Positions 1 to 64,000 of a stretch of 64,000 nt of DNA are shown here, piece by piece. A program made the position numbers and the translations under genes. The notes beneath the pieces are model-generated. The model was not told where the DNA came from. It searched no databases and saw only the letters and a program-made list of their open reading frames with translations. This stretch comes from Brachybacterium fresconis (lineage in GTDB: Bacteria > Actinomycetota > Actinomycetes > Actinomycetales > Dermabacteraceae): assembly GCF_017876515.1 (NCBI RefSeq), contig NZ_JAGIOC010000001.1, forward strand, positions 2,170,001 to 2,234,000. The letters are read 5' to 3'. Position 1 is the first letter of the stretch. Each line of letters opens with the position of its first letter.

Positions 1-1194
1 GAAGATCGCGTGGCGCTGCCACTGCACGCCTCGGTGCAGAGTGTTCTTCACGACGAACCCGTCGAGCCGATCATCGGCGTAGTGCCGCACCAGCTCGGCC
101 CCTCCGATCGCCCGATAGCGCACGCCCTCGACGTGGATGATCGAGTGGGCGTCCTCGCCGGCTGCTTCGGCGGACGGCGGATCGATGAGCCAGTCGCGGC
201 CCTGGGAGTGGTACGTGATCCGCGAGGGGTCCCGGTGCGCCTCCCGGCTGCGCACCGGGCCGAGGATCATGCTGACGTGCGTCTCGTCGCGGGCGTCGCG
301 CTCGGTCTCGCCCCACCCGCTGCGCAGCGACACGAGACCCTCCGGGTCGATGTGGCGGATCGAGACCGGCGGAGTACCCTCCTCTCCCCCGGTGACGACG
401 TAGCGCGTCTGCGAGCTCTGCGCCCCGGGGACCGGGTCCGGGGACGCGTCACCCATGGGGACCAGAGCCCCGTCCGGGCTCATGGCCTGGATCCAGAAGT
501 CCTCGCTGCGCAGGCGGTCGAAGATCGGGTGATCCGTCGGGATCTCGAGCGAGAGCAGTTCCTGCTCCCACTCCCGGGCCGTGTCCACGATGCCCGCGAG
601 GTCCTTCGCGATCGCGTAGCCGTCCTCCTGGAACGTGTGCATCGCCGCGCGCACGGCGGTCTCCCGCAGCTGATCGTCGGAATCCCCGCGGCGATGCTGC
701 AGCGCGAGGCGCACCTGCAGGACGCGCAGCCGACGCGCTGCCGGAGCCGCCTCCTGCTCCGACTTCTCGAGCATCTCCAGATGGCGTGGGATCGCCCCGA
801 TGGCCGAGCTCCCCGCGGGAGCGCCGAGAGCGATCACCACCGACCGCTGCTCGAGAGGGTTGCTCCCCCAGGCCGCGGATTCCGGGTTCGCCGCCGCGCT
901 CGAGCGTGCCCAGGCCTCGAAGAGCGTCGACCAGGTGTCCTCCGCGCCGGGGACCTCGCCCCGTACACGGCGCAGGACATCGAGCCAGCGCAGCGACTGC
1001 AGCATGAGGACGTGGTTGCGCGCCAGGTCACCGGTGTCATCGAAGGTGCCGGGGTCGGTGATGGTGACGACGTCGTCGCCGAGCTTCAGCCGGCCCTTGC
1101 GCAGCGCCTCGGCCCGGGCGGCGTCCGTCGAGCGTGGGGCGAAGAAGCTCGTCTCCAGCCGCGAGGTGAGGTGCGTCCGGTCGATCGGGCTCAT
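1..1194 (-). CDS. Heparinase II/III-family protein (3' end outside window)
   Basis: The frame stays open from the ATG at 1194 to the window edge (398 codons visible). There is no signal peptide or membrane segment, so it should be cytoplasmic. The first ~200 residues are helix-rich, like the toroid of heparinase II/III proteins. The visible end reads like the family's beta-sandwich: a GDASP segment, then a stretch with AHRD and WLIDP that lines up with the HKHAD and ILTDGG block of the fused enzyme at 2999-7024, then AHSIIHVEG matching its AHNTLMMDG. The ATG overlaps the upstream stop by four bases (ATGA), so translation is coupled to the PP-loop gene. Inference: it cleaves or epimerises uronic-acid residues of the polymer made by this locus. 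Family call fairly sure, reaction unknown. Confidence 0.75.
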   Translation of the reverse strand, partial: MSPIDRTHLTSRLETSFFAPRSTDAARAEALRKGRLKLGDDVVTITDPGTFDDTGDLARNHVLMLQSLRWLDVLRRVRGEVPGAEDTWSTLFEAWARSSAAANPESAAWGSNPLEQRSVVIALGAPAGSSAIGAIPRHLEMLEKSEQEAAPAARRLRVLQVRLALQHRRGDSDDQLRETAVRAAMHTFQEDGYAIAKDLAGIVDTAREWEQELLSLEIPTDHPIFDRLRSEDFWIQAMSPDGALVPMGDASPDPVPGAQSSQTRYVVTGGEEGTPPVSIRHIDPEGLVSLRSGWGETERDARDETHVSMILGPVRSREAHRDPSRITYHSQGRDWLIDPPSAEAAGEDAHSIIHVEGVRYRAIGGAELVRHYADDRLDGFVVKNTLHRGVQWQRHAIF

Positions 1195-2924
1195 CGCGCG
1201 CGGACCTCCTGGGCTCGCCGGTTGAGGTCGTCGACGTGGGAGTCGATGCGGTCGATCCACAGGGCCCGGTTCAGCCAGGATTCGTGCACGGGCAGCGCCT
1301 CATCGGTTTCGATGATCGCCAGGAACTCCTCGATCTGGTCCTGCTTCAGGAACTCGGGCCACAGCCGCGGGGAGCGGAACACCTCGTGGAAGTACTCGGG
1401 GTCCGTGTCGTAGGTCGCGAGCTTGCGCTTCACGCTCCGCTTGGAGTCGGCGACCTCCGCCTTGTAGTAGCGGATATCGGACCACTGCGGCATCGCCCGC
1501 CGGACGATCTCGTCCGGGAAGACCTTGTTCACCTTGTCGTCGGGCTCGAGGTCGAAGCAGGCCCGGACGTAGGCCGGTCCCGACAGCATGATCGCGGCCA
1601 TGGAGCCGAGCGCCTGATTGCCCCAGCGACGGAACTTCTCGGTCAGGTAGAGGTAGTCCAGCGAAGCGATGTCGGGACGCCCATGGGCCTTCGCTCGCTC
1701 GTAGTACTGGTCGAAGACGCCCTCGAGGGCACCGTGCGAGGTCTCGGTGGCCAGCTTTCCGCGGAAGGCTCTCGACGCGTAGGCGACCGGGTGCGGGAGC
1801 TTGGCGAGGCGCTCGTAGTCACCCGGGCGGTGGTAGTAGTACCCGTGCATGATCTCGCCGCCGACGCCGCCGATGCTCAGGGCCGCGGATCGGCCCGGGA
1901 TCCGCGTGTTCGACTTGATGTTGGTGGGGGCGGCGTCGCCGTCCCACATGGCGAAGGCGTTGGCGAAGCGCTCCTCGAGGGACATGGTGATCCCGCCGGG
2001 GGTCGGGATCGTCACGTCGTGCCGGATCTCCTGGTCGGAGTTCTCGGAGCCCGCGAAGGTCGCCATCAGCTCCTGGGCGATCTCGGCCTCCGCCTCGAGC
2101 GTTCCGAGAGTCATGACACGCGCGCTGCTGCCACCGCTCAACCAGATCGAGGACGTCATCCGCGAGTCGCGACCGCCGCTGAGATACAACGTGGGGGTCT
2201 TGACGCTCAGGGCATCGAGGTTGCGGGCGATGATGCGGGTCTGATCGATGACGCCGTCGTAGTCCGGCCGGTCGGGGCGCTGACCGACCAGCTCGGTGAG
2301 GTCGGTGTGCTCGCGGAAGCTGACGTCGCCGCTCGGACCGATGTCGAGACAGGTGGACTCCCGCAAGCGGCGGATGCCGCGGATCGGCGAGTCGTCGAGC
2401 ATGAACCATCCCGCGAGCACATACCGTCCCACCGCCTCCCGATCGACCTCGGCGGGGCCGTCCAGGAAATGCGTGAGGATGCCGATGTGGTTGGAGGCGG
2501 CCACGAAATCGTCGGTGATGACGTAGTAGCAGCGGCCCAGCCCGAGGGTATCGGCCCAGACGCGCACCGAGCCGTCGGAGCTGCGATGGACGCCGAAGTG
2601 GTTGGGCAGGAGCCGGACCATCTCACCGCGTCGGACCATCGGGGCGAGCTCGTCCCAGTAGGTCTCCGCGGAGGTGTCGTGGTCGACGGGGATGGGCGGC
2701 TGGGAGACCGCGATGATCTCCGAGCCGTCCTTGTGCCAGGTGGAGGGCTTCCAGGCGCCCTCCATCCGGTCCGCGTTGAACAGGGCGACGCGACCGTCGG
2801 AGAACTGGTGGTCCACGGCCTCGCCGAAGACGGTTCGAGCGTCCTCGACGACCGCACGGAAGAGATGGGGAAGGCGCTCGCGTGCCGCCGAGTTCCGGGC
2901 GGCACAGACGAAGTTGATATTCAC
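1191..2924 (-). CDS. Asparagine-synthase-like PP-loop protein lacking the N-terminal Cys
   Basis: 577 residues, GTG start chosen because AAAGGA lies 9 bases upstream and because the N-terminus then matches the paralogue at 12211-13962. The ATP-pyrophosphatase loop SGGRDS is at about 249-254, as in asparagine synthetase B and beta-lactam synthetase. Class II glutamine amidotransferases need Cys as residue 2; here the protein begins VNINFVC, with Asn at 2 and the first Cys at 7, so the glutaminase half is probably inactive. The ATP-dependent adenylating half looks intact. It may form an amide using free ammonia or another amine, for example on a uronic acid of the glycopolymer (inference; WbpS-type uronamide synthesis is the known parallel). 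It is coupled to the downstream heparinase-like gene by ATGA. Confidence 0.85.
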   Translation of the reverse strand: MNINFVCAARNSAARERLPHLFRAVVEDARTVFGEAVDHQFSDGRVALFNADRMEGAWKPSTWHKDGSEIIAVSQPPIPVDHDTSAETYWDELAPMVRRGEMVRLLPNHFGVHRSSDGSVRVWADTLGLGRCYYVITDDFVAASNHIGILTHFLDGPAEVDREAVGRYVLAGWFMLDDSPIRGIRRLRESTCLDIGPSGDVSFREHTDLTELVGQRPDRPDYDGVIDQTRIIARNLDALSVKTPTLYLSGGRDSRMTSSIWLSGGSSARVMTLGTLEAEAEIAQELMATFAGSENSDQEIRHDVTIPTPGGITMSLEERFANAFAMWDGDAAPTNIKSNTRIPGRSAALSIGGVGGEIMHGYYYHRPGDYERLAKLPHPVAYASRAFRGKLATETSHGALEGVFDQYYERAKAHGRPDIASLDYLYLTEKFRRWGNQALGSMAAIMLSGPAYVRACFDLEPDDKVNKVFPDEIVRRAMPQWSDIRYYKAEVADSKRSVKRKLATYDTDPEYFHEVFRSPRLWPEFLKQDQIEEFLAIIETDEALPVHESWLNRALWIDRIDSHVDDLNRRAQEVRAR

Positions 2925-2998
2925 GGCGAAGGGTCCTTTCGTCGCTTGGAGCAGGGGAAGCGTCGGCCCCGATCGAGGCGTTGAAGGGTGGGCTGGCC

Positions 2999-5900
2999 TC
3001 AGTCGAGGCGCAGGCGGGTGTCGACGGAGGCGCGGGTATCGATCGGGAAGGTGAAGCCCACCGACCAGGTCGGCTCCATGGAGCGGTCCTGGCGCGAGCG
3101 CCATCCCCGCATCGGCTCGTCCTGGCCGCGCACTGGTTCGACCAGGGTGCCCGGACCGGCGATCGAGAGCCGGACGGTCCTGCCCTCCACGGTCGAGACG
3201 AAGACGACCTCCTCGCTGGTGGAGTCGAGCTGGAAATGGCCCGCCACGTTGAACCAGAGGGTTCCCTCGCGCGTCTCCGGGGACTGCGCGAACACGGAGT
3301 CCTTGATCAGGAGCTCCTCCCCCGGCGTGTAGACCACCCGGCGGCGGTGGATGTAGTCCGCGTGGTGGACGCGGGCGGAGAGGTCGAACACGCCGTCCTC
3401 GGTCCGGAGGCATTCACCCAGGCCGCTCCCGTAGGGCTTGCGGGTCCTGCGGTCCTGATCCTGCCCGTCCATCATCAACGTGTTGTGGGCCATGGTGCCC
3501 TCGACGTACTGCCGCTCGGGAGCTGCGTAGTAGAAGCCCTCACGGCGCAGCGGGGAATCGGGCGGCAGCAGGTCGCCGTAGCCGAAGCGCCCGCCGTCGG
3601 TGAGGATCTGCTGGCCCTTGTCGTACCAGACGACGTTGAGGTCGTCGGCGTGCTTGTGGGCCCGCGAGTGGAAGGCGGCGCTGAAAGCGAGATACCCGCT
3701 GTTCGCCAAGGTTCCGGGACCGTCGGGCTGCGGGGACCGCACGAAGGCGTAGCCGCCGTCGCCGTAGGCCGCCAGCTCCTGGGTGGGGCGTTCGCCCTCG
3801 GCTCCGTCGGAGAGCAGGTACTGCGTCTGGGGGTCGATCGACTGCGACTCGTCCTTGACGATCCGGGTCTCCGGGGAGTCCCCGAACTGGACGAGAGTGC
3901 CGTCGGGCTGGATCATCCACCCGAGCACGTGCGCCGCACGCTCGACCCGACCCTTGACCTCCTCGTCGTCGATGAGACCGTCGTTGACCGCGAGCTCGAA
4001 GGAGTTCAGCAGCATCCGGTGGTAATCGGGAGAGTGCTCGAGGTGGACACCGTCCGGTGCGAACTGCGACTCGGCCATCTGCGCGAGGCGAGCTCTCCCC
4101 TCGGTCCCTGTGACCCGTGCGTCCGGGAACATCCACGCGTACTTGGCGGCGTGGACCTGCGAGACCGCCGTGTAGAAGCCGTGGTTGTTGTTGGGGTTGA
4201 AGGCACGGTCCTGGTGCAGCTCGTCCAGATGCCAGGCGACCGCCTGAGCGAGGACGACGGCATCGTCGCGCAGCTCCGGGACGCGCGCGGCGCGCAGTGT
4301 GAGGGCGAGGAGCCGCGGTGTGCGCAGGGACTGCGACATGTCGTACCACGCCATCGGGTCGTCCTCGTCCTCGGCGGCCCGGTGGATCTCGATCCAGCCG
4401 ACAGCGATGCGCACCGCCTCCCGGAGCCATTGGGCGTCCCCGGACTCGTCGTACGCCCGCAGCAGCGGATCCATGAACTCCCACGCGTGCAGGTGGAAGC
4501 CCCACGAGCGGTGCTCGTTCCCGTAGTGCGCCCAGTCCTCGATGCGTGCGACGGGGACCGGCTCGAACTTCGCGAAGCGCCAACCGGTCTCGAGGATCGA
4601 CTCGGGGCTCTGGCGGATGTCCTGGATGGTGAACCAGCCCTTGAGGGCGGGCAGATCAGCGGTCGAGAGCTGCTCGAGGAGCTCACCGGGGTTCATGCCG
4701 CGCTGATCGAGGGCCAGCTCGGACTCGAGGTGCAGATTCTCCGGACCGTCGTAGCCCAGTTTCTTGTAGATGCGGTAGTACTCGTTCACGTTCCTGTCCC
4801 ACGATCGATGGTTCCGGACCCAGCGAGCAGCCTTCTCGCCGAGCTCCTGGCGTCGTGCGGGATCGGCGATCAGCGCAGCGATCTTGAGGGCCAGGTCGTC
4901 CGCCGAACCGGCGCGGAAGGTCTCGACCGCACCGGACTGGTCGGCGATCTCTTGGAGGGCGCCGACATCGGAGAGGATCACGGAGCGCCCCGTGGAGAAG
5001 GCCTCGAAGGGCTTGAGAGGCGTCACCAGATCCGCGACCTTGGACTCCTTCCTCGGGACCACGAACAGATCGATCAGCCCGTAGTACCGCAGGATGTCCT
5101 CGTGCGGGACCCGCCCTGTGAAGAAGACGTTCTCGATCCCCTTCCGCTCGACGTGGGCCTTGAGGGTGTCCAGATAGTCGCCGTCACCCACCAGTAGCAG
5201 GCACATGGGCGTGGCCGACTGCACCGCGGCGAGGTGGTAGCCGTCGATGAGGGTGTCGATGCCCTCGTACTCCACGATCGAGGAGATGTACCCGACCACG
5301 ACGGCGTCCTCGGGCAGCCCGATCTCCGCGGCCAGCTCCCGGTCCGCGTCCTGGACGGGGAAGTTCGCGGCTTCCACGGCGTTGGGGACGATCGAGACCT
5401 CTTCGCCGGCGATGCGACCGCCCGCCGACTCGAGGATGTGGTCACGCATTACCTCGGCGAGGGTGAAGACGTGATCGGGAAGGAGCCTCGCCATCTCCTC
5501 CGCATGCTTGCGCAGCTCGTAGGCCGCCGGCATGCCGTAGATGCTGAACATCATCTCGGCACCCTGGGTCCAGCTGTTCGCGGTGACGGTGCGCGAGAGC
5601 CACGACTCCTCCCAGAATCCGCGGGACTCGTAGACCGTGGGGATCCCGTACTTCTTGCCGACCACGCTGACGATCAGCGCGTTGAAGAAGTCCGACTGCG
5701 CGTGGAGGACGCTCGGGCGCACCTGCTGGACGAGCTCGGCGAGCCCGACCATGTTCACGCGCAGCCATTCGTCGATGAGCATCTCGTTGCGCTGAGGGCC
5801 CGGCAGCAGGAAGTAGTCGATGCCCTGGTGGGTGTACTGCTCGATGTTCTCGACCGTGCGATCGGTGATCCCGGCCTGACCGACGATCGCGATCGGGAGG

Positions 5901-7024
5901 CCCTGACGCGCCTGGGCGAGGGCCGTGTACTGGGTGCGCAGCGTATAGCCGGTCTGCGTCTCCGGGAGCACCCGGCCGACCATGTGGAGGATCGGGCCCT
6001 GGCGGTCGTGGGCCGTACCATCGGGGAGTTCGGTGGTGACGAGCGCGGGCTGGGAGAACAGGTCGATCTCGTGCTGGATCTTCGCCACGGCGTTCGCGTC
6101 GTTCTCGCGCTGCGACTTCTCGTGCACCTTGGTCACGACCGTCGACGCGAGATCCCAGTACCCGGCCGCACGGTAGAAGCGGTAGAGCGCCCGCAGGGTG
6201 GTCAGGCTCTGCTTGTCCACCACGTCGTAGTGCTCGATCAGCGGACGGAGCTGCAGGAACTCCTCGCGCTTGAGGTAGTCGGTGAAGAGGCGCGCGGCCT
6301 GGCTCTTCGTCAGAAGCGTCCGAGGATCACGGCCGAGCTGGATCGCCGATTCGAAGGACGTGCGCAAGGCGGTCTTCGTGGTCATGCGCACCTCCTTCAC
6401 GCTCGCCTCGACGGAGTCCAGGAATCCTGCCGGCACGCGTGCACGGAGGGTCCTCAGGTCCTTGCGGATCGCTTCGAGGCGGGTCTTGCCAGCATCCTGA
6501 CCGGAGCGGAGGCGCCGGACATCCTTCTGGAGCTCATCGGTGACGTGCTCTCCCCGATCGAGGCGGGCTCCCACCCCGTCGAGCCCCTGGGCAGCGACCA
6601 CGAGGTCGGCGCGGATCCCGTCGACGCCGCGCGAGAGACCGTAGATCCGGTTCGCACCGTCCTCGATCCGCTCGTCATGACCGGAGATCCGTTCCTCGTG
6701 CCCGGTGAACAGCCCGGTGTGCTCGTCGAGGCGGTCGGACGCTGTCCCCAGCCCGTCGTCGAGCGCGTCGGTGCGGTCTCCCAGCGCCGCGGACCGTGTC
6801 TCGAGGTTCTTCGTGCGCGTCGCCAGCCGATCGTTGGCGGACGAGAAGTGGCCGACGACCTTCAGGACGACCACGCACAGGCCCACCACGAGCGCGATGC
6901 CGAGCAGGCCCGCGATGATCGCCACGATCCACGAGCCCAGCCCGGCCGCGACCGTCATCAGCACGAGGACGAGTATCGCCCCCGCGCCCCCGAGGATGGT
7001 CGCGTTGCGCAGCTTCGACCTCAT
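2999..7024 (-). CDS. Membrane-anchored GT4 glycosyltransferase fused to heparinase II/III domain
   Basis: 1341 residues, ATG preceded by AGGAGG. Residues 9-28 and 32-59 are two hydrophobic helices, 60-200 a charged coiled-coil-like stretch, 344-755 a GT4 glycosyltransferase, and 775-1341 a heparinase II/III domain. Candidate catalytic residues of the latter are present: NHG at 947-949, SPDY ending at Y1001, and HKHAD at 1123-1127. With two N-terminal helices the rest should sit in the cytoplasm, so the lyase-fold domain would meet nascent polymer beside the transferase. Dermatan-sulfate epimerase shares the heparinase fold, so C5 epimerisation is as possible as cleavage. The GT half resembles the enzyme at 10212-12101. 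A single open frame of this length argues against an assembly join. Confidence 0.85.
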   Translation of the reverse strand: MRSKLRNATILGGAGAILVLVLMTVAAGLGSWIVAIIAGLLGIALVVGLCVVVLKVVGHFSSANDRLATRTKNLETRSAALGDRTDALDDGLGTASDRLDEHTGLFTGHEERISGHDERIEDGANRIYGLSRGVDGIRADLVVAAQGLDGVGARLDRGEHVTDELQKDVRRLRSGQDAGKTRLEAIRKDLRTLRARVPAGFLDSVEASVKEVRMTTKTALRTSFESAIQLGRDPRTLLTKSQAARLFTDYLKREEFLQLRPLIEHYDVVDKQSLTTLRALYRFYRAAGYWDLASTVVTKVHEKSQRENDANAVAKIQHEIDLFSQPALVTTELPDGTAHDRQGPILHMVGRVLPETQTGYTLRTQYTALAQARQGLPIAIVGQAGITDRTVENIEQYTHQGIDYFLLPGPQRNEMLIDEWLRVNMVGLAELVQQVRPSVLHAQSDFFNALIVSVVGKKYGIPTVYESRGFWEESWLSRTVTANSWTQGAEMMFSIYGMPAAYELRKHAEEMARLLPDHVFTLAEVMRDHILESAGGRIAGEEVSIVPNAVEAANFPVQDADRELAAEIGLPEDAVVVGYISSIVEYEGIDTLIDGYHLAAVQSATPMCLLLVGDGDYLDTLKAHVERKGIENVFFTGRVPHEDILRYYGLIDLFVVPRKESKVADLVTPLKPFEAFSTGRSVILSDVGALQEIADQSGAVETFRAGSADDLALKIAALIADPARRQELGEKAARWVRNHRSWDRNVNEYYRIYKKLGYDGPENLHLESELALDQRGMNPGELLEQLSTADLPALKGWFTIQDIRQSPESILETGWRFAKFEPVPVARIEDWAHYGNEHRSWGFHLHAWEFMDPLLRAYDESGDAQWLREAVRIAVGWIEIHRAAEDEDDPMAWYDMSQSLRTPRLLALTLRAARVPELRDDAVVLAQAVAWHLDELHQDRAFNPNNNHGFYTAVSQVHAAKYAWMFPDARVTGTEGRARLAQMAESQFAPDGVHLEHSPDYHRMLLNSFELAVNDGLIDDEEVKGRVERAAHVLGWMIQPDGTLVQFGDSPETRIVKDESQSIDPQTQYLLSDGAEGERPTQELAAYGDGGYAFVRSPQPDGPGTLANSGYLAFSAAFHSRAHKHADDLNVVWYDKGQQILTDGGRFGYGDLLPPDSPLRREGFYYAAPERQYVEGTMAHNTLMMDGQDQDRRTRKPYGSGLGECLRTEDGVFDLSARVHHADYIHRRRVVYTPGEELLIKDSVFAQSPETREGTLWFNVAGHFQLDSTSEEVVFVSTVEGRTVRLSIAGPGTLVEPVRGQDEPMRGWRSRQDRSMEPTWSVGFTFPIDTRASVDTRLRLD

Positions 7025-7083
7025 CGCTCGCCTCCTGCTTTCGGCTTCTCAGTGGTCACGGTCGTCCCTCCCGGTCAGATGTC

Positions 7084-8256
7084 TCAGGCCGTGTGCCCGC
7101 GGAAGTCCTCCGGCTGACCGGCCGTGCCGAACTTCCATCGGATCGCCTCCACGGTGCGGCGTGCTGCGTCCCCGTCGCCGTAGGGGTTCACCGCGTTCGC
7201 CATCGCGGAGTACGCCTCGGGGGAATCGAGCAGGAGCGAGACCTCGTCGACCAGGCGCTGGCGGTGCGTGCCGATCAGCTTGACGGTCCCGGCGACCACG
7301 GCCTCCGGCCGCTCGGTGTTCTCGCGCATCACGAGAACGGGCTTGCCGAGGCTGGGAGCCTCTTCCTGCACGCCGCCGGAGTCCGTGAGCACGATGTCGG
7401 CCAGGCTGAGAGCCCGCGTGAACTGCGCATAGGCCAAGGGCTCGATGAGCACGACGTTGTCCAGGCCCTCCACCGCAGGCTTGATGGCGGAGCGGACCTT
7501 CGGGTTCTTGTGGATCGGGAACACGATCGTCAGCGCCGGGTACTTCGCGGCGAGGTCCGCCACCGCCGTGCCGATGTCCTCCATCGCCGTGCCGAGGTTC
7601 TCCCGCCGGTGCGCCGTGACCAGCAGGACCGGGCCGATGTTCCCAGCAGCCTTCTTCTGCTGCAGCTCCTCGAGCCGCGGGTCGTCGAAGGTCACGTCCA
7701 CGTTCCGGGTCGCGAAGAGCAAGGTATCGATCACGCTGTTGCCCGTGATGACGATGTCGTTCTCGCTGACGTCCTCCCGGGTCAGGTTCGCCTTGCTGGT
7801 CGAGGTCGGCGCCAGGTGCAGAGCGGCGATCTGGCTGGTGAGCTTGCGGTTCGCCTCCTCGGGGAAGGGCGAGTTGATGTCACCCGAGCGCAATCCCGCC
7901 TCGAGGTGCACCACGGGGATCTGGCGGTTGAACGACGCCACGGCCGCACCCATCACGGTGGACGTGTCGCCCTGGACGATCACGGCGTCGGGCTGTTCCT
8001 TCTCCAGGATCTCGTCGACCCCGGAGATCACCTTGGCCACGATCCCGTTCAGGCTCTGGCCGGCGCTCATGATGTCCATGTCGTGATCTGGCACGATGCC
8101 GAACATGGTGTTGACCTGGTCGAGCATCTCGCGGTGCTGGCCCGTGACGACGATGATGTTCTGGAGATCGTCGGCGTTCTCGATCGCCTTGATGATCGGG
8201 GCGACCTTGATCGCCTCGGGCCGGGTGCCATAGATCGTCATGATGTTCTTGGCCAT
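7084..8256 (-). CDS. wecB: UDP-N-acetylglucosamine 2-epimerase (non-hydrolysing)
   Basis: 390 residues. It interconverts UDP-GlcNAc and UDP-ManNAc in the cytoplasm, giving ManNAc-type precursors for cell-wall glycans. Family signatures are clear: GTRPEAIK at the N-terminus, GQHREMLD, QGDTSTVMG, HLEAGLRSGD, PEEANR, TAHRREN and TDSGGVQEEA. I chose the ATG at 8256, with GGAG 8 bases upstream, over the ATG at 8268, which has no good ribosome site. It lies between the fused glycosyltransferase and the ABC exporter in a same-strand operon, so ManNAc or its oxidised form ManNAcA is probably a building block of the exported polymer. Confidence 0.95.
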   Translation of the reverse strand: MAKNIMTIYGTRPEAIKVAPIIKAIENADDLQNIIVVTGQHREMLDQVNTMFGIVPDHDMDIMSAGQSLNGIVAKVISGVDEILEKEQPDAVIVQGDTSTVMGAAVASFNRQIPVVHLEAGLRSGDINSPFPEEANRKLTSQIAALHLAPTSTSKANLTREDVSENDIVITGNSVIDTLLFATRNVDVTFDDPRLEELQQKKAAGNIGPVLLVTAHRRENLGTAMEDIGTAVADLAAKYPALTIVFPIHKNPKVRSAIKPAVEGLDNVVLIEPLAYAQFTRALSLADIVLTDSGGVQEEAPSLGKPVLVMRENTERPEAVVAGTVKLIGTHRQRLVDEVSLLLDSPEAYSAMANAVNPYGDGDAARRTVEAIRWKFGTAGQPEDFRGHTA

Positions 8257-8289
8257 GGGGAGCTCCATCTTCAGGGGGCAGGGGGGATT

Positions 8290-9345
8290 TCAGGTCGGGT
8301 CGTCCGGAAGGACCGTGGAGGGGAAGGTCTTGCGCGGCGAGAGATGCGTTCGGTCGTAGACCCGGGTGAACGGGTCCGGCTCGAACTCCAGGGCGTCGGC
8401 GGACGCGCCGCCGGCCGTGGACGCCGCCTCCTCGGAGGAGACGGGGAAGAGCCTCTCGGCCCGGCGCTGCGCCTCTCCTTCGAGGAGGGCGTCGCGGAGC
8501 AGGCCTGCGGCCTTCTCCTCCTTGCCCTGGGCCAGGTTGTGGGCGAACCAGCGGTACTTGCGTGCGACCTCGACGGCATCGCCGTCGAGCACGACCTGGC
8601 CGCGCTCCATCCAGATCGCACGGGAGCACATGTTCTCGATCGTCTGGGCCGCATGGTTGACCAGGAAAACGGTGCCCGCCTTCTCCAGCAGCCGATCCAT
8701 CGCCTTCTTCGATCGCTCCGCGAAGGTGGCGTCACCGGTCGCGAGCGCTTCATCGATCATGAGGATCGACGGATCCGCCGCCAGGGAGATGGCGAACTTC
8801 AGCCGCGACCCCATGCCCGAGGAGTAGGTCTTCATGGGGAGGTCGATCGCCTCGCCCAGGGCGGAGAGCTCGACCACGTTCTCGAAGACATCCTCCGCCT
8901 GGTCCGGGGTGAGACCCATGGCCAGCGCGCCGAGCTTCACGTTCTCGGCCCCCGTGAGCTCGGGGATCATGGCGGCACTCACGCCCAGCAGCACCGGGCG
9001 GGAGGTCGTCAGGACCGTTCCCGAGCTGGGCGACTCGAGACCGGCCAGGGTGCGCAGCAAGGTCGACTTCCCGGAGCCGTTGCGCCCGATGATGCCGATG
9101 AACTCTCCCGAGCGGGCCGCGAAGGAGACCCCCCGCAACGCCGCAACGCTCACCATCTGCTTGCGCTGGAGCTTGCCGCGGAGACCGGAGCGGGGAGTGC
9201 GGTCCGTGCGCAGGACCTTGTACCGCATCCGGACGTTGTCTGCGACGACCGTCACCGGCGAGTCCGCGGGCGCCTCCCACCGCTGGTCGTCGGCCGCGAT
9301 GGCGTCGTCGATCCGGGCTGCGCTCTCGTCACTGTCCGCCGCCAT
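8290..9345 (-). CDS. ABC exporter ATP-binding subunit (TagH/Wzt-like)
   Basis: 351 residues. It is the nucleotide-binding subunit of a polysaccharide or teichoic-acid type ABC exporter. Walker A is GRNGSGKST, the signature is YSSGMGSRL, and Walker B is ILMIDEALATGD, the TagH/Wzt/RfbE form. The ~30-residue N-terminal extension and the ~75 residues after the nucleotide-binding domain are low-complexity and lack a recognisable Wzt carbohydrate-binding domain, so glycan selectivity is not obvious. The ATG has GGAGG 6 bases upstream. The start overlaps the permease gene by 17 bp, indicating tight coupling. Confidence 0.93.
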   Translation of the reverse strand: MAADSDESAARIDDAIAADDQRWEAPADSPVTVVADNVRMRYKVLRTDRTPRSGLRGKLQRKQMVSVAALRGVSFAARSGEFIGIIGRNGSGKSTLLRTLAGLESPSSGTVLTTSRPVLLGVSAAMIPELTGAENVKLGALAMGLTPDQAEDVFENVVELSALGEAIDLPMKTYSSGMGSRLKFAISLAADPSILMIDEALATGDATFAERSKKAMDRLLEKAGTVFLVNHAAQTIENMCSRAIWMERGQVVLDGDAVEVARKYRWFAHNLAQGKEEKAAGLLRDALLEGEAQRRAERLFPVSSEEAASTAGGASADALEFEPDPFTRVYDRTHLSPRKTFPSTVLPDDPT

Positions 9346-10222
9346 AGCTCGCCTCCCCTCTCCAGAAGAAGAGGAACCCGAAGAGCAGGAAGCCGAAGGC
9401 CCAACCGCTGAGGATCAGCCAGGATTCCAGCGGCGGCACCCCGCCGTCCATGAGCACCTGCCGATACATCTTGATCATCTGATAGATCGGATTGGCCTGT
9501 ACGACCGCATTCACCGTCGGGTTGTCCAGGAACCGCTCGATCGGGAAGATCACGCCGGAGCTGTACATCAGGAACCGCCCCACCACGGTCATGAACTGGC
9601 TGATGTCCGGGATCAGGAAGCCCAGGCGCGAAACGACGAGGTTGATGCCCAGATTCAGGACGAACTGGAGCACATAGATGGGGATGATCAGCAACCAGCT
9701 GATCCGCGGAAGCTCATGGGGCGGGATCAGCATGATCATCACCAGCACGACGCCGATCGTGTACTGCATCTGCAGCATGTCGCGCAGCTCCGCCGAGAGC
9801 GGCAGAGATGCCCGGGGGAAGGAGAAGGCTCGGATCATCGGTCTGCCGGACTGCAAGGTGCTCGTGCCCTGGCTGACGCTCCGCATGGTCGAGCGGAACA
9901 TGAGGATGCCGATCACGACGTACGCCGCGAAGTTGTCCACGCCTCGGGACATGTTCAGGACGAGACCGAAGACCACGAAGTAGAGCGCAGCATCCAGCAT
10001 CGGACGCAGAACGAGCCACACGCTGCCCAGATGGTTGCGACTGTTCTGCGTCGACACCCGGTGGCGAGCATCGGTCCAGATGAAATGCCGACGCTGCCAC
10101 AGCTGCGCCAGGTACTCGCCGAGGTCAGGACGGACGCCGACGGGAGTGAGGCCCTCGGCCTGGAGCCCCCGCGCCTCGAGCCGGCTCATGACCTGCTGGG
10201 CGGCCTTGGGATCATTGGCCAT
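9329..10222 (-). CDS. ABC-2 type polysaccharide exporter permease (TagG/Wzm-like)
   Basis: 297 residues with about six membrane helices in the second and later parts, typical of ABC-2 permeases of the TagG/Wzm type. The N-terminal ~60 residues are soluble and are followed by the RNHLGSVWLVLRPMLDAALY segment, where this family begins its first helix. The ATG at 10222 is preferred over the GTG at 10231 because AGGAGG sits 8 bases before it. It overlaps the upstream glycosyltransferase by 11 bp and the downstream ATPase gene by 17 bp, so the three are one translational unit. It should move the finished glycan, probably lipid-linked, across the cytoplasmic membrane. Confidence 0.92.
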   Translation of the reverse strand: MANDPKAAQQVMSRLEARGLQAEGLTPVGVRPDLGEYLAQLWQRRHFIWTDARHRVSTQNSRNHLGSVWLVLRPMLDAALYFVVFGLVLNMSRGVDNFAAYVVIGILMFRSTMRSVSQGTSTLQSGRPMIRAFSFPRASLPLSAELRDMLQMQYTIGVVLVMIMLIPPHELPRISWLLIIPIYVLQFVLNLGINLVVSRLGFLIPDISQFMTVVGRFLMYSSGVIFPIERFLDNPTVNAVVQANPIYQMIKMYRQVLMDGGVPPLESWLILSGWAFGFLLFGFLFFWRGEASYGGGQ

Positions 10223-12101
10223 CCGCGTCACCTCCTCCGCGACTGTTCAGGATCTGCTCGTACACCACGCGGTATCGTCTCACCTGTTCGGACCAGGAGC
10301 GCTTTCGCGCCATCGTCCGGCCCACCGCACTCTCCGCGACGGCGTCCCCGTCGTCCAGCAGGGCGTGGGAGATCGCACGTGCCAGATCCGCCGGCGATCC
10401 CGGTTCGACGAATCGTGCGCACGCCGTGCCCTGGTCCGTCGTGAGGACCTCGCGCAGCGCCGGAAGGTCCGAGACGATCAGCGGCCGGCCCAGGGCCAGC
10501 GCTTCGATCGGCTTCTGCGGCGTGACCAGCCGCGATACCGCGAGATCCTGCCGCGGAACGATGACCGTGTCGAGTGCTTCCACCCACCGGCGCGCGCTCT
10601 CGCGCGGCACTCGCCCGGGGAGGTGGACACGGTCGCTGATGCCGAGTTCCTCAGCCAGGGAGACCAGGCCGGGACGCGCCGTGCCGTCGCCGACGAGGAC
10701 GACGTGGACCCTGTCGCGCATCTCCCACGGCACCGTCTCGTCCCCCGTGAGCACCGCCACAGCCCGCAGCAGGACGTCGAAGCCTTCGTACTCCACGAGC
10801 GCGCTGGCCGCGCCGACCAGAAAGGCGTCCTCGGGGACGCCCGCGCTCCGGTCCAGCCCGACGGATGTCCTGGCCGTCGCAGGGTCGACGCCGTCCTCGA
10901 AGAGCGAGTCGTCGACCCCGTTGGGGACCAGGGTGATCTCGCGGTCGTCCACGCCCCGTGCGACGAGCTCGTCGGCCATGGTGCGCGAGAGGGTGACGAC
11001 CGCGTCGGCATCGCTCGCCAGTTCGGCCTCGCGAGCCGCGATCAGGGCGGCCTTCTCGGATTTCTCGGCCGAGCGGCGACCCTCCAGCGTGCTGTGCGAG
11101 GCCACCCAGGTCTGCTCCATCAGTCCCCGGACCTCGAGCACCCAGGGCAGTCCCCTCGCCCGCGCGACGGTCTGTGCGACCAGGGCGTTGAGATAGTTCG
11201 TCGTGGCGTGGAGGACATCGGGGCGGAACTCGTCCACGAGGCGCAGCGCCACGTCGATCTCGTGCTGCAGGCGCTCGCTCTGGGTCTGCGGCAGAGCGGC
11301 GGGCAACGACCGGAGGTAGCGGATCCCGTCGACGACGTCCTCGTCCCGGGCCGCGAGCATCCCGACCATCACCGGGTAGCCCGTGCGGGTCAGGGCGATC
11401 GAGTCGACGTCGCTCTCACGCAAAGCGGTCAGGATGCGGTGGCTGCGCAGGGAGTACCCGGATTGGGTGTGCGGCAGAGAATTGGTCAGCAGGTGCAGGG
11501 CCCGCAGGGGACGGCCGCCGGGGCCCTCGGGCCGCTCCTCCGGATCGGGTGAGCGGTCCGTCGGCATCCGGAAGCCCGGCTCGAGCAGCTGCAGCTCGCT
11601 GTGCAGGCGTCGGGCGTACCGAGATCCTCCCGCACCGGAGCTCTCGAGGATGTCGACGGCCCGGTGCAGATCGCCTCGCGCCCAGGCCGCGCGTGCTCTG
11701 GTCGTCGCCGGGGTGGCCGCCGAGAGCAGGTCGGGTCGGTCCAGCAGCACCGCGACCTCACCCGAGAGCCGCGAGAGCGCTCGTGCGTCCGCATCGTCGG
11801 CCTTGTCGAGGAGGGCTTCTGCGATGTCGTGCCGCCCGGCCATCAGCGAGCCGAGCGAGCCGAGCCCGGGGAAACGGCCCGAGAGCTGCTGGAGGGCCCG
11901 TCCCAGCCCGATCCGAAGGGAGAAGGGCAAGCGGCGGCTCACCTGGATCGCGAACAGGGCCGGGTCGTCGGCGAGATGCTGGAGTCCGGCCTGCAGGAGG
12001 AGCCGGACGTTCCGCGTCAGCTCGCGGCGCCTTCCCCCGGTCAGCTGCGGAGCCGGAGGTCGCCGATGATCCGTGTTCACCGGACCGAGGGTATCTGTCA
12101 C
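10212..12101 (-). CDS. GT4-family glycosyltransferase with helical N-terminal region
   Basis: 629 residues from a GTG at 12101 with GGGAG 9 bases upstream. The longer open frame runs into the neighbouring gene and is not used. Residues ~1-180 are helical with no assigned domain; ~190-620 form a GT4 glycosyltransferase: LHLLTNSLPHTQSGYS, RPDVLHATTNYLNAL, VLEVRGL, TLVPNGVD, LVGDG, LPGRVP and a PQKPIEALALGRP segment at the donor site. The same blocks occur in the fused enzyme at 2999-7024 (QTGYTLR, NALIVSVVG, KPFEAF), so the two transferases are paralogues within one locus. There is no membrane segment. Donor and acceptor cannot be read from sequence. Confidence 0.88.
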   Translation of the reverse strand: MTDTLGPVNTDHRRPPAPQLTGGRRRELTRNVRLLLQAGLQHLADDPALFAIQVSRRLPFSLRIGLGRALQQLSGRFPGLGSLGSLMAGRHDIAEALLDKADDADARALSRLSGEVAVLLDRPDLLSAATPATTRARAAWARGDLHRAVDILESSGAGGSRYARRLHSELQLLEPGFRMPTDRSPDPEERPEGPGGRPLRALHLLTNSLPHTQSGYSLRSHRILTALRESDVDSIALTRTGYPVMVGMLAARDEDVVDGIRYLRSLPAALPQTQSERLQHEIDVALRLVDEFRPDVLHATTNYLNALVAQTVARARGLPWVLEVRGLMEQTWVASHSTLEGRRSAEKSEKAALIAAREAELASDADAVVTLSRTMADELVARGVDDREITLVPNGVDDSLFEDGVDPATARTSVGLDRSAGVPEDAFLVGAASALVEYEGFDVLLRAVAVLTGDETVPWEMRDRVHVVLVGDGTARPGLVSLAEELGISDRVHLPGRVPRESARRWVEALDTVIVPRQDLAVSRLVTPQKPIEALALGRPLIVSDLPALREVLTTDQGTACARFVEPGSPADLARAISHALLDDGDAVAESAVGRTMARKRSWSEQVRRYRVVYEQILNSRGGGDADGQ

Positions 12102-12210
12102 GCTGACCGTCTCCCACCACAGGGCCGTGAGCCGCGTCGCGTCGACGCGACGCGAGGCCGGCGAGACGCTCCCGCGCTCGTCGGGCCCGACGCGTCCCGG
12201 ACGCGGTCGG

Positions 12211-13962
12211 TCACGCAGCCGCGCTCCACAGCTGGGAGCGGACTCGTTCAAGGGCTCCGACGTGGTCCGGGAGCGCGTCGAGCAGGTAGGCCTTGTTCAG
12301 GTTGGACTCGTGCATCGCATTGCCGTCCCCGGCGCCGACCGCCTTCTCGATGTCCGCCATGGCATCGTGAGTGAACCACCGCTGCCAGGCCGTGCGCTCG
12401 TGGATCAGATGCTCCATCGACCCGGGCGAGGTCTGCCATGTTCGCATGCCCTGGACGCGACCCGATCTCTTGGAGTCCTCCGGGGACGCCTTGAAGTACC
12501 GGATGCTCTCCCACTCCGGGATGAGGGCGCGCGACATCGCTTTCTGCATCACCTTGTCGAGGCGCTGTTCCGGGGTCAGGTCGATCCCTGCTCGCACGAA
12601 CACCGGGTTGAGCAGGAGGACGAAGGAGGCGGAGCTGAGCTGCGCGTTGATCCAGCGGCGGAACTTCGAGTGCATCTGAAACACGTTGAGCGCGGTCGCG
12701 TCCTCGTGGCCGAGTGAGCGGGTGAAGGCCTTCTGGTTCTCGATGAACTGCAGGGTCGAGACCCGGGATTCCGGGGTGTTCACCTTCCCGGCGAAGGCTC
12801 GCCCTACCCGGTCGACCGGATGCTCCATGGCGCGGGCCGCCTCGAGCATCTTCGGCGTCGAGTAGTAGATGCCGTGCATGACCTCGCCGTTCGCCCCGCC
12901 GATCGTCAGGCGGGAGCGGGCCGGTGGGCGGTTGATGGGAGCCTTGAGATTCCCGGGGGCGAAGTCTCCGTCCCACAGGAGCAGACCCTTGGTGAGGCGG
13001 TCCTCGATCGAGAAGTTCGAGACCCGACCGGGGTTGGGGTAGGTGACGCGGTGCGTGACGCCCCGTGCCTCCAGTGCACCGTCACGATCGATCGCCGCGA
13101 GGAGTTCTTCGGCGACGTCGACCTCCCCCTGCAGCGTCCCGACCGTCTGGAGCGACGCCGGTTTGCCGCCGGCGAGCCAGGCAGCGGCCGTCACGCGGGA
13201 GTCCTGGCCTCCGGAGAGGTGGACCGTCGGCGCCTGCACGGCGATGTCGCCGATGTTCGAGGTGAGGACGGCCATCGAGGCCGCGACCGCGTCGTAGTCC
13301 GGCTGCTGCTCCCGGTAGCCGTAGAACTCCTCGTCGGAGGCATAGCGTCGACGGGAGACCTCGTCACGGATGCCGACGGCGATGACCTCGGCCGGGCCGA
13401 GGCGGCGGACCTCGGCGACCGGGGAATGGTCCTCGGGCCAGAAGCCGACCTGGGCGAGCAGATCGGCGCCGTAGACGTCCACCTCCAGAGGGCGGGAGGA
13501 GAAGAGGGAGAGCATCCCGATGTGGTTACCCACCGCGACGAAGTCCTGGTTCTGGACGACATAGGCCCGCCCGAAGCCGAACACGTCGTTCCAGGCCTCG
13601 AGCCCGCCGTCGTCCCACAGCGAGGCCCCGAAGTATCCTGGCTGCACCGTCCGTCGCCCGCGGTCCTCCCGCAGAGCGGAGCGCGCCCAGCGTTCCCATC
13701 CCGATCCCGGGATCTCCTCCGTGTAGGAGACCGGGGGCTGCGAGAGCGAGAGCACGCCGTGCTCGTCGTGGAGCCACGTCGGGGCATTCCACGTGCCCTC
13801 GACGGCGCGGGCGTTGAGCACGGCTCTGCGATCGGTCACCTCGGTCGATGCGTTGGTGACGTCGTACGCCTCGCCCCCGAGACGGCACGCCTCGTCCCAG
13901 ACCCGGGGAAGCAGCCGGCGGCCCCGATCGGAGATCGCAGCTACGGCGAGGGTGATGTTCAC
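12211..13962 (-). CDS. Asparagine-synthase-like PP-loop protein lacking the N-terminal Cys (paralogue)
   Basis: 583 residues, GTG start. It is a paralogue of the protein at 1191-2924 over its full length (shared N-terminal MNI/VNI start, NHIGM/NHIGI, PDYD, SGGxDS, the xGGxGGEVMHG-type segment, and an acidic C-terminal domain). The PP-loop SGGQDS is at about 250-255. It begins MNITLAV, with no Cys in the first ten residues, so it cannot be a normal glutamine-hydrolysing amidotransferase. Beta-lactam and carbapenam synthetases are known relatives that lost this Cys and adenylate a carboxylate. It is the first gene of the minus-strand locus; the ribosome site (AAAGG) is rather far from the start. 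Confidence 0.85.
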   Translation of the reverse strand: MNITLAVAAISDRGRRLLPRVWDEACRLGGEAYDVTNASTEVTDRRAVLNARAVEGTWNAPTWLHDEHGVLSLSQPPVSYTEEIPGSGWERWARSALREDRGRRTVQPGYFGASLWDDGGLEAWNDVFGFGRAYVVQNQDFVAVGNHIGMLSLFSSRPLEVDVYGADLLAQVGFWPEDHSPVAEVRRLGPAEVIAVGIRDEVSRRRYASDEEFYGYREQQPDYDAVAASMAVLTSNIGDIAVQAPTVHLSGGQDSRVTAAAWLAGGKPASLQTVGTLQGEVDVAEELLAAIDRDGALEARGVTHRVTYPNPGRVSNFSIEDRLTKGLLLWDGDFAPGNLKAPINRPPARSRLTIGGANGEVMHGIYYSTPKMLEAARAMEHPVDRVGRAFAGKVNTPESRVSTLQFIENQKAFTRSLGHEDATALNVFQMHSKFRRWINAQLSSASFVLLLNPVFVRAGIDLTPEQRLDKVMQKAMSRALIPEWESIRYFKASPEDSKRSGRVQGMRTWQTSPGSMEHLIHERTAWQRWFTHDAMADIEKAVGAGDGNAMHESNLNKAYLLDALPDHVGALERVRSQLWSAAA

Positions 13963-14086
13963 GATCGATCAAAGGCCTTTCGTGCGGTGTCGATACCCAT
14001 GTTTCACAGGTACCGGTCAGGAACAGCGAACAGTCTGCCTGAACTGTGCGGCCAGGCGGTAACTCTGCCCCCGGTTTCCCGCGCCC

Positions 14087-14959
14087 TCACCGCTCGATCG
14101 CCCCGGCGACCCGCTCCCGCAGCTCGATGAACTCCGGCAGGCGGCGCATCTCCTCACCCAGGGTGCGGCCGGCCTGGGCGGACAGCGTGACGTCCTGGTC
14201 GAGCACCACCCGACCGGGGCGGGCGCTCATCACCAGCACGCGGTCGCCGAGGAACACGGCCTCGTCCACGTCGTGGGTGATGAAGAAGACGGTGCGGTGC
14301 TCGGTGCGCTGCAGCTGGAGCACGTCGGCCTGCAGGCGGGAACGGGTGATCGCGTCGAGGGCCCCGAAGGGCTCGTCCATGAGGATCACGTCGGTCTCGT
14401 TGGCCAGCACGCGGGCGATCTGCGCTCGCTGCTGCATGCCGCCGGAGAGCTCATAGGGGCGGGTGTCGCCGAAGTCCCCCAGTCCCACCATCTCGAGGTA
14501 CTCCTGCGCCTTCTGGCGGCGCTGCTTCTTGCCCACCTTGCGGATCCGCATGCCCAGGGCCACGTTCTCGCGCACCGTGAACCAGGGGTAGAGGTTGGGC
14601 TGCTGGAACACCACGCCGCGCTCGGAGCCGGGGCCGGTGATCTTCTGGTCGCGGTAGCGGGCCGTGCCGCCGGTGGGGTCCAGGAAGCCGGCGATGATCT
14701 TCAGCAGGGTCGTCTTGCCGCAGCCGGAGGGGCCCACCACGCACACGAACTGGCCTTCGGGGATGTGCAGGTCGGTCTCGGCCAGGGCGTGGACCACGTC
14801 CCCGGAGTCGGTGATGTAGCGCTGGGAGATGGCCTCGAGGGAGACGACGGGCTCGCTGGCGGCGGGCCCGGTCGCGGAATCGGTCGCGGTCTCGGCCTGG
14901 GTGAGGTCGGGCGCCGAGCTGTCGGTCCCGGGGGGCTGCGGGGCGGGGCTGTCGGTCAC
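14087..14959 (-). CDS. ABC transporter ATP-binding protein (NitT/TauT family)
   Basis: 290 residues, GTG start overlapping the stop of the binding-protein gene (GTGA). It energises uptake through the adjacent permease. Walker A GPSGCGKTT, signature LSGGMQQRAQIARVLA and Walker B ILMDEPFGALD are all present, with the FFITHDVDEAVFLGDR switch region typical of TauB/SsuB/NrtD proteins. A ~40-residue Ala/Thr-rich N-terminal tail precedes the domain. Substrate class (sulfonate, taurine, nitrate, thiamine precursor) cannot be fixed from the ATPase; the binding protein suggests a sulfonate or taurine-like compound. Confidence 0.93.
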   Translation of the reverse strand: MTDSPAPQPPGTDSSAPDLTQAETATDSATGPAASEPVVSLEAISQRYITDSGDVVHALAETDLHIPEGQFVCVVGPSGCGKTTLLKIIAGFLDPTGGTARYRDQKITGPGSERGVVFQQPNLYPWFTVRENVALGMRIRKVGKKQRRQKAQEYLEMVGLGDFGDTRPYELSGGMQQRAQIARVLANETDVILMDEPFGALDAITRSRLQADVLQLQRTEHRTVFFITHDVDEAVFLGDRVLVMSARPGRVVLDQDVTLSAQAGRTLGEEMRRLPEFIELRERVAGAIER

Positions 14960-16050
14960 GGGGCGACCTCCTCGATCGCGTCGGCGTAGGGCATCTGCTC
15001 GTACACCTCGTCCTCGGCGAGCGCGTCGATCTCGCGCTGCTGCTCGAGGAACTCTGCGGTGCCGGCGAACGCGGTGGAGAGCCCGTCTCCGCCGAAGAAC
15101 TCCTCGCCGGCGAGCTCCTCGAGGGTGGGGAACTCGTAGCCGTCCAGGAGCTTGCTCGCCTCCTCGGGGCTGATGCCGAGCTGGACGCCGATGGAGACGG
15201 CGGCGGCCTCCGGATCATCGTTCATGATCCGATTGCCCTCGGCCTGCGCCAGGGTCCACATCCGCAGGAAGTCGGGGTTGTCCTCGATGAAGGCGGTGGT
15301 GCCGGCGATCAGGTCGAAGGTGGGGGCGCCCAGGCCGGCGCTGTCCTCGCTGGAGAGGATCGGGTGGCCGGTCTCGACCAGCTGGGTGAGGGTGGGCTCC
15401 CAGACCCAGGCGGCGTCGATCTCGTCGCGCTGCCAGGCGGCGAGGATCGCGTCGGTGGCGAGGTTGATGACGCGCACCTCGCCGGTGAGCCCCGCCTCCC
15501 CCAGCGCCGTCAGCAGCGAGTAGTGGGCGGTGGAGCCGAAGGGCACGGCGATCGTCTTGCCCGAGAGGTCCTCGAGCGTCTCGACGTCGGGGTCCTTGGC
15601 GATGAGGGACTCCGCGGCGCCGATGACGTCGCTGATCCAGATCACCTTGATGTCCTTGCTCAGCGGCGGGGAGGCGGACTTCACCGCGGGGCTCGAGCCC
15701 ACCTGGGAGATGTCCACGGAGTCGGAGCCGAAGGCCTGGATCACGTCTCCCCCGGAGTTCATCTTCATCCAGGTGATGTCCGCATTCGGCATGCAGGTCT
15801 CGAGCAGTTCGAGGTCCTTGACCACCAGGTCCCCGTTGGGGATGGCCTGCCAGGCGATGCGGGCCGACGTGGTGATAGAGGGGTCGGGTTCGACGGGGCA
15901 GGGGACGGAGCCCTCGAAGTTGTCGGGGTGGCTGGTGCGGCCGGACTGCACGCATCCGCTCAGGGCCAGCACCAGGCCGAGCGTGGCGGCGGCCAGGCGC
16001 AGTGCGGCCGCGCGGGGCCGGGGTGCGCTGAGGTTCGTCGTGGGGCTCAT
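14956..16050 (-). CDS. Taurine/sulfonate-type ABC substrate-binding lipoprotein
   Basis: 364 residues. The N-terminus has a signal peptide ending in a lipobox (LALSGC, Cys about residue 34), so the mature protein is a lipoprotein outside the membrane. The body is a TauA/SsuA/NMT1-like periplasmic-binding fold: GSDSVDISQVGSSP, VIGAAESLIAKD, LSGKTIAVPFGSTAHYSLL and DEIDAAWVWEP are the family blocks. I chose the ATG at 16050; the longer open frame upstream overlaps the permease gene. It is five bases from the permease stop and overlaps the ATPase start, giving a permease-binding protein-ATPase operon. Confidence 0.92.
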   Translation of the reverse strand: MSPTTNLSAPRPRAAALRLAAATLGLVLALSGCVQSGRTSHPDNFEGSVPCPVEPDPSITTSARIAWQAIPNGDLVVKDLELLETCMPNADITWMKMNSGGDVIQAFGSDSVDISQVGSSPAVKSASPPLSKDIKVIWISDVIGAAESLIAKDPDVETLEDLSGKTIAVPFGSTAHYSLLTALGEAGLTGEVRVINLATDAILAAWQRDEIDAAWVWEPTLTQLVETGHPILSSEDSAGLGAPTFDLIAGTTAFIEDNPDFLRMWTLAQAEGNRIMNDDPEAAAVSIGVQLGISPEEASKLLDGYEFPTLEELAGEEFFGGDGLSTAFAGTAEFLEQQREIDALAEDEVYEQMPYADAIEEVAP

Positions 16051-16055
16051 GGCGC

Positions 16056-16976
16056 TCAGGCCTTTCCGTACCAGGGGGTCAGACGGTTCCCGACCAGTCG
16101 GATGCAGCCGTCGAGGGCGACCGCCACCAGCCCGATGACGATGATGCACGCGATCGTGAGGTCCGTGTTCAAGCGGGTGCCGGAGATGTAGGCGAGGCCG
16201 CCGATGCCGGGGATGCCGTTGTTCAGCTCGGCGGCGACCACGGTGGTCCAGGCGAAGCCGATGGCCAGGCGCACGCCGGAGAGGATCGAGGCGGTCGCGG
16301 CCGGCAGCACCACGAAGCGGCCGATCCCCGTCGGACCGGCGCCCATGGACCGGGCGGCAAGGACGTAGTCCTCGCGCACCCCGCGCACCCCGTCGATGGT
16401 GGCGATGACGATCGGCGGGAACGCCGCCAGGAACAGCAGCAGGTACTTCGAGGTGTCGCCGATGCCGACCCACACGATGATCAGCCCGATGTAGCCCAGC
16501 GGGGGCAGGGCGCGCAGGAAGTTCAGGTACGGGGCCAGCGCCGTGTTGGCCGGTTCCCACATGCTCATGAGGAAGCCCAGCAGGATGCCGCAGACGGCAC
16601 CGAGGGCGACGCCCACGCCGATGCGCTGCAGGGAGGCGACCAGGTGCTCCCACAGATAGTAGTTCTGCACGCCGCAGACGGTGCGTCCGGTGCTCTCGTC
16701 GATGACCTGGCAGCGGTTCGCGTCGACGAACGCGCCGAGCACGGCCTGGGGGCTGGGCAGGTAGAGCGGGTCGACGAGCTTGATCGCGGTGATCAGCCAC
16801 CACAGGGCGATCACGCCGACCAGCACCCCGGCCTGCAGCAGACGGGCGCGCATCCTGCGGCGGGAGCGGCCGCGGCGGGCGGCCTTCGCCACCCGGTGCG
16901 AATGCGCTCGGTCGTCCTCGGACCCGGGACCGGTCGCCGCAGAGGCAGGCTCGGTCGCCGTCGCGTCGTTGCTCAT
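16056..16976 (-). CDS. ABC transporter permease (NitT/TauT family)
   Basis: 306 residues from the ATG at 16976 (GGAAG 8 bases upstream). About six membrane helices follow a 50-residue Arg-rich cytoplasmic head. The EAA-type loop (YVLAARSMGAGPTGIGRFVVLPAA) marks an importer permease of the TauC/SsuC group. Between the first and second helix, where relatives have a short loop, there is an insert of about 12 residues bearing two Cys (NRCQV and TVCGV), probably external and able to form a disulfide. First gene of the transporter operon. Confidence 0.92.
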   Translation of the reverse strand: MSNDATATEPASAATGPGSEDDRAHSHRVAKAARRGRSRRRMRARLLQAGVLVGVIALWWLITAIKLVDPLYLPSPQAVLGAFVDANRCQVIDESTGRTVCGVQNYYLWEHLVASLQRIGVGVALGAVCGILLGFLMSMWEPANTALAPYLNFLRALPPLGYIGLIIVWVGIGDTSKYLLLFLAAFPPIVIATIDGVRGVREDYVLAARSMGAGPTGIGRFVVLPAATASILSGVRLAIGFAWTTVVAAELNNGIPGIGGLAYISGTRLNTDLTIACIIVIGLVAVALDGCIRLVGNRLTPWYGKA

Positions 16977-17264
16977 GGACCGCTTCCGTTCCTCGATCGT
17001 CTCGCCGGTGCGCAGGGTGGACAGTACCGCACCGGTCCCGGCCACCCCAGGGCTCGCCGGCGCGGCCTCCCCGAGTATCCGTCGACGGACAGCGCTTTCG
17101 CCCGCGCGGACCGCTGATCGTTACCTGATAGTTCTCTCCCAGGGAGCGGGCGGGATGCGCGGGCGAAGGATCAGGCGAGTACGGTCCCCCTCGACGACGA
17201 CCACAATGCGCTCCACGCCACGGCACCCCGGTGTGCCCGCGACGGGGCGGCGAGGAGATCCCGC
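16977..17264. other. Divergent intergenic region between ABC operon and GltS-type gene
   Basis: 288 bases between divergent starts. It must hold both promoters. The GTG at 17265 has AGGAG 8 bases before it. I see an A/T-richer stretch around 17108-17133 that could hold promoter elements, but no box matches well enough to call, and no riboswitch or RNA gene is evident. Confidence 0.4.
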
Positions 17265-18689
17265 GTGTCCGCTCTGTTCGGCCTGTCCCTCATCGGCGCC
17301 TTCTGCCTGCTCGGGATGGCGGTGCGGCGGTGGATCCCCGCCTTCCGCACCAACATGGTCCCCGCCTTCGTGATCGCCGGGTTCCTCGGCGCGATCGCCA
17401 TGAACGTCGGCCTCTCCGGGGTGCTCGAGGGCGTGGACAGCGACCTGTTCGCGCAGCTGACCGCGGTGCTGTTCACCCTGTCGTTCATCTCCATCGGCCT
17501 GACCCCGCCGCCGGCGTCGACCAAGACCGACGGCGGGAAGACCCAGAAGGTGCTGCTGCGCGGCGCGTGGGCGATGGGACTGACCTGGACCTTCGTCTTC
17601 GCCGTGCAAGCGCTCGTGGGGGTGGCCGTGGTCGCCACCACCGGGCGCTTCGGCGGCATGGACACGATCTACGGCTTCATGATCCCGTTCGCCTTCGCCC
17701 AGGGCCCCGGGCAGGCCGTCACCTTCGCCGGCATCTTCGAGCAGCAGGGCTGGGAGAACGCGGTCGACGTCGGCCTCGCCTTCGCCTCCGCCGGCTTCGC
17801 CGCCGCCTTGCTGGTGGGCATCCCCCTGGCCAAGTGGGGTATGAGCCGAGGGCTCGCCACCCACTCGATGGGCATCTCCGACTCCGTGAGCAAGGGCTAC
17901 TTCCGCCAGGACGAGGAGACGGAGTCGATGGGCACCGAGACCACCTTCTCGGGCAACATCGACACCCTCACCGTCCACGCCGCCATGATGGGCGCGGCCT
18001 ACGTCCTCGCGCACGGGCTGGCCTGGGTCTTCAGCCATCTCCCCGGATTCATCGGCGACACCATCAGCGGCATGATGTTCATGAACGGCCTGCTCGCCGC
18101 CTACTTCATCCGCTGGGTGATGCGGAAGCTGCAGGTCGAGCACCTGCTGGACCGCCAGATGCAGGCCAAGATCACCGGCGTCACCACCGACTACGTGGTG
18201 GTCGCCTCCTTCATGGCCGTCCAGGCCGCCGTGGTCGCCGCCTGGCTGGTGCCGATCCTCGCGGCCGTCGTGCTCGTCGTCGTGGTCACGGTGGCGCTGG
18301 TGTTCTTCCTCGGCCAGCGCTACGGCAGCGACCACGACTTCGAGCGCACCATGGGCATGTTCGGCACCCTGACCGGCACCACCCCGACGGGGCTGGCTCT
18401 GGTGCGGATCCTGGACCCGCGCATGCGCACCACCACCATGGCGGAGATGGGGCTGATGAACCTGCCCGAGATGCTCTACATCCCCGCCATGCTCACGATC
18501 TCCGCCGCGTTCGCCGGGGAGGTGGGGGTGCTCGGCGCCGTCGGCATCATGGCCGCACTGACGGCTGCGTACTTCGTGATCATGCTGATCACCCGCTGCT
18601 TCGGAAAGCGCACCTGGACACTGGGCGGGACGGGCGACCAGCCCGAGGAGGAGGAAGAGCGCTCCACCTTGGAGTCGGCGGTGGAGTGA
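17265..18689 (+). CDS. gltS: Sodium/glutamate symporter (GltS family)
   Basis: 474 residues, ten or more hydrophobic helices. It should bring glutamate or a similar dicarboxylate in with sodium. Two family hallmarks are visible: FAQGPGQAVTFAG in the first half and the re-entrant-loop motif GTTPTGLALVRILDP in the second. GTG start with AGGAG 8 bases upstream. The last 20 residues are acidic (EEEEERS). It is divergent from the sulfonate-type ABC operon; a functional link is not shown. The family call is good, the exact substrate is not. Confidence 0.85.
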   Translation: MSALFGLSLIGAFCLLGMAVRRWIPAFRTNMVPAFVIAGFLGAIAMNVGLSGVLEGVDSDLFAQLTAVLFTLSFISIGLTPPPASTKTDGGKTQKVLLRGAWAMGLTWTFVFAVQALVGVAVVATTGRFGGMDTIYGFMIPFAFAQGPGQAVTFAGIFEQQGWENAVDVGLAFASAGFAAALLVGIPLAKWGMSRGLATHSMGISDSVSKGYFRQDEETESMGTETTFSGNIDTLTVHAAMMGAAYVLAHGLAWVFSHLPGFIGDTISGMMFMNGLLAAYFIRWVMRKLQVEHLLDRQMQAKITGVTTDYVVVASFMAVQAAVVAAWLVPILAAVVLVVVVTVALVFFLGQRYGSDHDFERTMGMFGTLTGTTPTGLALVRILDPRMRTTTMAEMGLMNLPEMLYIPAMLTISAAFAGEVGVLGAVGIMAALTAAYFVIMLITRCFGKRTWTLGGTGDQPEEEEERSTLESAVE

Positions 18690-18696
18690 GAGACGA

Positions 18697-18714
18697 CCCC
18701 GGCACGTGCCGGGG
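18697..18714. terminator. Perfect 18-bp palindrome between convergent genes
   Basis: CCCCGGCACGTGCCGGGG lies eight bases after the symporter stop and before the stop of the convergent esterase gene. The RNA would form a strong hairpin on either strand. There is no T-run, so it is a bidirectional terminator candidate only. Confidence 0.5.
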
Positions 18715-18755
18715 CGGACCGAGCTGCTCGCCCACCGCCGCTCCTGCACTCGCGC

Positions 18756-20039
18756 TCAACCCGCTTTTCGCGTCCCTCGCGTCCCCGAGCTCTCGGCGAC
18801 ACACGCCAGGCCGTCGAAGCTCTCGAACGCCGGCTGCTCGAGGAAGTAGTCGGCCATCCTCATGCGGGTGAAGCGCGCAGCGTCGGTCACCGACGGAGCT
18901 GCCCTGCGCAGGTCGGCCAGCGTCCACGGGGCATCACCGGCGAAGGCGGACTCCACGCAGTCCGGCTCCGGCCCCGGCTGCGGGGATTGCTGGAACGGGA
19001 ACGCCCCGGACCCATCCAGCGCCGCCCCGTCGGTGACGGTGGTCCGCCCTCCGCGGGCCGTGAGTCCGATCGACCGGTACTCATCGCCCAGGGCGGCTGC
19101 CAGGTGGTACCCCGCCGGGTAGAGCAGCTGGCCGTCCTCGGCGCGTTCCGGCGTCTTCTTGATGTGCCAGTTGTGGGCGGCGAGGACGATCTTGGCCGAC
19201 GGGTCCGACTCGAGCAGCCGCAGCACCGACTCCGCCAGGTAGACGTCACGGAAGGTGGAGGCGTTCCCCATGTCTTCGCTGAGGAATGCCCGATGCACCT
19301 GGTCGAGGAGCCACGCACCGCGCAAATGATGCATGACCTCGGCGTGCTCGGCCTGCTGGCCGGTCGCATGGTGGTGGCTGGCCATCCGTTGTGACCGCGC
19401 CACCAGCTCGCTGAGTGCACCGGTCACCGCATCACGATCGTGCTCCGGGAGGGTCGCGTAGGCGGCCAGCGCCATGGTCGCAAGCGGCAGGTCGTAGTGC
19501 GCGACGAGCTCGATCGCGCGCTCCAGTGCCGCTGCGGATCCGGGGTCCAGCTCCCGCATATACGGCGCGACGCGCTCCAGGGCGGGCATGGGAGACCCGA
19601 TCGAGCCGGGCAGATCCGTTCCGACGCAGTGCACCGCGAGTTCCTCGCGCGCATTCCGTGCCCGCATCCATCGGAGGGTCTCGTGCATCTCGGGCGCATC
19701 GCCCAGCGACATCGCGATCCCCTCGGAAGCGACTCGCTCGACGTCGCCGGGACCGCCGGCGACCCAGTCGGCGACGATCTCGGCCTCCGTGAAAGGAGCT
19801 TCGAGCGCGAGCATCGTGAAGCCGCGCCGCTCGACGAGGTATCGCAGCAGGCGGTGCCGGATCCGATAGAACTCCGAGATGTGGTGGGAACTCTCGCCGA
19901 GTGCCACCACCCGCGCGTCGCCGACGAGGTCGGCGACGGGCTCGAGCTCATCGAGGGGAGCGTCGGGATCGAGGTATCTCTGGGGTGCGCCGTGCTCGGC
20001 CAGCCACTCGGACAAGTGCATCGTGGCCCCGTTCGTCAT
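18756..20039 (-). CDS. Erythromycin-esterase-family protein
   Basis: 427 residues from the ATG at 20039 (GAGGAGG upstream; an ATG at 20054 in frame is less well placed). Erythromycin esterases hydrolyse the macrolide lactone, but the broader family includes enzymes of unknown substrate. Visible hallmarks: ALGESSHHISEFYRIRHRLL with the family Glu and His, ALEAPFTEA, and AAHNWHIKK carrying a late conserved His. It is divergent from the TetR gene at 20169 with a palindrome between them, so it is probably the regulator's target. Macrolide resistance is only an inference. Confidence 0.85.
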   Translation of the reverse strand: MTNGATMHLSEWLAEHGAPQRYLDPDAPLDELEPVADLVGDARVVALGESSHHISEFYRIRHRLLRYLVERRGFTMLALEAPFTEAEIVADWVAGGPGDVERVASEGIAMSLGDAPEMHETLRWMRARNAREELAVHCVGTDLPGSIGSPMPALERVAPYMRELDPGSAAALERAIELVAHYDLPLATMALAAYATLPEHDRDAVTGALSELVARSQRMASHHHATGQQAEHAEVMHHLRGAWLLDQVHRAFLSEDMGNASTFRDVYLAESVLRLLESDPSAKIVLAAHNWHIKKTPERAEDGQLLYPAGYHLAAALGDEYRSIGLTARGGRTTVTDGAALDGSGAFPFQQSPQPGPEPDCVESAFAGDAPWTLADLRRAAPSVTDAARFTRMRMADYFLEQPAFESFDGLACVAESSGTRGTRKAG

Positions 20040-20133
20040 CGGCCACCTCCTCATGATCGATTCCGACGAAAAGCCGGCTCCCGGTCGCGGCCACCGGCGG
20101 GTTCCGGCACCACGTAGGCGTACGCTGTATACG

Positions 20134-20145
20134 TAACGTACGTTA
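20134..20145. promoter_or_regulatory. Palindromic operator candidate for the divergent TetR regulator
   Basis: TAACGTACGTTA is a perfect 12-bp palindrome, 23 bases before the TetR start and overlapping a TATACG box at 20128-20133. It sits between the TetR gene and the divergent esterase gene, where a TetR repressor would control both. Confidence 0.55.
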
Positions 20146-20168
20146 TGGCAGATCAACCCGGAGGGTCA

Positions 20169-20810
20169 ATGCCTCGACCGAAGTCCCACACCCTCACTGA
20201 CGTCACCACGGCGGCGCTGACCGTGCTCGACCAGGACGGGTACGCCGCCCTGTCGATGCGCGCCGTCGCCCGGGAGCTCGGCGTGAGCCCCATGGCGCTG
20301 TACCGCTATGTCGCCGACCGCGACGAGCTGGAACGTCTGGTCGCCGACCGGATCCTGGAGCCACTCGTGCAAGAGGTGGATGCCGGGCCCTGGCAACACC
20401 GGATCGCCGTGCTCGCCGACCGCCTTCGTGCAGCGGCCGGAGCGCACCCCGAGGCCGTTCCCCTGCTGCTTCGGCACCGACACGACACCCTGAACTCCGT
20501 GCGTTGGATCGAGACGATGCTCGCCGTCCTCGCCGAGGCGGGTTTCCACAGCGCTGGCCGCGTCCTGGCGCAGCGGGCGATCGTGCATCATGTTCTCGGT
20601 GCCATCCAGGCTCAACAGCTGAGCCCGTTGGACGGCGCGGGAACCGCGTCGCTGGCCGAGCTGCCGCCTGCAGAGTTCCCGCACCTGGCCGCGACAGCGA
20701 GCATCGCCCGCGGGATGGACCCGGACGACGAGTTCCACCGGGGACTGGCGAGTCTCTTGGAGGGCTTGCGCCGGGAAGCGGGATCGCCGACGACCCCGCC
20801 CCCTGCATGA
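20169..20810 (+). CDS. TetR-family transcriptional regulator
   Basis: 213 residues from the ATG at 20169, chosen because GGAGG precedes it (the ATG at 20145 would fall inside the palindrome). The N-terminal helix-turn-helix is clear (TAALTVLDQDGYAALSMRAV, then GVSPMALYRYVADRDEL). The C-terminal part is helical, like the tetracycline-repressor C-terminal domain, and should bind a small hydrophobic ligand. Divergent from the erythromycin-esterase-family gene; probably represses it and itself through the site at 20134-20145. Confidence 0.9.
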   Translation: MPRPKSHTLTDVTTAALTVLDQDGYAALSMRAVARELGVSPMALYRYVADRDELERLVADRILEPLVQEVDAGPWQHRIAVLADRLRAAAGAHPEAVPLLLRHRHDTLNSVRWIETMLAVLAEAGFHSAGRVLAQRAIVHHVLGAIQAQQLSPLDGAGTASLAELPPAEFPHLAATASIARGMDPDDEFHRGLASLLEGLRREAGSPTTPPPA

Positions 20811-20868
20811 GATGGATGGCGCACCTCGCCGTGCTGGCTCTGGTGGCCGACCGCGGGTGCCCCCTGAC

Positions 20869-22062
20869 TCAGGTGCTCCGCAGCTGGGCACGCCCGAGGT
20901 CGCTCAGCTCGGTGATCGAGCGCGACCCCTTGGGGAAGAGCGACCCCGTCATCACCCGGTGCAGGCCGGGGAGCTTCATCGCCCGGAATCCCCAGCGCCG
21001 AAGCAGGAGGGTCCGGGTCGATCTCGGCAGGAACACCTCGATCACCCGGTCGCGGGCCGCGTCCTGGATACCCGTCGCGACCGGTCGCCACCGCCGCTCG
21101 TACTCCGCCAGGGCCTCCGGCACCAGGGCGCCCGTCGCGAGCATCTCCGTCAACAGGTGTGCTCCGGCGATCCCCAGCGACGCGCCCTGTCCGGCGACCA
21201 GCGAGACCGCATACGCCGCGTCGCCCACCAGGGCCACGCGGGAGTCGGTCCAACGCGGCATGAGGATCTGGGCGACCTGGTCGTAGTACATCTCGCGCGA
21301 GGGTGGGCATCGGGACAGGACGCGGTCCGCGAGCTCACCGAGGCCGGCGAACTCTCCGCGCACCTCCTCGCGAGCATCGTCCGGTGCGCGCTCTGCGTCG
21401 GTCCTGTGCACCGTGAAGGCGGCGACCCGACCCTCGCCGAGCCCATAGAGACCCAGCTGGCGGTCGAGCGACTCCGTGAGCACGAACTGTCCGCGGACCT
21501 GCTCGAAGACCTCCTGGTCCTCGACCACGAACGCGCTGGTGTGCATCCCCAGGTCACGCAAGTAGTCCGACTCCGGACCGAACACCTGGGAGCGGATGCG
21601 CGAGTGGATGCCGTCGGCGCCGACGATCAGATCGACCTCGATCACCGTGCCGTCCGAGAGCACCGCGGCGTCGTCGATGATCTGTTCGACGCTGAGCCCG
21701 TAACGCAAGTCCACCCCGGCGCCGAGCGCCTCCCGCAGCAGCTCCTCCAGCGCCGGGCGCATGATGCTCACGATCTGCCCCTCGAGAGCTTTCACGAAGA
21801 TCTCGTAGTCGAGGCTGACCGTCGTGCGCCCCCGGTCATCGATGTACCGGAACTCGCGCACCGGGCTCGCCAGTCGCCGCAGCTGCGGCTCCAGTCCCAT
21901 GGCCGTGACGGCGTCGAACCCGGGGCCGGAGAAGTCGATCATGTAGCCGTGGCGGCGCGGCCCGGGGGCGCGTTCGACGAGGGTGACGTCCCAGCCGTGG
22001 TGGTTCAGGCGTCCGGCGAGGGCCAGGCCCGCGATGCCGGCGCCGCAGATCAGGGCTTTCAT
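20869..22062 (-). CDS. FAD-dependent monooxygenase (PHBH-like)
   Basis: 397 residues. The N-terminal GAGIAGLALAGRL is the FAD ADP-binding GxGxxG motif; LIVGADGIHSRIR is the DG motif; VALVGDAAYAVSLVAGQGAS is the GD motif of class A flavin monooxygenases. The expected role is NAD(P)H-dependent hydroxylation or epoxidation of an aromatic or polyketide-like substrate; related enzymes inactivate tetracycline or rifamycin. Its ATG overlaps the stop of the TetR gene by four bases, so regulator and enzyme are one operon. C-terminal ~35 residues are basic and not part of the core fold. Confidence 0.9.
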   Translation of the reverse strand: MKALICGAGIAGLALAGRLNHHGWDVTLVERAPGPRRHGYMIDFSGPGFDAVTAMGLEPQLRRLASPVREFRYIDDRGRTTVSLDYEIFVKALEGQIVSIMRPALEELLREALGAGVDLRYGLSVEQIIDDAAVLSDGTVIEVDLIVGADGIHSRIRSQVFGPESDYLRDLGMHTSAFVVEDQEVFEQVRGQFVLTESLDRQLGLYGLGEGRVAAFTVHRTDAERAPDDAREEVRGEFAGLGELADRVLSRCPPSREMYYDQVAQILMPRWTDSRVALVGDAAYAVSLVAGQGASLGIAGAHLLTEMLATGALVPEALAEYERRWRPVATGIQDAARDRVIEVFLPRSTRTLLLRRWGFRAMKLPGLHRVMTGSLFPKGSRSITELSDLGRAQLRST

Positions 22063-22667
22063 GCGTGCCCGCCGTCCCGGTCGGGGTGGATGATCCCGCG
22101 CAGCAGCGCGAGGGCATCGTCGGTCGGGAGCTCGGGGTCCAGGCCTTTCTGGAGGGCGATGCCGTCCAGGGCGGCGAGGGTCACCAGGGCCGTCGCGCCG
22201 GGAGCGGGGTTCCCGGCTCGAGCCAGGGCCGATTCCAGCGCGCTGCGGAAGCGTGCCAGTTCCGCGACCAGCTGCTCGTTCAGCACGGGATCGCGGGTGG
22301 CGGCGAGGTAGGTCTCGACCACCAGGAGCGAGGTGGCGTCGGCGCCGTCGAAGTGGTCGAGCAGGGACAGGAGCTCCTCCGTCGGATCCCTCTGTTCGCT
22401 GAGCTGCGCGCCGGCCTCCTCGAGGAGCCGGCTCACACGCGACATCGCCGCCTGCCGCAGCAGCGCCTGGACGGACTCGAAATGGTAGTGCACCAGGCCC
22501 GAGCGGATCCCGGCGTGGTCGGCGAGACGCCGCGTGGTCACAGCGTTCCAGCCGTGCTCGGCGATCAGTTCGGCGGCAGCCTCCAGCAGCCGGGCGCGGG
22601 CCGCCCGGCCGCGCTCGGTGCTGGTCGACGGCGGCGCATCCATGGATTGGGCGTTCGCATTGGTCAT
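22059..22667 (-). CDS. TetR-family regulator, probably leaderless
   Basis: 202 residues. The helix-turn-helix covers about 22-70 (AAAELIAEHGWNAVTTRRLA, then GIRSGLVHYHFESVQALL), followed by a helical ligand domain. No ribosome site precedes the ATG; instead a TTGACG/TCATAT promoter places transcription start at or next to the ATG. An 8-bp inverted repeat flanks the start codon, a good autoregulatory site. Translationally coupled to the FAD monooxygenase, which is the likely regulated gene. Confidence 0.9.
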   Translation of the reverse strand: MTNANAQSMDAPPSTSTERGRAARARLLEAAAELIAEHGWNAVTTRRLADHAGIRSGLVHYHFESVQALLRQAAMSRVSRLLEEAGAQLSEQRDPTEELLSLLDHFDGADATSLLVVETYLAATRDPVLNEQLVAELARFRSALESALARAGNPAPGATALVTLAALDGIALQKGLDPELPTDDALALLRGIIHPDRDGGHA

Positions 22668-22676
22668 ACGCCCAAT
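22646..22676. promoter_or_regulatory. Inverted repeat flanking the TetR start codon
   Basis: ATTGGGCG (22646-22653) and CGCCCAAT (22669-22676) are perfect inverted 8-mers 15 bases apart, overlapping the -10 box edge and the start codon. A fitting operator for the encoded TetR protein. Confidence 0.5.
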
Positions 22677-22703
22677 ATGAGTGCGTGCGACTCACCTCGT
22701 CAA
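22675..22703 (-). promoter_or_regulatory. Promoter for TetR-monooxygenase operon (leaderless)
   Basis: On the minus strand TTGACG (22703-22698) and TCATAT (22680-22675) are separated by exactly 17 bases. The -10 box ends seven bases before the ATG at 22667, so the message should begin at the start codon. Confidence 0.65.
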
Positions 22704-22857
22704 GGGACCGGACCCCCTTTCCCCTCCGCGCCGAGGGCCGCCCCTCGTGACGCGCGGCTCCGGGATCTCTCGACCACACCTCGGCTCACCAGGCGCGTAG
22801 CACCGGCCCCGTGACACGATCGGCGGCACCCAGTCGACGACGCGAAGGACCCTCACC

Positions 22858-24486
22858 GTGGAGACGCTCTACCACTCCGGCCGCATCCTGACGATGGTCG
22901 ATCAGGACGACTCCCCCGAGGCGGTGATCGTCCGCGACGGACTGATTGCCTTCGTCGGCGACCTGGACCGGGCGCGCGACCTGCTCGGTGGCGGCGCCGA
23001 GGAAGTGGATCTGGCCGGGCGCGCCCTGATGCCCTCGTTCATCGATTCCCACGGGCACCTGCTCCAGCACGGGGCGCTGGCCGCGCTGGTGGACCTCGAG
23101 CACGCCACCTCCGTCGCCGAGATCATCGCCGCCTTCCGCGAGCGCCTGGCGCAGCGCGACCCGTCGGACACCTCACCGCTGATCGGCGCGAAGTACGACC
23201 CGAACCTGCTGGCCGAAGGACGCCACCCCACCCGGGACGACCTCGACCAGATCTCCACCGCGATCCCGGTGTTCGCGCTGCACCGCAGCATGCACGTCGC
23301 CGTCGGCAACTCGGTACTGGTCGATGGAGCCGGACTCATCGCCCAGACGCCCGATCCCGAGGGAGGACGCTTCGGTCGCAGTCCCGACGGCACGCCCGAC
23401 GGGTACGTCGAGGAGCATCCCGCGATGGCGGCCTTCGCCGGCGTCCTCGACCCCAGCGGCAGCGGGGGCCTGCTCCCCGGCGGCGCGGCGGACCCCGCGC
23501 AGGCGGTGCAGCGGGCGGCGGAGGACTACCTGCGCCACGGGATCACCACCGCCCAGGAAGGCGCGGCCGACCCCACCACCGTGAACGGCCTGGTCGGCGC
23601 AGCGGGAGCCGGCGGGATCGCGCTCGACGTGGTCGTCTACCCGCTCGTGCAGACCGGCACCAGCGTCTTCGACGCTCACCCCGAGTTCGCGGGCGAGTAC
23701 GTCGGCCGACTGCGCCTCGGCGGCTACAAGATGATCCTCGACGGCTCGCCGCAGGCCCGCTCGGCCTGGATGAGCGAGCCCTACGCGCCGGTTCCCGGTG
23801 ATGAGGACCCGGGCTGCGCCTACCCGATCCACACGCCCGCGGAGGTCGAGGAGTTCACCCGCGCGGTCGCCGCGCAGGGACGCCAGCTCCTCGCGCACTG
23901 CAACGGGGACGCGGCCGCCGAGCTGTTCGTGTCCACGGCCGAGCGCGTCGGCGCCGAGCACCCCGCCCTGCTGGAGGCGCGGCCGGTGATGATCCACGCG
24001 CAGACCGTGCGTGATGACCAGCTCGAGCGCATGGCCCCGCTGGGGATGATCGCCTCGATCTTCTCCGTGCACACCTTCTTCTGGGGCGATGTGCACCTGC
24101 GCAACTTCGGCCCCGAGCGCGGCCGTCGCGTCTCCCCCGCCCGCTCCGCCCTGGACCGCGGCGTGCGCGTCACCCTGCACCAGGACTCCCCCGTCACGCC
24201 CCCGGACATGCTGCTGACGATCTGGGCGGCCGTGAACCGCATCAGCCGCGCCGGCAAGCCCGTCGGCCTCGAACAGCGCATCTCCACCTGGGAGGCGCTG
24301 CGCGCCGTCACCACCGACGCCGCCTACCAGTACGGCGAGGAGGACTCCAAGGGACAGCTCCGTGAGGGCATGCGCGCGGACCTCGTGATCCTCTCCGCCG
24401 ACCCGCTGACCAGCGTGCCGCAGGAACTGCGGGACGTCGAGGTGCTCGCGACGATCAAGGACGGGGAGGTCGTGTACGAGGCGTAA
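22858..24486 (+). CDS. YtcJ-like metal-dependent amidohydrolase
   Basis: 542 residues, GTG start with GAAGGA upstream. It belongs to the amidohydrolase superfamily, YtcJ/amidohydrolase-3 group: N-terminal beta domain, then FIDSHGHLLQHG carrying the first metal-binding His pair, LLAHCNGD and HAQTVR with later His ligands, LHQDSPV with the Asp, and a C-terminal GMRADLVILSADPL segment closing the composite beta domain. Members hydrolyse exocyclic or amide C-N bonds; the substrate is unknown. It stands alone, divergent from the TetR-monooxygenase operon. Confidence 0.88.
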   Translation: METLYHSGRILTMVDQDDSPEAVIVRDGLIAFVGDLDRARDLLGGGAEEVDLAGRALMPSFIDSHGHLLQHGALAALVDLEHATSVAEIIAAFRERLAQRDPSDTSPLIGAKYDPNLLAEGRHPTRDDLDQISTAIPVFALHRSMHVAVGNSVLVDGAGLIAQTPDPEGGRFGRSPDGTPDGYVEEHPAMAAFAGVLDPSGSGGLLPGGAADPAQAVQRAAEDYLRHGITTAQEGAADPTTVNGLVGAAGAGGIALDVVVYPLVQTGTSVFDAHPEFAGEYVGRLRLGGYKMILDGSPQARSAWMSEPYAPVPGDEDPGCAYPIHTPAEVEEFTRAVAAQGRQLLAHCNGDAAAELFVSTAERVGAEHPALLEARPVMIHAQTVRDDQLERMAPLGMIASIFSVHTFFWGDVHLRNFGPERGRRVSPARSALDRGVRVTLHQDSPVTPPDMLLTIWAAVNRISRAGKPVGLEQRISTWEALRAVTTDAAYQYGEEDSKGQLREGMRADLVILSADPLTSVPQELRDVEVLATIKDGEVVYEA

Positions 24487-24548
24487 GGCGAACGGGCGAC
24501 GGCCGCGTCGCGGGCGATGCGGCTCATGCCCCGCGCCCCTTCGCGCCA

Positions 24549-24568
24549 CATACCACCACAGGTATGCT
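24549..24568. promoter_or_regulatory. Inverted repeat and -10 box before the MNT antitoxin gene
   Basis: CATACCACCACAGGTATG (24549-24566) has perfect 6-bp inverted arms. It overlaps a TATGCT -10-like box at 24563-24568, six bases before the ATG at 24575, which lacks a ribosome site. The pattern suggests leaderless transcription repressed by the HTH antitoxin. Confidence 0.5.
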
Positions 24569-24574
24569 CGTGAT

Positions 24575-25036
24575 ATGTCGGTCCCCCTGCAGGACGCACC
24601 CCAGATCCTCAGAGCTGCGCGCGAGGATGCTGGGATGACCCAGCGCGCACTGGCCGATGCCGTCGGCGCCCGTCAGCCACACGTTGCCGGCATCGAATCC
24701 GGGCACCGCCCCGTGTCCAGAGATCTGCTGGAACGGTTGCTCGCCGCGACCGACTACCGTCCCTCGCTGGCGCTGGCCGCGCGGCGCGATGAACTCATCG
24801 CGCTCGGTGCACGTCACGGGATCCGGAACCTCCGGGTGTTCGGCTCGGTCGCGCGCGGCTCGGATCATCACGGCTCCGACATCGACCTCCTGATCGACCT
24901 GGAGCGGACATCGGACCCCCTGGAGTTTGCAGCGTTCGTCGCGGAAGCGACTGAACTGCTCGGTTTCCCCCTGGACGTCGTCGTGGACAACCGCGACCTC
25001 CACCCGCACATCCGCCGAACGGCAGTGGCCCTGTGA
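24575..25036 (+). CDS. HTH-MNT fusion antitoxin (nucleotidyltransferase)
   Basis: 153 residues. Residues ~8-60 are an XRE-type helix-turn-helix (MTQRALADAVGARQPHVAGI region) and ~78-150 a minimal nucleotidyltransferase with GSVARG at 90-95 and SDIDL at 101-105, the two metal-binding Asp of the MNT fold. In characterised MntA-HepT systems the MNT protein adds AMP to the HEPN toxin and silences it; here the added HTH would also let it repress the operon. It overlaps the HEPN gene by four bases (GTGA). An inverted repeat lies over the likely -10 box just upstream. Confidence 0.85.
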   Translation: MSVPLQDAPQILRAAREDAGMTQRALADAVGARQPHVAGIESGHRPVSRDLLERLLAATDYRPSLALAARRDELIALGARHGIRNLRVFGSVARGSDHHGSDIDLLIDLERTSDPLEFAAFVAEATELLGFPLDVVVDNRDLHPHIRRTAVAL

Positions 25037-25452
25037 ACGAATCGAGCGGTCAGCACGAGCCGCCGCCCCGCTGGCAGCCGCGCCCTCGGACGACTGAACC
25101 GGCCCACGACGCCCCGCCTGCCGACGACGTCCTGCACCACGAGCTCGTGCGGATCCAGCACCGCGTCGAGGATGTGCTCGCTCAGGGCCGTGAAGCGTTC
25201 GCCGAGGGCTCCGACTCGTACGATCGGGCAACTGTCGCCATCCTCCGACTCGCCGCGCTGTTCGAGGACGAGAAGCGATATTCCCCGCACCTGAGCGTCG
25301 TCACCCTCGAGGAGCGGCGTGGGATCACGACGACGAGAAACCTCGTGGCCCACAGCGGCTACGGCGCGATGAACACCGAGATCTTCTGGCGCACCGTGAC
25401 GGAGCGCCTTCCCGAGGTCATCGCGCGGATCCGCGGGACGCTCCGCCTCTGA
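25033..25452 (+). CDS. HEPN-domain toxin (HepT-like)
   Basis: 139 residues, GTG start coupled to the MNT gene. The first ~30 residues are Pro-rich and disordered. The rest is helical and ends with the HEPN ribonuclease motif R102-NLVA-H107 followed by SGY. Characterised HepT toxins have RX4HXY with the Tyr modified by AMP; here the Tyr is one position further (RX4HXXY). Expected role: an RNase held in check by its partner, released under stress or phage attack. This family assignment rests on gene pairing and the motif; overall length is normal for HepT. Confidence 0.8.
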   Translation: MNESSGQHEPPPRWQPRPRTTEPAHDAPPADDVLHHELVRIQHRVEDVLAQGREAFAEGSDSYDRATVAILRLAALFEDEKRYSPHLSVVTLEERRGITTTRNLVAHSGYGAMNTEIFWRTVTERLPEVIARIRGTLRL

Positions 25453-25645
25453 GGCTCTCTTTGGCGCTCGTGTCCCTCACCCGGCCTCTCGCCACAGTGA
25501 CTCACGAGCTCCTGGACATCGAGAAGCTTGCGACGATCACGACGAGGGGCCGTGTTCGAGAGGGACCGGTCGAAATCACGCACCATCCGATTCACGACAC
25601 GATCAACTCTTCCCTCACAGCGGCCTCTCCAGGCAGAGTTAGGAC

Positions 25646-26977
25646 ATGGACAAGTCAATCCGCGACGGAATTTTCTCGACGATCCCGGGCCTGGAACATG
25701 GAGATAGTTGTTTCCTTCTCTTCGAGGACGACCACCCGATGTTGCACCTCGACCTCAACCTGCGAGAGTGGATGGACCTTGTCTCCGCCCCGACCATCAG
25801 CGGATTCACGCGATCGGGAGAACGCTTCACCGCCGAGCTCTCGGCAACGTTCGGCACGAATGGTCGCGTCACGGTCGCTCTGGATGACCTTGTCGTCGGT
25901 CCCTGGGAGGACCACTCGGCCAGGGCCGTCGAGAACGGGCAGGTGCGTGCCGTCTTCGCGTTCTTCGAACCCCGTGCCGTGGATGACCTGTTCTTCCGGA
26001 ACCTGCGCCCGGTCTCCTGGAGTATCGACGGAGAGGGTCTCGCGTCGACGAACCTGGATCTGATCGATCACTACCAGCCTTCCGCAGTCCCAGGGACGCA
26101 CTGGGGGCTCAGCCTCACGACGAAGTCGGCACTGTACGCGGATGCCGCCGCTTCGATCTCCCGCAGTCCGCAAGAGCGCCTGTGCCTGGTACTGCGTTAC
26201 GACACTGCGGAGGAACTCGCGACGTCGCGTCGCCATGTCTCCGCTCTGCAGACGCTCATCGAAGCCGTCGGTTCCCCGCAGCCTCGATACCTTCGCGAAC
26301 TCTCTCTTCTGCTCGCTGACCCCGACGGCGGATCCGATATCCCGGCCGACTGGTGGGCGAGCTCGCTACTCAGGCATCGAGGCGCACTCCATGACACCGG
26401 GCCCGAGTCCCCGCGAATCCCTCGCACGCGCGGCGACGAGCTCACAGGGATCGGACTCGATGAGCTCGGCGGGCTCTTGGCGCTCCAGCGCTGGGTCCTG
26501 CTATGTGAGACCGTCCCCCACCTGCTGTCGGTCTTGGACTCCCATCATCGTGGGCTGACCGTCGATTCGCGCGCTTCCGTCCTCTCACTCGCGGTCGGCT
26601 GGGAGCACCTCGCAGCTCGCTCGCGAGGCGCGGCCGCAGCTGCCGCATGGCGGGAGATCGCCAATCTGCTCCGCGACGGCGACGACACGAGCGGCCACAC
26701 CGAGCAGATGATCGAGCTGTGTTGGAACACGTATCTCAAAATCAAGCACGTCGAGCTCTCGGGGGGCGAGAGCGATGCGCGGGCAACGATCGCCGACGAC
26801 GACCGCGCCTCGCTCGACCTGGCCGCGCAATTCATGCACCACACCGTTCTCGCTGCCGCCTTCACGCTTGCCGGAATCCCGGTGCCTGGCGACCTGGAAC
26901 GTCGGATCTACCTCACAGAGTTCGCGGAGGAGCAATCGCCGTGGACCCGCGTGGTCAGTACCTACCTCAATGCCTGA
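25646..26977 (+). CDS. ApeA-like HEPN-family protein (tentative defence gene)
   Basis: 443 residues. The N-terminal ~200 residues are beta-rich and resemble the ApeA N-terminal domain (a TISGFTRSGERFTAEL-like strand pair, later ERLCLVLRYDTAEE). The C-terminal ~130 residues are helical and end in WNTYLKIKH (360-368), where ApeA-type HEPN domains have an Arg...His pair; the His is there, the Arg is not. If correct, it is an ApeA relative with a changed or lost RNase site. ApeA is a known anti-phage HEPN protein. The start has no good ribosome site (AGGA abuts the ATG). Its base composition looks less GC-rich than neighbours, as in transferred DNA. Next to the MNT-HEPN pair. Could also be an unrelated hypothetical. 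Confidence 0.45.
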   Translation: MDKSIRDGIFSTIPGLEHGDSCFLLFEDDHPMLHLDLNLREWMDLVSAPTISGFTRSGERFTAELSATFGTNGRVTVALDDLVVGPWEDHSARAVENGQVRAVFAFFEPRAVDDLFFRNLRPVSWSIDGEGLASTNLDLIDHYQPSAVPGTHWGLSLTTKSALYADAAASISRSPQERLCLVLRYDTAEELATSRRHVSALQTLIEAVGSPQPRYLRELSLLLADPDGGSDIPADWWASSLLRHRGALHDTGPESPRIPRTRGDELTGIGLDELGGLLALQRWVLLCETVPHLLSVLDSHHRGLTVDSRASVLSLAVGWEHLAARSRGAAAAAAWREIANLLRDGDDTSGHTEQMIELCWNTYLKIKHVELSGGESDARATIADDDRASLDLAAQFMHHTVLAAAFTLAGIPVPGDLERRIYLTEFAEEQSPWTRVVSTYLNA

Positions 26978-27019
26978 AGCCCCGCTGCCAGCGAGATCGA
27001 TGCCCAGAGGAGGCTCAGA

Positions 27020-27445
27020 TCAGTCGATGATCACGTCCTCACCCTTCCGCCGCAGCTCGGCGAGCCCCTCCTCCATGGCCGCCACGCTCGCGGGGCTGTG
27101 CCGCGGCCAGTCCTCGAGCTCCCGGACCACGCGGACCGGCTCCCGGGTGCGGTAGGACCGGGTGGGGTTGCCCGGGAGCTTCTTGTCGGTGACGTTGGGA
27201 TCGTCCTCGAGCTCCCCCGTCGGCTCCACCACGTAGATTCGGGGCGGCGCCTCGCCCCGAGCCATCTGGGCGCCCCAGGCCGCGGCATGCAGCGTCTCGG
27301 TGACGTAGACGTGGCTCAGCACGGCGTCCTCGCGGTAGTTGGAGGGGTTCGCCGCGGTCAGGAGGTCCCCCGGGGCCAGCACGGCCTTGGTGCCGTGGAG
27401 GTAGACCCCCTCCTCGAAGACCTCGAAGGGTGCGGGTTCGGTCAT
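27020..27445 (-). CDS. arr: Rifampin ADP-ribosyltransferase
   Basis: 141 residues, the usual Arr length. It transfers ADP-ribose from NAD to the ansa-chain hydroxyl of rifamycins, inactivating them. The sequence is unmistakable: YLHGTKA with the catalytic-site His17, SNYRED, VYVTETLHAAAWGA, IYVVEPTG, EDDPNVTDKKLPGNPT with its Asp pair at 81-82, and SYRTREPVRVV. Monocistronic, between an ApeA-like gene and an SSS symporter. Chromosomal Arr is common in actinobacteria. Confidence 0.97.
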   Translation of the reverse strand: MTEPAPFEVFEEGVYLHGTKAVLAPGDLLTAANPSNYREDAVLSHVYVTETLHAAAWGAQMARGEAPPRIYVVEPTGELEDDPNVTDKKLPGNPTRSYRTREPVRVVRELEDWPRHSPASVAAMEEGLAELRRKGEDVIID

Positions 27446-27499
27446 CGCGCTCTCGCTTCCTGTGCGTGCTCTCCGGTGCCTGCCGGGCCAGCGTCCCGC

Positions 27500-29005
27500 T
27501 CAGCTGATCCTGCTGTCCACCGAATTGCCCTCCGCGATCCCGACGGGCTCCTTGTGCCGCAGCGATAGCGACCCGCCCACGACGAAGGTGACGATCACGC
27601 CCAGCAGCGGGTACCACTGCCAGGCGACCCACACCTCGCCGACGACGTACTTCTCCATCACGAAGAAGAAGGCGTTGACGGCGACGGCGAGGACGAAAGC
27701 GATATTGGCATCCAGTGCGCGGGCGCGCTTGTTGACGATGCCGAAGACGAACGCGCCGAGCAGCCCGCCGTAGGTGATGCCGGCGACGCCCAGGGCGAGG
27801 ATGACGATGTTGCCCTCGTCGGAGCGGAAGATGGTCGCCGGGGCGATGAACGCCAGGCCCCAGCCGATCGTCGCCCAGCGACCGATCCGGAGGCCCTGTC
27901 GGTCGGTGATCGGGGTCTTCTTCAGCCTGCCCACCACGTCGGTGACGGTCGAGGAGGACAGCGCCGACAGGGAGGAGGACAGCGTGGACATCGCCGCAGC
28001 CAGGATGCCGGCCAGCAGCAGCCCGGACAGCCCCGGGGGCAGCGCCTCGACGATGAACAGTGGGAAGATCTCGTCGTCCCGGGTCAGCCCCAGCTCGGCC
28101 GGGGTGGCCTGCTGGTAGTAGCCCCACAGGGCGAGGCCCACGGCCAGGAAGATCGCGAACTGCACGGTGACGATCACGCCGGAGACGATGATCGCCTTCT
28201 GCGCCTCGACCTTCGAGCGGCAGGACAGCAGGCGCTGGACGACGAGCTGGTCGGAGCCGTGGGAGGCCATCGCGTACACGGCGCCGCCCAGGAGCGAGGC
28301 GATGAAGGAGTTGGGTCCGCTGATCGGATTGTCGGCGAAGACGAACATCTGCGTCTTGCCGGCTGCGGCGGCCTCGCCCAGCCAGCCGGTGCCGATCGTG
28401 GTCACCACGACGATGATCGCGAGGATGCCGCCGGCGACGTACAGCAGCATCTGGACCACGTCGACCCAGACCACGGCGGTGATGCCGCCGATGAAGGTGT
28501 ACAGGATCGTCACCACCGCCAGGATCACGGTGATCGCGAAGTAGCTGAGGTCCACGCCCAGGCCGTCGAGGATCACCTTCAGCGGGATCGCGGCGGCCAG
28601 CACGCGGATCCCGTCGGCCAGCAGACGCGTGATCAGGAAGGTCACGCCCGCGGTGGTCTGGGTGCTGGAGCCGAAGCGTTTGCCCAGGTAGGCGTAGGCG
28701 GTGACCATCTCGCCGTCGTAGTAGCGCGGCAGCAGGAAGAAGGCGACGACGATGCGGCCGAGGATGTAGCCGAGTCCCAGCTGGAGGTAGGCGATATTGC
28801 CCAGGTAGCTCATCACGGGGATGCCGATGACGGTCAGGGCGCTGGTCTCGGTGGCGACCACGGACAGGCACACCGCCCACCACGGCAGGTCGCGCCCGCC
28901 CAGGAAGTAGCCCTTCACGCTGGTCTGGCGGCCGCTGAGCTTCAGCCCCAGCCAGGCGGTGGCGACCAGGTAGGCCGCGATCACCAGCAGGTCGATCGTC
29001 TGCAT
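27500..29005 (-). CDS. Sodium:solute symporter (SSS family)
   Basis: 501 residues with about 13 membrane helices, ATG with AAGGAG 7 bases upstream. SSS hallmarks: GYFLGGRDLPWWAVCLSVVATETSALTVIG in the first helices (sodium-site region) and GILAAAMSTLSSSLSALSSS, the classical SSS signature carrying the second half of the sodium site. It should import an organic solute with sodium; sugar acids, sialic-acid-like or sugar substrates are typical of this subgroup but none is proven here. Confidence 0.9.
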   Translation of the reverse strand: MQTIDLLVIAAYLVATAWLGLKLSGRQTSVKGYFLGGRDLPWWAVCLSVVATETSALTVIGIPVMSYLGNIAYLQLGLGYILGRIVVAFFLLPRYYDGEMVTAYAYLGKRFGSSTQTTAGVTFLITRLLADGIRVLAAAIPLKVILDGLGVDLSYFAITVILAVVTILYTFIGGITAVVWVDVVQMLLYVAGGILAIIVVVTTIGTGWLGEAAAAGKTQMFVFADNPISGPNSFIASLLGGAVYAMASHGSDQLVVQRLLSCRSKVEAQKAIIVSGVIVTVQFAIFLAVGLALWGYYQQATPAELGLTRDDEIFPLFIVEALPPGLSGLLLAGILAAAMSTLSSSLSALSSSTVTDVVGRLKKTPITDRQGLRIGRWATIGWGLAFIAPATIFRSDEGNIVILALGVAGITYGGLLGAFVFGIVNKRARALDANIAFVLAVAVNAFFFVMEKYVVGEVWVAWQWYPLLGVIVTFVVGGSLSLRHKEPVGIAEGNSVDSRIS

Positions 29006-29101
29006 GTGCGCTCTCCTTCGAGGTGGTCGCTCGCCCATTGGCGCACAGATCAGGTCGCAGGATCAAGCAGGCCGGCCGTGAAGCGGCGGCCCGGAAGGGC
29101 C

Positions 29102-30499
29102 TCACTCCACCAGCCACTCCCCCAGCGCCGCGAACTGCTCCCGCGGCGCGAAGCCCGTCGCGTGCAGTTTTGACAGATCCAGCGCGGAGCGGGACGGGCG
29201 CGGGGCGATGCCGTCCTTGCCGGCGTAGTACGCCGTGGTGCTGACCGGGGTGACGCGCGCGGGGTCGTGCCCGGTCAGGGTGAACACCTCGGCGGCGATC
29301 CGTGCCCAGCTGACGGGCTCACCCTCATTGGTGACGTTGTAGGTGCCGGGAGCGGGGCGGGCGGTGATCAGATGCTCGATCGCAGCGGCGAGGTCCTCGG
29401 TGAAGGTGAGCCGGCCGATCTGGTCGTCGACCACGCTCGGGTCGATGCCGCGCTCGGCGAGGGAGGCCATGGTGGCCACGAAGTTGGCGCCCTGGCCGAT
29501 CACCCAGGAGGTGCGCACGATGTAGTGGTCATCGAGGGTGGCCACCAGCTGGTCGCCGGCGGCCTTGGTCTGCCCGTACACGCCCAGGGGGCTCGGCGGC
29601 TCGGTCTCGTCGTGCAGGGTGCGGGTGCCGTCGAAGACGTAGTCGCTGGAGATGTGCACGAACGTGGCGCGGTGGGTGCGGGCGGCCTCGACCAGGCGGC
29701 CGACGCCGGTGACGTTCGCGGCCCACGCCTCTCGTCGGCCCTCCGCACTCTGGGCGGCATCGACCGCCGTGTACGCGGCGGCGTTGACGATCACGCCGTA
29801 CCCGGAGAAGTCGAAGGCTGCGATGGACACGGGGTCGGCGATGTCGAGCCGGTCGCGGGCGACGACGTCGACGTCGGCCCGCTCGGACCAGCGGGCGGCG
29901 AGCGCGCGGCCGAGCTGTCCTCCCCCGCCGACCACCAGGGTGCGCCGCGGGGGCACCGGGACCACGTCCGCCAGACGCGGGTGGGCCTGGTCCTTGGCGG
30001 ACAGCTCCGCCTGCTCCAGCGGGATCGGCCAGGGGATGGCCGCAGTCTCGTCGGCCAGGCTCAAGAACGTGTACTGCGACTGGGCCGCCTCGGACCAGTG
30101 GTCGTTCACCAGGTACGTGTACGCCGCAGGCGCCTCCAGGGTCTGGAAGGCGTTGCCCACCCCGCGGGGCACGAAGACCGCGACCTCGGGGGTGATCTCG
30201 TGCCAGAAGGCGGTGCCGAAAGTCGGCCCCTCGCGCAGGTCCACCCAGGCGCCGAACACACGCCCGGTGGCCACCGAGATGTACTTGTCCCAGGGCTCGG
30301 CGTGGATGCCGCGGGTGACGCCGACGGCCTGGTTGAAGGAGATGTTGTTCTGGACCGGGCCGAAGTCCGGCAGCCCGGCCGCGAGCAGCTTCGCCCGCTG
30401 CCAGTTCTCCTTGAACCAGCCGCGGGCATCTCCCGGCACCGGCAGGTCGATGACCAGCAGGCCCGGGATGTCGGTGGAGTGGACCTGAGGCTGGTTCAT
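29102..30499 (-). CDS. rmlCD: Fused dTDP-4-dehydrorhamnose 3,5-epimerase / reductase
   Basis: 465 residues. Residues 1-~185 are RmlC-like (cupin; DARGWFKENW, NNISFNQAVGVTRGIHAEPWDKYISVATG), ~188-465 are RmlD (GGGGQLGRALA Rossmann loop, SSDYVFDG, YGQTKAAGD with the Tyr-Lys pair). The protein would do the last two steps of dTDP-L-rhamnose synthesis. RmlC-RmlD fusions occur in other actinobacteria. Last gene of rmlA-rmlB-rmlCD. In RmlC the catalytic His is in RGIHAEP; the Tyr later in the cupin is replaced or shifted, which I could not settle. Confidence 0.93.
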   Translation of the reverse strand: MNQPQVHSTDIPGLLVIDLPVPGDARGWFKENWQRAKLLAAGLPDFGPVQNNISFNQAVGVTRGIHAEPWDKYISVATGRVFGAWVDLREGPTFGTAFWHEITPEVAVFVPRGVGNAFQTLEAPAAYTYLVNDHWSEAAQSQYTFLSLADETAAIPWPIPLEQAELSAKDQAHPRLADVVPVPPRRTLVVGGGGQLGRALAARWSERADVDVVARDRLDIADPVSIAAFDFSGYGVIVNAAAYTAVDAAQSAEGRREAWAANVTGVGRLVEAARTHRATFVHISSDYVFDGTRTLHDETEPPSPLGVYGQTKAAGDQLVATLDDHYIVRTSWVIGQGANFVATMASLAERGIDPSVVDDQIGRLTFTEDLAAAIEHLITARPAPGTYNVTNEGEPVSWARIAAEVFTLTGHDPARVTPVSTTAYYAGKDGIAPRPSRSALDLSKLHATGFAPREQFAALGEWLVE

Positions 30500-30590
30500 G
30501 GGCGTCCTCTCACTGCGGTGCCGGACCCCGCTCCACGCTCTGCGAGTCCGGAGCGCGCTCCGCTCCCTGCGGTGCCGGGGCGGGCCGTGC

Positions 30591-31670
<1,080 letters not shown>

Positions 31671-32555
31671 TCAGACGGGACGGTCCGCACGCTCGCGGGC
31701 CAGCACGTCCAGCAGGTAGCGGCCGTAGCCGGATTTCAGCAGCGGCTCGGCGCGCTCGCGCAGCTCCTCGTCATCGAGGAAGCCCATGCGCCAGGCGACC
31801 TCCTCGGGGGCGCCGATGGACAGGCCCTGGCGCTCCTGGACGGTGCGGATGAAGTCGCCGGCGGCGTTGAGATCGGCGAAGGTTCCGGTGTCCAACCAGG
31901 CGCTTCCGCGATTGAGCACCTCGACCTGCAGCATGCCGTCCGCGAGATAGGACAGGTTCAGATCGGTGATCTCCAGCTCGCCCCGGGCGGAAGGCTGCAG
32001 CGCCTTCGCGCGCTCGACGACGGTGGCGTCGTAGAAGTACAGCCCGGGCACGGCGAGGTTCGAGCGAGGCCGGGCCGGCTTCTCCTCCAGCGAGAGGGCG
32101 ATGCCGTCATCACCCATCTCGACCACGCCGTAGGCGCTGGGATCCTTCACCCAGTACCCGAACACTGCCGCTCCCTCCTGGTCGCGGAAGCGGCGCAGCT
32201 GGGTGCCCATGCCGTGGCCGTAGAAGAGGTTGTCCCCCAGCACCAGCGCGGCATGCTGACCGTCCAGGAAGTCCTCCCCGAGCACGAACGCCTGGGCGAG
32301 ACCGTCCGGGCTGGGCTGCGTGACGTACTCCAGCCGGACGCCGAAGCGCCGCCCGTCGCCCAGGACCCGCTGGAAGGCGGCCTGGTCCTCGGGCGTGGTG
32401 ATGATGAGGATCTCGCGGATCCCAGCGAGCATGAGGGTGCTCAGGGGGTAGTAGATCATCGGCTTGTCGTAGACAGGCATCAGCTGCTTCGAGACGCCGA
32501 TGGTCAGGGGGTGCAGTCGCGAGCCGGTGCCGCCCGCCAGGATGATGCCACGCAT
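31671..32555 (-). CDS. rmlA: Glucose-1-phosphate thymidylyltransferase
   Basis: 294 residues, normal RmlA length. It makes dTDP-glucose from dTTP and glucose-1-phosphate. [20 protein letters not shown] is the nucleotide-binding signature; [20 protein letters not shown] and [11 protein letters not shown] are further family blocks. First gene of the rhamnose operon. The ATG has no clear ribosome site; CATACT lies 8 bases upstream, so the message may be leaderless. Confidence 0.96.
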
Positions 32556-32725
32556 ACACCCCAGTATGTCTCATATGTCCGTTTTGCACCACAGCGTGCG
32601 CACGACATGTGCACGGCGGAGCTCCGTGCCGAGCGTTCAACGGCGCTGAGCTGGGCTCGTGCCGGGCTCGAACGCATCCACTGGCGGCATTCCAGCGGCG
32701 GGCCCCGGAGGCGCGGGAGGAGAAC

Positions 32726-32797
32726 GCATCCATCGGCGCGATACCAGCAGGCAAGCCCTCTCCAGGGGGTGGTTGCTGGCATAGCGCCGGTGGATGC
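32726..32797. repeat. Long imperfect inverted repeat (24-base arms)
   Basis: Arms 32726-32749 and 32774-32797 pair at 21 of 24 positions around a 24-base loop. A third, direct, degenerate arm copy lies at 32674-32696. Looks like a mobile or REP-type palindrome remnant. Confidence 0.6.
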
Positions 32798-32826
32798 GAT
32801 GCGCCGAGGTCGGCGCGGCCGATCGT

Positions 32827-32884
32827 GCGCTCGCCAGGCGGCGGAACGACCCGCCGCGCTCGCCAGGCGGCGGAACGACCCGCC
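32827..32884. repeat. 29-bp tandem repeat, two identical units plus a degenerate third
   Basis: Units 32827-32855 and 32856-32884 are identical; each can fold GGCGG...CCGCC. A degenerate third unit runs into the last codons of the gene ending at 32889, so the array may have grown from that gene's 3' end. No T-run. Confidence 0.65.
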
Positions 32885-32888
32885 GCGC

Positions 32889-33974
32889 TCACCACGCGGC
32901 GGGCCGGCCCGTCGCGGGGCAGTCGGTGGCGTCCTCGGTGATCTCGAAGCGCAGCAGCGCGGCCACGGCATCCTGGACCGACTCGTCGATCACGCCGACC
33001 TGGGCATCGATGCGAGCGCTCGCGGCGACCAGAGCGGCCTCGTCGGTCGTATGCCGCTCGCTCTCCAGCAGGAGCGTCTCCACCGCGCCGTGCTCGATCG
33101 CGCGCCGCACGGCACCGACGCCCTCGGCGGCCAGACCGTGGGCACGGCCGTGCTCGAAGCGCTCGGTCAGCTCCTGGGTGCGCTGTGCGCCGATCTCGGT
33201 GGCCGTCTCCCGCAGGGCGTCGGCCAGGGCCTGCTCGGCGCCGTCGTCGTCGGTCCCGCCGGCCTCGACCTCGGTGGTGATCTCCGACAGCGCCACCGGC
33301 AGCTCGTCCCGCAGGGCGGTGCGACCCTGGACCTCGCCGGCCAGCACCAGCACATCCGGGGTCCAGCGGCCGGCGACCTTCTCCAGGTGCTCGACGACGC
33401 CCCGGGCGTTCTGCTTCACGGCCTCATCGGCCCGACGCTGGATCTGGTTGTGGGACAGGGCGCCCTGACGGGGCTTGTGCACCGACTCGTCGGAGGAGGC
33501 GGTGACCTCCTGCTCGTCCTGCTCGGCGAGCGCGTGCTGCGCCGCGACCACGAGCTGTCGGACCACGGCGCCCTGCTGGTCGGCGATCGCGACCAGCATC
33601 CGCACCGAGAGGGAGCGCTCGCGCAGGTAGGGGCCGAGCTGGGCCTCCTGCTCCACGTGGGCGGCGTCCCCGGCGCCGAGGGCGGCATCCCACGGAGCGT
33701 CCAGCAGCAGGCCGGACGCGCCCGCGACCAGCACGCGGCCGTCGGTCATCACCTCTCCGACCTCCTCGACCAGGATCGCGTCCTCCAGCGCGGTGAGCTG
33801 GGCGTCGTCGGCCCCGGCGTCGGTGAGGCGGCGGCGCAGCTCCTCCCAGCGCAGCCGGACCTGCTGGGCGGCGTCCTCTGCCGGGGAGCGGCCCTCAAGG
33901 TACACGGTCGCGAACGGACCGTCGGCGTCGGCGATCTTGCGGATGGTGTTCAGGGGCATCGTTGTTCTCGTCAT
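32889..33974 (-). CDS. Bacterial aeRF1-like protein (Rv2629/Balon family, baeRF)
   Basis: 361 residues. Organisation and short blocks (RGVVEHLEKVAGRWTPDVLVLAGEVQGR, then an Ala/Glu-rich helix and AVETLLLE) match the actinobacterial Rv2629-type proteins, often named Vms1/Ankzf1-type hydrolases, and the ribosome-hibernation factor Balon. The expected role is binding the ribosomal A site during stress or dormancy rather than termination. There is no GGQ motif that I can see, fitting hibernation. Start may instead be the ATG at 33959; neither has a strong ribosome site. The short C-terminal CPATGRP tail abuts a tandem repeat. Confidence 0.75.
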   Translation of the reverse strand: MTRTTMPLNTIRKIADADGPFATVYLEGRSPAEDAAQQVRLRWEELRRRLTDAGADDAQLTALEDAILVEEVGEVMTDGRVLVAGASGLLLDAPWDAALGAGDAAHVEQEAQLGPYLRERSLSVRMLVAIADQQGAVVRQLVVAAQHALAEQDEQEVTASSDESVHKPRQGALSHNQIQRRADEAVKQNARGVVEHLEKVAGRWTPDVLVLAGEVQGRTALRDELPVALSEITTEVEAGGTDDDGAEQALADALRETATEIGAQRTQELTERFEHGRAHGLAAEGVGAVRRAIEHGAVETLLLESERHTTDEAALVAASARIDAQVGVIDESVQDAVAALLRFEITEDATDCPATGRPAAW

Positions 33975-34225
33975 GTCTCGAGGGCATCACATCTGCGCAG
34001 GTACGCCAAGTCCCGGCGTCGGTTGAGCGCAGCGCTGAACGCGCTCAGCCGGGGATTGGTCGCCGTGGACCGTCGTCGCACCGGTGCGAACCCCGGGGCC
34101 GGCGTCCTCACCAGCGACGGGGCTCGCTCACCAGCGACGGGATCGTCGGCCGACGGACGATCAGCCCCGTGCCCACACCCCGCGAGGATCGCTCGGCCAA
34201 CCGGTCGGTCGTCGGCTGCGCGGGC

Positions 34226-35071
34226 TCAGGACCGAGCGAACAGTCCCACCGCGTCCCAGGCCATCCAACCGCCTTCGACGAGCTCCAGCTCGAGAACGTT
34301 CTCCCCGGCGCGCAGCAGCTCTGCCGGGACGGCGTGCTCGTGGAAGGACCGCTGCAGCGTGGATCCGGGCACCGTCGCGTCCCCTTCCCGGGACCCTCTC
34401 GTGGCACCCGCGGGCAGCTCGATGTCGATCACGTGCTCCTCGTTCACGCCGACCCGCAGGATCCCACCGAGGCGGGTGGTGTCCACGAGCCAGACCGCGA
34501 GATCGTGGTCCGCGGCGGGCGCCTCGTCGAGCGTCACCGTCCAGCGGGCGCGATAGGCCGTCCGGCCCGCCCACGCGTCGCCCGGGCCCGGCAGCAGGTA
34601 GGGCCAGGCGGTGCCCGGCTCGTCGGTGCCCTGGGTGTATTCGATCAGCGCGTCCGGGAACTCCTCGGGGATGTTCGCGTATCCGCTGGGGGCATGGAGG
34701 AATTCCAGGGTGCGGCCGTCGAAGACGCCGATCGTGGCGACCTCGTCCCCGGTGGCGGTCACAGAGGGCTGCGAGGTGGCGGTCACCGGTGCGCCGGGCT
34801 TCCCGCGTCGGCCGGCGTCGGAGACGGCGAGGACGACGTAGGTCCACGTCTCCCCCGCCGGATCGAGATCGGCGTGGACGAAGCGGGGGTAGACCGTCTT
34901 GGCCAGGAGCTCGGATTCGTTCTTCCCGTCGGGTGTGGACTCGCCGCGGGCGGCATAGACCCGGTAGTGGTCGATCAGCGGGTTCCAGCCCAGCGGCTGC
35001 CAGGTCAGGGTGGTCGAGGCGAGGGCGGGCTCGGCCTCGAGGCCGGTCACGGTCTGTGGGCGGGGGCTCAT
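34226..35071 (-). CDS. Fn3 plus polysaccharide-lyase-4-like carbohydrate-binding domain protein
   Basis: 281 residues, ATG with AGGAG 7 bases upstream. Residues ~8-100 look like a fibronectin type III domain (STTLTWQPLGWNPLIDHYRVY, then TWTYVVLAVSDAG). About 110-281 resembles the C-terminal beta-sandwich of rhamnogalacturonan lyases (family PL4): IGVFDGRTLEFLHAPSGYAN, YRARWTVTLDEAP, LRVGVNEEH, RAGENVLELELV. No catalytic lyase domain and no signal peptide are present, so it is either an orphan binding protein or a cytoplasmic oddity. It follows the phoD gene by 12 bases and is probably co-transcribed. Confidence 0.65.
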   Translation of the reverse strand: MSPRPQTVTGLEAEPALASTTLTWQPLGWNPLIDHYRVYAARGESTPDGKNESELLAKTVYPRFVHADLDPAGETWTYVVLAVSDAGRRGKPGAPVTATSQPSVTATGDEVATIGVFDGRTLEFLHAPSGYANIPEEFPDALIEYTQGTDEPGTAWPYLLPGPGDAWAGRTAYRARWTVTLDEAPAADHDLAVWLVDTTRLGGILRVGVNEEHVIDIELPAGATRGSREGDATVPGSTLQRSFHEHAVPAELLRAGENVLELELVEGGWMAWDAVGLFARS

Positions 35072-35083
35072 GCGGGGCTCCTG

Positions 35084-36646
35084 TCAGGCCTGGATCAGGC
35101 CGGGATCGTCGACCGGGGTGGTGTACCGGACCGAGAGCTGCTTCGGGGCGGTGTCGTCGGCCTCGATCCAGTCCACGACGTGGAAGCTGGAGACCATCTC
35201 CTCCGGGCTCAGCCGGACGTGCAGGTAGCCGCGTCGGCCGTCGTAATGCGTCACGTACTCGTGGCGCAGCCAGTCCTCGGTGTATTTGTCGGTCTTCGCG
35301 CCGTCGCCGTCGGAGGCCACCGAGGTGCATACCAGCTCCACCCCGATCGTCGCGGACTCGGGGTCGGCGTAGTCCGCGCGGACCTCGGCGGCGACATGCT
35401 TATGGATGTCGCCGGAGACCACGACGGGGTTCGAGGCGGTGCCCATCGCCTCCAGCAGGCGTCGGCGGGCGGCCGGGTAGCCGTCCCACATGTCCACCCG
35501 GTCGTCGCTCACCGCTGCGAGGACCACGCCGCTGGCCAGGACGTTCCAGGTGGTCGGCGAGCTCTCGAGCCGCTGGCTGATCCACGCCTCCTGCTCCGTG
35601 CCGAGCATGGTGCGCTGCTCGTCCTGCCGATCCGCCTCGTCCACCGGCTCCGGGTCGCGGAACTGCCGGGTGTCCAGCAGGGAGAACCGTGCCAGGGAGC
35701 CGACGTCGAAGCCGGTGGTGATGTCGGTGTCCGGCCCGTCGGGGAGGGCCTCGACGTCCAGCGGCATGTTCTCGTAGAAGGCGCGATAGGCGACCGCGAT
35801 GCGGTGGGCGAACAGGTCCTCGGGGATGCCGGTGCTGGAGCCGGTGCCGGAATAGTCGTTCTGCACCTCGTGGTCGTCCCAGATGGCGACCGCCGGCACC
35901 CGGGCGTGGAGGGCCTGCAGGTGGGGATCGGACTTGAACAGGGAGTAGCGCAGGCGGTACTGCTCGAGCGTCTCGGTCTCGACGGCGTGCGCGGCCGTGA
36001 CCTCGGCGCCCTGGCGCCACAGGTTCGCCTCCGTGATGCCGTACTCGTAGATGTAGTCGCCGGCGAAGACGACCAGGTCCAGCTCCTCCTCCGCGGCCAG
36101 GTGACGGTGGGCGGTGAAGTTCCCGTGGTACCAGGCCTGGCAGGAGACCACTCCGAACGCGAAAGACTCGACCTCGGCGCCGTCTGCGGGCAGGGTGCGG
36201 AAGCGGCCGACGGGGCTGGTCTGCGGCCCCACCAGGAACCGGTAGAAGTACTCGGTGGCCGGCTCCAGGCCCTCCACCCGCGGGTGCACGGCATGGGCGA
36301 GCTCCGGCTGAGCGAGCGCCTGACCGTGCCGGAGGACCTGCGAGAACTCGGCGTCGGCGGCGACCTGCCAGCGCACGCTGACCGGGTGCGGATCGATGCC
36401 GCCGTGGCCGTCCTCGGCCAAGGGCTCCGACGCCAGGCGGGTCCAGAGCACCGCCCCGTCCGGTCGTGGAGCACCGCTGGCGATGCCGAGGCCGAAGAGG
36501 TTCTCCGCCTGCTGGGGAGGGTCGGCGACCGCGTCCGGGGCATTGATGCCCAGGGCGATCACGGCGGCGGAGGCACCGCCGGCCTGGAGCAGACGGCGAC
36601 GGCTGAGGGCGGATGGGGCGGCGGACGGGGCGGCGGATGCCGGCAT
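35084..36646 (-). CDS. phoD: PhoD-type alkaline phosphatase, Tat-exported
   Basis: 520 residues. The N-terminus has a twin-arginine signal (SRRRLLQAGG plus hydrophobic stretch), so it is exported folded. An Fn3-like phosphatase-D N domain (about 50-155) precedes the metallophosphatase: VVSCQAW, VFAGDYIYEYG, AIWDDHEVQNDYSG, GDIHKHVAAEV supply metal ligands. PhoD enzymes are calcium/iron phosphodiesterases releasing phosphate from wall teichoic acids and other esters. Upstream of the start, GTTCATG on the minus strand could be half of a Pho box, not convincing. Pairs with the Fn3-PL4-like gene. Confidence 0.92.
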   Translation of the reverse strand: MPASAAPSAAPSALSRRRLLQAGGASAAVIALGINAPDAVADPPQQAENLFGLGIASGAPRPDGAVLWTRLASEPLAEDGHGGIDPHPVSVRWQVAADAEFSQVLRHGQALAQPELAHAVHPRVEGLEPATEYFYRFLVGPQTSPVGRFRTLPADGAEVESFAFGVVSCQAWYHGNFTAHRHLAAEEELDLVVFAGDYIYEYGITEANLWRQGAEVTAAHAVETETLEQYRLRYSLFKSDPHLQALHARVPAVAIWDDHEVQNDYSGTGSSTGIPEDLFAHRIAVAYRAFYENMPLDVEALPDGPDTDITTGFDVGSLARFSLLDTRQFRDPEPVDEADRQDEQRTMLGTEQEAWISQRLESSPTTWNVLASGVVLAAVSDDRVDMWDGYPAARRRLLEAMGTASNPVVVSGDIHKHVAAEVRADYADPESATIGVELVCTSVASDGDGAKTDKYTEDWLRHEYVTHYDGRRGYLHVRLSPEEMVSSFHVVDWIEADDTAPKQLSVRYTTPVDDPGLIQA

Positions 36647-36998
36647 GGAGGAGCTCCCGGGATGGAGGGGTGGTCGTCGGCGACCCTAGTCAGTTCTGGT
36701 AGCGATCACATGAACTTCCGGAAAATCGTCGGAGCCATCGGGGCGGGACGGGGTTACCGAGCGGCGCGACCGGGGCGGGGTGACCGGGACGGGTGACTGC
36801 GCGGGGGTGGGGGCGGCATCACGCGGCCACCGCCGCTTCCCACCAGCCGGAGCCCACCCCTGCGCTCGCCGGCGACCCGCTACGGCGCCCGCGACATCAC
36901 CGACTTCCCCCGAAGGGACCCGATGACCACCGAGCGCACGCCTGCTCGCAGGGGCGCGGGGGAGGCGCGGTTCCACCGCCACGCCGTATCCTGCCCGG
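36647..36998. other. Divergent intergenic region phoD / ada
   Basis: 352 bases, mostly very GC-rich. It includes a small AT-richer island (36686-36735) that should hold the phoD promoter, and the ada -10 box at the far end. A GTG- or ATG-started short reading frame at 36923 is out of frame with ada and not credible. Confidence 0.4.
36987..36998 (+). promoter_or_regulatory. Leaderless -10 box before adenosine deaminase
   Basis: TATCCT at 36987-36992 ends six bases before the ATG at 36999 and there is no ribosome site, so transcription probably starts at the ATG. Confidence 0.5.
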
Positions 36999-38267
36999 AT
37001 GCACCTCTCCCCCGCGCTCGTGCACTCCCTGCCCAAGGTCGCCCTGCACGATCACCTCGACGGCGGGCTGCGCCCGGCCACCGTGCTCGAGCTGTGCGCC
37101 GAGCTCGACATCGCCCCGCCCCCGATCGTGCCCGCCCGCGAAGCCGACGGCTCCGCCGACGTGCCCGGCGGCGCCATGGTCCCCACCTCCCAGGACGTGG
37201 CCGACTGGTTCCACGCCGCCGCGGACTCCGGCTCCCTGCCCTCCTACCTCTCCACCTTCGAGCGCACCCTCGCCCTGATGCAGACCGCACCCGCGCTGCG
37301 CCGCATCGCCCGCGAGTTCGTCGAGGACATGGTGGCCGACGGCGTCGTCTATGCCGAGACCCGCTGGGCACCGCATCAGCACACGGATGGCGGGCTCAGC
37401 CTCGACGAGGCGATCCAGGCCGTCCAGGACGGGCTCGACGAGGGCGCGGCCGACGCCGAGCGGGCCGGCAAGCGCATCGTGGTGGGCCAGCTGCTGGCCT
37501 ATCTGCGCCAGAACGAGCCCACCGAGGACCTCGTCGACCTCGCGATCACCCGGCGCGGGACCGGGGTGGTGGGGCTGGATCTCGCCGGGCCCGAGGCGGG
37601 CTTCCCTGCCTCCCGGTTCCGCTCGCAGTTCGAGCGGGCGCGCCGCCACGGGGTGCACGTGACGATCCACGCCGGGGAGGCCGACGGTCCCGCCTCGATC
37701 GCGGATGCCCTGGACTGCGGGGCCGAGCGGATCGGGCACGGGGTGCGTCTGCTCGAGGACGTCGACGTCGCGGCCCGGGCGAGTGGGACGGCAGGAGCCG
37801 ATGCCTCCGCGGGAGCGGATGCCGGTGGCCCGGATGCCGGTAGCGGTGCCGGAGGCGGTGGCGGTGCCGAAGCAGGCACCGCTGGTGCGGATGCCAGTAC
37901 GGGAGCGGGCACCCCGTCGGGCTTCGGCCCCGTCGCCGCGCGCGTGCACCGCGAGCAGATCTGCCTGGAGGTGTGCCCGAGCTCGAACCTGCAGACCGGC
38001 GCCGCACAGGATCTCGCGACCCACGCCGCCGGAGCCCTGCGCCGCGGCGGGTTCGCCATCGCGCTGAGCAGCGATAACCGCCTCATGAGTCGCACCGGCA
38101 CCTCGCGGGAGATGACGCTGGTCGCCGAGGCCTTCGATTGGGACCTCGCAGATCTCGAGCAGGTCGTGCTCACCGGGCTCGACGCGGGCTTCGCCCCGGC
38201 GGAGGCTCGGGCCGCGCTGCGCGAAGAGGTCGTCCTGCCCGCGTTCCGGGCAGCCCGGGAGAACTGA
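36999..38267 (+). CDS. add: Adenosine deaminase with low-complexity insert
   Basis: 422 residues; the family is usually ~340-370. It deaminates adenosine to inosine using zinc. LHDHLDGGLRP carries the first zinc His pair, IHAGEADGP the third His and catalytic Glu, IGHGVRL the catalytic His, and LSSDNRLMSRT replaces the common Asp-Asp motif with a Ser-Asp-Asn form still offering one Asp. A Gly/Ala/Asp-rich insert of about 40 residues sits around 263-305, in the loop after IGHGVRLLED. Probably leaderless. Convergent with the HelD gene. Confidence 0.93.
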   Translation: MHLSPALVHSLPKVALHDHLDGGLRPATVLELCAELDIAPPPIVPAREADGSADVPGGAMVPTSQDVADWFHAAADSGSLPSYLSTFERTLALMQTAPALRRIAREFVEDMVADGVVYAETRWAPHQHTDGGLSLDEAIQAVQDGLDEGAADAERAGKRIVVGQLLAYLRQNEPTEDLVDLAITRRGTGVVGLDLAGPEAGFPASRFRSQFERARRHGVHVTIHAGEADGPASIADALDCGAERIGHGVRLLEDVDVAARASGTAGADASAGADAGGPDAGSGAGGGGGAEAGTAGADASTGAGTPSGFGPVAARVHREQICLEVCPSSNLQTGAAQDLATHAAGALRRGGFAIALSSDNRLMSRTGTSREMTLVAEAFDWDLADLEQVVLTGLDAGFAPAEARAALREEVVLPAFRAAREN

Positions 38268-38352
38268 CCCGCCGGCGGCCAGGTGGACTGGCCGCCGGCG
38301 GGGCCACCCCCGCTCCGCGGAGCTCTGCGCAGTTGGAGTCACCCCCACCCCG

Positions 38353-38409
38353 CCGAGCTCTGCACAGTTGTTGCCAAGACTGATCTTGGGGACGACAGCG
38401 CAGAGCTCG
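38353..38409. repeat. 57-bp palindromic repeat, copy 1
   Basis: Ends CCGAGCTCTGC and GCAGAGCTCG; arms pair around an ACTGAT centre. Exact family length 57 bp. Confidence 0.8.
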
Positions 38410-38482
38410 ATCCGTTCTCCCACCAGCGAGCACAGCCGCCGCACGACCCGGCTCATCACCAGCCCTGTCGCCCCCAGCCGCG

Positions 38483-38539
38483 CCGAGTTCTGCACAGTTG
38501 TTGCCAAGCTGCCCTGTGGCAACGACTGCGCAGAGCTCG
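38483..38539. repeat. 57-bp palindromic repeat, copy 2
   Basis: Same termini (left end has GAGTTC for GAGCTC) and TTGCCAAG / TGGCAACGA inner arms. Exactly 57 bp. It ends 19 bases before the helD stop. Confidence 0.8.
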
Positions 38540-38557
38540 CCGTGGTGAGCGATGACC

Positions 38558-41251
38558 TCAGGGCCGAGCAGCGCGCAGCGACCTCCGCTCCCACGCGTCG
38601 CCGAGGTCGGTCCCGATCGGTCCGGCCTGCATCACGGCCAGAGTCGCCGTCGCGCGGGTCAGAGCGACGTAGAGCGTGGCGAGGCCCGATTCCTCGACGA
38701 TGCGGTCCGGGGCGTGGACCAGCACGTGATCGAACTCGAGCCCCTTGGCGGCCTCCGGCGCGAGGACCACGAGACGGGCCCGCAGGTCGTCGGCCGATGC
38801 GTCGATCCCGGCGGCCTCGAGCACGCCGAGCATCCCCGGCACGTCGGGGGTCAGCAGCGCGCAGCGGTCGCCGCCGCGCTCGGCCCGGGCCCATGCCGTG
38901 ACCTGCTCGTCCTCGTCGAAGGCCGGACCCCTGTTCTTCCCCACGCGCCCGCCGGGGCCGGCGTCGGCGCCCGAGTTCGCGCGCTGGTCGGAACCGGCGT
39001 CCCCGGCCGAGCTCGCGCTCTGGTCGGAACCGGCGTCCCCGGCCGAGCTCGCGCTCTGGTCGGGACCGCCGTCGGCGGCCGAGCCCTCGTCCCGGTCGAC
39101 GCCCGTGGCCGCACTCTCCACGGCGGACCCGTCGGCGATCACCGGGCGGTTCCCCGTCGAACGCACGGCGTCCAGACGGCGTGCGTCGGGCCGCAGCTTG
39201 CGCAGCAGCGGTTCGACGGCTTCGACCAGCTCGCGCGGGGAGCGGTAGCAGATGCTCAGCTCCTCCAGGCGCGGCGTGGTGCGCAGCTCGGCGAGGCGCT
39301 CGGTCCAGGTGGTGGTGGCGAGGTCGGCGGAGGTCTGGGCGATGTCGCCGACCACGGTCATGGACTTCACGGGGCAGCGCCGGGCGAGCATCCGCCACTG
39401 CATCGGCGTGAGCTCCTGGGCCTCGTCGACGATCACGTGCCCGTACACCCAGGTGCGGTCGGCGAGCGCCCGGGTGGCGAGGTCGCGGGTGTCGGCCTCG
39501 GCGGAGCGTTCGGCGAGGTCCTCGGCGGAGACCAGCCCGGCGAGGTCCGGGGTGGAGGCGATCACCCGTCGGGCGTGGTCGACCCGTCGGCGTCGGGCGG
39601 TCTCGGCGGCCGCCGTCTCGTCGGCGTCCTCCTCCCCGAGCAGTTCGGCGGCCTCGTCCAGCAGCGGCACGTGCGCCACGGTCCAGGGCTCCTCCGCCGT
39701 GGCGGCCAGGAGCTCGCGCTGCTCGACGCTCAGCTGCGGGGCGGTCCGCTCGTCGAGCCCTTCGCGCAGCATCCAAGTGATGGCCTGCTCCGCAGTCAGG
39801 TGCGGCCACAGCTCGTCGAGCACCTCGCGAACGCCCTCGTCGGCCGCCAGCTCGGCGCGCAGCTGCGCCTCGGTGAGCGCCTCCTGGTCTGCACGATCAT
39901 CCTCGTCCTGGCGCGGGCCGACGGCGTCGGGGTTCCGGTCCAGGGCGATATCCAGGCGCCCGACCTCCGCCTCGAAGCCGGTCTCGACGTCGGCGAGCAG
40001 GGTCGCGTCGGCCTCGCCGACCAGGGTGGTGAGTTCGCCGAGGAGAGTCTCGACGAAGACCTCGCGGGCGTCGTTGTGGTGCTCGTGCTGCTTCCGCGCC
40101 CGGTCGGTGGCGCGTTCGATCATCTCCCGCGGGATCTGCATCTCGTCGCCGTCCCAGACCAGGGTGCGGCCCTCTGGGGAGCTCGCCCCCTGCAGCGAGG
40201 TGAGGAAGGCGCCGACGGTCTCGGCCATGGCGGCATCCCCCAGCAGGCGGGTCACCTCCGGGGCGGCGGGGCCGACGTCGTCCAGGCCCGGCAGCAGGGA
40301 CGCGATGGTGCTGGTGACGACGTTGGTCTCTCCGAGGGCGGGCAGCACGTCGCCGATGTAGTGCAGGAACCGGGCCGACGGGCCGATGACCAGCACGCCG
40401 CGGCGCAGCACCTCCGGCGCGCTGTACAGCAGGTAGGCGGCGCGGTGGAGGGCCACGACGGTCTTGCCGGTGCCGGGGGCGCCCTGGACGACCAGCACCC
40501 CGGAGCGCGGGGCGCGCACGATCGCGTCCTGCTCGGCCTGCAGAGTGGCCACGGCCTCGTGCATGCGCCCGTCGCGCGAGCGGCTCAGCGCACGCAGCAG
40601 AGCCCCCTCGCCGGCGACCCCTTCGGCGTCGGCCGCATCATCGGCGTCCCCGAAGAGGTCGTCATCGACGTGGACGACGGTGCGATCCTCGATCGAGAGG
40701 TGCCGGCGGCGCCGCAGTCCCTGCGGTGCCCGAGCGGTGGCGGTGTAGAACGGCTCGGCGGCGGGGGCACGCCAATCGATGACCAGACGCTGGTCGCCGT
40801 CGCGGATCCCGGCGGGGCCGATGTGCAGGCGCAGTCCGTCCTCCCGGTCCAGGCGCCCGAAGACCGCCGCGTGCTCGGCGTGCTGCAGGGCTGTCCGCCG
40901 GGCTCCGAGGCGGCGCACCTCGGCATCGCGCTCGTTCAGGGCGACCCCGTCGTGGGCCGGCCGGGCCAGAGCGTCCTCCTGGCGCTCGAGGAGCTGGGCG
41001 AGCTCGGCGTCCAGACGCGCATAGGCGCGGTCGACGTGCTGCTGCTCGGTGGCGGAGGGGTCGGTGTGGGCGCGGTCGGCGGCGGAGTGGTCGGTGGAGG
41101 CGTGGTCGGTGGAGGCGTGGTCGGTGGAGGCGTGGCCGGTCGTGGAGTCGCCGTTCGCGGGGTGCCCTGTGGAGGCGCCTTCGGCGACGTCGGTGCTGGC
41201 GGATTGGTCGGCGTTCGGAGGCGTGCTGATGGGGCGACCGGATTCGGGCAT
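38558..41251 (-). CDS. helD: HelD-type UvrD-like helicase (RNA polymerase recycling factor)
   Basis: 897 residues, ATG with GGAG 7 bases upstream. HelD proteins use ATP to prise stalled RNA polymerase from DNA; the actinobacterial form HelR also displaces rifamycin from RNA polymerase. Walker A is GAPGTGKTVVALHRAAYLLY; the N-terminal coiled-coil (about 70-115) typical of HelD precedes it; VIVDEAQELTPMQWRML is motif II; LVVLAPEAAKGLEFDHVLV and YVALTRATATL are motifs V and VI. Two low-complexity stretches stand out: a STDH repeat in the N-terminal 60 residues and an Asp/Ser/Ala/Gly-rich repeat near 735-795. Whether it is the drug-resistance type HelR cannot be read safely. Confidence 0.9.
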   Translation of the reverse strand: MPESGRPISTPPNADQSASTDVAEGASTGHPANGDSTTGHASTDHASTDHASTDHSAADRAHTDPSATEQQHVDRAYARLDAELAQLLERQEDALARPAHDGVALNERDAEVRRLGARRTALQHAEHAAVFGRLDREDGLRLHIGPAGIRDGDQRLVIDWRAPAAEPFYTATARAPQGLRRRRHLSIEDRTVVHVDDDLFGDADDAADAEGVAGEGALLRALSRSRDGRMHEAVATLQAEQDAIVRAPRSGVLVVQGAPGTGKTVVALHRAAYLLYSAPEVLRRGVLVIGPSARFLHYIGDVLPALGETNVVTSTIASLLPGLDDVGPAAPEVTRLLGDAAMAETVGAFLTSLQGASSPEGRTLVWDGDEMQIPREMIERATDRARKQHEHHNDAREVFVETLLGELTTLVGEADATLLADVETGFEAEVGRLDIALDRNPDAVGPRQDEDDRADQEALTEAQLRAELAADEGVREVLDELWPHLTAEQAITWMLREGLDERTAPQLSVEQRELLAATAEEPWTVAHVPLLDEAAELLGEEDADETAAAETARRRRVDHARRVIASTPDLAGLVSAEDLAERSAEADTRDLATRALADRTWVYGHVIVDEAQELTPMQWRMLARRCPVKSMTVVGDIAQTSADLATTTWTERLAELRTTPRLEELSICYRSPRELVEAVEPLLRKLRPDARRLDAVRSTGNRPVIADGSAVESAATGVDRDEGSAADGGPDQSASSAGDAGSDQSASSAGDAGSDQRANSGADAGPGGRVGKNRGPAFDEDEQVTAWARAERGGDRCALLTPDVPGMLGVLEAAGIDASADDLRARLVVLAPEAAKGLEFDHVLVHAPDRIVEESGLATLYVALTRATATLAVMQAGPIGTDLGDAWERRSLRAARP

Positions 41252-41426
41252 GCAGGGGCTCCGTCTCTGCGCGTGCTGGCGCGCGGGATCGACCGATGGT
41301 GCTGGAGGGGAGAGCGAAGGAGCTTAAGCTCCGTCAGCCCCGAACACAAGGACAATGTCCGGTGTGGATCCTGGCGACGGCGCTCCCGACCTCGCCGATC
41401 TGCCGATTCCCGCACCGGCCGACCTG

Positions 41427-41483
41427 CCGAGCTCTACGTTGCCGGGCCATCCCGGCCGTGAGGCAACAACACCGCAGAACTCG
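41427..41483. repeat. 57-bp palindromic repeat, copy 3
   Basis: CCGAGCTCTACG start and GCAGAACTCG end with a GGCCATCCCGGCC centre. First of three tandem copies (82-bp period). Confidence 0.8.
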
Positions 41484-41508
41484 ACCGAACCACAGGCCGG
41501 CATCACCG

Positions 41509-41565
41509 CCGAGCTCTACGTTGCCGGGCCATCCCGGCCGTGTGGCAACAACACCGCAGAGCTCG
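41509..41565. repeat. 57-bp palindromic repeat, copy 4
   Basis: Nearly identical to copy 3; ends GCAGAGCTCG. The 25-base spacer between copies is conserved as well. Confidence 0.8.
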
Positions 41566-41590
41566 ACCGAGCCACAGGCCGGCATCACCG

Positions 41591-41647
41591 CCGAGCTCTA
41601 CGTTGCCGGGCCATCCCGGCTGCTTGGCAACGATTCCGCAGAGCTCG
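41591..41647. repeat. 57-bp palindromic repeat, copy 5
   Basis: Left half as copies 3-4; right half has CTTGGCAACGATTCC, closer to copy 1. Exactly 57 bp. Confidence 0.8.
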
Positions 41648-41649
41648 GC

Positions 41650-41734
41650 GGGGTGGTGGGGCCCGCGGGGTGGTGGGGCCCGCGGGGTGGTGGGGCCCGC
41701 GGGGTGGTGCGGCCCGCGGGGTGGTGGGGCAGGT
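41650..41734. repeat. 17-bp G-rich tandem repeat, five units
   Basis: Unit GGGGTGGTGGGGCCCGC repeated about five times, the last two with changes. G-runs could form a quadruplex on the plus strand. Confidence 0.75.
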
Positions 41735-41799
41735 CGGGACGGCGGGGACGGCCGGCCGGGGTGGTTGGCAGGCCGCGGTGGGAGGGCCGTCCAGGCAGC

Positions 41800-43968
41800 T
41801 CATCCCAGCGAGGCTTCGATCTCCTCCCACAATGGCTCGGCCATGAGGCGGCTGAAGTGAGTGGTGAGGTGGTGGCCGTCGCGGTAGACCAGGACGTTGC
41901 CGATGATCGGCGGACACATCGACTCGTTGCAGAGGTACGCGGTCAGGTCCACGTACCGTGCCCCGGTCGTCTCGGCCGCGGACTGTTCCGCCTCGGTCAC
42001 GGCAGGATCGAAGGCCTCCCCGCGGGGGACGGCGCACTGGGCGGTGTCCTCGAGGTTCTTCGACAGGCACACGGCGGAGGTCTCGCCCTGGTCGGGGACG
42101 TCGGCGAGCACGTCGACCACGGGCCCGTCGGACGATGACCCGTCGGCCGCCCCATCGCTCGACCCGTCTCCTGAACCGTCGGCCCCCGCCCCTGAACCGT
42201 CGGCCCCCGCCTCGTCGGAGCCCGAGCCCGAGCCGTCACCGCCGGGCCCTTCGATCGCGTCGATCGTGGACTCCATCCCCTGCTGCCAGCGCGTCGCGAA
42301 GTCACCCCCGCCCTCGAGCTCGGGGCGTTCGGCGCCGTAGTTCGCCAGCAGCACCAGGTCGGGCTGCTCCTCGTTGATCCGGTCGATCACGCCCTGACGC
42401 CAGGTGTCGCACTCGGTGTACGTCACGCCCTCGAGCACCAGCGGCACGTCGACGCTGGGGCAGGAGCTCTTGGTGTTGGTGTCCAGGCGGATCTTGCCCT
42501 GCTCGGCGAGCTCGGCGAGCGCCGGGTACCAGCTGGCCGCGTGGGAGTCGCCGAACAGGAACACCAGCGGGGCGTCCTCGTTCTCCCCCACCCGACAGCC
42601 GCTGGAGTCGGTGCTGTCCTGCGGGCGGTGGCAGTCGCTGGCGTAGATGGAGGGGTTGTCCGCCTCGGCCTCCTCCAGAGGCGGGGTGAGGTTCTCCGGG
42701 ACGAAGCCGGTTCCGGCCGGGTCCTTCTGCAGCTGCGTCTCCTCCCCCGCCGTCTGATTCGTGGCCGTCTCGCCCCGTGCCGAGGTCAGGTAGTAGCTGC
42801 CGCCGGCGGTCGCGATCAGCGCCGCGGAGGTGGCCAGCGCCGCCGCGCCGGTCCACAGCCGGGACCGCTTGCGCAACGTGGGCCAGGCGATGACGGGCCG
42901 CTCGACGAAGCGGAACAGCAGCCAGGCCAGCGGGATCGCCACCGCTCCGAGAGCCAGACGCAGCCACAGCGGCAGCGGGTTGTCCTCGCCGACGGCGACC
43001 TGCGGGATCACCTGCAGCGGCCAGTGCACCAGGTACAGCGAATAGGAGATCGCCCCGACGAACTGGAAGGGCCGCAGCCCGAGGATCCGGTTCGCGCTGC
43101 CTCGCCCGGGCGCGGCGCCGCCGATGATCAGCAGCACCGTGGCCAGCACCGGCAGCGCGGCGGTGTAGCCGGGGAACGGGGTCTGCTCGGTGTACACCAG
43201 GCCCACCACGGCCAGCAGCGCCAGCCCCACCCAGGACAGCGCCCCGGTCCCCGCCGCCCGCGGCCACCGGGCGCCGGAGCGCAGCAGGAACGCCACCAGC
43301 GCGCCGGCCCCCAGCTCCCAGGCCCGCGTCGGCAGGGAGAAGAACACCCAGGGCTGGGAGACGCTCATCAGCGCCACGCACAGCGCGAAGGAGACCGCCA
43401 CCAGAACGGCCGACACGACCAGCAGACGGCGCTCGCTGCGCCGGCACAGCCAGAAGCCGACCGCGAGGATCGCCGGCCAGAACAGGTAGAACTGCTCCTC
43501 GACGCCGAGGGACCAGTAGTGCTGGAACACCGACGGGCTGGTCTCGGCCAGATAGTTGGTGCCCTCGACGGCGAACAGCATGTTCGGCACGTACAGCGCC
43601 ACGGCCACCGCACCCTTGGCGACCTCGTTCATCAGCAGCGGCGGCATCCAGATCCAGGCGGCCAGCACGGTCGCGATGCCCACCAGCAGGGAGGCCGGCA
43701 GGATGCGTCGGGCGCGCTTGGCGTAGAAGCTGCCGAAGGAGATCCGGCCGTCGCGCTCGAGCGATTCGAGCAGGTGGGTGGTGATGAGGAATCCGGAGAT
43801 GACGAAGAAGACGTCGACGCCGACGAACCCGCCGGAGAGCCAGGTCACCCCGGAGTGGTAGAGCACGACGAACAGGACCGCGATCGCGCGCAGTCCCTGC
43901 ACGTCCGGGCGGAAACCGGACTTCTTGGCCGCAGGGGCGGCAGAGGTGCTCTCACCGACGGCAGTCAC
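41800..43968 (-). CDS. OafA-type acyltransferase with SGNH domain
   Basis: 722 residues from the GTG at 43968 (AAGGAG 6 bases upstream); the longer open frame is not used. Residues ~20-370 are the acyltransferase-3 membrane domain (RPDVQGLRAIAVLFVVLYH with the catalytic His, GGFVGVDVFFVISGFLI, YWSLGVEEQFYLFWP, about ten helices). About 480-722 is an extracellular SGNH hydrolase-like domain: FLFGDSHAASWYPAL and a late DGHHLT. Together they O-acetylate a wall or exported glycan. A Gly/Ser/Asp/Ala-rich insert of about 40 residues interrupts the SGNH domain. Close to a GT4 gene on the same strand. Confidence 0.92.
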   Translation of the reverse strand: MTAVGESTSAAPAAKKSGFRPDVQGLRAIAVLFVVLYHSGVTWLSGGFVGVDVFFVISGFLITTHLLESLERDGRISFGSFYAKRARRILPASLLVGIATVLAAWIWMPPLLMNEVAKGAVAVALYVPNMLFAVEGTNYLAETSPSVFQHYWSLGVEEQFYLFWPAILAVGFWLCRRSERRLLVVSAVLVAVSFALCVALMSVSQPWVFFSLPTRAWELGAGALVAFLLRSGARWPRAAGTGALSWVGLALLAVVGLVYTEQTPFPGYTAALPVLATVLLIIGGAAPGRGSANRILGLRPFQFVGAISYSLYLVHWPLQVIPQVAVGEDNPLPLWLRLALGAVAIPLAWLLFRFVERPVIAWPTLRKRSRLWTGAAALATSAALIATAGGSYYLTSARGETATNQTAGEETQLQKDPAGTGFVPENLTPPLEEAEADNPSIYASDCHRPQDSTDSSGCRVGENEDAPLVFLFGDSHAASWYPALAELAEQGKIRLDTNTKSSCPSVDVPLVLEGVTYTECDTWRQGVIDRINEEQPDLVLLANYGAERPELEGGGDFATRWQQGMESTIDAIEGPGGDGSGSGSDEAGADGSGAGADGSGDGSSDGAADGSSSDGPVVDVLADVPDQGETSAVCLSKNLEDTAQCAVPRGEAFDPAVTEAEQSAAETTGARYVDLTAYLCNESMCPPIIGNVLVYRDGHHLTTHFSRLMAEPLWEEIEASLG

Positions 43969-44048
43969 GTGCTCTCCTTCCCGACGGGCGGGACGTCCCG
44001 TGGAGTCTAACCAGCACGCACGAGCATCGGACGACGCATTTCGCGGCA

Positions 44049-45338
44049 TCAATCCAGGGCGGCCACACCTATCAGGATCTCCAGGTAGCGGCGGGCCAGG
44101 ACGTCGTCGTCGGCATGCTCGCCGACCCAGGCGCGGCCGCTGGCGCGCACCCCGGCCCGGTCGCGGTCGGCGGCCAGCTCGCGCCACAGTGCCGTCAGCG
44201 CGTCGACGTCGCCCGGGGGCAGCACATCGCCGGCGTCCGCGGCGCGGACCACGTCGGCCGCCTCCCCGTCCAGCAGCGCCGTGATGTGACGGCCGGTGGC
44301 GAGCATCTCGTACAGCTTGGAGGGGACGGTCCACTGGAACGGCGCCCAGTCCCGCAGCGAGACCACGACGGTGTCCGCCCAGCGGTAGTGGGCGCCGACC
44401 TCGCGATGCGGGATGCGCGGCAGCACCTCGACGGGGGCGTCGAGCTCTTCGGCCAGCGCCGCCAGGGCAGGGGCCTCGATCCCGTGGCCGATCATTTTGA
44501 CCTGCACGGGGACCCCCTCCTCGTGCAGCTGCGCCGCCGCCCGCACGACGATGTCCAGGCCCTGCGAGCGCCCCATATTGCCCAGGTACAGGCAGCGCAG
44601 GGCGGTGTGGTCGCTCTCGAGGTGATCGCGCTGCGGGGTGACCTTCGCCAGGTCGGTGCCGTTGCGGACCACCTCGACCGGGGACACCCCGCGCTCCTCG
44701 AGCACGTCGGCGAAGCGGTCGGTGGTGGTGACGACGGCCTGCGCGCCGCTCTGCCAGCTGGTGACCTGCGCATGCACCTGCCCCTTCGCCAGCGCCACCG
44801 CCCAGCGCAGGCTGCGGCGCAGCGCTCCGGGCTGCGGGGCGTGCACCGCCTCGGCGGGCAGGGCGCCGACGGGGCCGACGTGCGTGACCAGATCGGGCCA
44901 GGCATCACGCATCTCCACGACCAGCGGGACGCCCCACAGGGCCGCGAGCGTGCGACCCACCAGGAGCGTGGGAATCGCGGGTGCGGTGGCGACGACGACG
45001 TCGGGTCGGGTGCCGGGACGGCTGAAGCGCCGCCGCAGCCGACGCAGGGCGTCCAGCGCCGAGACCAGGTGATCGGCGGTGCGGGAGGTGATGTCCGCGC
45101 GGTGCGGGAGGTAGGCGGTGCGCAGCACGGTCTCCCCGTGGCGTCCGCGCTCGACGGCGCCGACAGGGTGCGTGCGCAGCTGCGCGCGGGTGGGGCGTCC
45201 GCCGGGATAGTGCGGCACGGGCGTCGCGACGGTCACGCGGTGACCTGCGGCTTCGAAGCGCTCGATCAGCGCCGACCAGCGCCGCTGCGGCGCCCCGAAC
45301 TCCGGGGCGTAGTAATGGGTCAGCAGCAGGATCCTCAT
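44049..45338 (-). CDS. GT4 glycosyltransferase (WbuB-like)
   Basis: 429 residues. GT4 family: N-terminal LLLTHYYAPEFGAPQRRW and HRVTVATPVPHYPGG form the acceptor side; VVEMRDAWPDL, VVRNGTD, YLGNMGRSQGLD, KMIGHG and VPSKLYEMLATGRHI form the donor side. This matches WbuB-type transferases of surface glycans. No membrane segment. The ATG overlaps the stop of the PRC-barrel gene (ATGA) and it lies 80 bases from the acyltransferase gene, so glycan assembly and acetylation may be co-expressed. Confidence 0.9.
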   Translation of the reverse strand: MRILLLTHYYAPEFGAPQRRWSALIERFEAAGHRVTVATPVPHYPGGRPTRAQLRTHPVGAVERGRHGETVLRTAYLPHRADITSRTADHLVSALDALRRLRRRFSRPGTRPDVVVATAPAIPTLLVGRTLAALWGVPLVVEMRDAWPDLVTHVGPVGALPAEAVHAPQPGALRRSLRWAVALAKGQVHAQVTSWQSGAQAVVTTTDRFADVLEERGVSPVEVVRNGTDLAKVTPQRDHLESDHTALRCLYLGNMGRSQGLDIVVRAAAQLHEEGVPVQVKMIGHGIEAPALAALAEELDAPVEVLPRIPHREVGAHYRWADTVVVSLRDWAPFQWTVPSKLYEMLATGRHITALLDGEAADVVRAADAGDVLPPGDVDALTALWRELAADRDRAGVRASGRAWVGEHADDDVLARRYLEILIGVAALD

Positions 45339-46174
45339 CCGGCGGCGGCCTCCTCCGGACCGGCGGTTCCGGCTGCGATCACCCCGGGGCCGCCGTCAGC
45401 GGTCACCCGGGGGCCGCCGTCGCCGGAGGTCTCCTCGAGGCCCACGGCACGGGCGGCCTCCCGCAGCGTCTGCGGGGAGGCGTGGAGGGTGTCCGGCGGG
45501 CGCAGGCCGGCCCGGGCGGACGCGGCGTCCACGAAGAGCCACAGCGCCTGCGGGTGGGCGGGATCGGCATCGCGGTCGACGGCGGCCCGCCGATGCTGCC
45601 GATCGGACGTCCGACGCGCGGTGGCTCGACCGTCGGAGGCGTCGGAGCCGTCAGGGCTGTCGGAGCCGTCGGCCCCGTCGGGTCCCGCGCTGTCACCCCC
45701 GCGGCGCGCGGCCGCGATCTGGGCATCGGCTCGGCGGCGGCCGTCGGGTTCCTCCGGCTCCGTATGCGGCGCAGGCAGCACGGCGATCGCCGCGGTGGGG
45801 ATCAGCACGCTGCGGGAGCTGAGCTGACGGCGCACGACGGTGATCCCGGCGAGCTCGCCGGTGGCGTCGTGCACGTAGATGTCCCGCACCCGCCCCACCT
45901 GTGCACCGTCGCTGCCCAGCACGGTCACGCCGGCGAGGGCCTGGAGACGTGCGCGACGGGCCAGGCGGCCTGCGTCGGACGATCCCTCTTCGGCCTCCCC
46001 GTCCGTGATGCCGTCGCCCGGGCCGGTTGCCTCGTCGGCGTCGGAGCTCACGGCCCCTGAGCCGGAAGTGCGGGCGTCCTCGGCCCCGAGCTGCGGCGTC
46101 GCGCCCGCAGAGACGGCGAAGCCGTCCCCCTCGGGATGCTCAGCGGGGGTCTCGCCCCCCGACGTCTCGGTCAC
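45335..46174 (-). CDS. PRC-barrel domain protein
   Basis: 279 residues, GTG start. The PRC-barrel is at about 75-135 (ALAGVTVLGSDGAQVGRVRDIYVHDATGELAG, then VVRRQLSSRSVLIP). Both flanks are Asp/Ser/Gly/Ala-rich and disordered. PRC-barrels occur in RimM and in reaction-centre and membrane-associated proteins; the role here is unknown. Fourth gene of a minus-strand run lysC-asd-tetR-PRC-GT4, coupled to the GT4 gene. Confidence 0.8.
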   Translation of the reverse strand: MTETSGGETPAEHPEGDGFAVSAGATPQLGAEDARTSGSGAVSSDADEATGPGDGITDGEAEEGSSDAGRLARRARLQALAGVTVLGSDGAQVGRVRDIYVHDATGELAGITVVRRQLSSRSVLIPTAAIAVLPAPHTEPEEPDGRRRADAQIAAARRGGDSAGPDGADGSDSPDGSDASDGRATARRTSDRQHRRAAVDRDADPAHPQALWLFVDAASARAGLRPPDTLHASPQTLREAARAVGLEETSGDGGPRVTADGGPGVIAAGTAGPEEAAAG

Positions 46175-46190
46175 GCAGACCCGATCCTCC

Positions 46191-47120
46191 TCAGTCGATC
46201 ACGCACAGGTGCACGAAGTCTCGCACATCGCGGGTGGGGTCACCGGAGCCGTTCTGCTGCAGCTCGCGCACCGAATGCTCGCGCACCGTCAGGCTCAGCA
46301 GCAGGGAGAACAGGGTGCGGGCGACGAACGCGGGATCCGCCCCCGGGACCAGCATCCCCTTGTCCGCGAGGCCCGTGAGGACCTCGTCGAGCACGTGCTC
46401 GTGGACGAGGCGCAGCCGCGCGATGCGGTAGCGGCCCGGATGGGACGGGTTCACGATCTCGGCGGACAGGGTCGCCAGCAGAGCCATCGAGTGCTGAGTG
46501 GGATTCCACGGCCCGGACAGGGCGGCCAGCAGGGTCGCGGGGGACCCCTGCAGCGACTCGACCGAGTCCAGCAACCCCTGCGCGTGCGCCTCGAGCCGGT
46601 CGATGACCGCGCCGAGCAGGGCGTCCTTCGAGGCGAAGTGGTGCAGCATCCCCGGGTGGGAGATGCCGACCCGGCGCGAGATGTCCCGCAGGCTCGCCCC
46701 GTGGTAGCCCCGCTCGGCGAACAGCGCCGAGGCACCGTCGAGGATGGCCTCGCGCCGCGCCTGGCCCGGGCCCGTGGACTCCGGAGCCGCCGTCTCGGGG
46801 GCGACCACGGTGCGCGGCTCGTCGGAGTCCACCGCGCCGGTCGGGACGCCGGGAGCCGCCGGATCCGCCGCCGGGGCGGGCGAGGGCACGGCGGCCCCCT
46901 CCGCGGGAGCGCCGACGACGGGCGGGAGGTCGTCGCCGACCTCCGACTCGGCGGCCGCGATCGTATCCAGCGTGCGCAGCACGTTGGTCAGGGGGTCCGC
47001 GCTCATGGTCACCGAGCTCCCGTCGAAGGTCTCCTCGCCGGCTCGATCAGAGAACGAGAGGGAGAGCGGGGCGGGCCCTGTCCTCGTGCCCGGAGGGCCT
47101 CCCGTGGCGGGCAGTGTCAT
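46191..47120 (-). CDS. TetR-family regulator with long disordered N-terminus
   Basis: 309 residues. The helix-turn-helix is at about 120-170 (RREAILDGASALFAERGYHG, then VGISHPGMLHHFASKDALL); the ~115 residues before it are Pro/Ala/Gly-rich and unlike normal TetR proteins, which begin with the HTH. A later start in frame (ATG near residue 39 of this reading) would still leave a long tail. The C-terminal domain is helical and ligand-type. Five bases from the asd stop, so it is in the lysine/threonine operon's transcript. Confidence 0.85.
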   Translation of the reverse strand: MTLPATGGPPGTRTGPAPLSLSFSDRAGEETFDGSSVTMSADPLTNVLRTLDTIAAAESEVGDDLPPVVGAPAEGAAVPSPAPAADPAAPGVPTGAVDSDEPRTVVAPETAAPESTGPGQARREAILDGASALFAERGYHGASLRDISRRVGISHPGMLHHFASKDALLGAVIDRLEAHAQGLLDSVESLQGSPATLLAALSGPWNPTQHSMALLATLSAEIVNPSHPGRYRIARLRLVHEHVLDEVLTGLADKGMLVPGADPAFVARTLFSLLLSLTVREHSVRELQQNGSGDPTRDVRDFVHLCVID

Positions 47121-47125
47121 GGTCG

Positions 47126-49653
<2,528 letters not shown>

Positions 49654-49794
49654 GAGACGAGTTCCTTCACGGTTGCGGGCTGGGGACAGGGGTGTTCCTG
49701 CAGTGGGCCGTGGGTGGCGCGGGGCGGCGGCGACGGTCACGATGCCTGGTGGCGGCACGGTTCTCGCCGGCACGACGCTCCGCGGAGCCGTCCG

Positions 49795-49985
49795 GGGTGC
49801 CGGATGGACCAGCTCCCCGGGGACCGGATGGCCCGGCTCCCGCGGTGCCGGATGATCCAGCTCCGGGGCACCGGTTCCCGACTCCCGCGGTGCCGGTCGG
49901 CCCGGCTCCGGGGTACCGGGCACCCGACTCCCGCGGTGCCGGACGAGCCGACCCCGGGGCACCGGATGTTCCGGTTCCGGGCTCT
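49795..49985. repeat. Degenerate ~45-bp tandem repeat upstream of lysC
   Basis: CTCCCGCGGTGCCGG recurs at 49837, 49882 and 49928, alternating with CTCCGGGGCACCGG. The array reads through in the lysC frame without stops and gives Pro/Arg-rich repeats, but it is upstream of the family start. Confidence 0.6.
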
Positions 49986-50173
49986 GCCGAGCTCACGGAC
50001 CCGGTCGCCAGTCTACGAGACCTGCCCCTGTAGCGCCCGTGACCTCGACATTCGAGACGAGGCCGCTGGTCATGGAACTTTGTCCACGTGTCCGACACAA
50101 CAATCCCCGGCGCTGTCCTGTCGTTCCCTACCCCTCCCCTCTGCACTGTCGTTCCCTACCCCCTCCCCCTCCG

Positions 50174-50230
50174 CCGAGCTCTGCACTGTCGTTCCCATAG
50201 CTCGCCGTGGCAACGACAGCGCAGAGCTCG
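50174..50230. repeat. 57-bp palindromic repeat, copy 6
   Basis: CCGAGCTCTGCACTGTCGTT left and GGCAACGACAGCGCAGAGCTCG-type right arm. Exactly 57 bp. Left-half fragments of the same repeat lie just upstream. Confidence 0.8.
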
Positions 50231-50379
50231 GCCGGCGTTGCTGGGGCTGGGTCGTGGCGGGGACGGTGCACGTTCTCGGACGATCGGCCCCGATGGGGAG
50301 GATGATGCCGACAGGGCGCTGAGCAGGCCGTTGTGGATCCCCGGGGGGAGGGCAGCTCACCTTCGCGCACCCTTGGCCC

Positions 50380-51323
50380 ATGCCTCGCCTTCGCACACCT
50401 CTCGCCGATGGCCTGCTCCCTGCTGTTTTCTCCCGGGCCGAGGCAGCGGCAGCCGGTGTCACCGACGAGCGTCTCCGGGCGCCCGACATCCGCATCGTGG
50501 TGCGAGGGTTCCACGCACGGGCCGGCCCGGAGATCCTGGAGAGAGACATCGTCGCGGCCCTCACCAGGAACGATCCCCGGGTGGCCGCCTGCGGACCGAC
50601 GGCATCGCGCCTGTGGGGGTTCCCCAGAAGTCCGGGGCGAGTGCCTGGACATTCAAGGACTCGGCGTCGCGGATCCACCTCACGAACTCCGTCGTGCGGC
50701 GCCGGAACACGAAGAAGCTCCGATGGCGCAATCTCGACCTGACCGCCTCGGACCTCGTCGAGGTCGGCGGTGCTCGGCTCACGTCTCGCGTGCGTACCTG
50801 GGTGGACCTCGCCGCCACACTGTCGACGGATGACCTCACGGCGATCGGTGATCACCTGGTGCGGAAGCCGCGAGGCATGTTCGAGGGCCGCGGCGCACCG
50901 CATGCGACGCCCGACCAGCTCCGGCAGGCGGCGCTCCGCCACCGCGGTCGCGGCGCCCTTCACCTTCGGCATTCGCTGGAGGACATCCGGATCGGCAGCG
51001 ACTCCCCCGCCGAGACCCGCCTCCGCCTGGGCGTGCTGCGGGCGGGCCTGCCCGCGCCTGCGCTGAACACTGCCATCCGCGATGACGGAATCTGGCTCGG
51101 CGAACCGGATCTCTCGTGGCCGGAGTGGAAGGTGTGCGTCGAGCACGAAGGGCCGACCCACCTCACCAAGCAGCAGCAGGAAGAGGACATCCAACGCACC
51201 GAGCTCCGCAACGAGGAAGGCTGGATCGAGGTGCGAACGGTCGCCAAGGACCTCCGGAACTCCTGCGCCCGCGGGGTGGAGCGGATCGCCACCGCGCTGC
51301 GCCGACATGGCTGGCGAGGATGA
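50380..51323 (+). pseudogene. DUF559 (very-short-patch-repair-like) endonuclease, frameshifted
   Basis: The N-terminal part (50380 to ~50610: AVFSRAEAAAAGVTDERLRA, ACGPTASRLWGFP) is in one frame and the rest (from ~50640 to 51323: SDSPAETRLRLGVLRAGLP, PDLSWPEWKVCVEHEGPTH, GWIEVRTVAKDLR) in another. Together they read as one ~310-residue protein of a type common in actinobacteria, with an N-terminal AbiEi-like helix-turn-helix region and a C-terminal DUF559 nuclease. The frames fit a one-base deletion near the GGGGGTTCCCC tract at 50618-50630. Either a recent pseudogene or a sequencing slip; a repeat cluster and an IS30 element follow it. Confidence 0.75.
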
Positions 51324-51387
51324 TCCGGCGCCCCGGTCCCATTCAGAACCCCGGTGCACTCAGGGTCGCCACCGTCAGGCACCCAGA

Positions 51388-51444
51388 TCCACCTCTGCGC
51401 AATCGGTCCCAAAACCGCCGGAAGCACCACGAACGCAGAGCTCG
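51388..51444. repeat. 57-bp palindromic repeat, copy 7 (variant subtype)
   Basis: ACCTCTGCGCAATCGGTCCC left arm and GAACGCAGAGCTCG right end with an AAAACCGCCGGAAG centre. Exactly 57 bp. It serves as the uninterrupted reference for the split copy 8. Confidence 0.75.
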
Positions 51445-51510
51445 ATCGAGGCGGGCCCGACTACTGAGCCCTACCCCAGATCTACCTCTGCACAGTCGGT
51501 CCCAAAACCG

Positions 51511-52822
51511 GGCCGCTTCCAGTGGTGAGTGCGACTCCTGAGGAGGGAGTCGCGGATGTTGCCTGCTTCGTTTCGTGCTGGAGTCATTGAGGACGTGCTG
51601 GAAGGCGCGACGGCATGGGACGCGGCCGTGGCGGCGGGTGTCAGCGCGAGAGTGCTGACGGACTGGTTGCGAGAAGCTGGAGTCATGTTGCGCACGGGAA
51701 GGCCATCTCCAGACCAGCTGTCTTCGGTGGTCCGACCGCCACCGGCCAAGAGCTTCGGCGCGCCTGCCGGTCATGGCAGGCGACTGCAGCTTGCCGACCG
51801 GATCTGGATCGAGATGGGCATTGCCCAGGGAGATGATCCCGATCGGATCGCCTCCAGCCTCGGCGTGCACCGTTCCACGGTCTTTCGTGAGCTCTCTCGC
51901 CATAGCCTGATCGCTCACGACGGCCGCTGGAACAGGGATGACGCGCATTACAGCGCCGCCTTGGCCCAGCTGTGGGCCGACGAAGCACGCGTGCGCCCGA
52001 AGGCCTTCAAGCTCGAGACGCTGCCGCTGCTGCGCCGGATGGTCATCGACATGCTCAACCACAAGATCTCCCCGCAGCAGATCAGCGTGCGGCTGCGACG
52101 AGAGTTCCCCGACGATGAGAACATGCAGATCAGTCACGAGACCCTCTATCAGACCCTCTACGTCCAGGGTGCTGGCGCGCTGCGTCACGAGCTGAAGGTC
52201 GAAGGCGCGATCCGTTCGGGCCGCAAGACCCGCAAACCGGCCTCGAAGCTGCCGCCGCGCTCGAACCGCAGCTGGCTGGAAGGACACCGGCTCGCGGATC
52301 GCGACGACATCACCGCTGCAGAGCACGCTGGGCGGAAAATCCCTGGGCATTGGGAGGGTGACCTGGTGGTGGGGCCGAACAACTCAGGCATCATCACGCT
52401 GGTCGAGCGGGCCTCACGGTTCACGCTGCTGGGGCGCCTGCCCGGAACGCGCGACTCGACCACGGTGATCGACATGCTCGCCGAGATGGTCGAGGACCTG
52501 CCCGGCGCGGTTCAGCGCTCGATCACCTGGGACCAGGGCATGGAGATGGCTCAGCACGCGAGGTTCACCGTGGAGACCGGCTGCCCGGTGTTCTTCTGTG
52601 ACCCGCACTCTCCGTGGCAGCGGCCGACGAACGAGAACCTCAACGGTCAGCTGCGCTGGGAATACCCCAAAGGCACCGACTTCAACCTCGTCACCGACGC
52701 AGAGCTCGAAGCCGTCCAAGACATGCTCAACGCCCGTCCCCGCGTGATCCTCGAAGGCGCCACCCCCAGTGAGACACTCGACGAACTGATAACCACAGTC
52801 GCACTCACCAACTGAAGCGGCC
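51511..52822 (+). mobile_element. IS30-family insertion sequence
   Basis: 1312 bp. Ends are inverted: GGCCGCTTC at the left and its complement at the right, with similarity continuing about 25 bases (GGTGAGTGCGACT inside). The target duplication is CCG (51508-51510 and 52823-52825), the 2-3 bp typical of IS30. The insertion point falls in the centre of a 57-bp palindrome, verified by comparing with the intact copy at 51388-51444. The element looks complete and possibly active. Confidence 0.93.
51556..52815 (+). CDS. IS30-family transposase
   Basis: 419 residues from the ATG at 51556, preceded by AGGAGGGAG; a GTG 27 bases upstream in frame is less likely. N-terminal helix-turn-helix (DDPDRIASSLGVHRSTVFRE) and a second Hin-like region, then the DDE catalytic domain: GHWEGDLVVG (first Asp), TWDQGMEM (second Asp), PWQRPTNENLNGQLR (Glu). 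These are the IS30 hallmarks. Full length, no frameshift. Confidence 0.97.
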   Translation: MLPASFRAGVIEDVLEGATAWDAAVAAGVSARVLTDWLREAGVMLRTGRPSPDQLSSVVRPPPAKSFGAPAGHGRRLQLADRIWIEMGIAQGDDPDRIASSLGVHRSTVFRELSRHSLIAHDGRWNRDDAHYSAALAQLWADEARVRPKAFKLETLPLLRRMVIDMLNHKISPQQISVRLRREFPDDENMQISHETLYQTLYVQGAGALRHELKVEGAIRSGRKTRKPASKLPPRSNRSWLEGHRLADRDDITAAEHAGRKIPGHWEGDLVVGPNNSGIITLVERASRFTLLGRLPGTRDSTTVIDMLAEMVEDLPGAVQRSITWDQGMEMAQHARFTVETGCPVFFCDPHSPWQRPTNENLNGQLRWEYPKGTDFNLVTDAELEAVQDMLNARPRVILEGATPSETLDELITTVALTN

Positions 52823-52937
52823 CCGCCGGAAGCACCGAGAACGCAGAACTCACCTTGATGGACAGAGCTGCCGGGCTGGGCGGGCCGCCGGGCCGGCACC
52901 GCTGATCGGCGGGACTCGGGACCGGAGCAGGGCGGCA

Positions 52938-53015
52938 TCAGGCCGTGGTCCCGACCAGCTCCTCCAGCAGGGCGCGTCAGGCCGTGGCCCCGACCAGCTC
53001 CTTCAGCAGGGCGCG
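52938..53015. repeat. 39-bp tandem duplication of a gene's 3' end
   Basis: Units start at 52938 and 52977 (the stop codon of the dehydrogenase gene) and differ at only a few positions. The outer unit repeats the last twelve codons plus stop just after the real stop. Confidence 0.85.
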
Positions 53016-54563
53016 GGCGCCGTCGGTGCGCAGCACCTCCAAGGCGTGGAGGTAGGGCGCGGTGAACGCCTCGTGCTCGACCAGGTCGCCGAACAGCTCC
53101 TCGTCGCGGAGGAAGGCGAGCGGATCCTCGTCGTGCTTCGCGGCGGCGGCCATCACACGATCGTGGAGACGGTCGACGACGGGCCATTCCTCGCCGTTCT
53201 CGCCGGTGCCCTCGGCGTACCGCGCCCAGGAGGCCACGATCGCGGCAGTCGCGGTGACGGAGCGCTCGGCCTCGAGGTTCTCGCGGATCACGGGCATCAT
53301 CCAGGTGGGGATGCGGTCGGAGGACTCGGCGGCGAGACGGGCCAGCGTGTCCTTGATGGCCTCGTTGGCGAAGCGCGCCATGAGCTCGTCCTTGTAAGCG
53401 GTCAGGTCGATGCCCGGCACCTCCGGGACGGTCGGAGTGCCCTCGACGTCCATGTAGAGCGTGCGGGCGAAGGGGGCGAGGTGCTCGTCCACGGCGGCCT
53501 CGTCGGCGTAGGTCAGGCCCAGCAGCAGGCCGAAGTAGGCGATGGACTGATGGGAGCAGTTCAGCAGGCGCAGCTTCATCAGCTCGTAGGGCTCGACGTC
53601 CTCGACCATCTGCACCCCGGCCTCCTCGTAGGCGGGGCGGCCGGCGGGGAACTCGTCCTCCAGGACCCACTGCACGAAGTCCTCGGCGACCACCGGCCAG
53701 GCGTCGTCGATGCCGTAGTCGGCGGAGATCATCTCGATGTCCTCGGGCACGGTGGCCGGGGTGATGCGGTCGACCATGCAGTTGGGGAAGGCGACGTGCT
53801 GCTCGATCCAGTCCGTCATCAGCTCCTGCCCGTGCAGTCCGTTCTCGTCGCGGCGCCGCGCGTAGGCGAGGATCATGCGCTGGGCCAGGTCACCGTTTCC
53901 GCGCACGTTGTCGCAGGACATGACCGTGAACGGCTCGGTTCCGGCCTCGCGGCGGCGGCGCAGCGCCTCGACCACGAAACCGAACATGGTGCGGGGATGA
54001 CCCGCGCCGTGGGCGGTGTTCGCGCCGCCCCCGTCCTCTCCGGCCCGGCCGACGTCGGCGGCCCCGGCGGAATCGAAGCGGGTGGAGAGGTCCGCGGCGA
54101 CGGCCTCGGTCTCGTACTGGAACTCGCCCGTGGACGGGTTGTAGTTGTATCCGCCCTCGGTGACGGTCAGCGAGACGATGCGCACCGCCGGATCGGTCAT
54201 CTGGGCGAGCACGGCCTCGGGATCATCGGGCGCGAAGAGGTACTTCGCGATGGAGCCGATCACGCGCGGGTCGCGCTCACCGTCGGGGTTCTTGGTGACC
54301 AGGGTGTACATGCCGTCCTGCGCGGTGAGGGCATCGCGCATGCGGGCGTCCCCCGGCAGCAGGCCGACGCCGCAGATCGCCCAGTCGCGGTCGCGCCCGG
54401 CATTCATCAGACGGTCCAGGAACATGGCCTGGTGGGCGCGGTGGAAGCCTCCGACGCCGAAGTGGACGATGCCGATGGCGCGCTGGTCGAGCGGGTACTG
54501 AGGTACCGCCACCTCGCCTCGCGCAGAGATGTCGGGGAGGGCGGAAGCGTTCAGGGCGGTCAT
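52977..54563 (-). CDS. Mannitol-type polyol dehydrogenase (long-chain MDR/mannitol dehydrogenase family)
   Basis: 528 residues; ATG with AAGGA 7 bases upstream. NAD-dependent oxidation of mannitol, arabitol, sorbitol or fructuronate-type substrates. Family blocks: GIVHFGVGGFHRAHQAMFLD (NAD site), MSCDNVRGNGDL, FPNCMVDRITPAT, EDFVQWVLEDEFPAGRP, and KLRLLNCSHQSIAYFG with the catalytic Lys and following Asn/His. A Gly/Ala-rich insert of about 20 residues lies near 175-195. With the SorC regulator and polyol-type ABC genes next door, mannitol or a related polyol is likely. Confidence 0.9.
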   Translation of the reverse strand: MTALNASALPDISARGEVAVPQYPLDQRAIGIVHFGVGGFHRAHQAMFLDRLMNAGRDRDWAICGVGLLPGDARMRDALTAQDGMYTLVTKNPDGERDPRVIGSIAKYLFAPDDPEAVLAQMTDPAVRIVSLTVTEGGYNYNPSTGEFQYETEAVAADLSTRFDSAGAADVGRAGEDGGGANTAHGAGHPRTMFGFVVEALRRRREAGTEPFTVMSCDNVRGNGDLAQRMILAYARRRDENGLHGQELMTDWIEQHVAFPNCMVDRITPATVPEDIEMISADYGIDDAWPVVAEDFVQWVLEDEFPAGRPAYEEAGVQMVEDVEPYELMKLRLLNCSHQSIAYFGLLLGLTYADEAAVDEHLAPFARTLYMDVEGTPTVPEVPGIDLTAYKDELMARFANEAIKDTLARLAAESSDRIPTWMMPVIRENLEAERSVTATAAIVASWARYAEGTGENGEEWPVVDRLHDRVMAAAAKHDEDPLAFLRDEELFGDLVEHEAFTAPYLHALEVLRTDGARALLKELVGATA

Positions 54564-54726
54564 GGCTCATCCTTCGTCGGCGAGTTCTGCTGAGGCCGAC
54601 GATACACACCTCCTCGCCAGATGAGCAGGGGTTCGCGCTCACGTGATCAGGGCTGGCAGGCGCGAGCGGGCAACGATCCGGCGCGGGAACACAGGATGCG
54701 CCCTGCCTCCTCGACACCCCGCCCCC

Positions 54727-55935
54727 TCACTCCAGCAGCGCGGCGACCTGGTCGGCGAGCTCCGGAGCGAGCACGATGTCGTCGACCAGTCCGGAGCGGG
54801 CGGCGGCGATGACCGCCTCGGGTCGTCCGACGGCCGGGGCCGCGGCGATCACCCGTGCCCGTCGCAGCTGGTCCGCCCGCACTCCGATCACACGATCCTC
54901 GAGCGCCGAATGCCAGACCGCGCCCGTGCCGCCCAGCATGATGCCGCAGATCTCGGCGACGATCCCGGCCTCCTGGGCACGACGCTGCTCGTCGGCCCCC
55001 AGGCGGGCCCACAGGGTCGAGGCGCCGGCGGACCAGGCCCCGAGGGAGACCACGGCGACATCGAGGGCGTCGGCCGCGTCGAGCGTCGTGCGCACCTCCT
55101 CCATCGACCGCAGCGAGGCGGCGACCTGCGGCGAGTCGACCACGAGCGGGGTGGGCAGCGCCCAGACCCGGCCGCCGGACCGAGCGCCGAGGGTATGGAC
55201 CAGGGCCGAGGACTCGGCCGTCGAGTAGCCGGCGGCGCTCAGGGGGCCGACGAGCTGGACGATGTCGACCGCAGGAAGGACCTCGAGGGTGTCCGGCAGG
55301 TGCATGAGGGTGCGGGACCAGGCGACGCCGAGCCGCCCGCCCTCACGCAGCCGCGTCGTCAGCAGGTGGGCGGCCTGGCGGGCGATGGCCGCGCGCATCG
55401 ATTCGCCCGGCCGCGCGGCGGCGACCGTGACCGAGGAGATGCCGAGCTGCTGCGCGAGGGTGGCGTAGTCGCGGCCGGCGGCGCTGGGGTCGACGATCTG
55501 GATGCGCACGATGCCCTCGTCGCGCGCCTCGTCGAGCAGGCGGGCGACCTGGAAGCGGGACAGGGCGTGACGGCGACCGATCTCGACCTTGGAGAGCCCG
55601 TCGAGGAAGTACTCGCTCGCAAGGGTCGCCTTGAGCGAGCCGTCGCCGGAACCAGCGACCCCTCCCGAGGGCGCCCCATCCGATCGGCCCGCACCACCCG
55701 TCGACCCCGCGCCACCCGACGGAATCGCACCGCCCGACGGCCCCGCGCCGCCCGACGGATCCTCGCCGACGGCGCCCTCAGATGCGCTCGCACCCCCCTC
55801 GTCCGACCCTGGTTGACCCGAGAGCGCGCTCGCCGAGCTCGCGCGCCCGCGCGCGCCGTCCGCGTCGAGCGAGGTCGATCCGACCTGCCCATCGGGCCGG
55901 TCCTCGCGGCCGGGCATCGTGCCGTTGCGCGCCAT
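54727..55935 (-). CDS. SorC-family sugar-responsive regulator
   Basis: 402 residues from the ATG at 55935 (GGGAGGG upstream). The HTH is at about 105-145 (YFLDGLSKVEIGRRHALSRF, then QVARLLDEARDEGIV) and the rest is the SorC/DeoR-C sugar-phosphate sensor domain. The first ~95 residues are Gly/Ser/Ala/Pro-rich repeats absent from normal SorC proteins. Divergent from the ABC operon and in tandem with the polyol dehydrogenase; it should control both, through the TGAGC half-sites in between. Confidence 0.9.
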   Translation of the reverse strand: MARNGTMPGREDRPDGQVGSTSLDADGARGRASSASALSGQPGSDEGGASASEGAVGEDPSGGAGPSGGAIPSGGAGSTGGAGRSDGAPSGGVAGSGDGSLKATLASEYFLDGLSKVEIGRRHALSRFQVARLLDEARDEGIVRIQIVDPSAAGRDYATLAQQLGISSVTVAAARPGESMRAAIARQAAHLLTTRLREGGRLGVAWSRTLMHLPDTLEVLPAVDIVQLVGPLSAAGYSTAESSALVHTLGARSGGRVWALPTPLVVDSPQVAASLRSMEEVRTTLDAADALDVAVVSLGAWSAGASTLWARLGADEQRRAQEAGIVAEICGIMLGGTGAVWHSALEDRVIGVRADQLRRARVIAAAPAVGRPEAVIAAARSGLVDDIVLAPELADQVAALLE

Positions 55936-56263
55936 GGTCGTCCCTCCCCATCTCGTGCGCATCGCGAACATCTGCGACTCGCCTATTGCTCAACTGAGAG
56001 TATATGACTACGCTCACTCACAGGTGAGCACAAGCACTCATCACATGAGCGGGCTGCGATGTCGCCGCCCACCTCCCCCAGCGGGACCACCGTCAGCACC
56101 TGCGGCGGACCCGCCGGCATCCCGTCACCAGCGGCCACGACACCGGACCACCCCGAGATCCGTCGGACCCCCGCCGATCCCCACTGCGGCGCCGCGGTCC
56201 ATCTCCGGATCACGAGAGGGTCCCCGGACGTCGGGCTTCGAGCCGTTCAGAGGAGAACAGCGC
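55936..56263. other. Intergenic region between regulator and polyol ABC operon
   Basis: 328 bases. The regulator side is A/T-richer and holds the half-sites; the rest (56055-56263) is a GC-rich untranslated leader for the binding-protein gene, with AGGAG 8 bases before its ATG. Confidence 0.5.
55988..56050. promoter_or_regulatory. Clustered TGAGC/GCTCA half-sites (SorC operator candidate)
   Basis: GCTCA at 55988 and 56012, TGAGC at 56025 and 56046, and weaker halves at 55995 and 56036. GCTCACTCACAGGTGAGC at 56012-56029 is a clean inverted repeat. They lie between the divergent regulator and ABC operon. Confidence 0.6.
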
Positions 56264-57781
56264 ATGGGACACCCCAGACCACATCCGAGGCGGGCCTCGG
56301 GACCGGCCGACCCGGGCGCGGCCGCGCCGAATCCGTCGACCTCGAGCGCAGCCGCTCCCCCACCGTCCTCCTCGGTCCCGGCGACCCCCGACACGACTGC
56401 GCCCCCACCGGCGCGCCCACCCCGTTCCCTGCTGCGACCCCGTCGCCGCAGCGTGCTGGGCGCCGGACTGACCGCCGGGCTCGGGGCCACCGCCCTGGCC
56501 GGCTGCGGCTCCGGGGGAAGTGCCCGCGAATCGATCGTCGTCGCGATCGTGTCGAACCCGCAGATGCAGGACGCGATCAGCCTGATCGACGACTTCTCGC
56601 AGAATCACCCCGACATCGACGTGCAGTTCGTGTCGTTGCCGGAGAACGAGGCGCGCGCGAAAATCACCGCGTCGGTCGCCACCGGTGGCGGCGAGTTCGA
56701 CGTCGTGATGATCTCCAACTACGAGACCCCGCTGTGGGCGCCCAACGGCTGGCTCACCGACCTCGAGCCCTACATCGCGAAGACCGACGGCTACGAGCCG
56801 GAGGACTTCGTGCCGACGATCAAGGACGCCCTGACCGTGGACGGCTCGATGTACTCGGTCCCCTTCTACGGCGAGAGCGCGTTCCTGGTCTACCGCCAGG
56901 ACCTGTTCGACGAGGCCGGACTCGAGATGCCGAAGCGCCCCAGCTGGGAGGACCTGCGCTCCTTCGCCTCCACCCTGCACGACCCCGACAGCGGGATGAG
57001 CGGCATCGCCCTGCGCGGGCTGGCCGGCTGGGGCGAGAACATCGCGCCGATGAGCACCGTCCTGAACACCTACGGCGGCTGCTGGTTCGACATGGAATGG
57101 GCGCCGCAGCTGACGTCCCCCGAGGTGCGGGAGGCGATCTCGATGTACGTCGACACGCTGCGCTCCTATGGGCAGCCCGGCGCCGCGACCTCCGGCTTCG
57201 GCGAATGCCTGACCCACTTCAGCCAGGGCAACGCCGCCATGTGGTTCGACGCGTCCTCGATGGTCTCCGGGGTCGAGAACCCCGACTCCTCCACCGTGGT
57301 CGGCAAGACCGGCTACGCGCTGGGGCCGACGCAGCTGACCGAGTACGCCGGCTGGCTGTACTCCTGGGCCCTGGCCATTCCGCAGACCAGCGAGAAGAAG
57401 GACGCGGCCTGGGAGTTCATCGCCTGGATGACCCATCCGGACTACTTCCAGCTGGTGGGCGAGGAGATCGGCTGGGAGGCGCTGCCGCCCGGCTCGCGGC
57501 TGTCGACCTACGAGATCCCCGAGTACGCCGAACTCTCCAAGAACTACGCCGAGCCGACGTTGGACTCGATGGAGAACTCCACCCAGGAGAACTCGATGAC
57601 CGTCGAGGTCCCCTACGACGGTCTGCAGAACGTGGTGATCCCCGAGTTCCAGGACCTCGGCACCCGCGTCGGCCAGCAGTTCTCCGCCGCGATCGCCGGA
57701 CAGAAGAGCGTCGACGAGGCGCTGGAGCAGTCGCAGGGCTTCGCCGAATCGGTCGCCCGCACCTACGGATGGGAGGGCTGA
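56264..57781 (+). CDS. Sugar/polyol ABC substrate-binding lipoprotein
   Basis: 505 residues, ATG with AGGAG. A ~55-residue Pro/Ala/Ser-rich head precedes a twin-arginine signal (RRRSVLGAGL) ending in a lipobox (LAGC), so it is a Tat-exported lipoprotein. The body is a family-1 extracellular solute-binding protein of the sorbitol/mannitol (SmoE/MtlE) type: FVSLPENEARAKITASVATG, FDVVMISNYETPLWA, SVPFYGESAFLVYRQDLFDE. The stop is followed after three bases by a 53-bp minicistron leading to the first permease. No ATPase is encoded here, as in other actinobacteria that share one. Confidence 0.92.
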   Translation: MGHPRPHPRRASGPADPGAAAPNPSTSSAAAPPPSSSVPATPDTTAPPPARPPRSLLRPRRRSVLGAGLTAGLGATALAGCGSGGSARESIVVAIVSNPQMQDAISLIDDFSQNHPDIDVQFVSLPENEARAKITASVATGGGEFDVVMISNYETPLWAPNGWLTDLEPYIAKTDGYEPEDFVPTIKDALTVDGSMYSVPFYGESAFLVYRQDLFDEAGLEMPKRPSWEDLRSFASTLHDPDSGMSGIALRGLAGWGENIAPMSTVLNTYGGCWFDMEWAPQLTSPEVREAISMYVDTLRSYGQPGAATSGFGECLTHFSQGNAAMWFDASSMVSGVENPDSSTVVGKTGYALGPTQLTEYAGWLYSWALAIPQTSEKKDAAWEFIAWMTHPDYFQLVGEEIGWEALPPGSRLSTYEIPEYAELSKNYAEPTLDSMENSTQENSMTVEVPYDGLQNVVIPEFQDLGTRVGQQFSAAIAGQKSVDEALEQSQGFAESVARTYGWEG

Positions 57782-57784
57782 GCG

Positions 57785-57841
57785 ATGAGCATGTCCGCTC
57801 GAGGAACCGCGAGGAACGAGGGGGAGGGGACGGACCGATGA
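57785..57841 (+). CDS. 18-residue minicistron before first ABC permease (53-bp repeat unit)
   Basis: Reads MSMSARGTARNEGEGTDR and stops at TGA overlapping the permease ATG (ATGA). It carries the GGGGGAGGGGACGG region that would be the ribosome site for the permease. Start-to-start distance is 53 bases, the same as in the three-unit array downstream. Probably acts as a coupling leader if translated; the product itself may be meaningless. Confidence 0.4.
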   Translation: MSMSARGTARNEGEGTDR

Positions 57842-58818
57842 GCACAGCCACTGACACGCCCGTCGGCCGCGGACCGGATGCGCCGCGCACCCCGTCGGCC
57901 GACGCATCCCGCCGACGCGCCCCGCACGACGGGGAGTACTCGAAGGCCGAGGCCTGGCGGCGCCGGCTGCCCCTGATGCCCGCGTTCCTCTTCGTGGTCA
58001 TCTGCACCCAGATCCCCTTCCTGCTGACGATCTGGTACTCGCTGCGCTCCTGGAACCTGCTGCGCCCCGAGGGCGAGAAGTTCGTGGGCCTGCGCAACTA
58101 CCTCGACATCTTCGTCGACTCCACGTTCCGCACCGCGGCCCTGAACTCGATCCTCATCACCCTGGGCTGCGTGCTGGTCTCGCTGGTGTTCGGGCTCGTG
58201 CTGGCACTGCTGCTGGACCGGAAGTTCTTCGGCCGCGGATTCATCCGCACGCTGCTGATCACGCCGTTCCTCATCATGCCGGTGGCCGGGGCGATGCTCT
58301 GGTCGATCTCGATGTTCAACCCCTCCTACGGCCTGGTGAACTGGCTGATCTCGATCGTGGGCATCTCCCCGGTGGACTGGACCAGCCAGCTGCCGATGCT
58401 CTCGATCATCATCGCGCTGGTGTGGCAGTGGACGCCGTTCATGATGCTGCTGCTGTTGGCGGGGCTGCAGTCCCAGACCGGGGACGTGCTCGAGGCCGCC
58501 TCGATGGACGGGGCCGGGCCCTGGACCACCTTCGTGTACATCACCCTGCCCCACCTGCGGTTCTACCTCGAGCTGTCGGTGCTGCTGGGCGCGATCTACG
58601 TCGTCAACACCTTCGACCAGATCTACCTGATGACCGCAGGGGGCCCGGGCACCGCCAGTGCCAACCTGCCGTTCTACATCTATCAGCGCGCGTTCCTCGG
58701 CTTCGACATCGGGCAGTCCTCGGCGATGGGCGTGATCACCGTGATCGCCACGATCATCGTCGCCATGTTCGCGCTGCGGCTGATCTTCACGAGCATCAAC
58801 AGCAAGGAGCAGTCATGA
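57838..58818 (+). CDS. ABC sugar/polyol permease, MalF-like
   Basis: 326 residues, six membrane helices after a ~50-residue charged head. The EAA loop (EAASMDGAGPWTTFVYITLP) docks the shared ATPase. Similar to SmoF/MtlF polyol permeases. ATG overlaps the stop of a minicistron; its own stop overlaps the first of three further minicistrons. Middle gene of the transporter operon. Confidence 0.93.
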   Translation: MSTATDTPVGRGPDAPRTPSADASRRRAPHDGEYSKAEAWRRRLPLMPAFLFVVICTQIPFLLTIWYSLRSWNLLRPEGEKFVGLRNYLDIFVDSTFRTAALNSILITLGCVLVSLVFGLVLALLLDRKFFGRGFIRTLLITPFLIMPVAGAMLWSISMFNPSYGLVNWLISIVGISPVDWTSQLPMLSIIIALVWQWTPFMMLLLLAGLQSQTGDVLEAASMDGAGPWTTFVYITLPHLRFYLELSVLLGAIYVVNTFDQIYLMTAGGPGTASANLPFYIYQRAFLGFDIGQSSAMGVITVIATIIVAMFALRLIFTSINSKEQS

Positions 58819-58871
58819 GCGCCCTTCGTCGACGACCCGTGAGGAACGACCAGAAGGAGATGGAGTCATGA
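58815..58871 (+). CDS. 18-residue minicistron, unit 1
   Basis: Reads MSALRRRPVRNDQKEMES. Its ATG overlaps the permease stop and its TGA overlaps the ATG of unit 2. AAGGAG near its end is the ribosome site for unit 2. Confidence 0.4.
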   Translation: MSALRRRPVRNDQKEMES

Positions 58872-58924
58872 GCACCCTGTGTCGACGAGCTGTGCGGAAC
58901 CAGCGGAAGGAGACGGAGTCATGA
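58868..58924 (+). CDS. 18-residue minicistron, unit 2
   Basis: Reads MSTLCRRAVRNQRKETES. Coupled to units 1 and 3 by ATGA overlaps. Very similar to unit 3. Confidence 0.4.
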   Translation: MSTLCRRAVRNQRKETES

Positions 58925-58977
58925 GCATCCTTTGTCGACGAGCTGTGAGGAACGAACGGAAGGAGACGGAGTCATGA
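58921..58977 (+). CDS. 18-residue minicistron, unit 3
   Basis: Reads MSILCRRAVRNERKETES. Its TGA overlaps the ATG of the second permease (58974), for which its AAGGAG is the ribosome site. Confidence 0.4.
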   Translation: MSILCRRAVRNERKETES

Positions 58978-59861
58978 GCACAGTGACCGCCGACGCCCCG
59001 CGGACCTCCCCCACGGCGCCGCCCGCGATCCGGCGGCGTCGCCCCAAGGGACGCACCAGCGGACACGTGCTGACCGTCGTCGCCTGGGCCGCCGGCCTGC
59101 TGTTCTTCGCCCCGGTGGCGTGGATGGTGCTGACCAGCTTCAAGCAGGAGTCCCAGGCGGCCTCGAACCCGCCGACGTTCTTCTTCACCCCGACGCTGGA
59201 GCAGTACGCCTCGGTGATCGGTACCGCGGGCGCCGGGTCCTACCTGCTGAACTCGGTGATCGCCACCGCCTGCTCGACGCTGCTGGTGCTGGTGCTCGCC
59301 GTGCCCGCCGCCTACGCGGTGAGCATCCGACCGGTGAAGAGGACCCAGGACTTCCTGTTCTTCTTCATCTCCACCAAGATGCTGCCGATCGTCGCGGTGA
59401 TCATGCCGATCTACGTGATCGCCGGGCAGATCCAGCTGCTCGACAACATCCTCACGCTGATCATCCTGTACACGGCGATGAACCTGCCCATCGCGGTGTG
59501 GATGATGCGCTCGTTCTTCCTCGAGGTGCCCGGCGAGGTGCTCGAGGCCGCGTCGATCGACGGTGCCTCGCTGCTGCGCACCATGCGCACTGTGCTGCTG
59601 CCGATGGTGGCCCCGGGTGTCGCGGCGACCGCGCTGATCTGCGTGATCTTCGCGTGGAACGAGTTCTTCTTCGCCCTGAACCTCACGGCCGCGAACGCAG
59701 CGACGGTGCCGATCTTCCTGATGTCGACCATGACCTCGGAGGGGCTGTTCCTGGCGCGGCTGTCCGCCGCCTCGGTGCTGGCCTCGCTGCCCGTGGTCCT
59801 CGCCGGCTGGATCGCGCAGAAGCAGCTGGTGCGCGGCCTGTCCATGGGTGCGGTGAAGTAG
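58974..59861 (+). CDS. ABC sugar/polyol permease, MalG-like
   Basis: 295 residues, six membrane helices after a basic head (RRRRPKGRTSGH). The EAA loop is EAASIDGASLLRTMRTVLLP. Similar to SmoG/MtlG permeases, partner of the MalF-like gene just upstream. Translated from the last ribosome site of the minicistron array. Last gene of the operon. Confidence 0.93.
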   Translation: MSTVTADAPRTSPTAPPAIRRRRPKGRTSGHVLTVVAWAAGLLFFAPVAWMVLTSFKQESQAASNPPTFFFTPTLEQYASVIGTAGAGSYLLNSVIATACSTLLVLVLAVPAAYAVSIRPVKRTQDFLFFFISTKMLPIVAVIMPIYVIAGQIQLLDNILTLIILYTAMNLPIAVWMMRSFFLEVPGEVLEAASIDGASLLRTMRTVLLPMVAPGVAATALICVIFAWNEFFFALNLTAANAATVPIFLMSTMTSEGLFLARLSAASVLASLPVVLAGWIAQKQLVRGLSMGAVK

Positions 59862-59869
59862 GCCGACGG

Positions 59870-60000
59870 GCCGGGGCGGGCGGCCGGGCTGGCCGGGGCG
59901 GGCGGCCAGGCTGGCTGGCTGGGCGGCCGGAGCGGGCGGCCGGGCTGGCTGGCTGGGCGGCCGGGCTGGCCGGGGCGGGAGGCCGGCCGGCCGGGCGGCT
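59870..60000. repeat. GC-only tandem repeat (GGCCGGGCTGGC type)
   Basis: Irregular repeats of GGGCGGCCGGGCTGGCTGG, two of them forming a ~33-bp longer unit. Almost pure G and C with a few T/A; no reading frame of interest. Confidence 0.6.
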
Positions 60001-60020
60001 GCCCCACCCCGCCTCTGCCG

Positions 60021-60077
60021 CCGAGCTCTACGTTGTCGTTGCCAAGATCGCTGGTGGCAACAGCTACGCAGAGCTCG
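60021..60077. repeat. 57-bp palindromic repeat, copy 9
   Basis: CCGAGCTCTACG left, TACGCAGAGCTCG right, with GTTGCCAAG / GGTGGCAAC inner arms. Exactly 57 bp. Confidence 0.8.
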
Positions 60078-60186
60078 GCTCCAGGTAGGGACAGCAACGC
60101 AGAGCTCGGCGGTGGGTAGCGCCCGCAACGCAGAACTCGGCACGAGGAAGGGGCATCCGCCAGGGGCGCTCCGATCAGCCCGAGGC

Positions 60187-60289
60187 TCACCCGCTCAACC
60201 CCCGGGGCACCTCCCCCACTAGGCCCCGGGCACCTCACCCACTCAACACCCGGGGCACCTCGCACCTCAGTCCCGGGCACCTCACCTGC

Positions 60290-60308
<19 letters not shown>
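60187..60308. repeat. Tandem copies of the nadE stop-codon region
   Basis: On the minus strand GAGGTGCCCGGGGACTGA (the last codons and stop of nadE) is followed by about four degenerate copies at 22-25-base spacing, most keeping a TGA or TAG. A second example of a duplicated gene end. Confidence 0.7.
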
Positions 60309-62494
<2,186 letters not shown>

Positions 62495-62652
62495 GCTCCC
62501 GAGCGTAATCGAGGCGGCGGCCACCGAGCCGCCGCTGGGCCGCCGAGCCGCCGTCGGGCCTGCGAGGCCGGCTGTCGCGCCCGGCTCTCCGCGGGCACCC
62601 CGCCCCTCCGCCGTCACCGCCGGGCAGACGGCCCGGCGCCTCCCCCGTCTGC

Positions 62653-62658
62653 TATACC
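62653..62658 (+). promoter_or_regulatory. -10 box for second sugar ABC operon
   Basis: TATACC at 62653-62658, 46 bases before the ATG at 62705, in an otherwise very GC-rich divergent region. No convincing -35. Confidence 0.35.
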
Positions 62659-62704
62659 GTGACCCGGTGGAACAGAGCAGGACGCGATGTGCGAGGGGGA
62701 GGGC

Positions 62705-63568
62705 ATGAACGCCCGTCGGCCCCTGCTGGGATGGCTGCTGATCGCCCCCAGCCTGATCGGGGTCAGCGCCTTCCTGATCCTGCCGGTGCTGCTGGCCTTC
62801 ATCGTCTCCCTGTTCCACTGGGACCTGCTGGGCACTCGCGACTTCATCGGGCTGGACAATTACGCTTCTCTGCTGGCCGACGGGGCGCTCGCGAACTCCT
62901 TGCTGGTCACGGCCCTGTTCACCCTGATCTCGGTGCCCGTCTCCCTCGCGCTGGGCCTGGCCCTGGCCTCCCAGCTGGTCCGGGCGGTGCCCGGTTCGGC
63001 GGTGGTGCGGGTGATCGTGGTGGTCCCCTGGGTGTGCGCTCCGCTCGCGCTCGGCGTGGTGTGGAAGTGGATCTTCCAGCCGTCGGTCGGCGCGCTGAAC
63101 CAGATCCTCGGGGTGCGGATCGAATGGCTGACCGACCCGAGCCTGGCCCTGCCCGCGGTGGCCTTCGTGGCGATCTGGCAGAACGTCGGCTACATCTCGC
63201 TGTTCTTCCAGGCCGGCCTGTCGCGCATCCCCGGCTCGATCTACGAGGCGGCGCGGCTGGATGGCGCCGGACCCTGGCGCTCGATGTGGCACATGACGAT
63301 CCCGCTGCTGCGCCCGACGACGTTCTTCCTGGCCGTCACCCAGGTGGTGGCGAGCTTCCAGGTGTTCGACATGGTCTACGCCCTCACCGGCGGCGGCCCC
63401 CAGCACCGCACCGAGGTCATCGCCTCCCTGATCTACCAGGAGGCCTTCACCTCCTCGAGCCTGGGACGCGCGAGCGCCGTCGCCGTGATCCTGTTCGTGC
63501 TGCTGGTGATCATCACCCTGATCCAGCAGCGCTACTTCGCCCGCCGCATCACCTACGACATGAGCTGA
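62705..63568 (+). CDS. ABC sugar permease, MalF-like
   Basis: 287 residues from the ATG at 62705 (GGGGGAGGG upstream; an ATG 18 bases earlier is less likely). Six membrane helices, EAA loop EAARLDGAGPWRSMWHMTIP. First visible gene of a second sugar importer; the binding-protein gene is not in the window and may be downstream. Divergent from nadE. Confidence 0.92.
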   Translation: MNARRPLLGWLLIAPSLIGVSAFLILPVLLAFIVSLFHWDLLGTRDFIGLDNYASLLADGALANSLLVTALFTLISVPVSLALGLALASQLVRAVPGSAVVRVIVVVPWVCAPLALGVVWKWIFQPSVGALNQILGVRIEWLTDPSLALPAVAFVAIWQNVGYISLFFQAGLSRIPGSIYEAARLDGAGPWRSMWHMTIPLLRPTTFFLAVTQVVASFQVFDMVYALTGGGPQHRTEVIASLIYQEAFTSSSLGRASAVAVILFVLLVIITLIQQRYFARRITYDMS

Positions 63569-63581
63569 GAGGAGGCCGACG

Positions 63582-64000
63582 ATGCACCCCACCGGAGACA
63601 CCGCGCCGCCCCCACCCTCGGGCGATGCCGACGCCGCCATCGCGGCCACCTCGACCGATCCGACCTCCTCGCGCCGCGGCCCCGCACCCCGCGACCCGCG
63701 CGACGACCCCGCACCCCGCGGTCGCCGCTCCGGCCCCGCGCCCCGCGGCCGCCGCAGCGGGCCCGGCTCGATGCACCTGCGCGGCCTGCTCGGCTACACG
63801 GCCACCTACGCGGTGCTCGCGGTCGCGGCCGTGCTCACCCTGGGCCCGTTCCTGTTCTCGGTGATGACCGCCTTCACCTCGACGCGGCAGTTTGCCCAGG
63901 AGGGCCCGCTGTCGATCCCCGCGCCGCCGGTGCTCGAGAGTTTCATGGCCCTCTTCGCTCCGTCCGCTGGGGCGGACGGGTTCGTGACCCCCGTGGTGGT
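63582..64000 (+). CDS. ABC sugar permease, MalG-like (3' end outside window)
   Basis: 139 codons visible from the ATG at 63582, with GAGAGGAGG upstream. The first ~60 residues are an Arg/Pro/Asp-rich disordered head with a short GRRSGPAPR repeat; the first membrane helix follows (YTATYAVLAVAAVLTLGPFL), then FSVMTAFTSTRQFAQ, the MalG pattern. Partner of the permease 13 bases upstream. Frame is open to the window end. Confidence 0.88.
   Translation, partial: MHPTGDTAPPPPSGDADAAIAATSTDPTSSRRGPAPRDPRDDPAPRGRRSGPAPRGRRSGPGSMHLRGLLGYTATYAVLAVAAVLTLGPFLFSVMTAFTSTRQFAQEGPLSIPAPPVLESFMALFAPSAGADGFVTPVV

Follow-up and report, generated by a model that had tools for sequence, protein, structure and literature searches.

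The window, that is, the entire stretch of 64,000 nucleotides of DNA analyzed here, includes an operon in which the genes for a solute-binding protein and two permeases are linked through short open reading frames. The solute-binding protein contains a Pfam SBP_bac_1 domain and both permeases belong to BPD_transp_1; the nearest named relatives of the operon are from Brachybacterium. A single 53-bp unit precedes the gene for the MalF-like permease (hereinafter, the SBP-F junction), and three such units precede the gene for the MalG-like permease (the F-G junction), each of the four being an 18-codon ORF. The minicistrons and their neighbors are joined via ATGA, where the TGA of one frame overlaps the ATG of the next; the step between units is accordingly 53 bp, the 57-bp ORF minus the four shared bases, and each series ends in a unit that shares bases with the ATG of a permease gene (57838 and 58974). 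A preliminary description of this DNA had claimed the positions and length of the units, their 18 codons and the ATGA overlaps, all of which are confirmed in the sequence. The locus comprises the following features:

55919-57781, plus strand: gene for the solute-binding protein, upstream of unit 1; open frame from the ORF list (start codon not settled), with SBP_bac_1 in 56297-57778
57785-57841, plus strand: minicistron 1 (SBP-F junction), 18 codons, MSMSARGTARNEGEGTDR; its TGA overlaps the ATG of the malF-like gene
57799-57830, plus strand: unit 1 core, differing from the start-type consensus at 4 positions
57823-57829, plus strand: GGAGGGG, ribosome-site-like, before the malF-like gene (read from the sequence)
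57838-58818, plus strand: gene for the MalF/UgpA-like permease, 326 codons
58815-58871, plus strand: minicistron 2 (first F-G unit), MSALRRRPVRNDQKEMES; its ATG overlaps the TGA of the malF-like gene
58829-58860, plus strand: minicistron 2 core, differing from the start-type consensus at 6 positions
58854-58859, plus strand: AAGGAG before minicistron 3 (read from the sequence)
58868-58924, plus strand: minicistron 3 (second F-G unit), MSTLCRRAVRNQRKETES
58882-58913, plus strand: minicistron 3 core, differing from the start-type consensus at 5 positions and from the degenerate pattern at 2
58907-58912, plus strand: AAGGAG before minicistron 4 (read from the sequence)
58921-58977, plus strand: minicistron 4 (third F-G unit), MSILCRRAVRNERKETES; its TGA overlaps the ATG of the malG-like gene
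58935-58966, plus strand: minicistron 4 core, differing from the start-type consensus at 4 positions and from the degenerate pattern at 0
58960-58965, plus strand: AAGGAG before the malG-like gene (read from the sequence)
58974-59861, plus strand: gene for the MalG-like permease, 295 codons

Tandem Repeats Finder detects the three-unit array with a score of 258 (3.2 copies, 86% matches). In all three F-G units, AAGGAG is located 8 nt upstream of the next ATG, and the SBP-F unit carries GGAGGGG as a ribosome-site-like motif. Other repeats lie nearby: G+C-rich degenerate tandem repeats 3' of the malG-like gene (59869-59999 and 60186-60307 of the window) and a second dispersed, partly palindromic repeat at 60015-60112 (also at 41506-41649), for which 38 matches were obtained in this genome at E 0.01, a number that includes the self match and both-strand hits of single places.

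When the three-unit array was compared to this genome using BLAST, no match other than itself was found below E 0.05; thus, the units are not obvious genomic repeats by this approach. Matches to the window units elsewhere, not found by BLAST, were obtained with a sequence model, R1, that was built from 13 units and itself trained on those of the window, among others; R1 matched all 38 genomes of the genus at E 0.1 (130 candidates scored per genome). Reading of 20 places matched by R1 revealed a shared 32-bp core, TCGACGNRCTGYGAGGNACGARCGGNAGGAGA, of which the window units carry diverged copies. At up to 2 mismatches, the core yielded 256 matches, forming 148 clusters in 26 of the 38 Brachybacterium genomes (0 to 33 matches per genome), compared to none for the reversed pattern in the same 38 genomes. 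Half of the clusters (74) contain a single core and the other 74 contain 2 to 7 copies spaced 53 to 59 bp apart. This genome has 10 core matches, two of them inside the window, where up to 3 mismatches also give 2 matches, against 0 in 100 dinucleotide shuffles; the remaining two window units, with 4 and 6 mismatches to the start-type consensus (see below), are missed by the pattern at 3 mismatches.

A 30-base version of the core at up to 3 mismatches was found in 16 of 27 Brachybacterium genomes and in 0 of 369 other genomes of the order, and the single match of its reversed control among all 396 genomes was in a member of the genus. A host range beyond the genus was considered given the weak R1 matches in 7 of 198 sampled genomes from outside it (E 8.4e-6 to 9.6e-4) and rejected: in view of the absence of the 30-base core from the 369 non-genus genomes, these matches were treated as chance. 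There were no exact matches to the 30-base core in viral contigs, no match in plasmids to a 75-bp query around unit 1, and no match to a curated Rfam family at the units themselves, either in the window stretch or in 10 unit-bearing loci.

By what precedes the first core, the 148 clusters were divided into 109 of the stop type and 28 of the start type, with ten unclassified and one with TAG before the core. The start-type clusters, found in 14 genomes, are located at gene-gene junctions, have no stop triplet before the core, and carry A or G at core position 7. A complete linked minicistron is present in 27 of the 28; in these, the start codon overlaps a TGA preceded by 33 to 396 open codons, and the minicistron's own TGA overlaps the next start codon. 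The minicistrons range from 17 to 43 codons, the much longer ones of L224 and L305 being open over 43 codons. By eye, a stretch resembling the second repeat of the window (60015-60112) lies inside the long minicistron of L224, with the ORF still open. Again by eye, the 28 clusters represent nine gene junctions, malF-malG included, and there is one more in the unclassified group. The other junctions with the core include a CCG/LUD_dom pair, a BPD_transp_1 pair and an ABC_tran/BPD_transp_2 pair, and involve also a peptidase M1 gene, a SAICAR synthetase gene and a gene that follows an SNF2-type helicase.

The start-type copies show signs of being translated. They obey a frame rule: the core spacing is 2 modulo 3 in 11 of 13 start-type pairs, compared to 32 of 85 stop-type pairs, the exceptions being L236, with two cores inside one 37-codon ORF, and L270, where the core is read in another frame. 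Furthermore, core position 26 is G or A in all 37 start-type sequences and T or C in 100 of the 101 stop-type sequences; a T at this position would create UAG in the minicistron frame. The start-type cores are also devoid of the pairs 7-27 and 8-26, an absence that would favor an accessible ribosome site. Structured RNA was considered and rejected both for the start-type units, for which RNAalifold on 13 units gave 7 pairs, one with a compensatory change, at a consensus energy of -2.86, and for the units of the window, two stretches of which fold no better than shuffles (z 0.84 and 1.20). The window minicistrons are probably translated.

In the 109 stop-type clusters, a TGA immediately precedes the first core. 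In 106 of the 109, the frame ending in this TGA is open for 60 codons or more, although this test is weak because the shifted frames are open as well, in 79 and 19 cases. In this genome, four stop-type clusters lie behind genes, three of them the genes for ribosomal proteins L1, L31 and L9. The stop codon and the codon preceding it pair with bases 3' of the core, forming a hairpin. Among 102 non-redundant sites (of 106 usable out of the 109), the -5/+37 position is a Watson-Crick pair in 97, compared to 36.0 with shuffled right arms (sd 4.3, maximum 49, 500 shuffles), and shows all four pair types; in other words, the outer arm of the hairpin matches the last codon of the gene at these 97 sites. 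The inner positions covary as well (8-26: AT 42, GC 33, GT 22; 12-22: CG 84, TA 15). Pairing stops after -6, with -7/+39 paired in 11 of the 102 sites, under the shuffled value of 27.1. The mean folding z is -4.21 for 101 stop-type sequences versus -1.11 for 37 start-type sequences; for one stop-type stretch behind rplA, it is -2.16. The left and right copies of the target disagree at -5 in 11 cases, and in 10 of these the arm agrees with the left copy. At L252 and L268, two stop-type sites with GGGTGA, the arm is unadjusted, which disfavors obligatory templating.

The largest array, L338 (G028:C48, 194171-194538), consists of seven 56-bp stop-type units behind the stop codon of a gene whose product ends in NRILGKA. 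By eye, the final copy of the core is only half present in some stop-type arrays (L170, L171 and L172), as might result from a deletion or from copying that stopped early. Near one array-bearing L31 gene, there is a match to the L31-Actinobacteria ribosomal protein leader (E 2.6e-8; L168:1307-1350, minus strand).

The locus behind rplA allows a direct comparison of filled and empty sites. The gene is present in 36 genomes, and of the 30 loci read, 6 are filled with 2 or 3 cores, one (G013) contains a truncated copy recognized by eye, and in 23 the pattern, allowing up to 4 mismatches, detects no core. When filled and empty loci are compared, GGCCTGA(TC), 7-9 bp, is present on both sides of the insert, with the core, the inverted arm and the spacer in between. 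The core variants at rplA differ between lineages, which suggests repeated insertion at this site. More generally, a 6-base direct repeat of the target after the last core is perfect in 58 of 104 stop-type arrays, compared to 18.8 in shuffles; it is imperfect in the other 46, which counts against the interpretation proposed below. Because orthologous sites are found both empty and filled, the element inserts and expands; the genomes compared are species representatives, so that these data speak to differences between species rather than to present mobility.

The window operon itself also differs in unit number between relatives. The MalG-like protein is encoded in 17 of the 38 genomes of the genus (E 1e-60 or better). 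Among these, the F-G junction has no unit in 10, where the TGA of the malF-like gene directly overlaps the ATG of the malG-like gene, one unit in 6, and three units in this genome. Thus, the suggestion of the preliminary description that the unit number could vary without breaking the chain holds: there are 0, 1 or 3 F-G units, with the overlaps kept. The SBP-F junction has one unit in 6 of the 17 genomes and none in 11; the sequences of these units diverge strongly, and two of them have an extra 24 and 51 nt with the linkage kept. Unit lengths other than 53 bp thus far include 50, 56, 59, 77, 104, 110 and 128 bp, again with start/stop overlaps retained. In a tree of the two permeases, the unit states are scattered; the support is weak (9 of 16 inner branches are open), so that gains and losses are not countable.

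Collectively, these observations indicate, with a probability of roughly 0.8, that the units are start-type copies of a short interspersed Brachybacterium repeat (a 32-bp core in a unit usually of 53-56 bp) that are tolerated because coupling is kept and that have a hairpin form at gene ends. The window minicistrons look like residents, diverged start-type copies of a genus-wide repeat, rather than a device of this operon, even if the divergence of their cores, at 4 to 6 of the 32 positions of the start-type consensus, counts against this reading. The sequence, the dispersal, the empty and filled sites, the partial direct repeats, the frame rule and the hairpin covariation are seen in the data, whereas translation and re-initiation, the manner of insertion, and any effect on expression are inferred. 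Under the proposed mechanism, the element would insert at a gene boundary containing a TGA, duplicating the boundary sequence, and in places would expand in tandem. Where the TGA of a gene overlaps the next ATG, the insert would become a complete small ORF: a ribosome ending the upstream gene would restart on the unit, translate about 18 codons, terminate at a TGA that shares bases with the following start codon, next to the ribosome site carried by the unit, and move onward into the next gene. The insert would then be tolerated, and selection for translation of the operon would maintain the frame of the unit; at gene ends, the same core would fold into the hairpin that includes the stop codon and the last codon.

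The preliminary description had proposed a permease-ratio device special to this operon or, alternatively, a leader-peptide array. As a purpose-built device, the minicistrons would, by their number, set how many ribosomes reach MalG relative to MalF; the variation of that number (0, 1 or 3) at the F-G junction, the potential of each unit to lose some ribosomes and the location of several start-type junctions between ABC transporter genes are all compatible with this idea. However, the same core is found at about nine other junctions, including those between unrelated genes, and with greater frequency after the stop codons of genes, ribosomal protein genes among them, and the F-G unit is missing in 10 of the 17 operon-bearing genomes; we therefore consider such a device unlikely, although regulatory (tuning) side effects of the units are possible. 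The leader-peptide array fares no better, given the same occurrence of the core at other junctions and, more often, behind stop codons such as those of the L1, L31 and L9 genes. A function of the 18-residue peptides themselves, as small proteins or nascent-chain sensors, could be suspected from the recurrence, noted by eye, of MSTxxRRTARNEREE-like peptides across start-type units. This likeness, however, follows from the shared DNA core; the SBP-F peptides are very different (with STK or SDDL runs) although the overlaps are still kept, and L270 reads the core in another frame, all of which makes peptide function very unlikely.

Simple local tandem duplication (minisatellite slippage), with no mobile element involved, would agree with the similarity of the copies at malF-malG and with the whole-unit differences in their number. 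It would account for the step from one to three copies but not for the first copy, and copies of the core are spread over many unrelated genes in 26 genomes, with orthologous sites empty or filled; on this evidence, slippage as the sole cause is very unlikely.

Returning to the interspersed repeat as the preferred explanation, a more specific and only tentative version of it, which we regard as possible rather than likely, holds that a single mobile 32-bp core occupies two habitats, serving as a translated relay at start codons and forming a hairpin at stop codons, with the outer arm rewritten for each target. If so, insertion would copy the target once inverted and once direct, or else would pick targets by base pairing; we know of no insertion chemistry of either kind for repeats this small. 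A plainer account of the same arm data is strong selection that keeps the stem length constant. Either way, the match between arm and target gives a concrete lead on the insertion of such repeats or on the selection acting on them.

The start-type form recalls the mycobacterial interspersed repetitive units (MIRU), reportedly described by Supply et al. in 1997. In the literature, MIRU are 40-100 bp dispersed repeats that are used for typing tuberculosis isolates and whose function is described as not well understood (PMC2734929); they are apparently mobile, insert at start codons and couple at -4 nt according to a 2025 review (PMC12548453). Units of 77 and 53 bp are reported between senX3 and regX3 (PMC4213456) and in the ETR-D/MIRU04 spacer (PMC2453075). 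MIRU occur in many mycobacteria (PMC12548453), those of senX3-regX3 being restricted to M. leprae and the M. tuberculosis complex (PMC4213456). Judged by titles and the beginnings of abstracts, the literature matches listed included nothing on Brachybacterium repeats and no such units outside mycobacteria. Compared by description, with no MIRU letters aligned, the Brachybacterium repeat resembles MIRU in being short, scattered and in part tandem (256 cores in 148 clusters, 53-59 bp spacing); in forming, by sequence, a small ORF that overlaps its neighbor by -4 nt (the four window units and 27 of 28 start-type clusters); in its insertion at start codons, malF-malG being empty in 10 and filled in 7 of 17 genomes; and in the presence of 53-bp units and one 77-bp unit. 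It differs in its host, which is not a mycobacterium, and in the commoner stop-codon hairpin form with an arm matching the last codon of the gene. A MIRU-like mobile repeat, with translation and re-initiation as predicted from the sequence, is the best reading; on paper, the element works like MIRU, and it is not said to be one. A short ORF can bring a ribosome to the next start codon via overlap (PMC12548453); in Brachybacterium, unlike in that general case, the ORF comes from a dispersed repeat and occurs one to three in a row. A MIRU-type working element outside Mycobacterium, empty or filled between species, offers a tractable test of spread and translation.

The stop-type form recalls REP/BIME, described in the sources as short dispersed hairpins downstream of genes, with GTAG and CGTC families (PMC3733652, PMC12306157); ribosome stalling has been reported for REPs located within 15 nt of a stop codon (PMC12306157). 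Like these, the Brachybacterium element is a short palindrome downstream of coding regions (109 of 148 clusters at TGA, with the mean folding z of -4.21 given above). Unlike REPs as so described, it has no conserved GTAG/CGTC at the foot of the hairpin (stop-type consensus of 101 sequences, 48 bases, by eye), and the RAYT-type transposase family (Y1_Tnp, PF01797), the only mobilizer searched for, is absent from the 38 Brachybacterium genomes (5 of 14 control genomes were positive). Further differences are that the arrays run in the same direction with a 53-58 bp step, the stop codon lies within the stem, and there is an ORF-bearing junction form. Membership in the MIRU or REP family is not claimed for the Brachybacterium repeat; rather, its stop-codon form unites the MIRU and REP ideas in one element.
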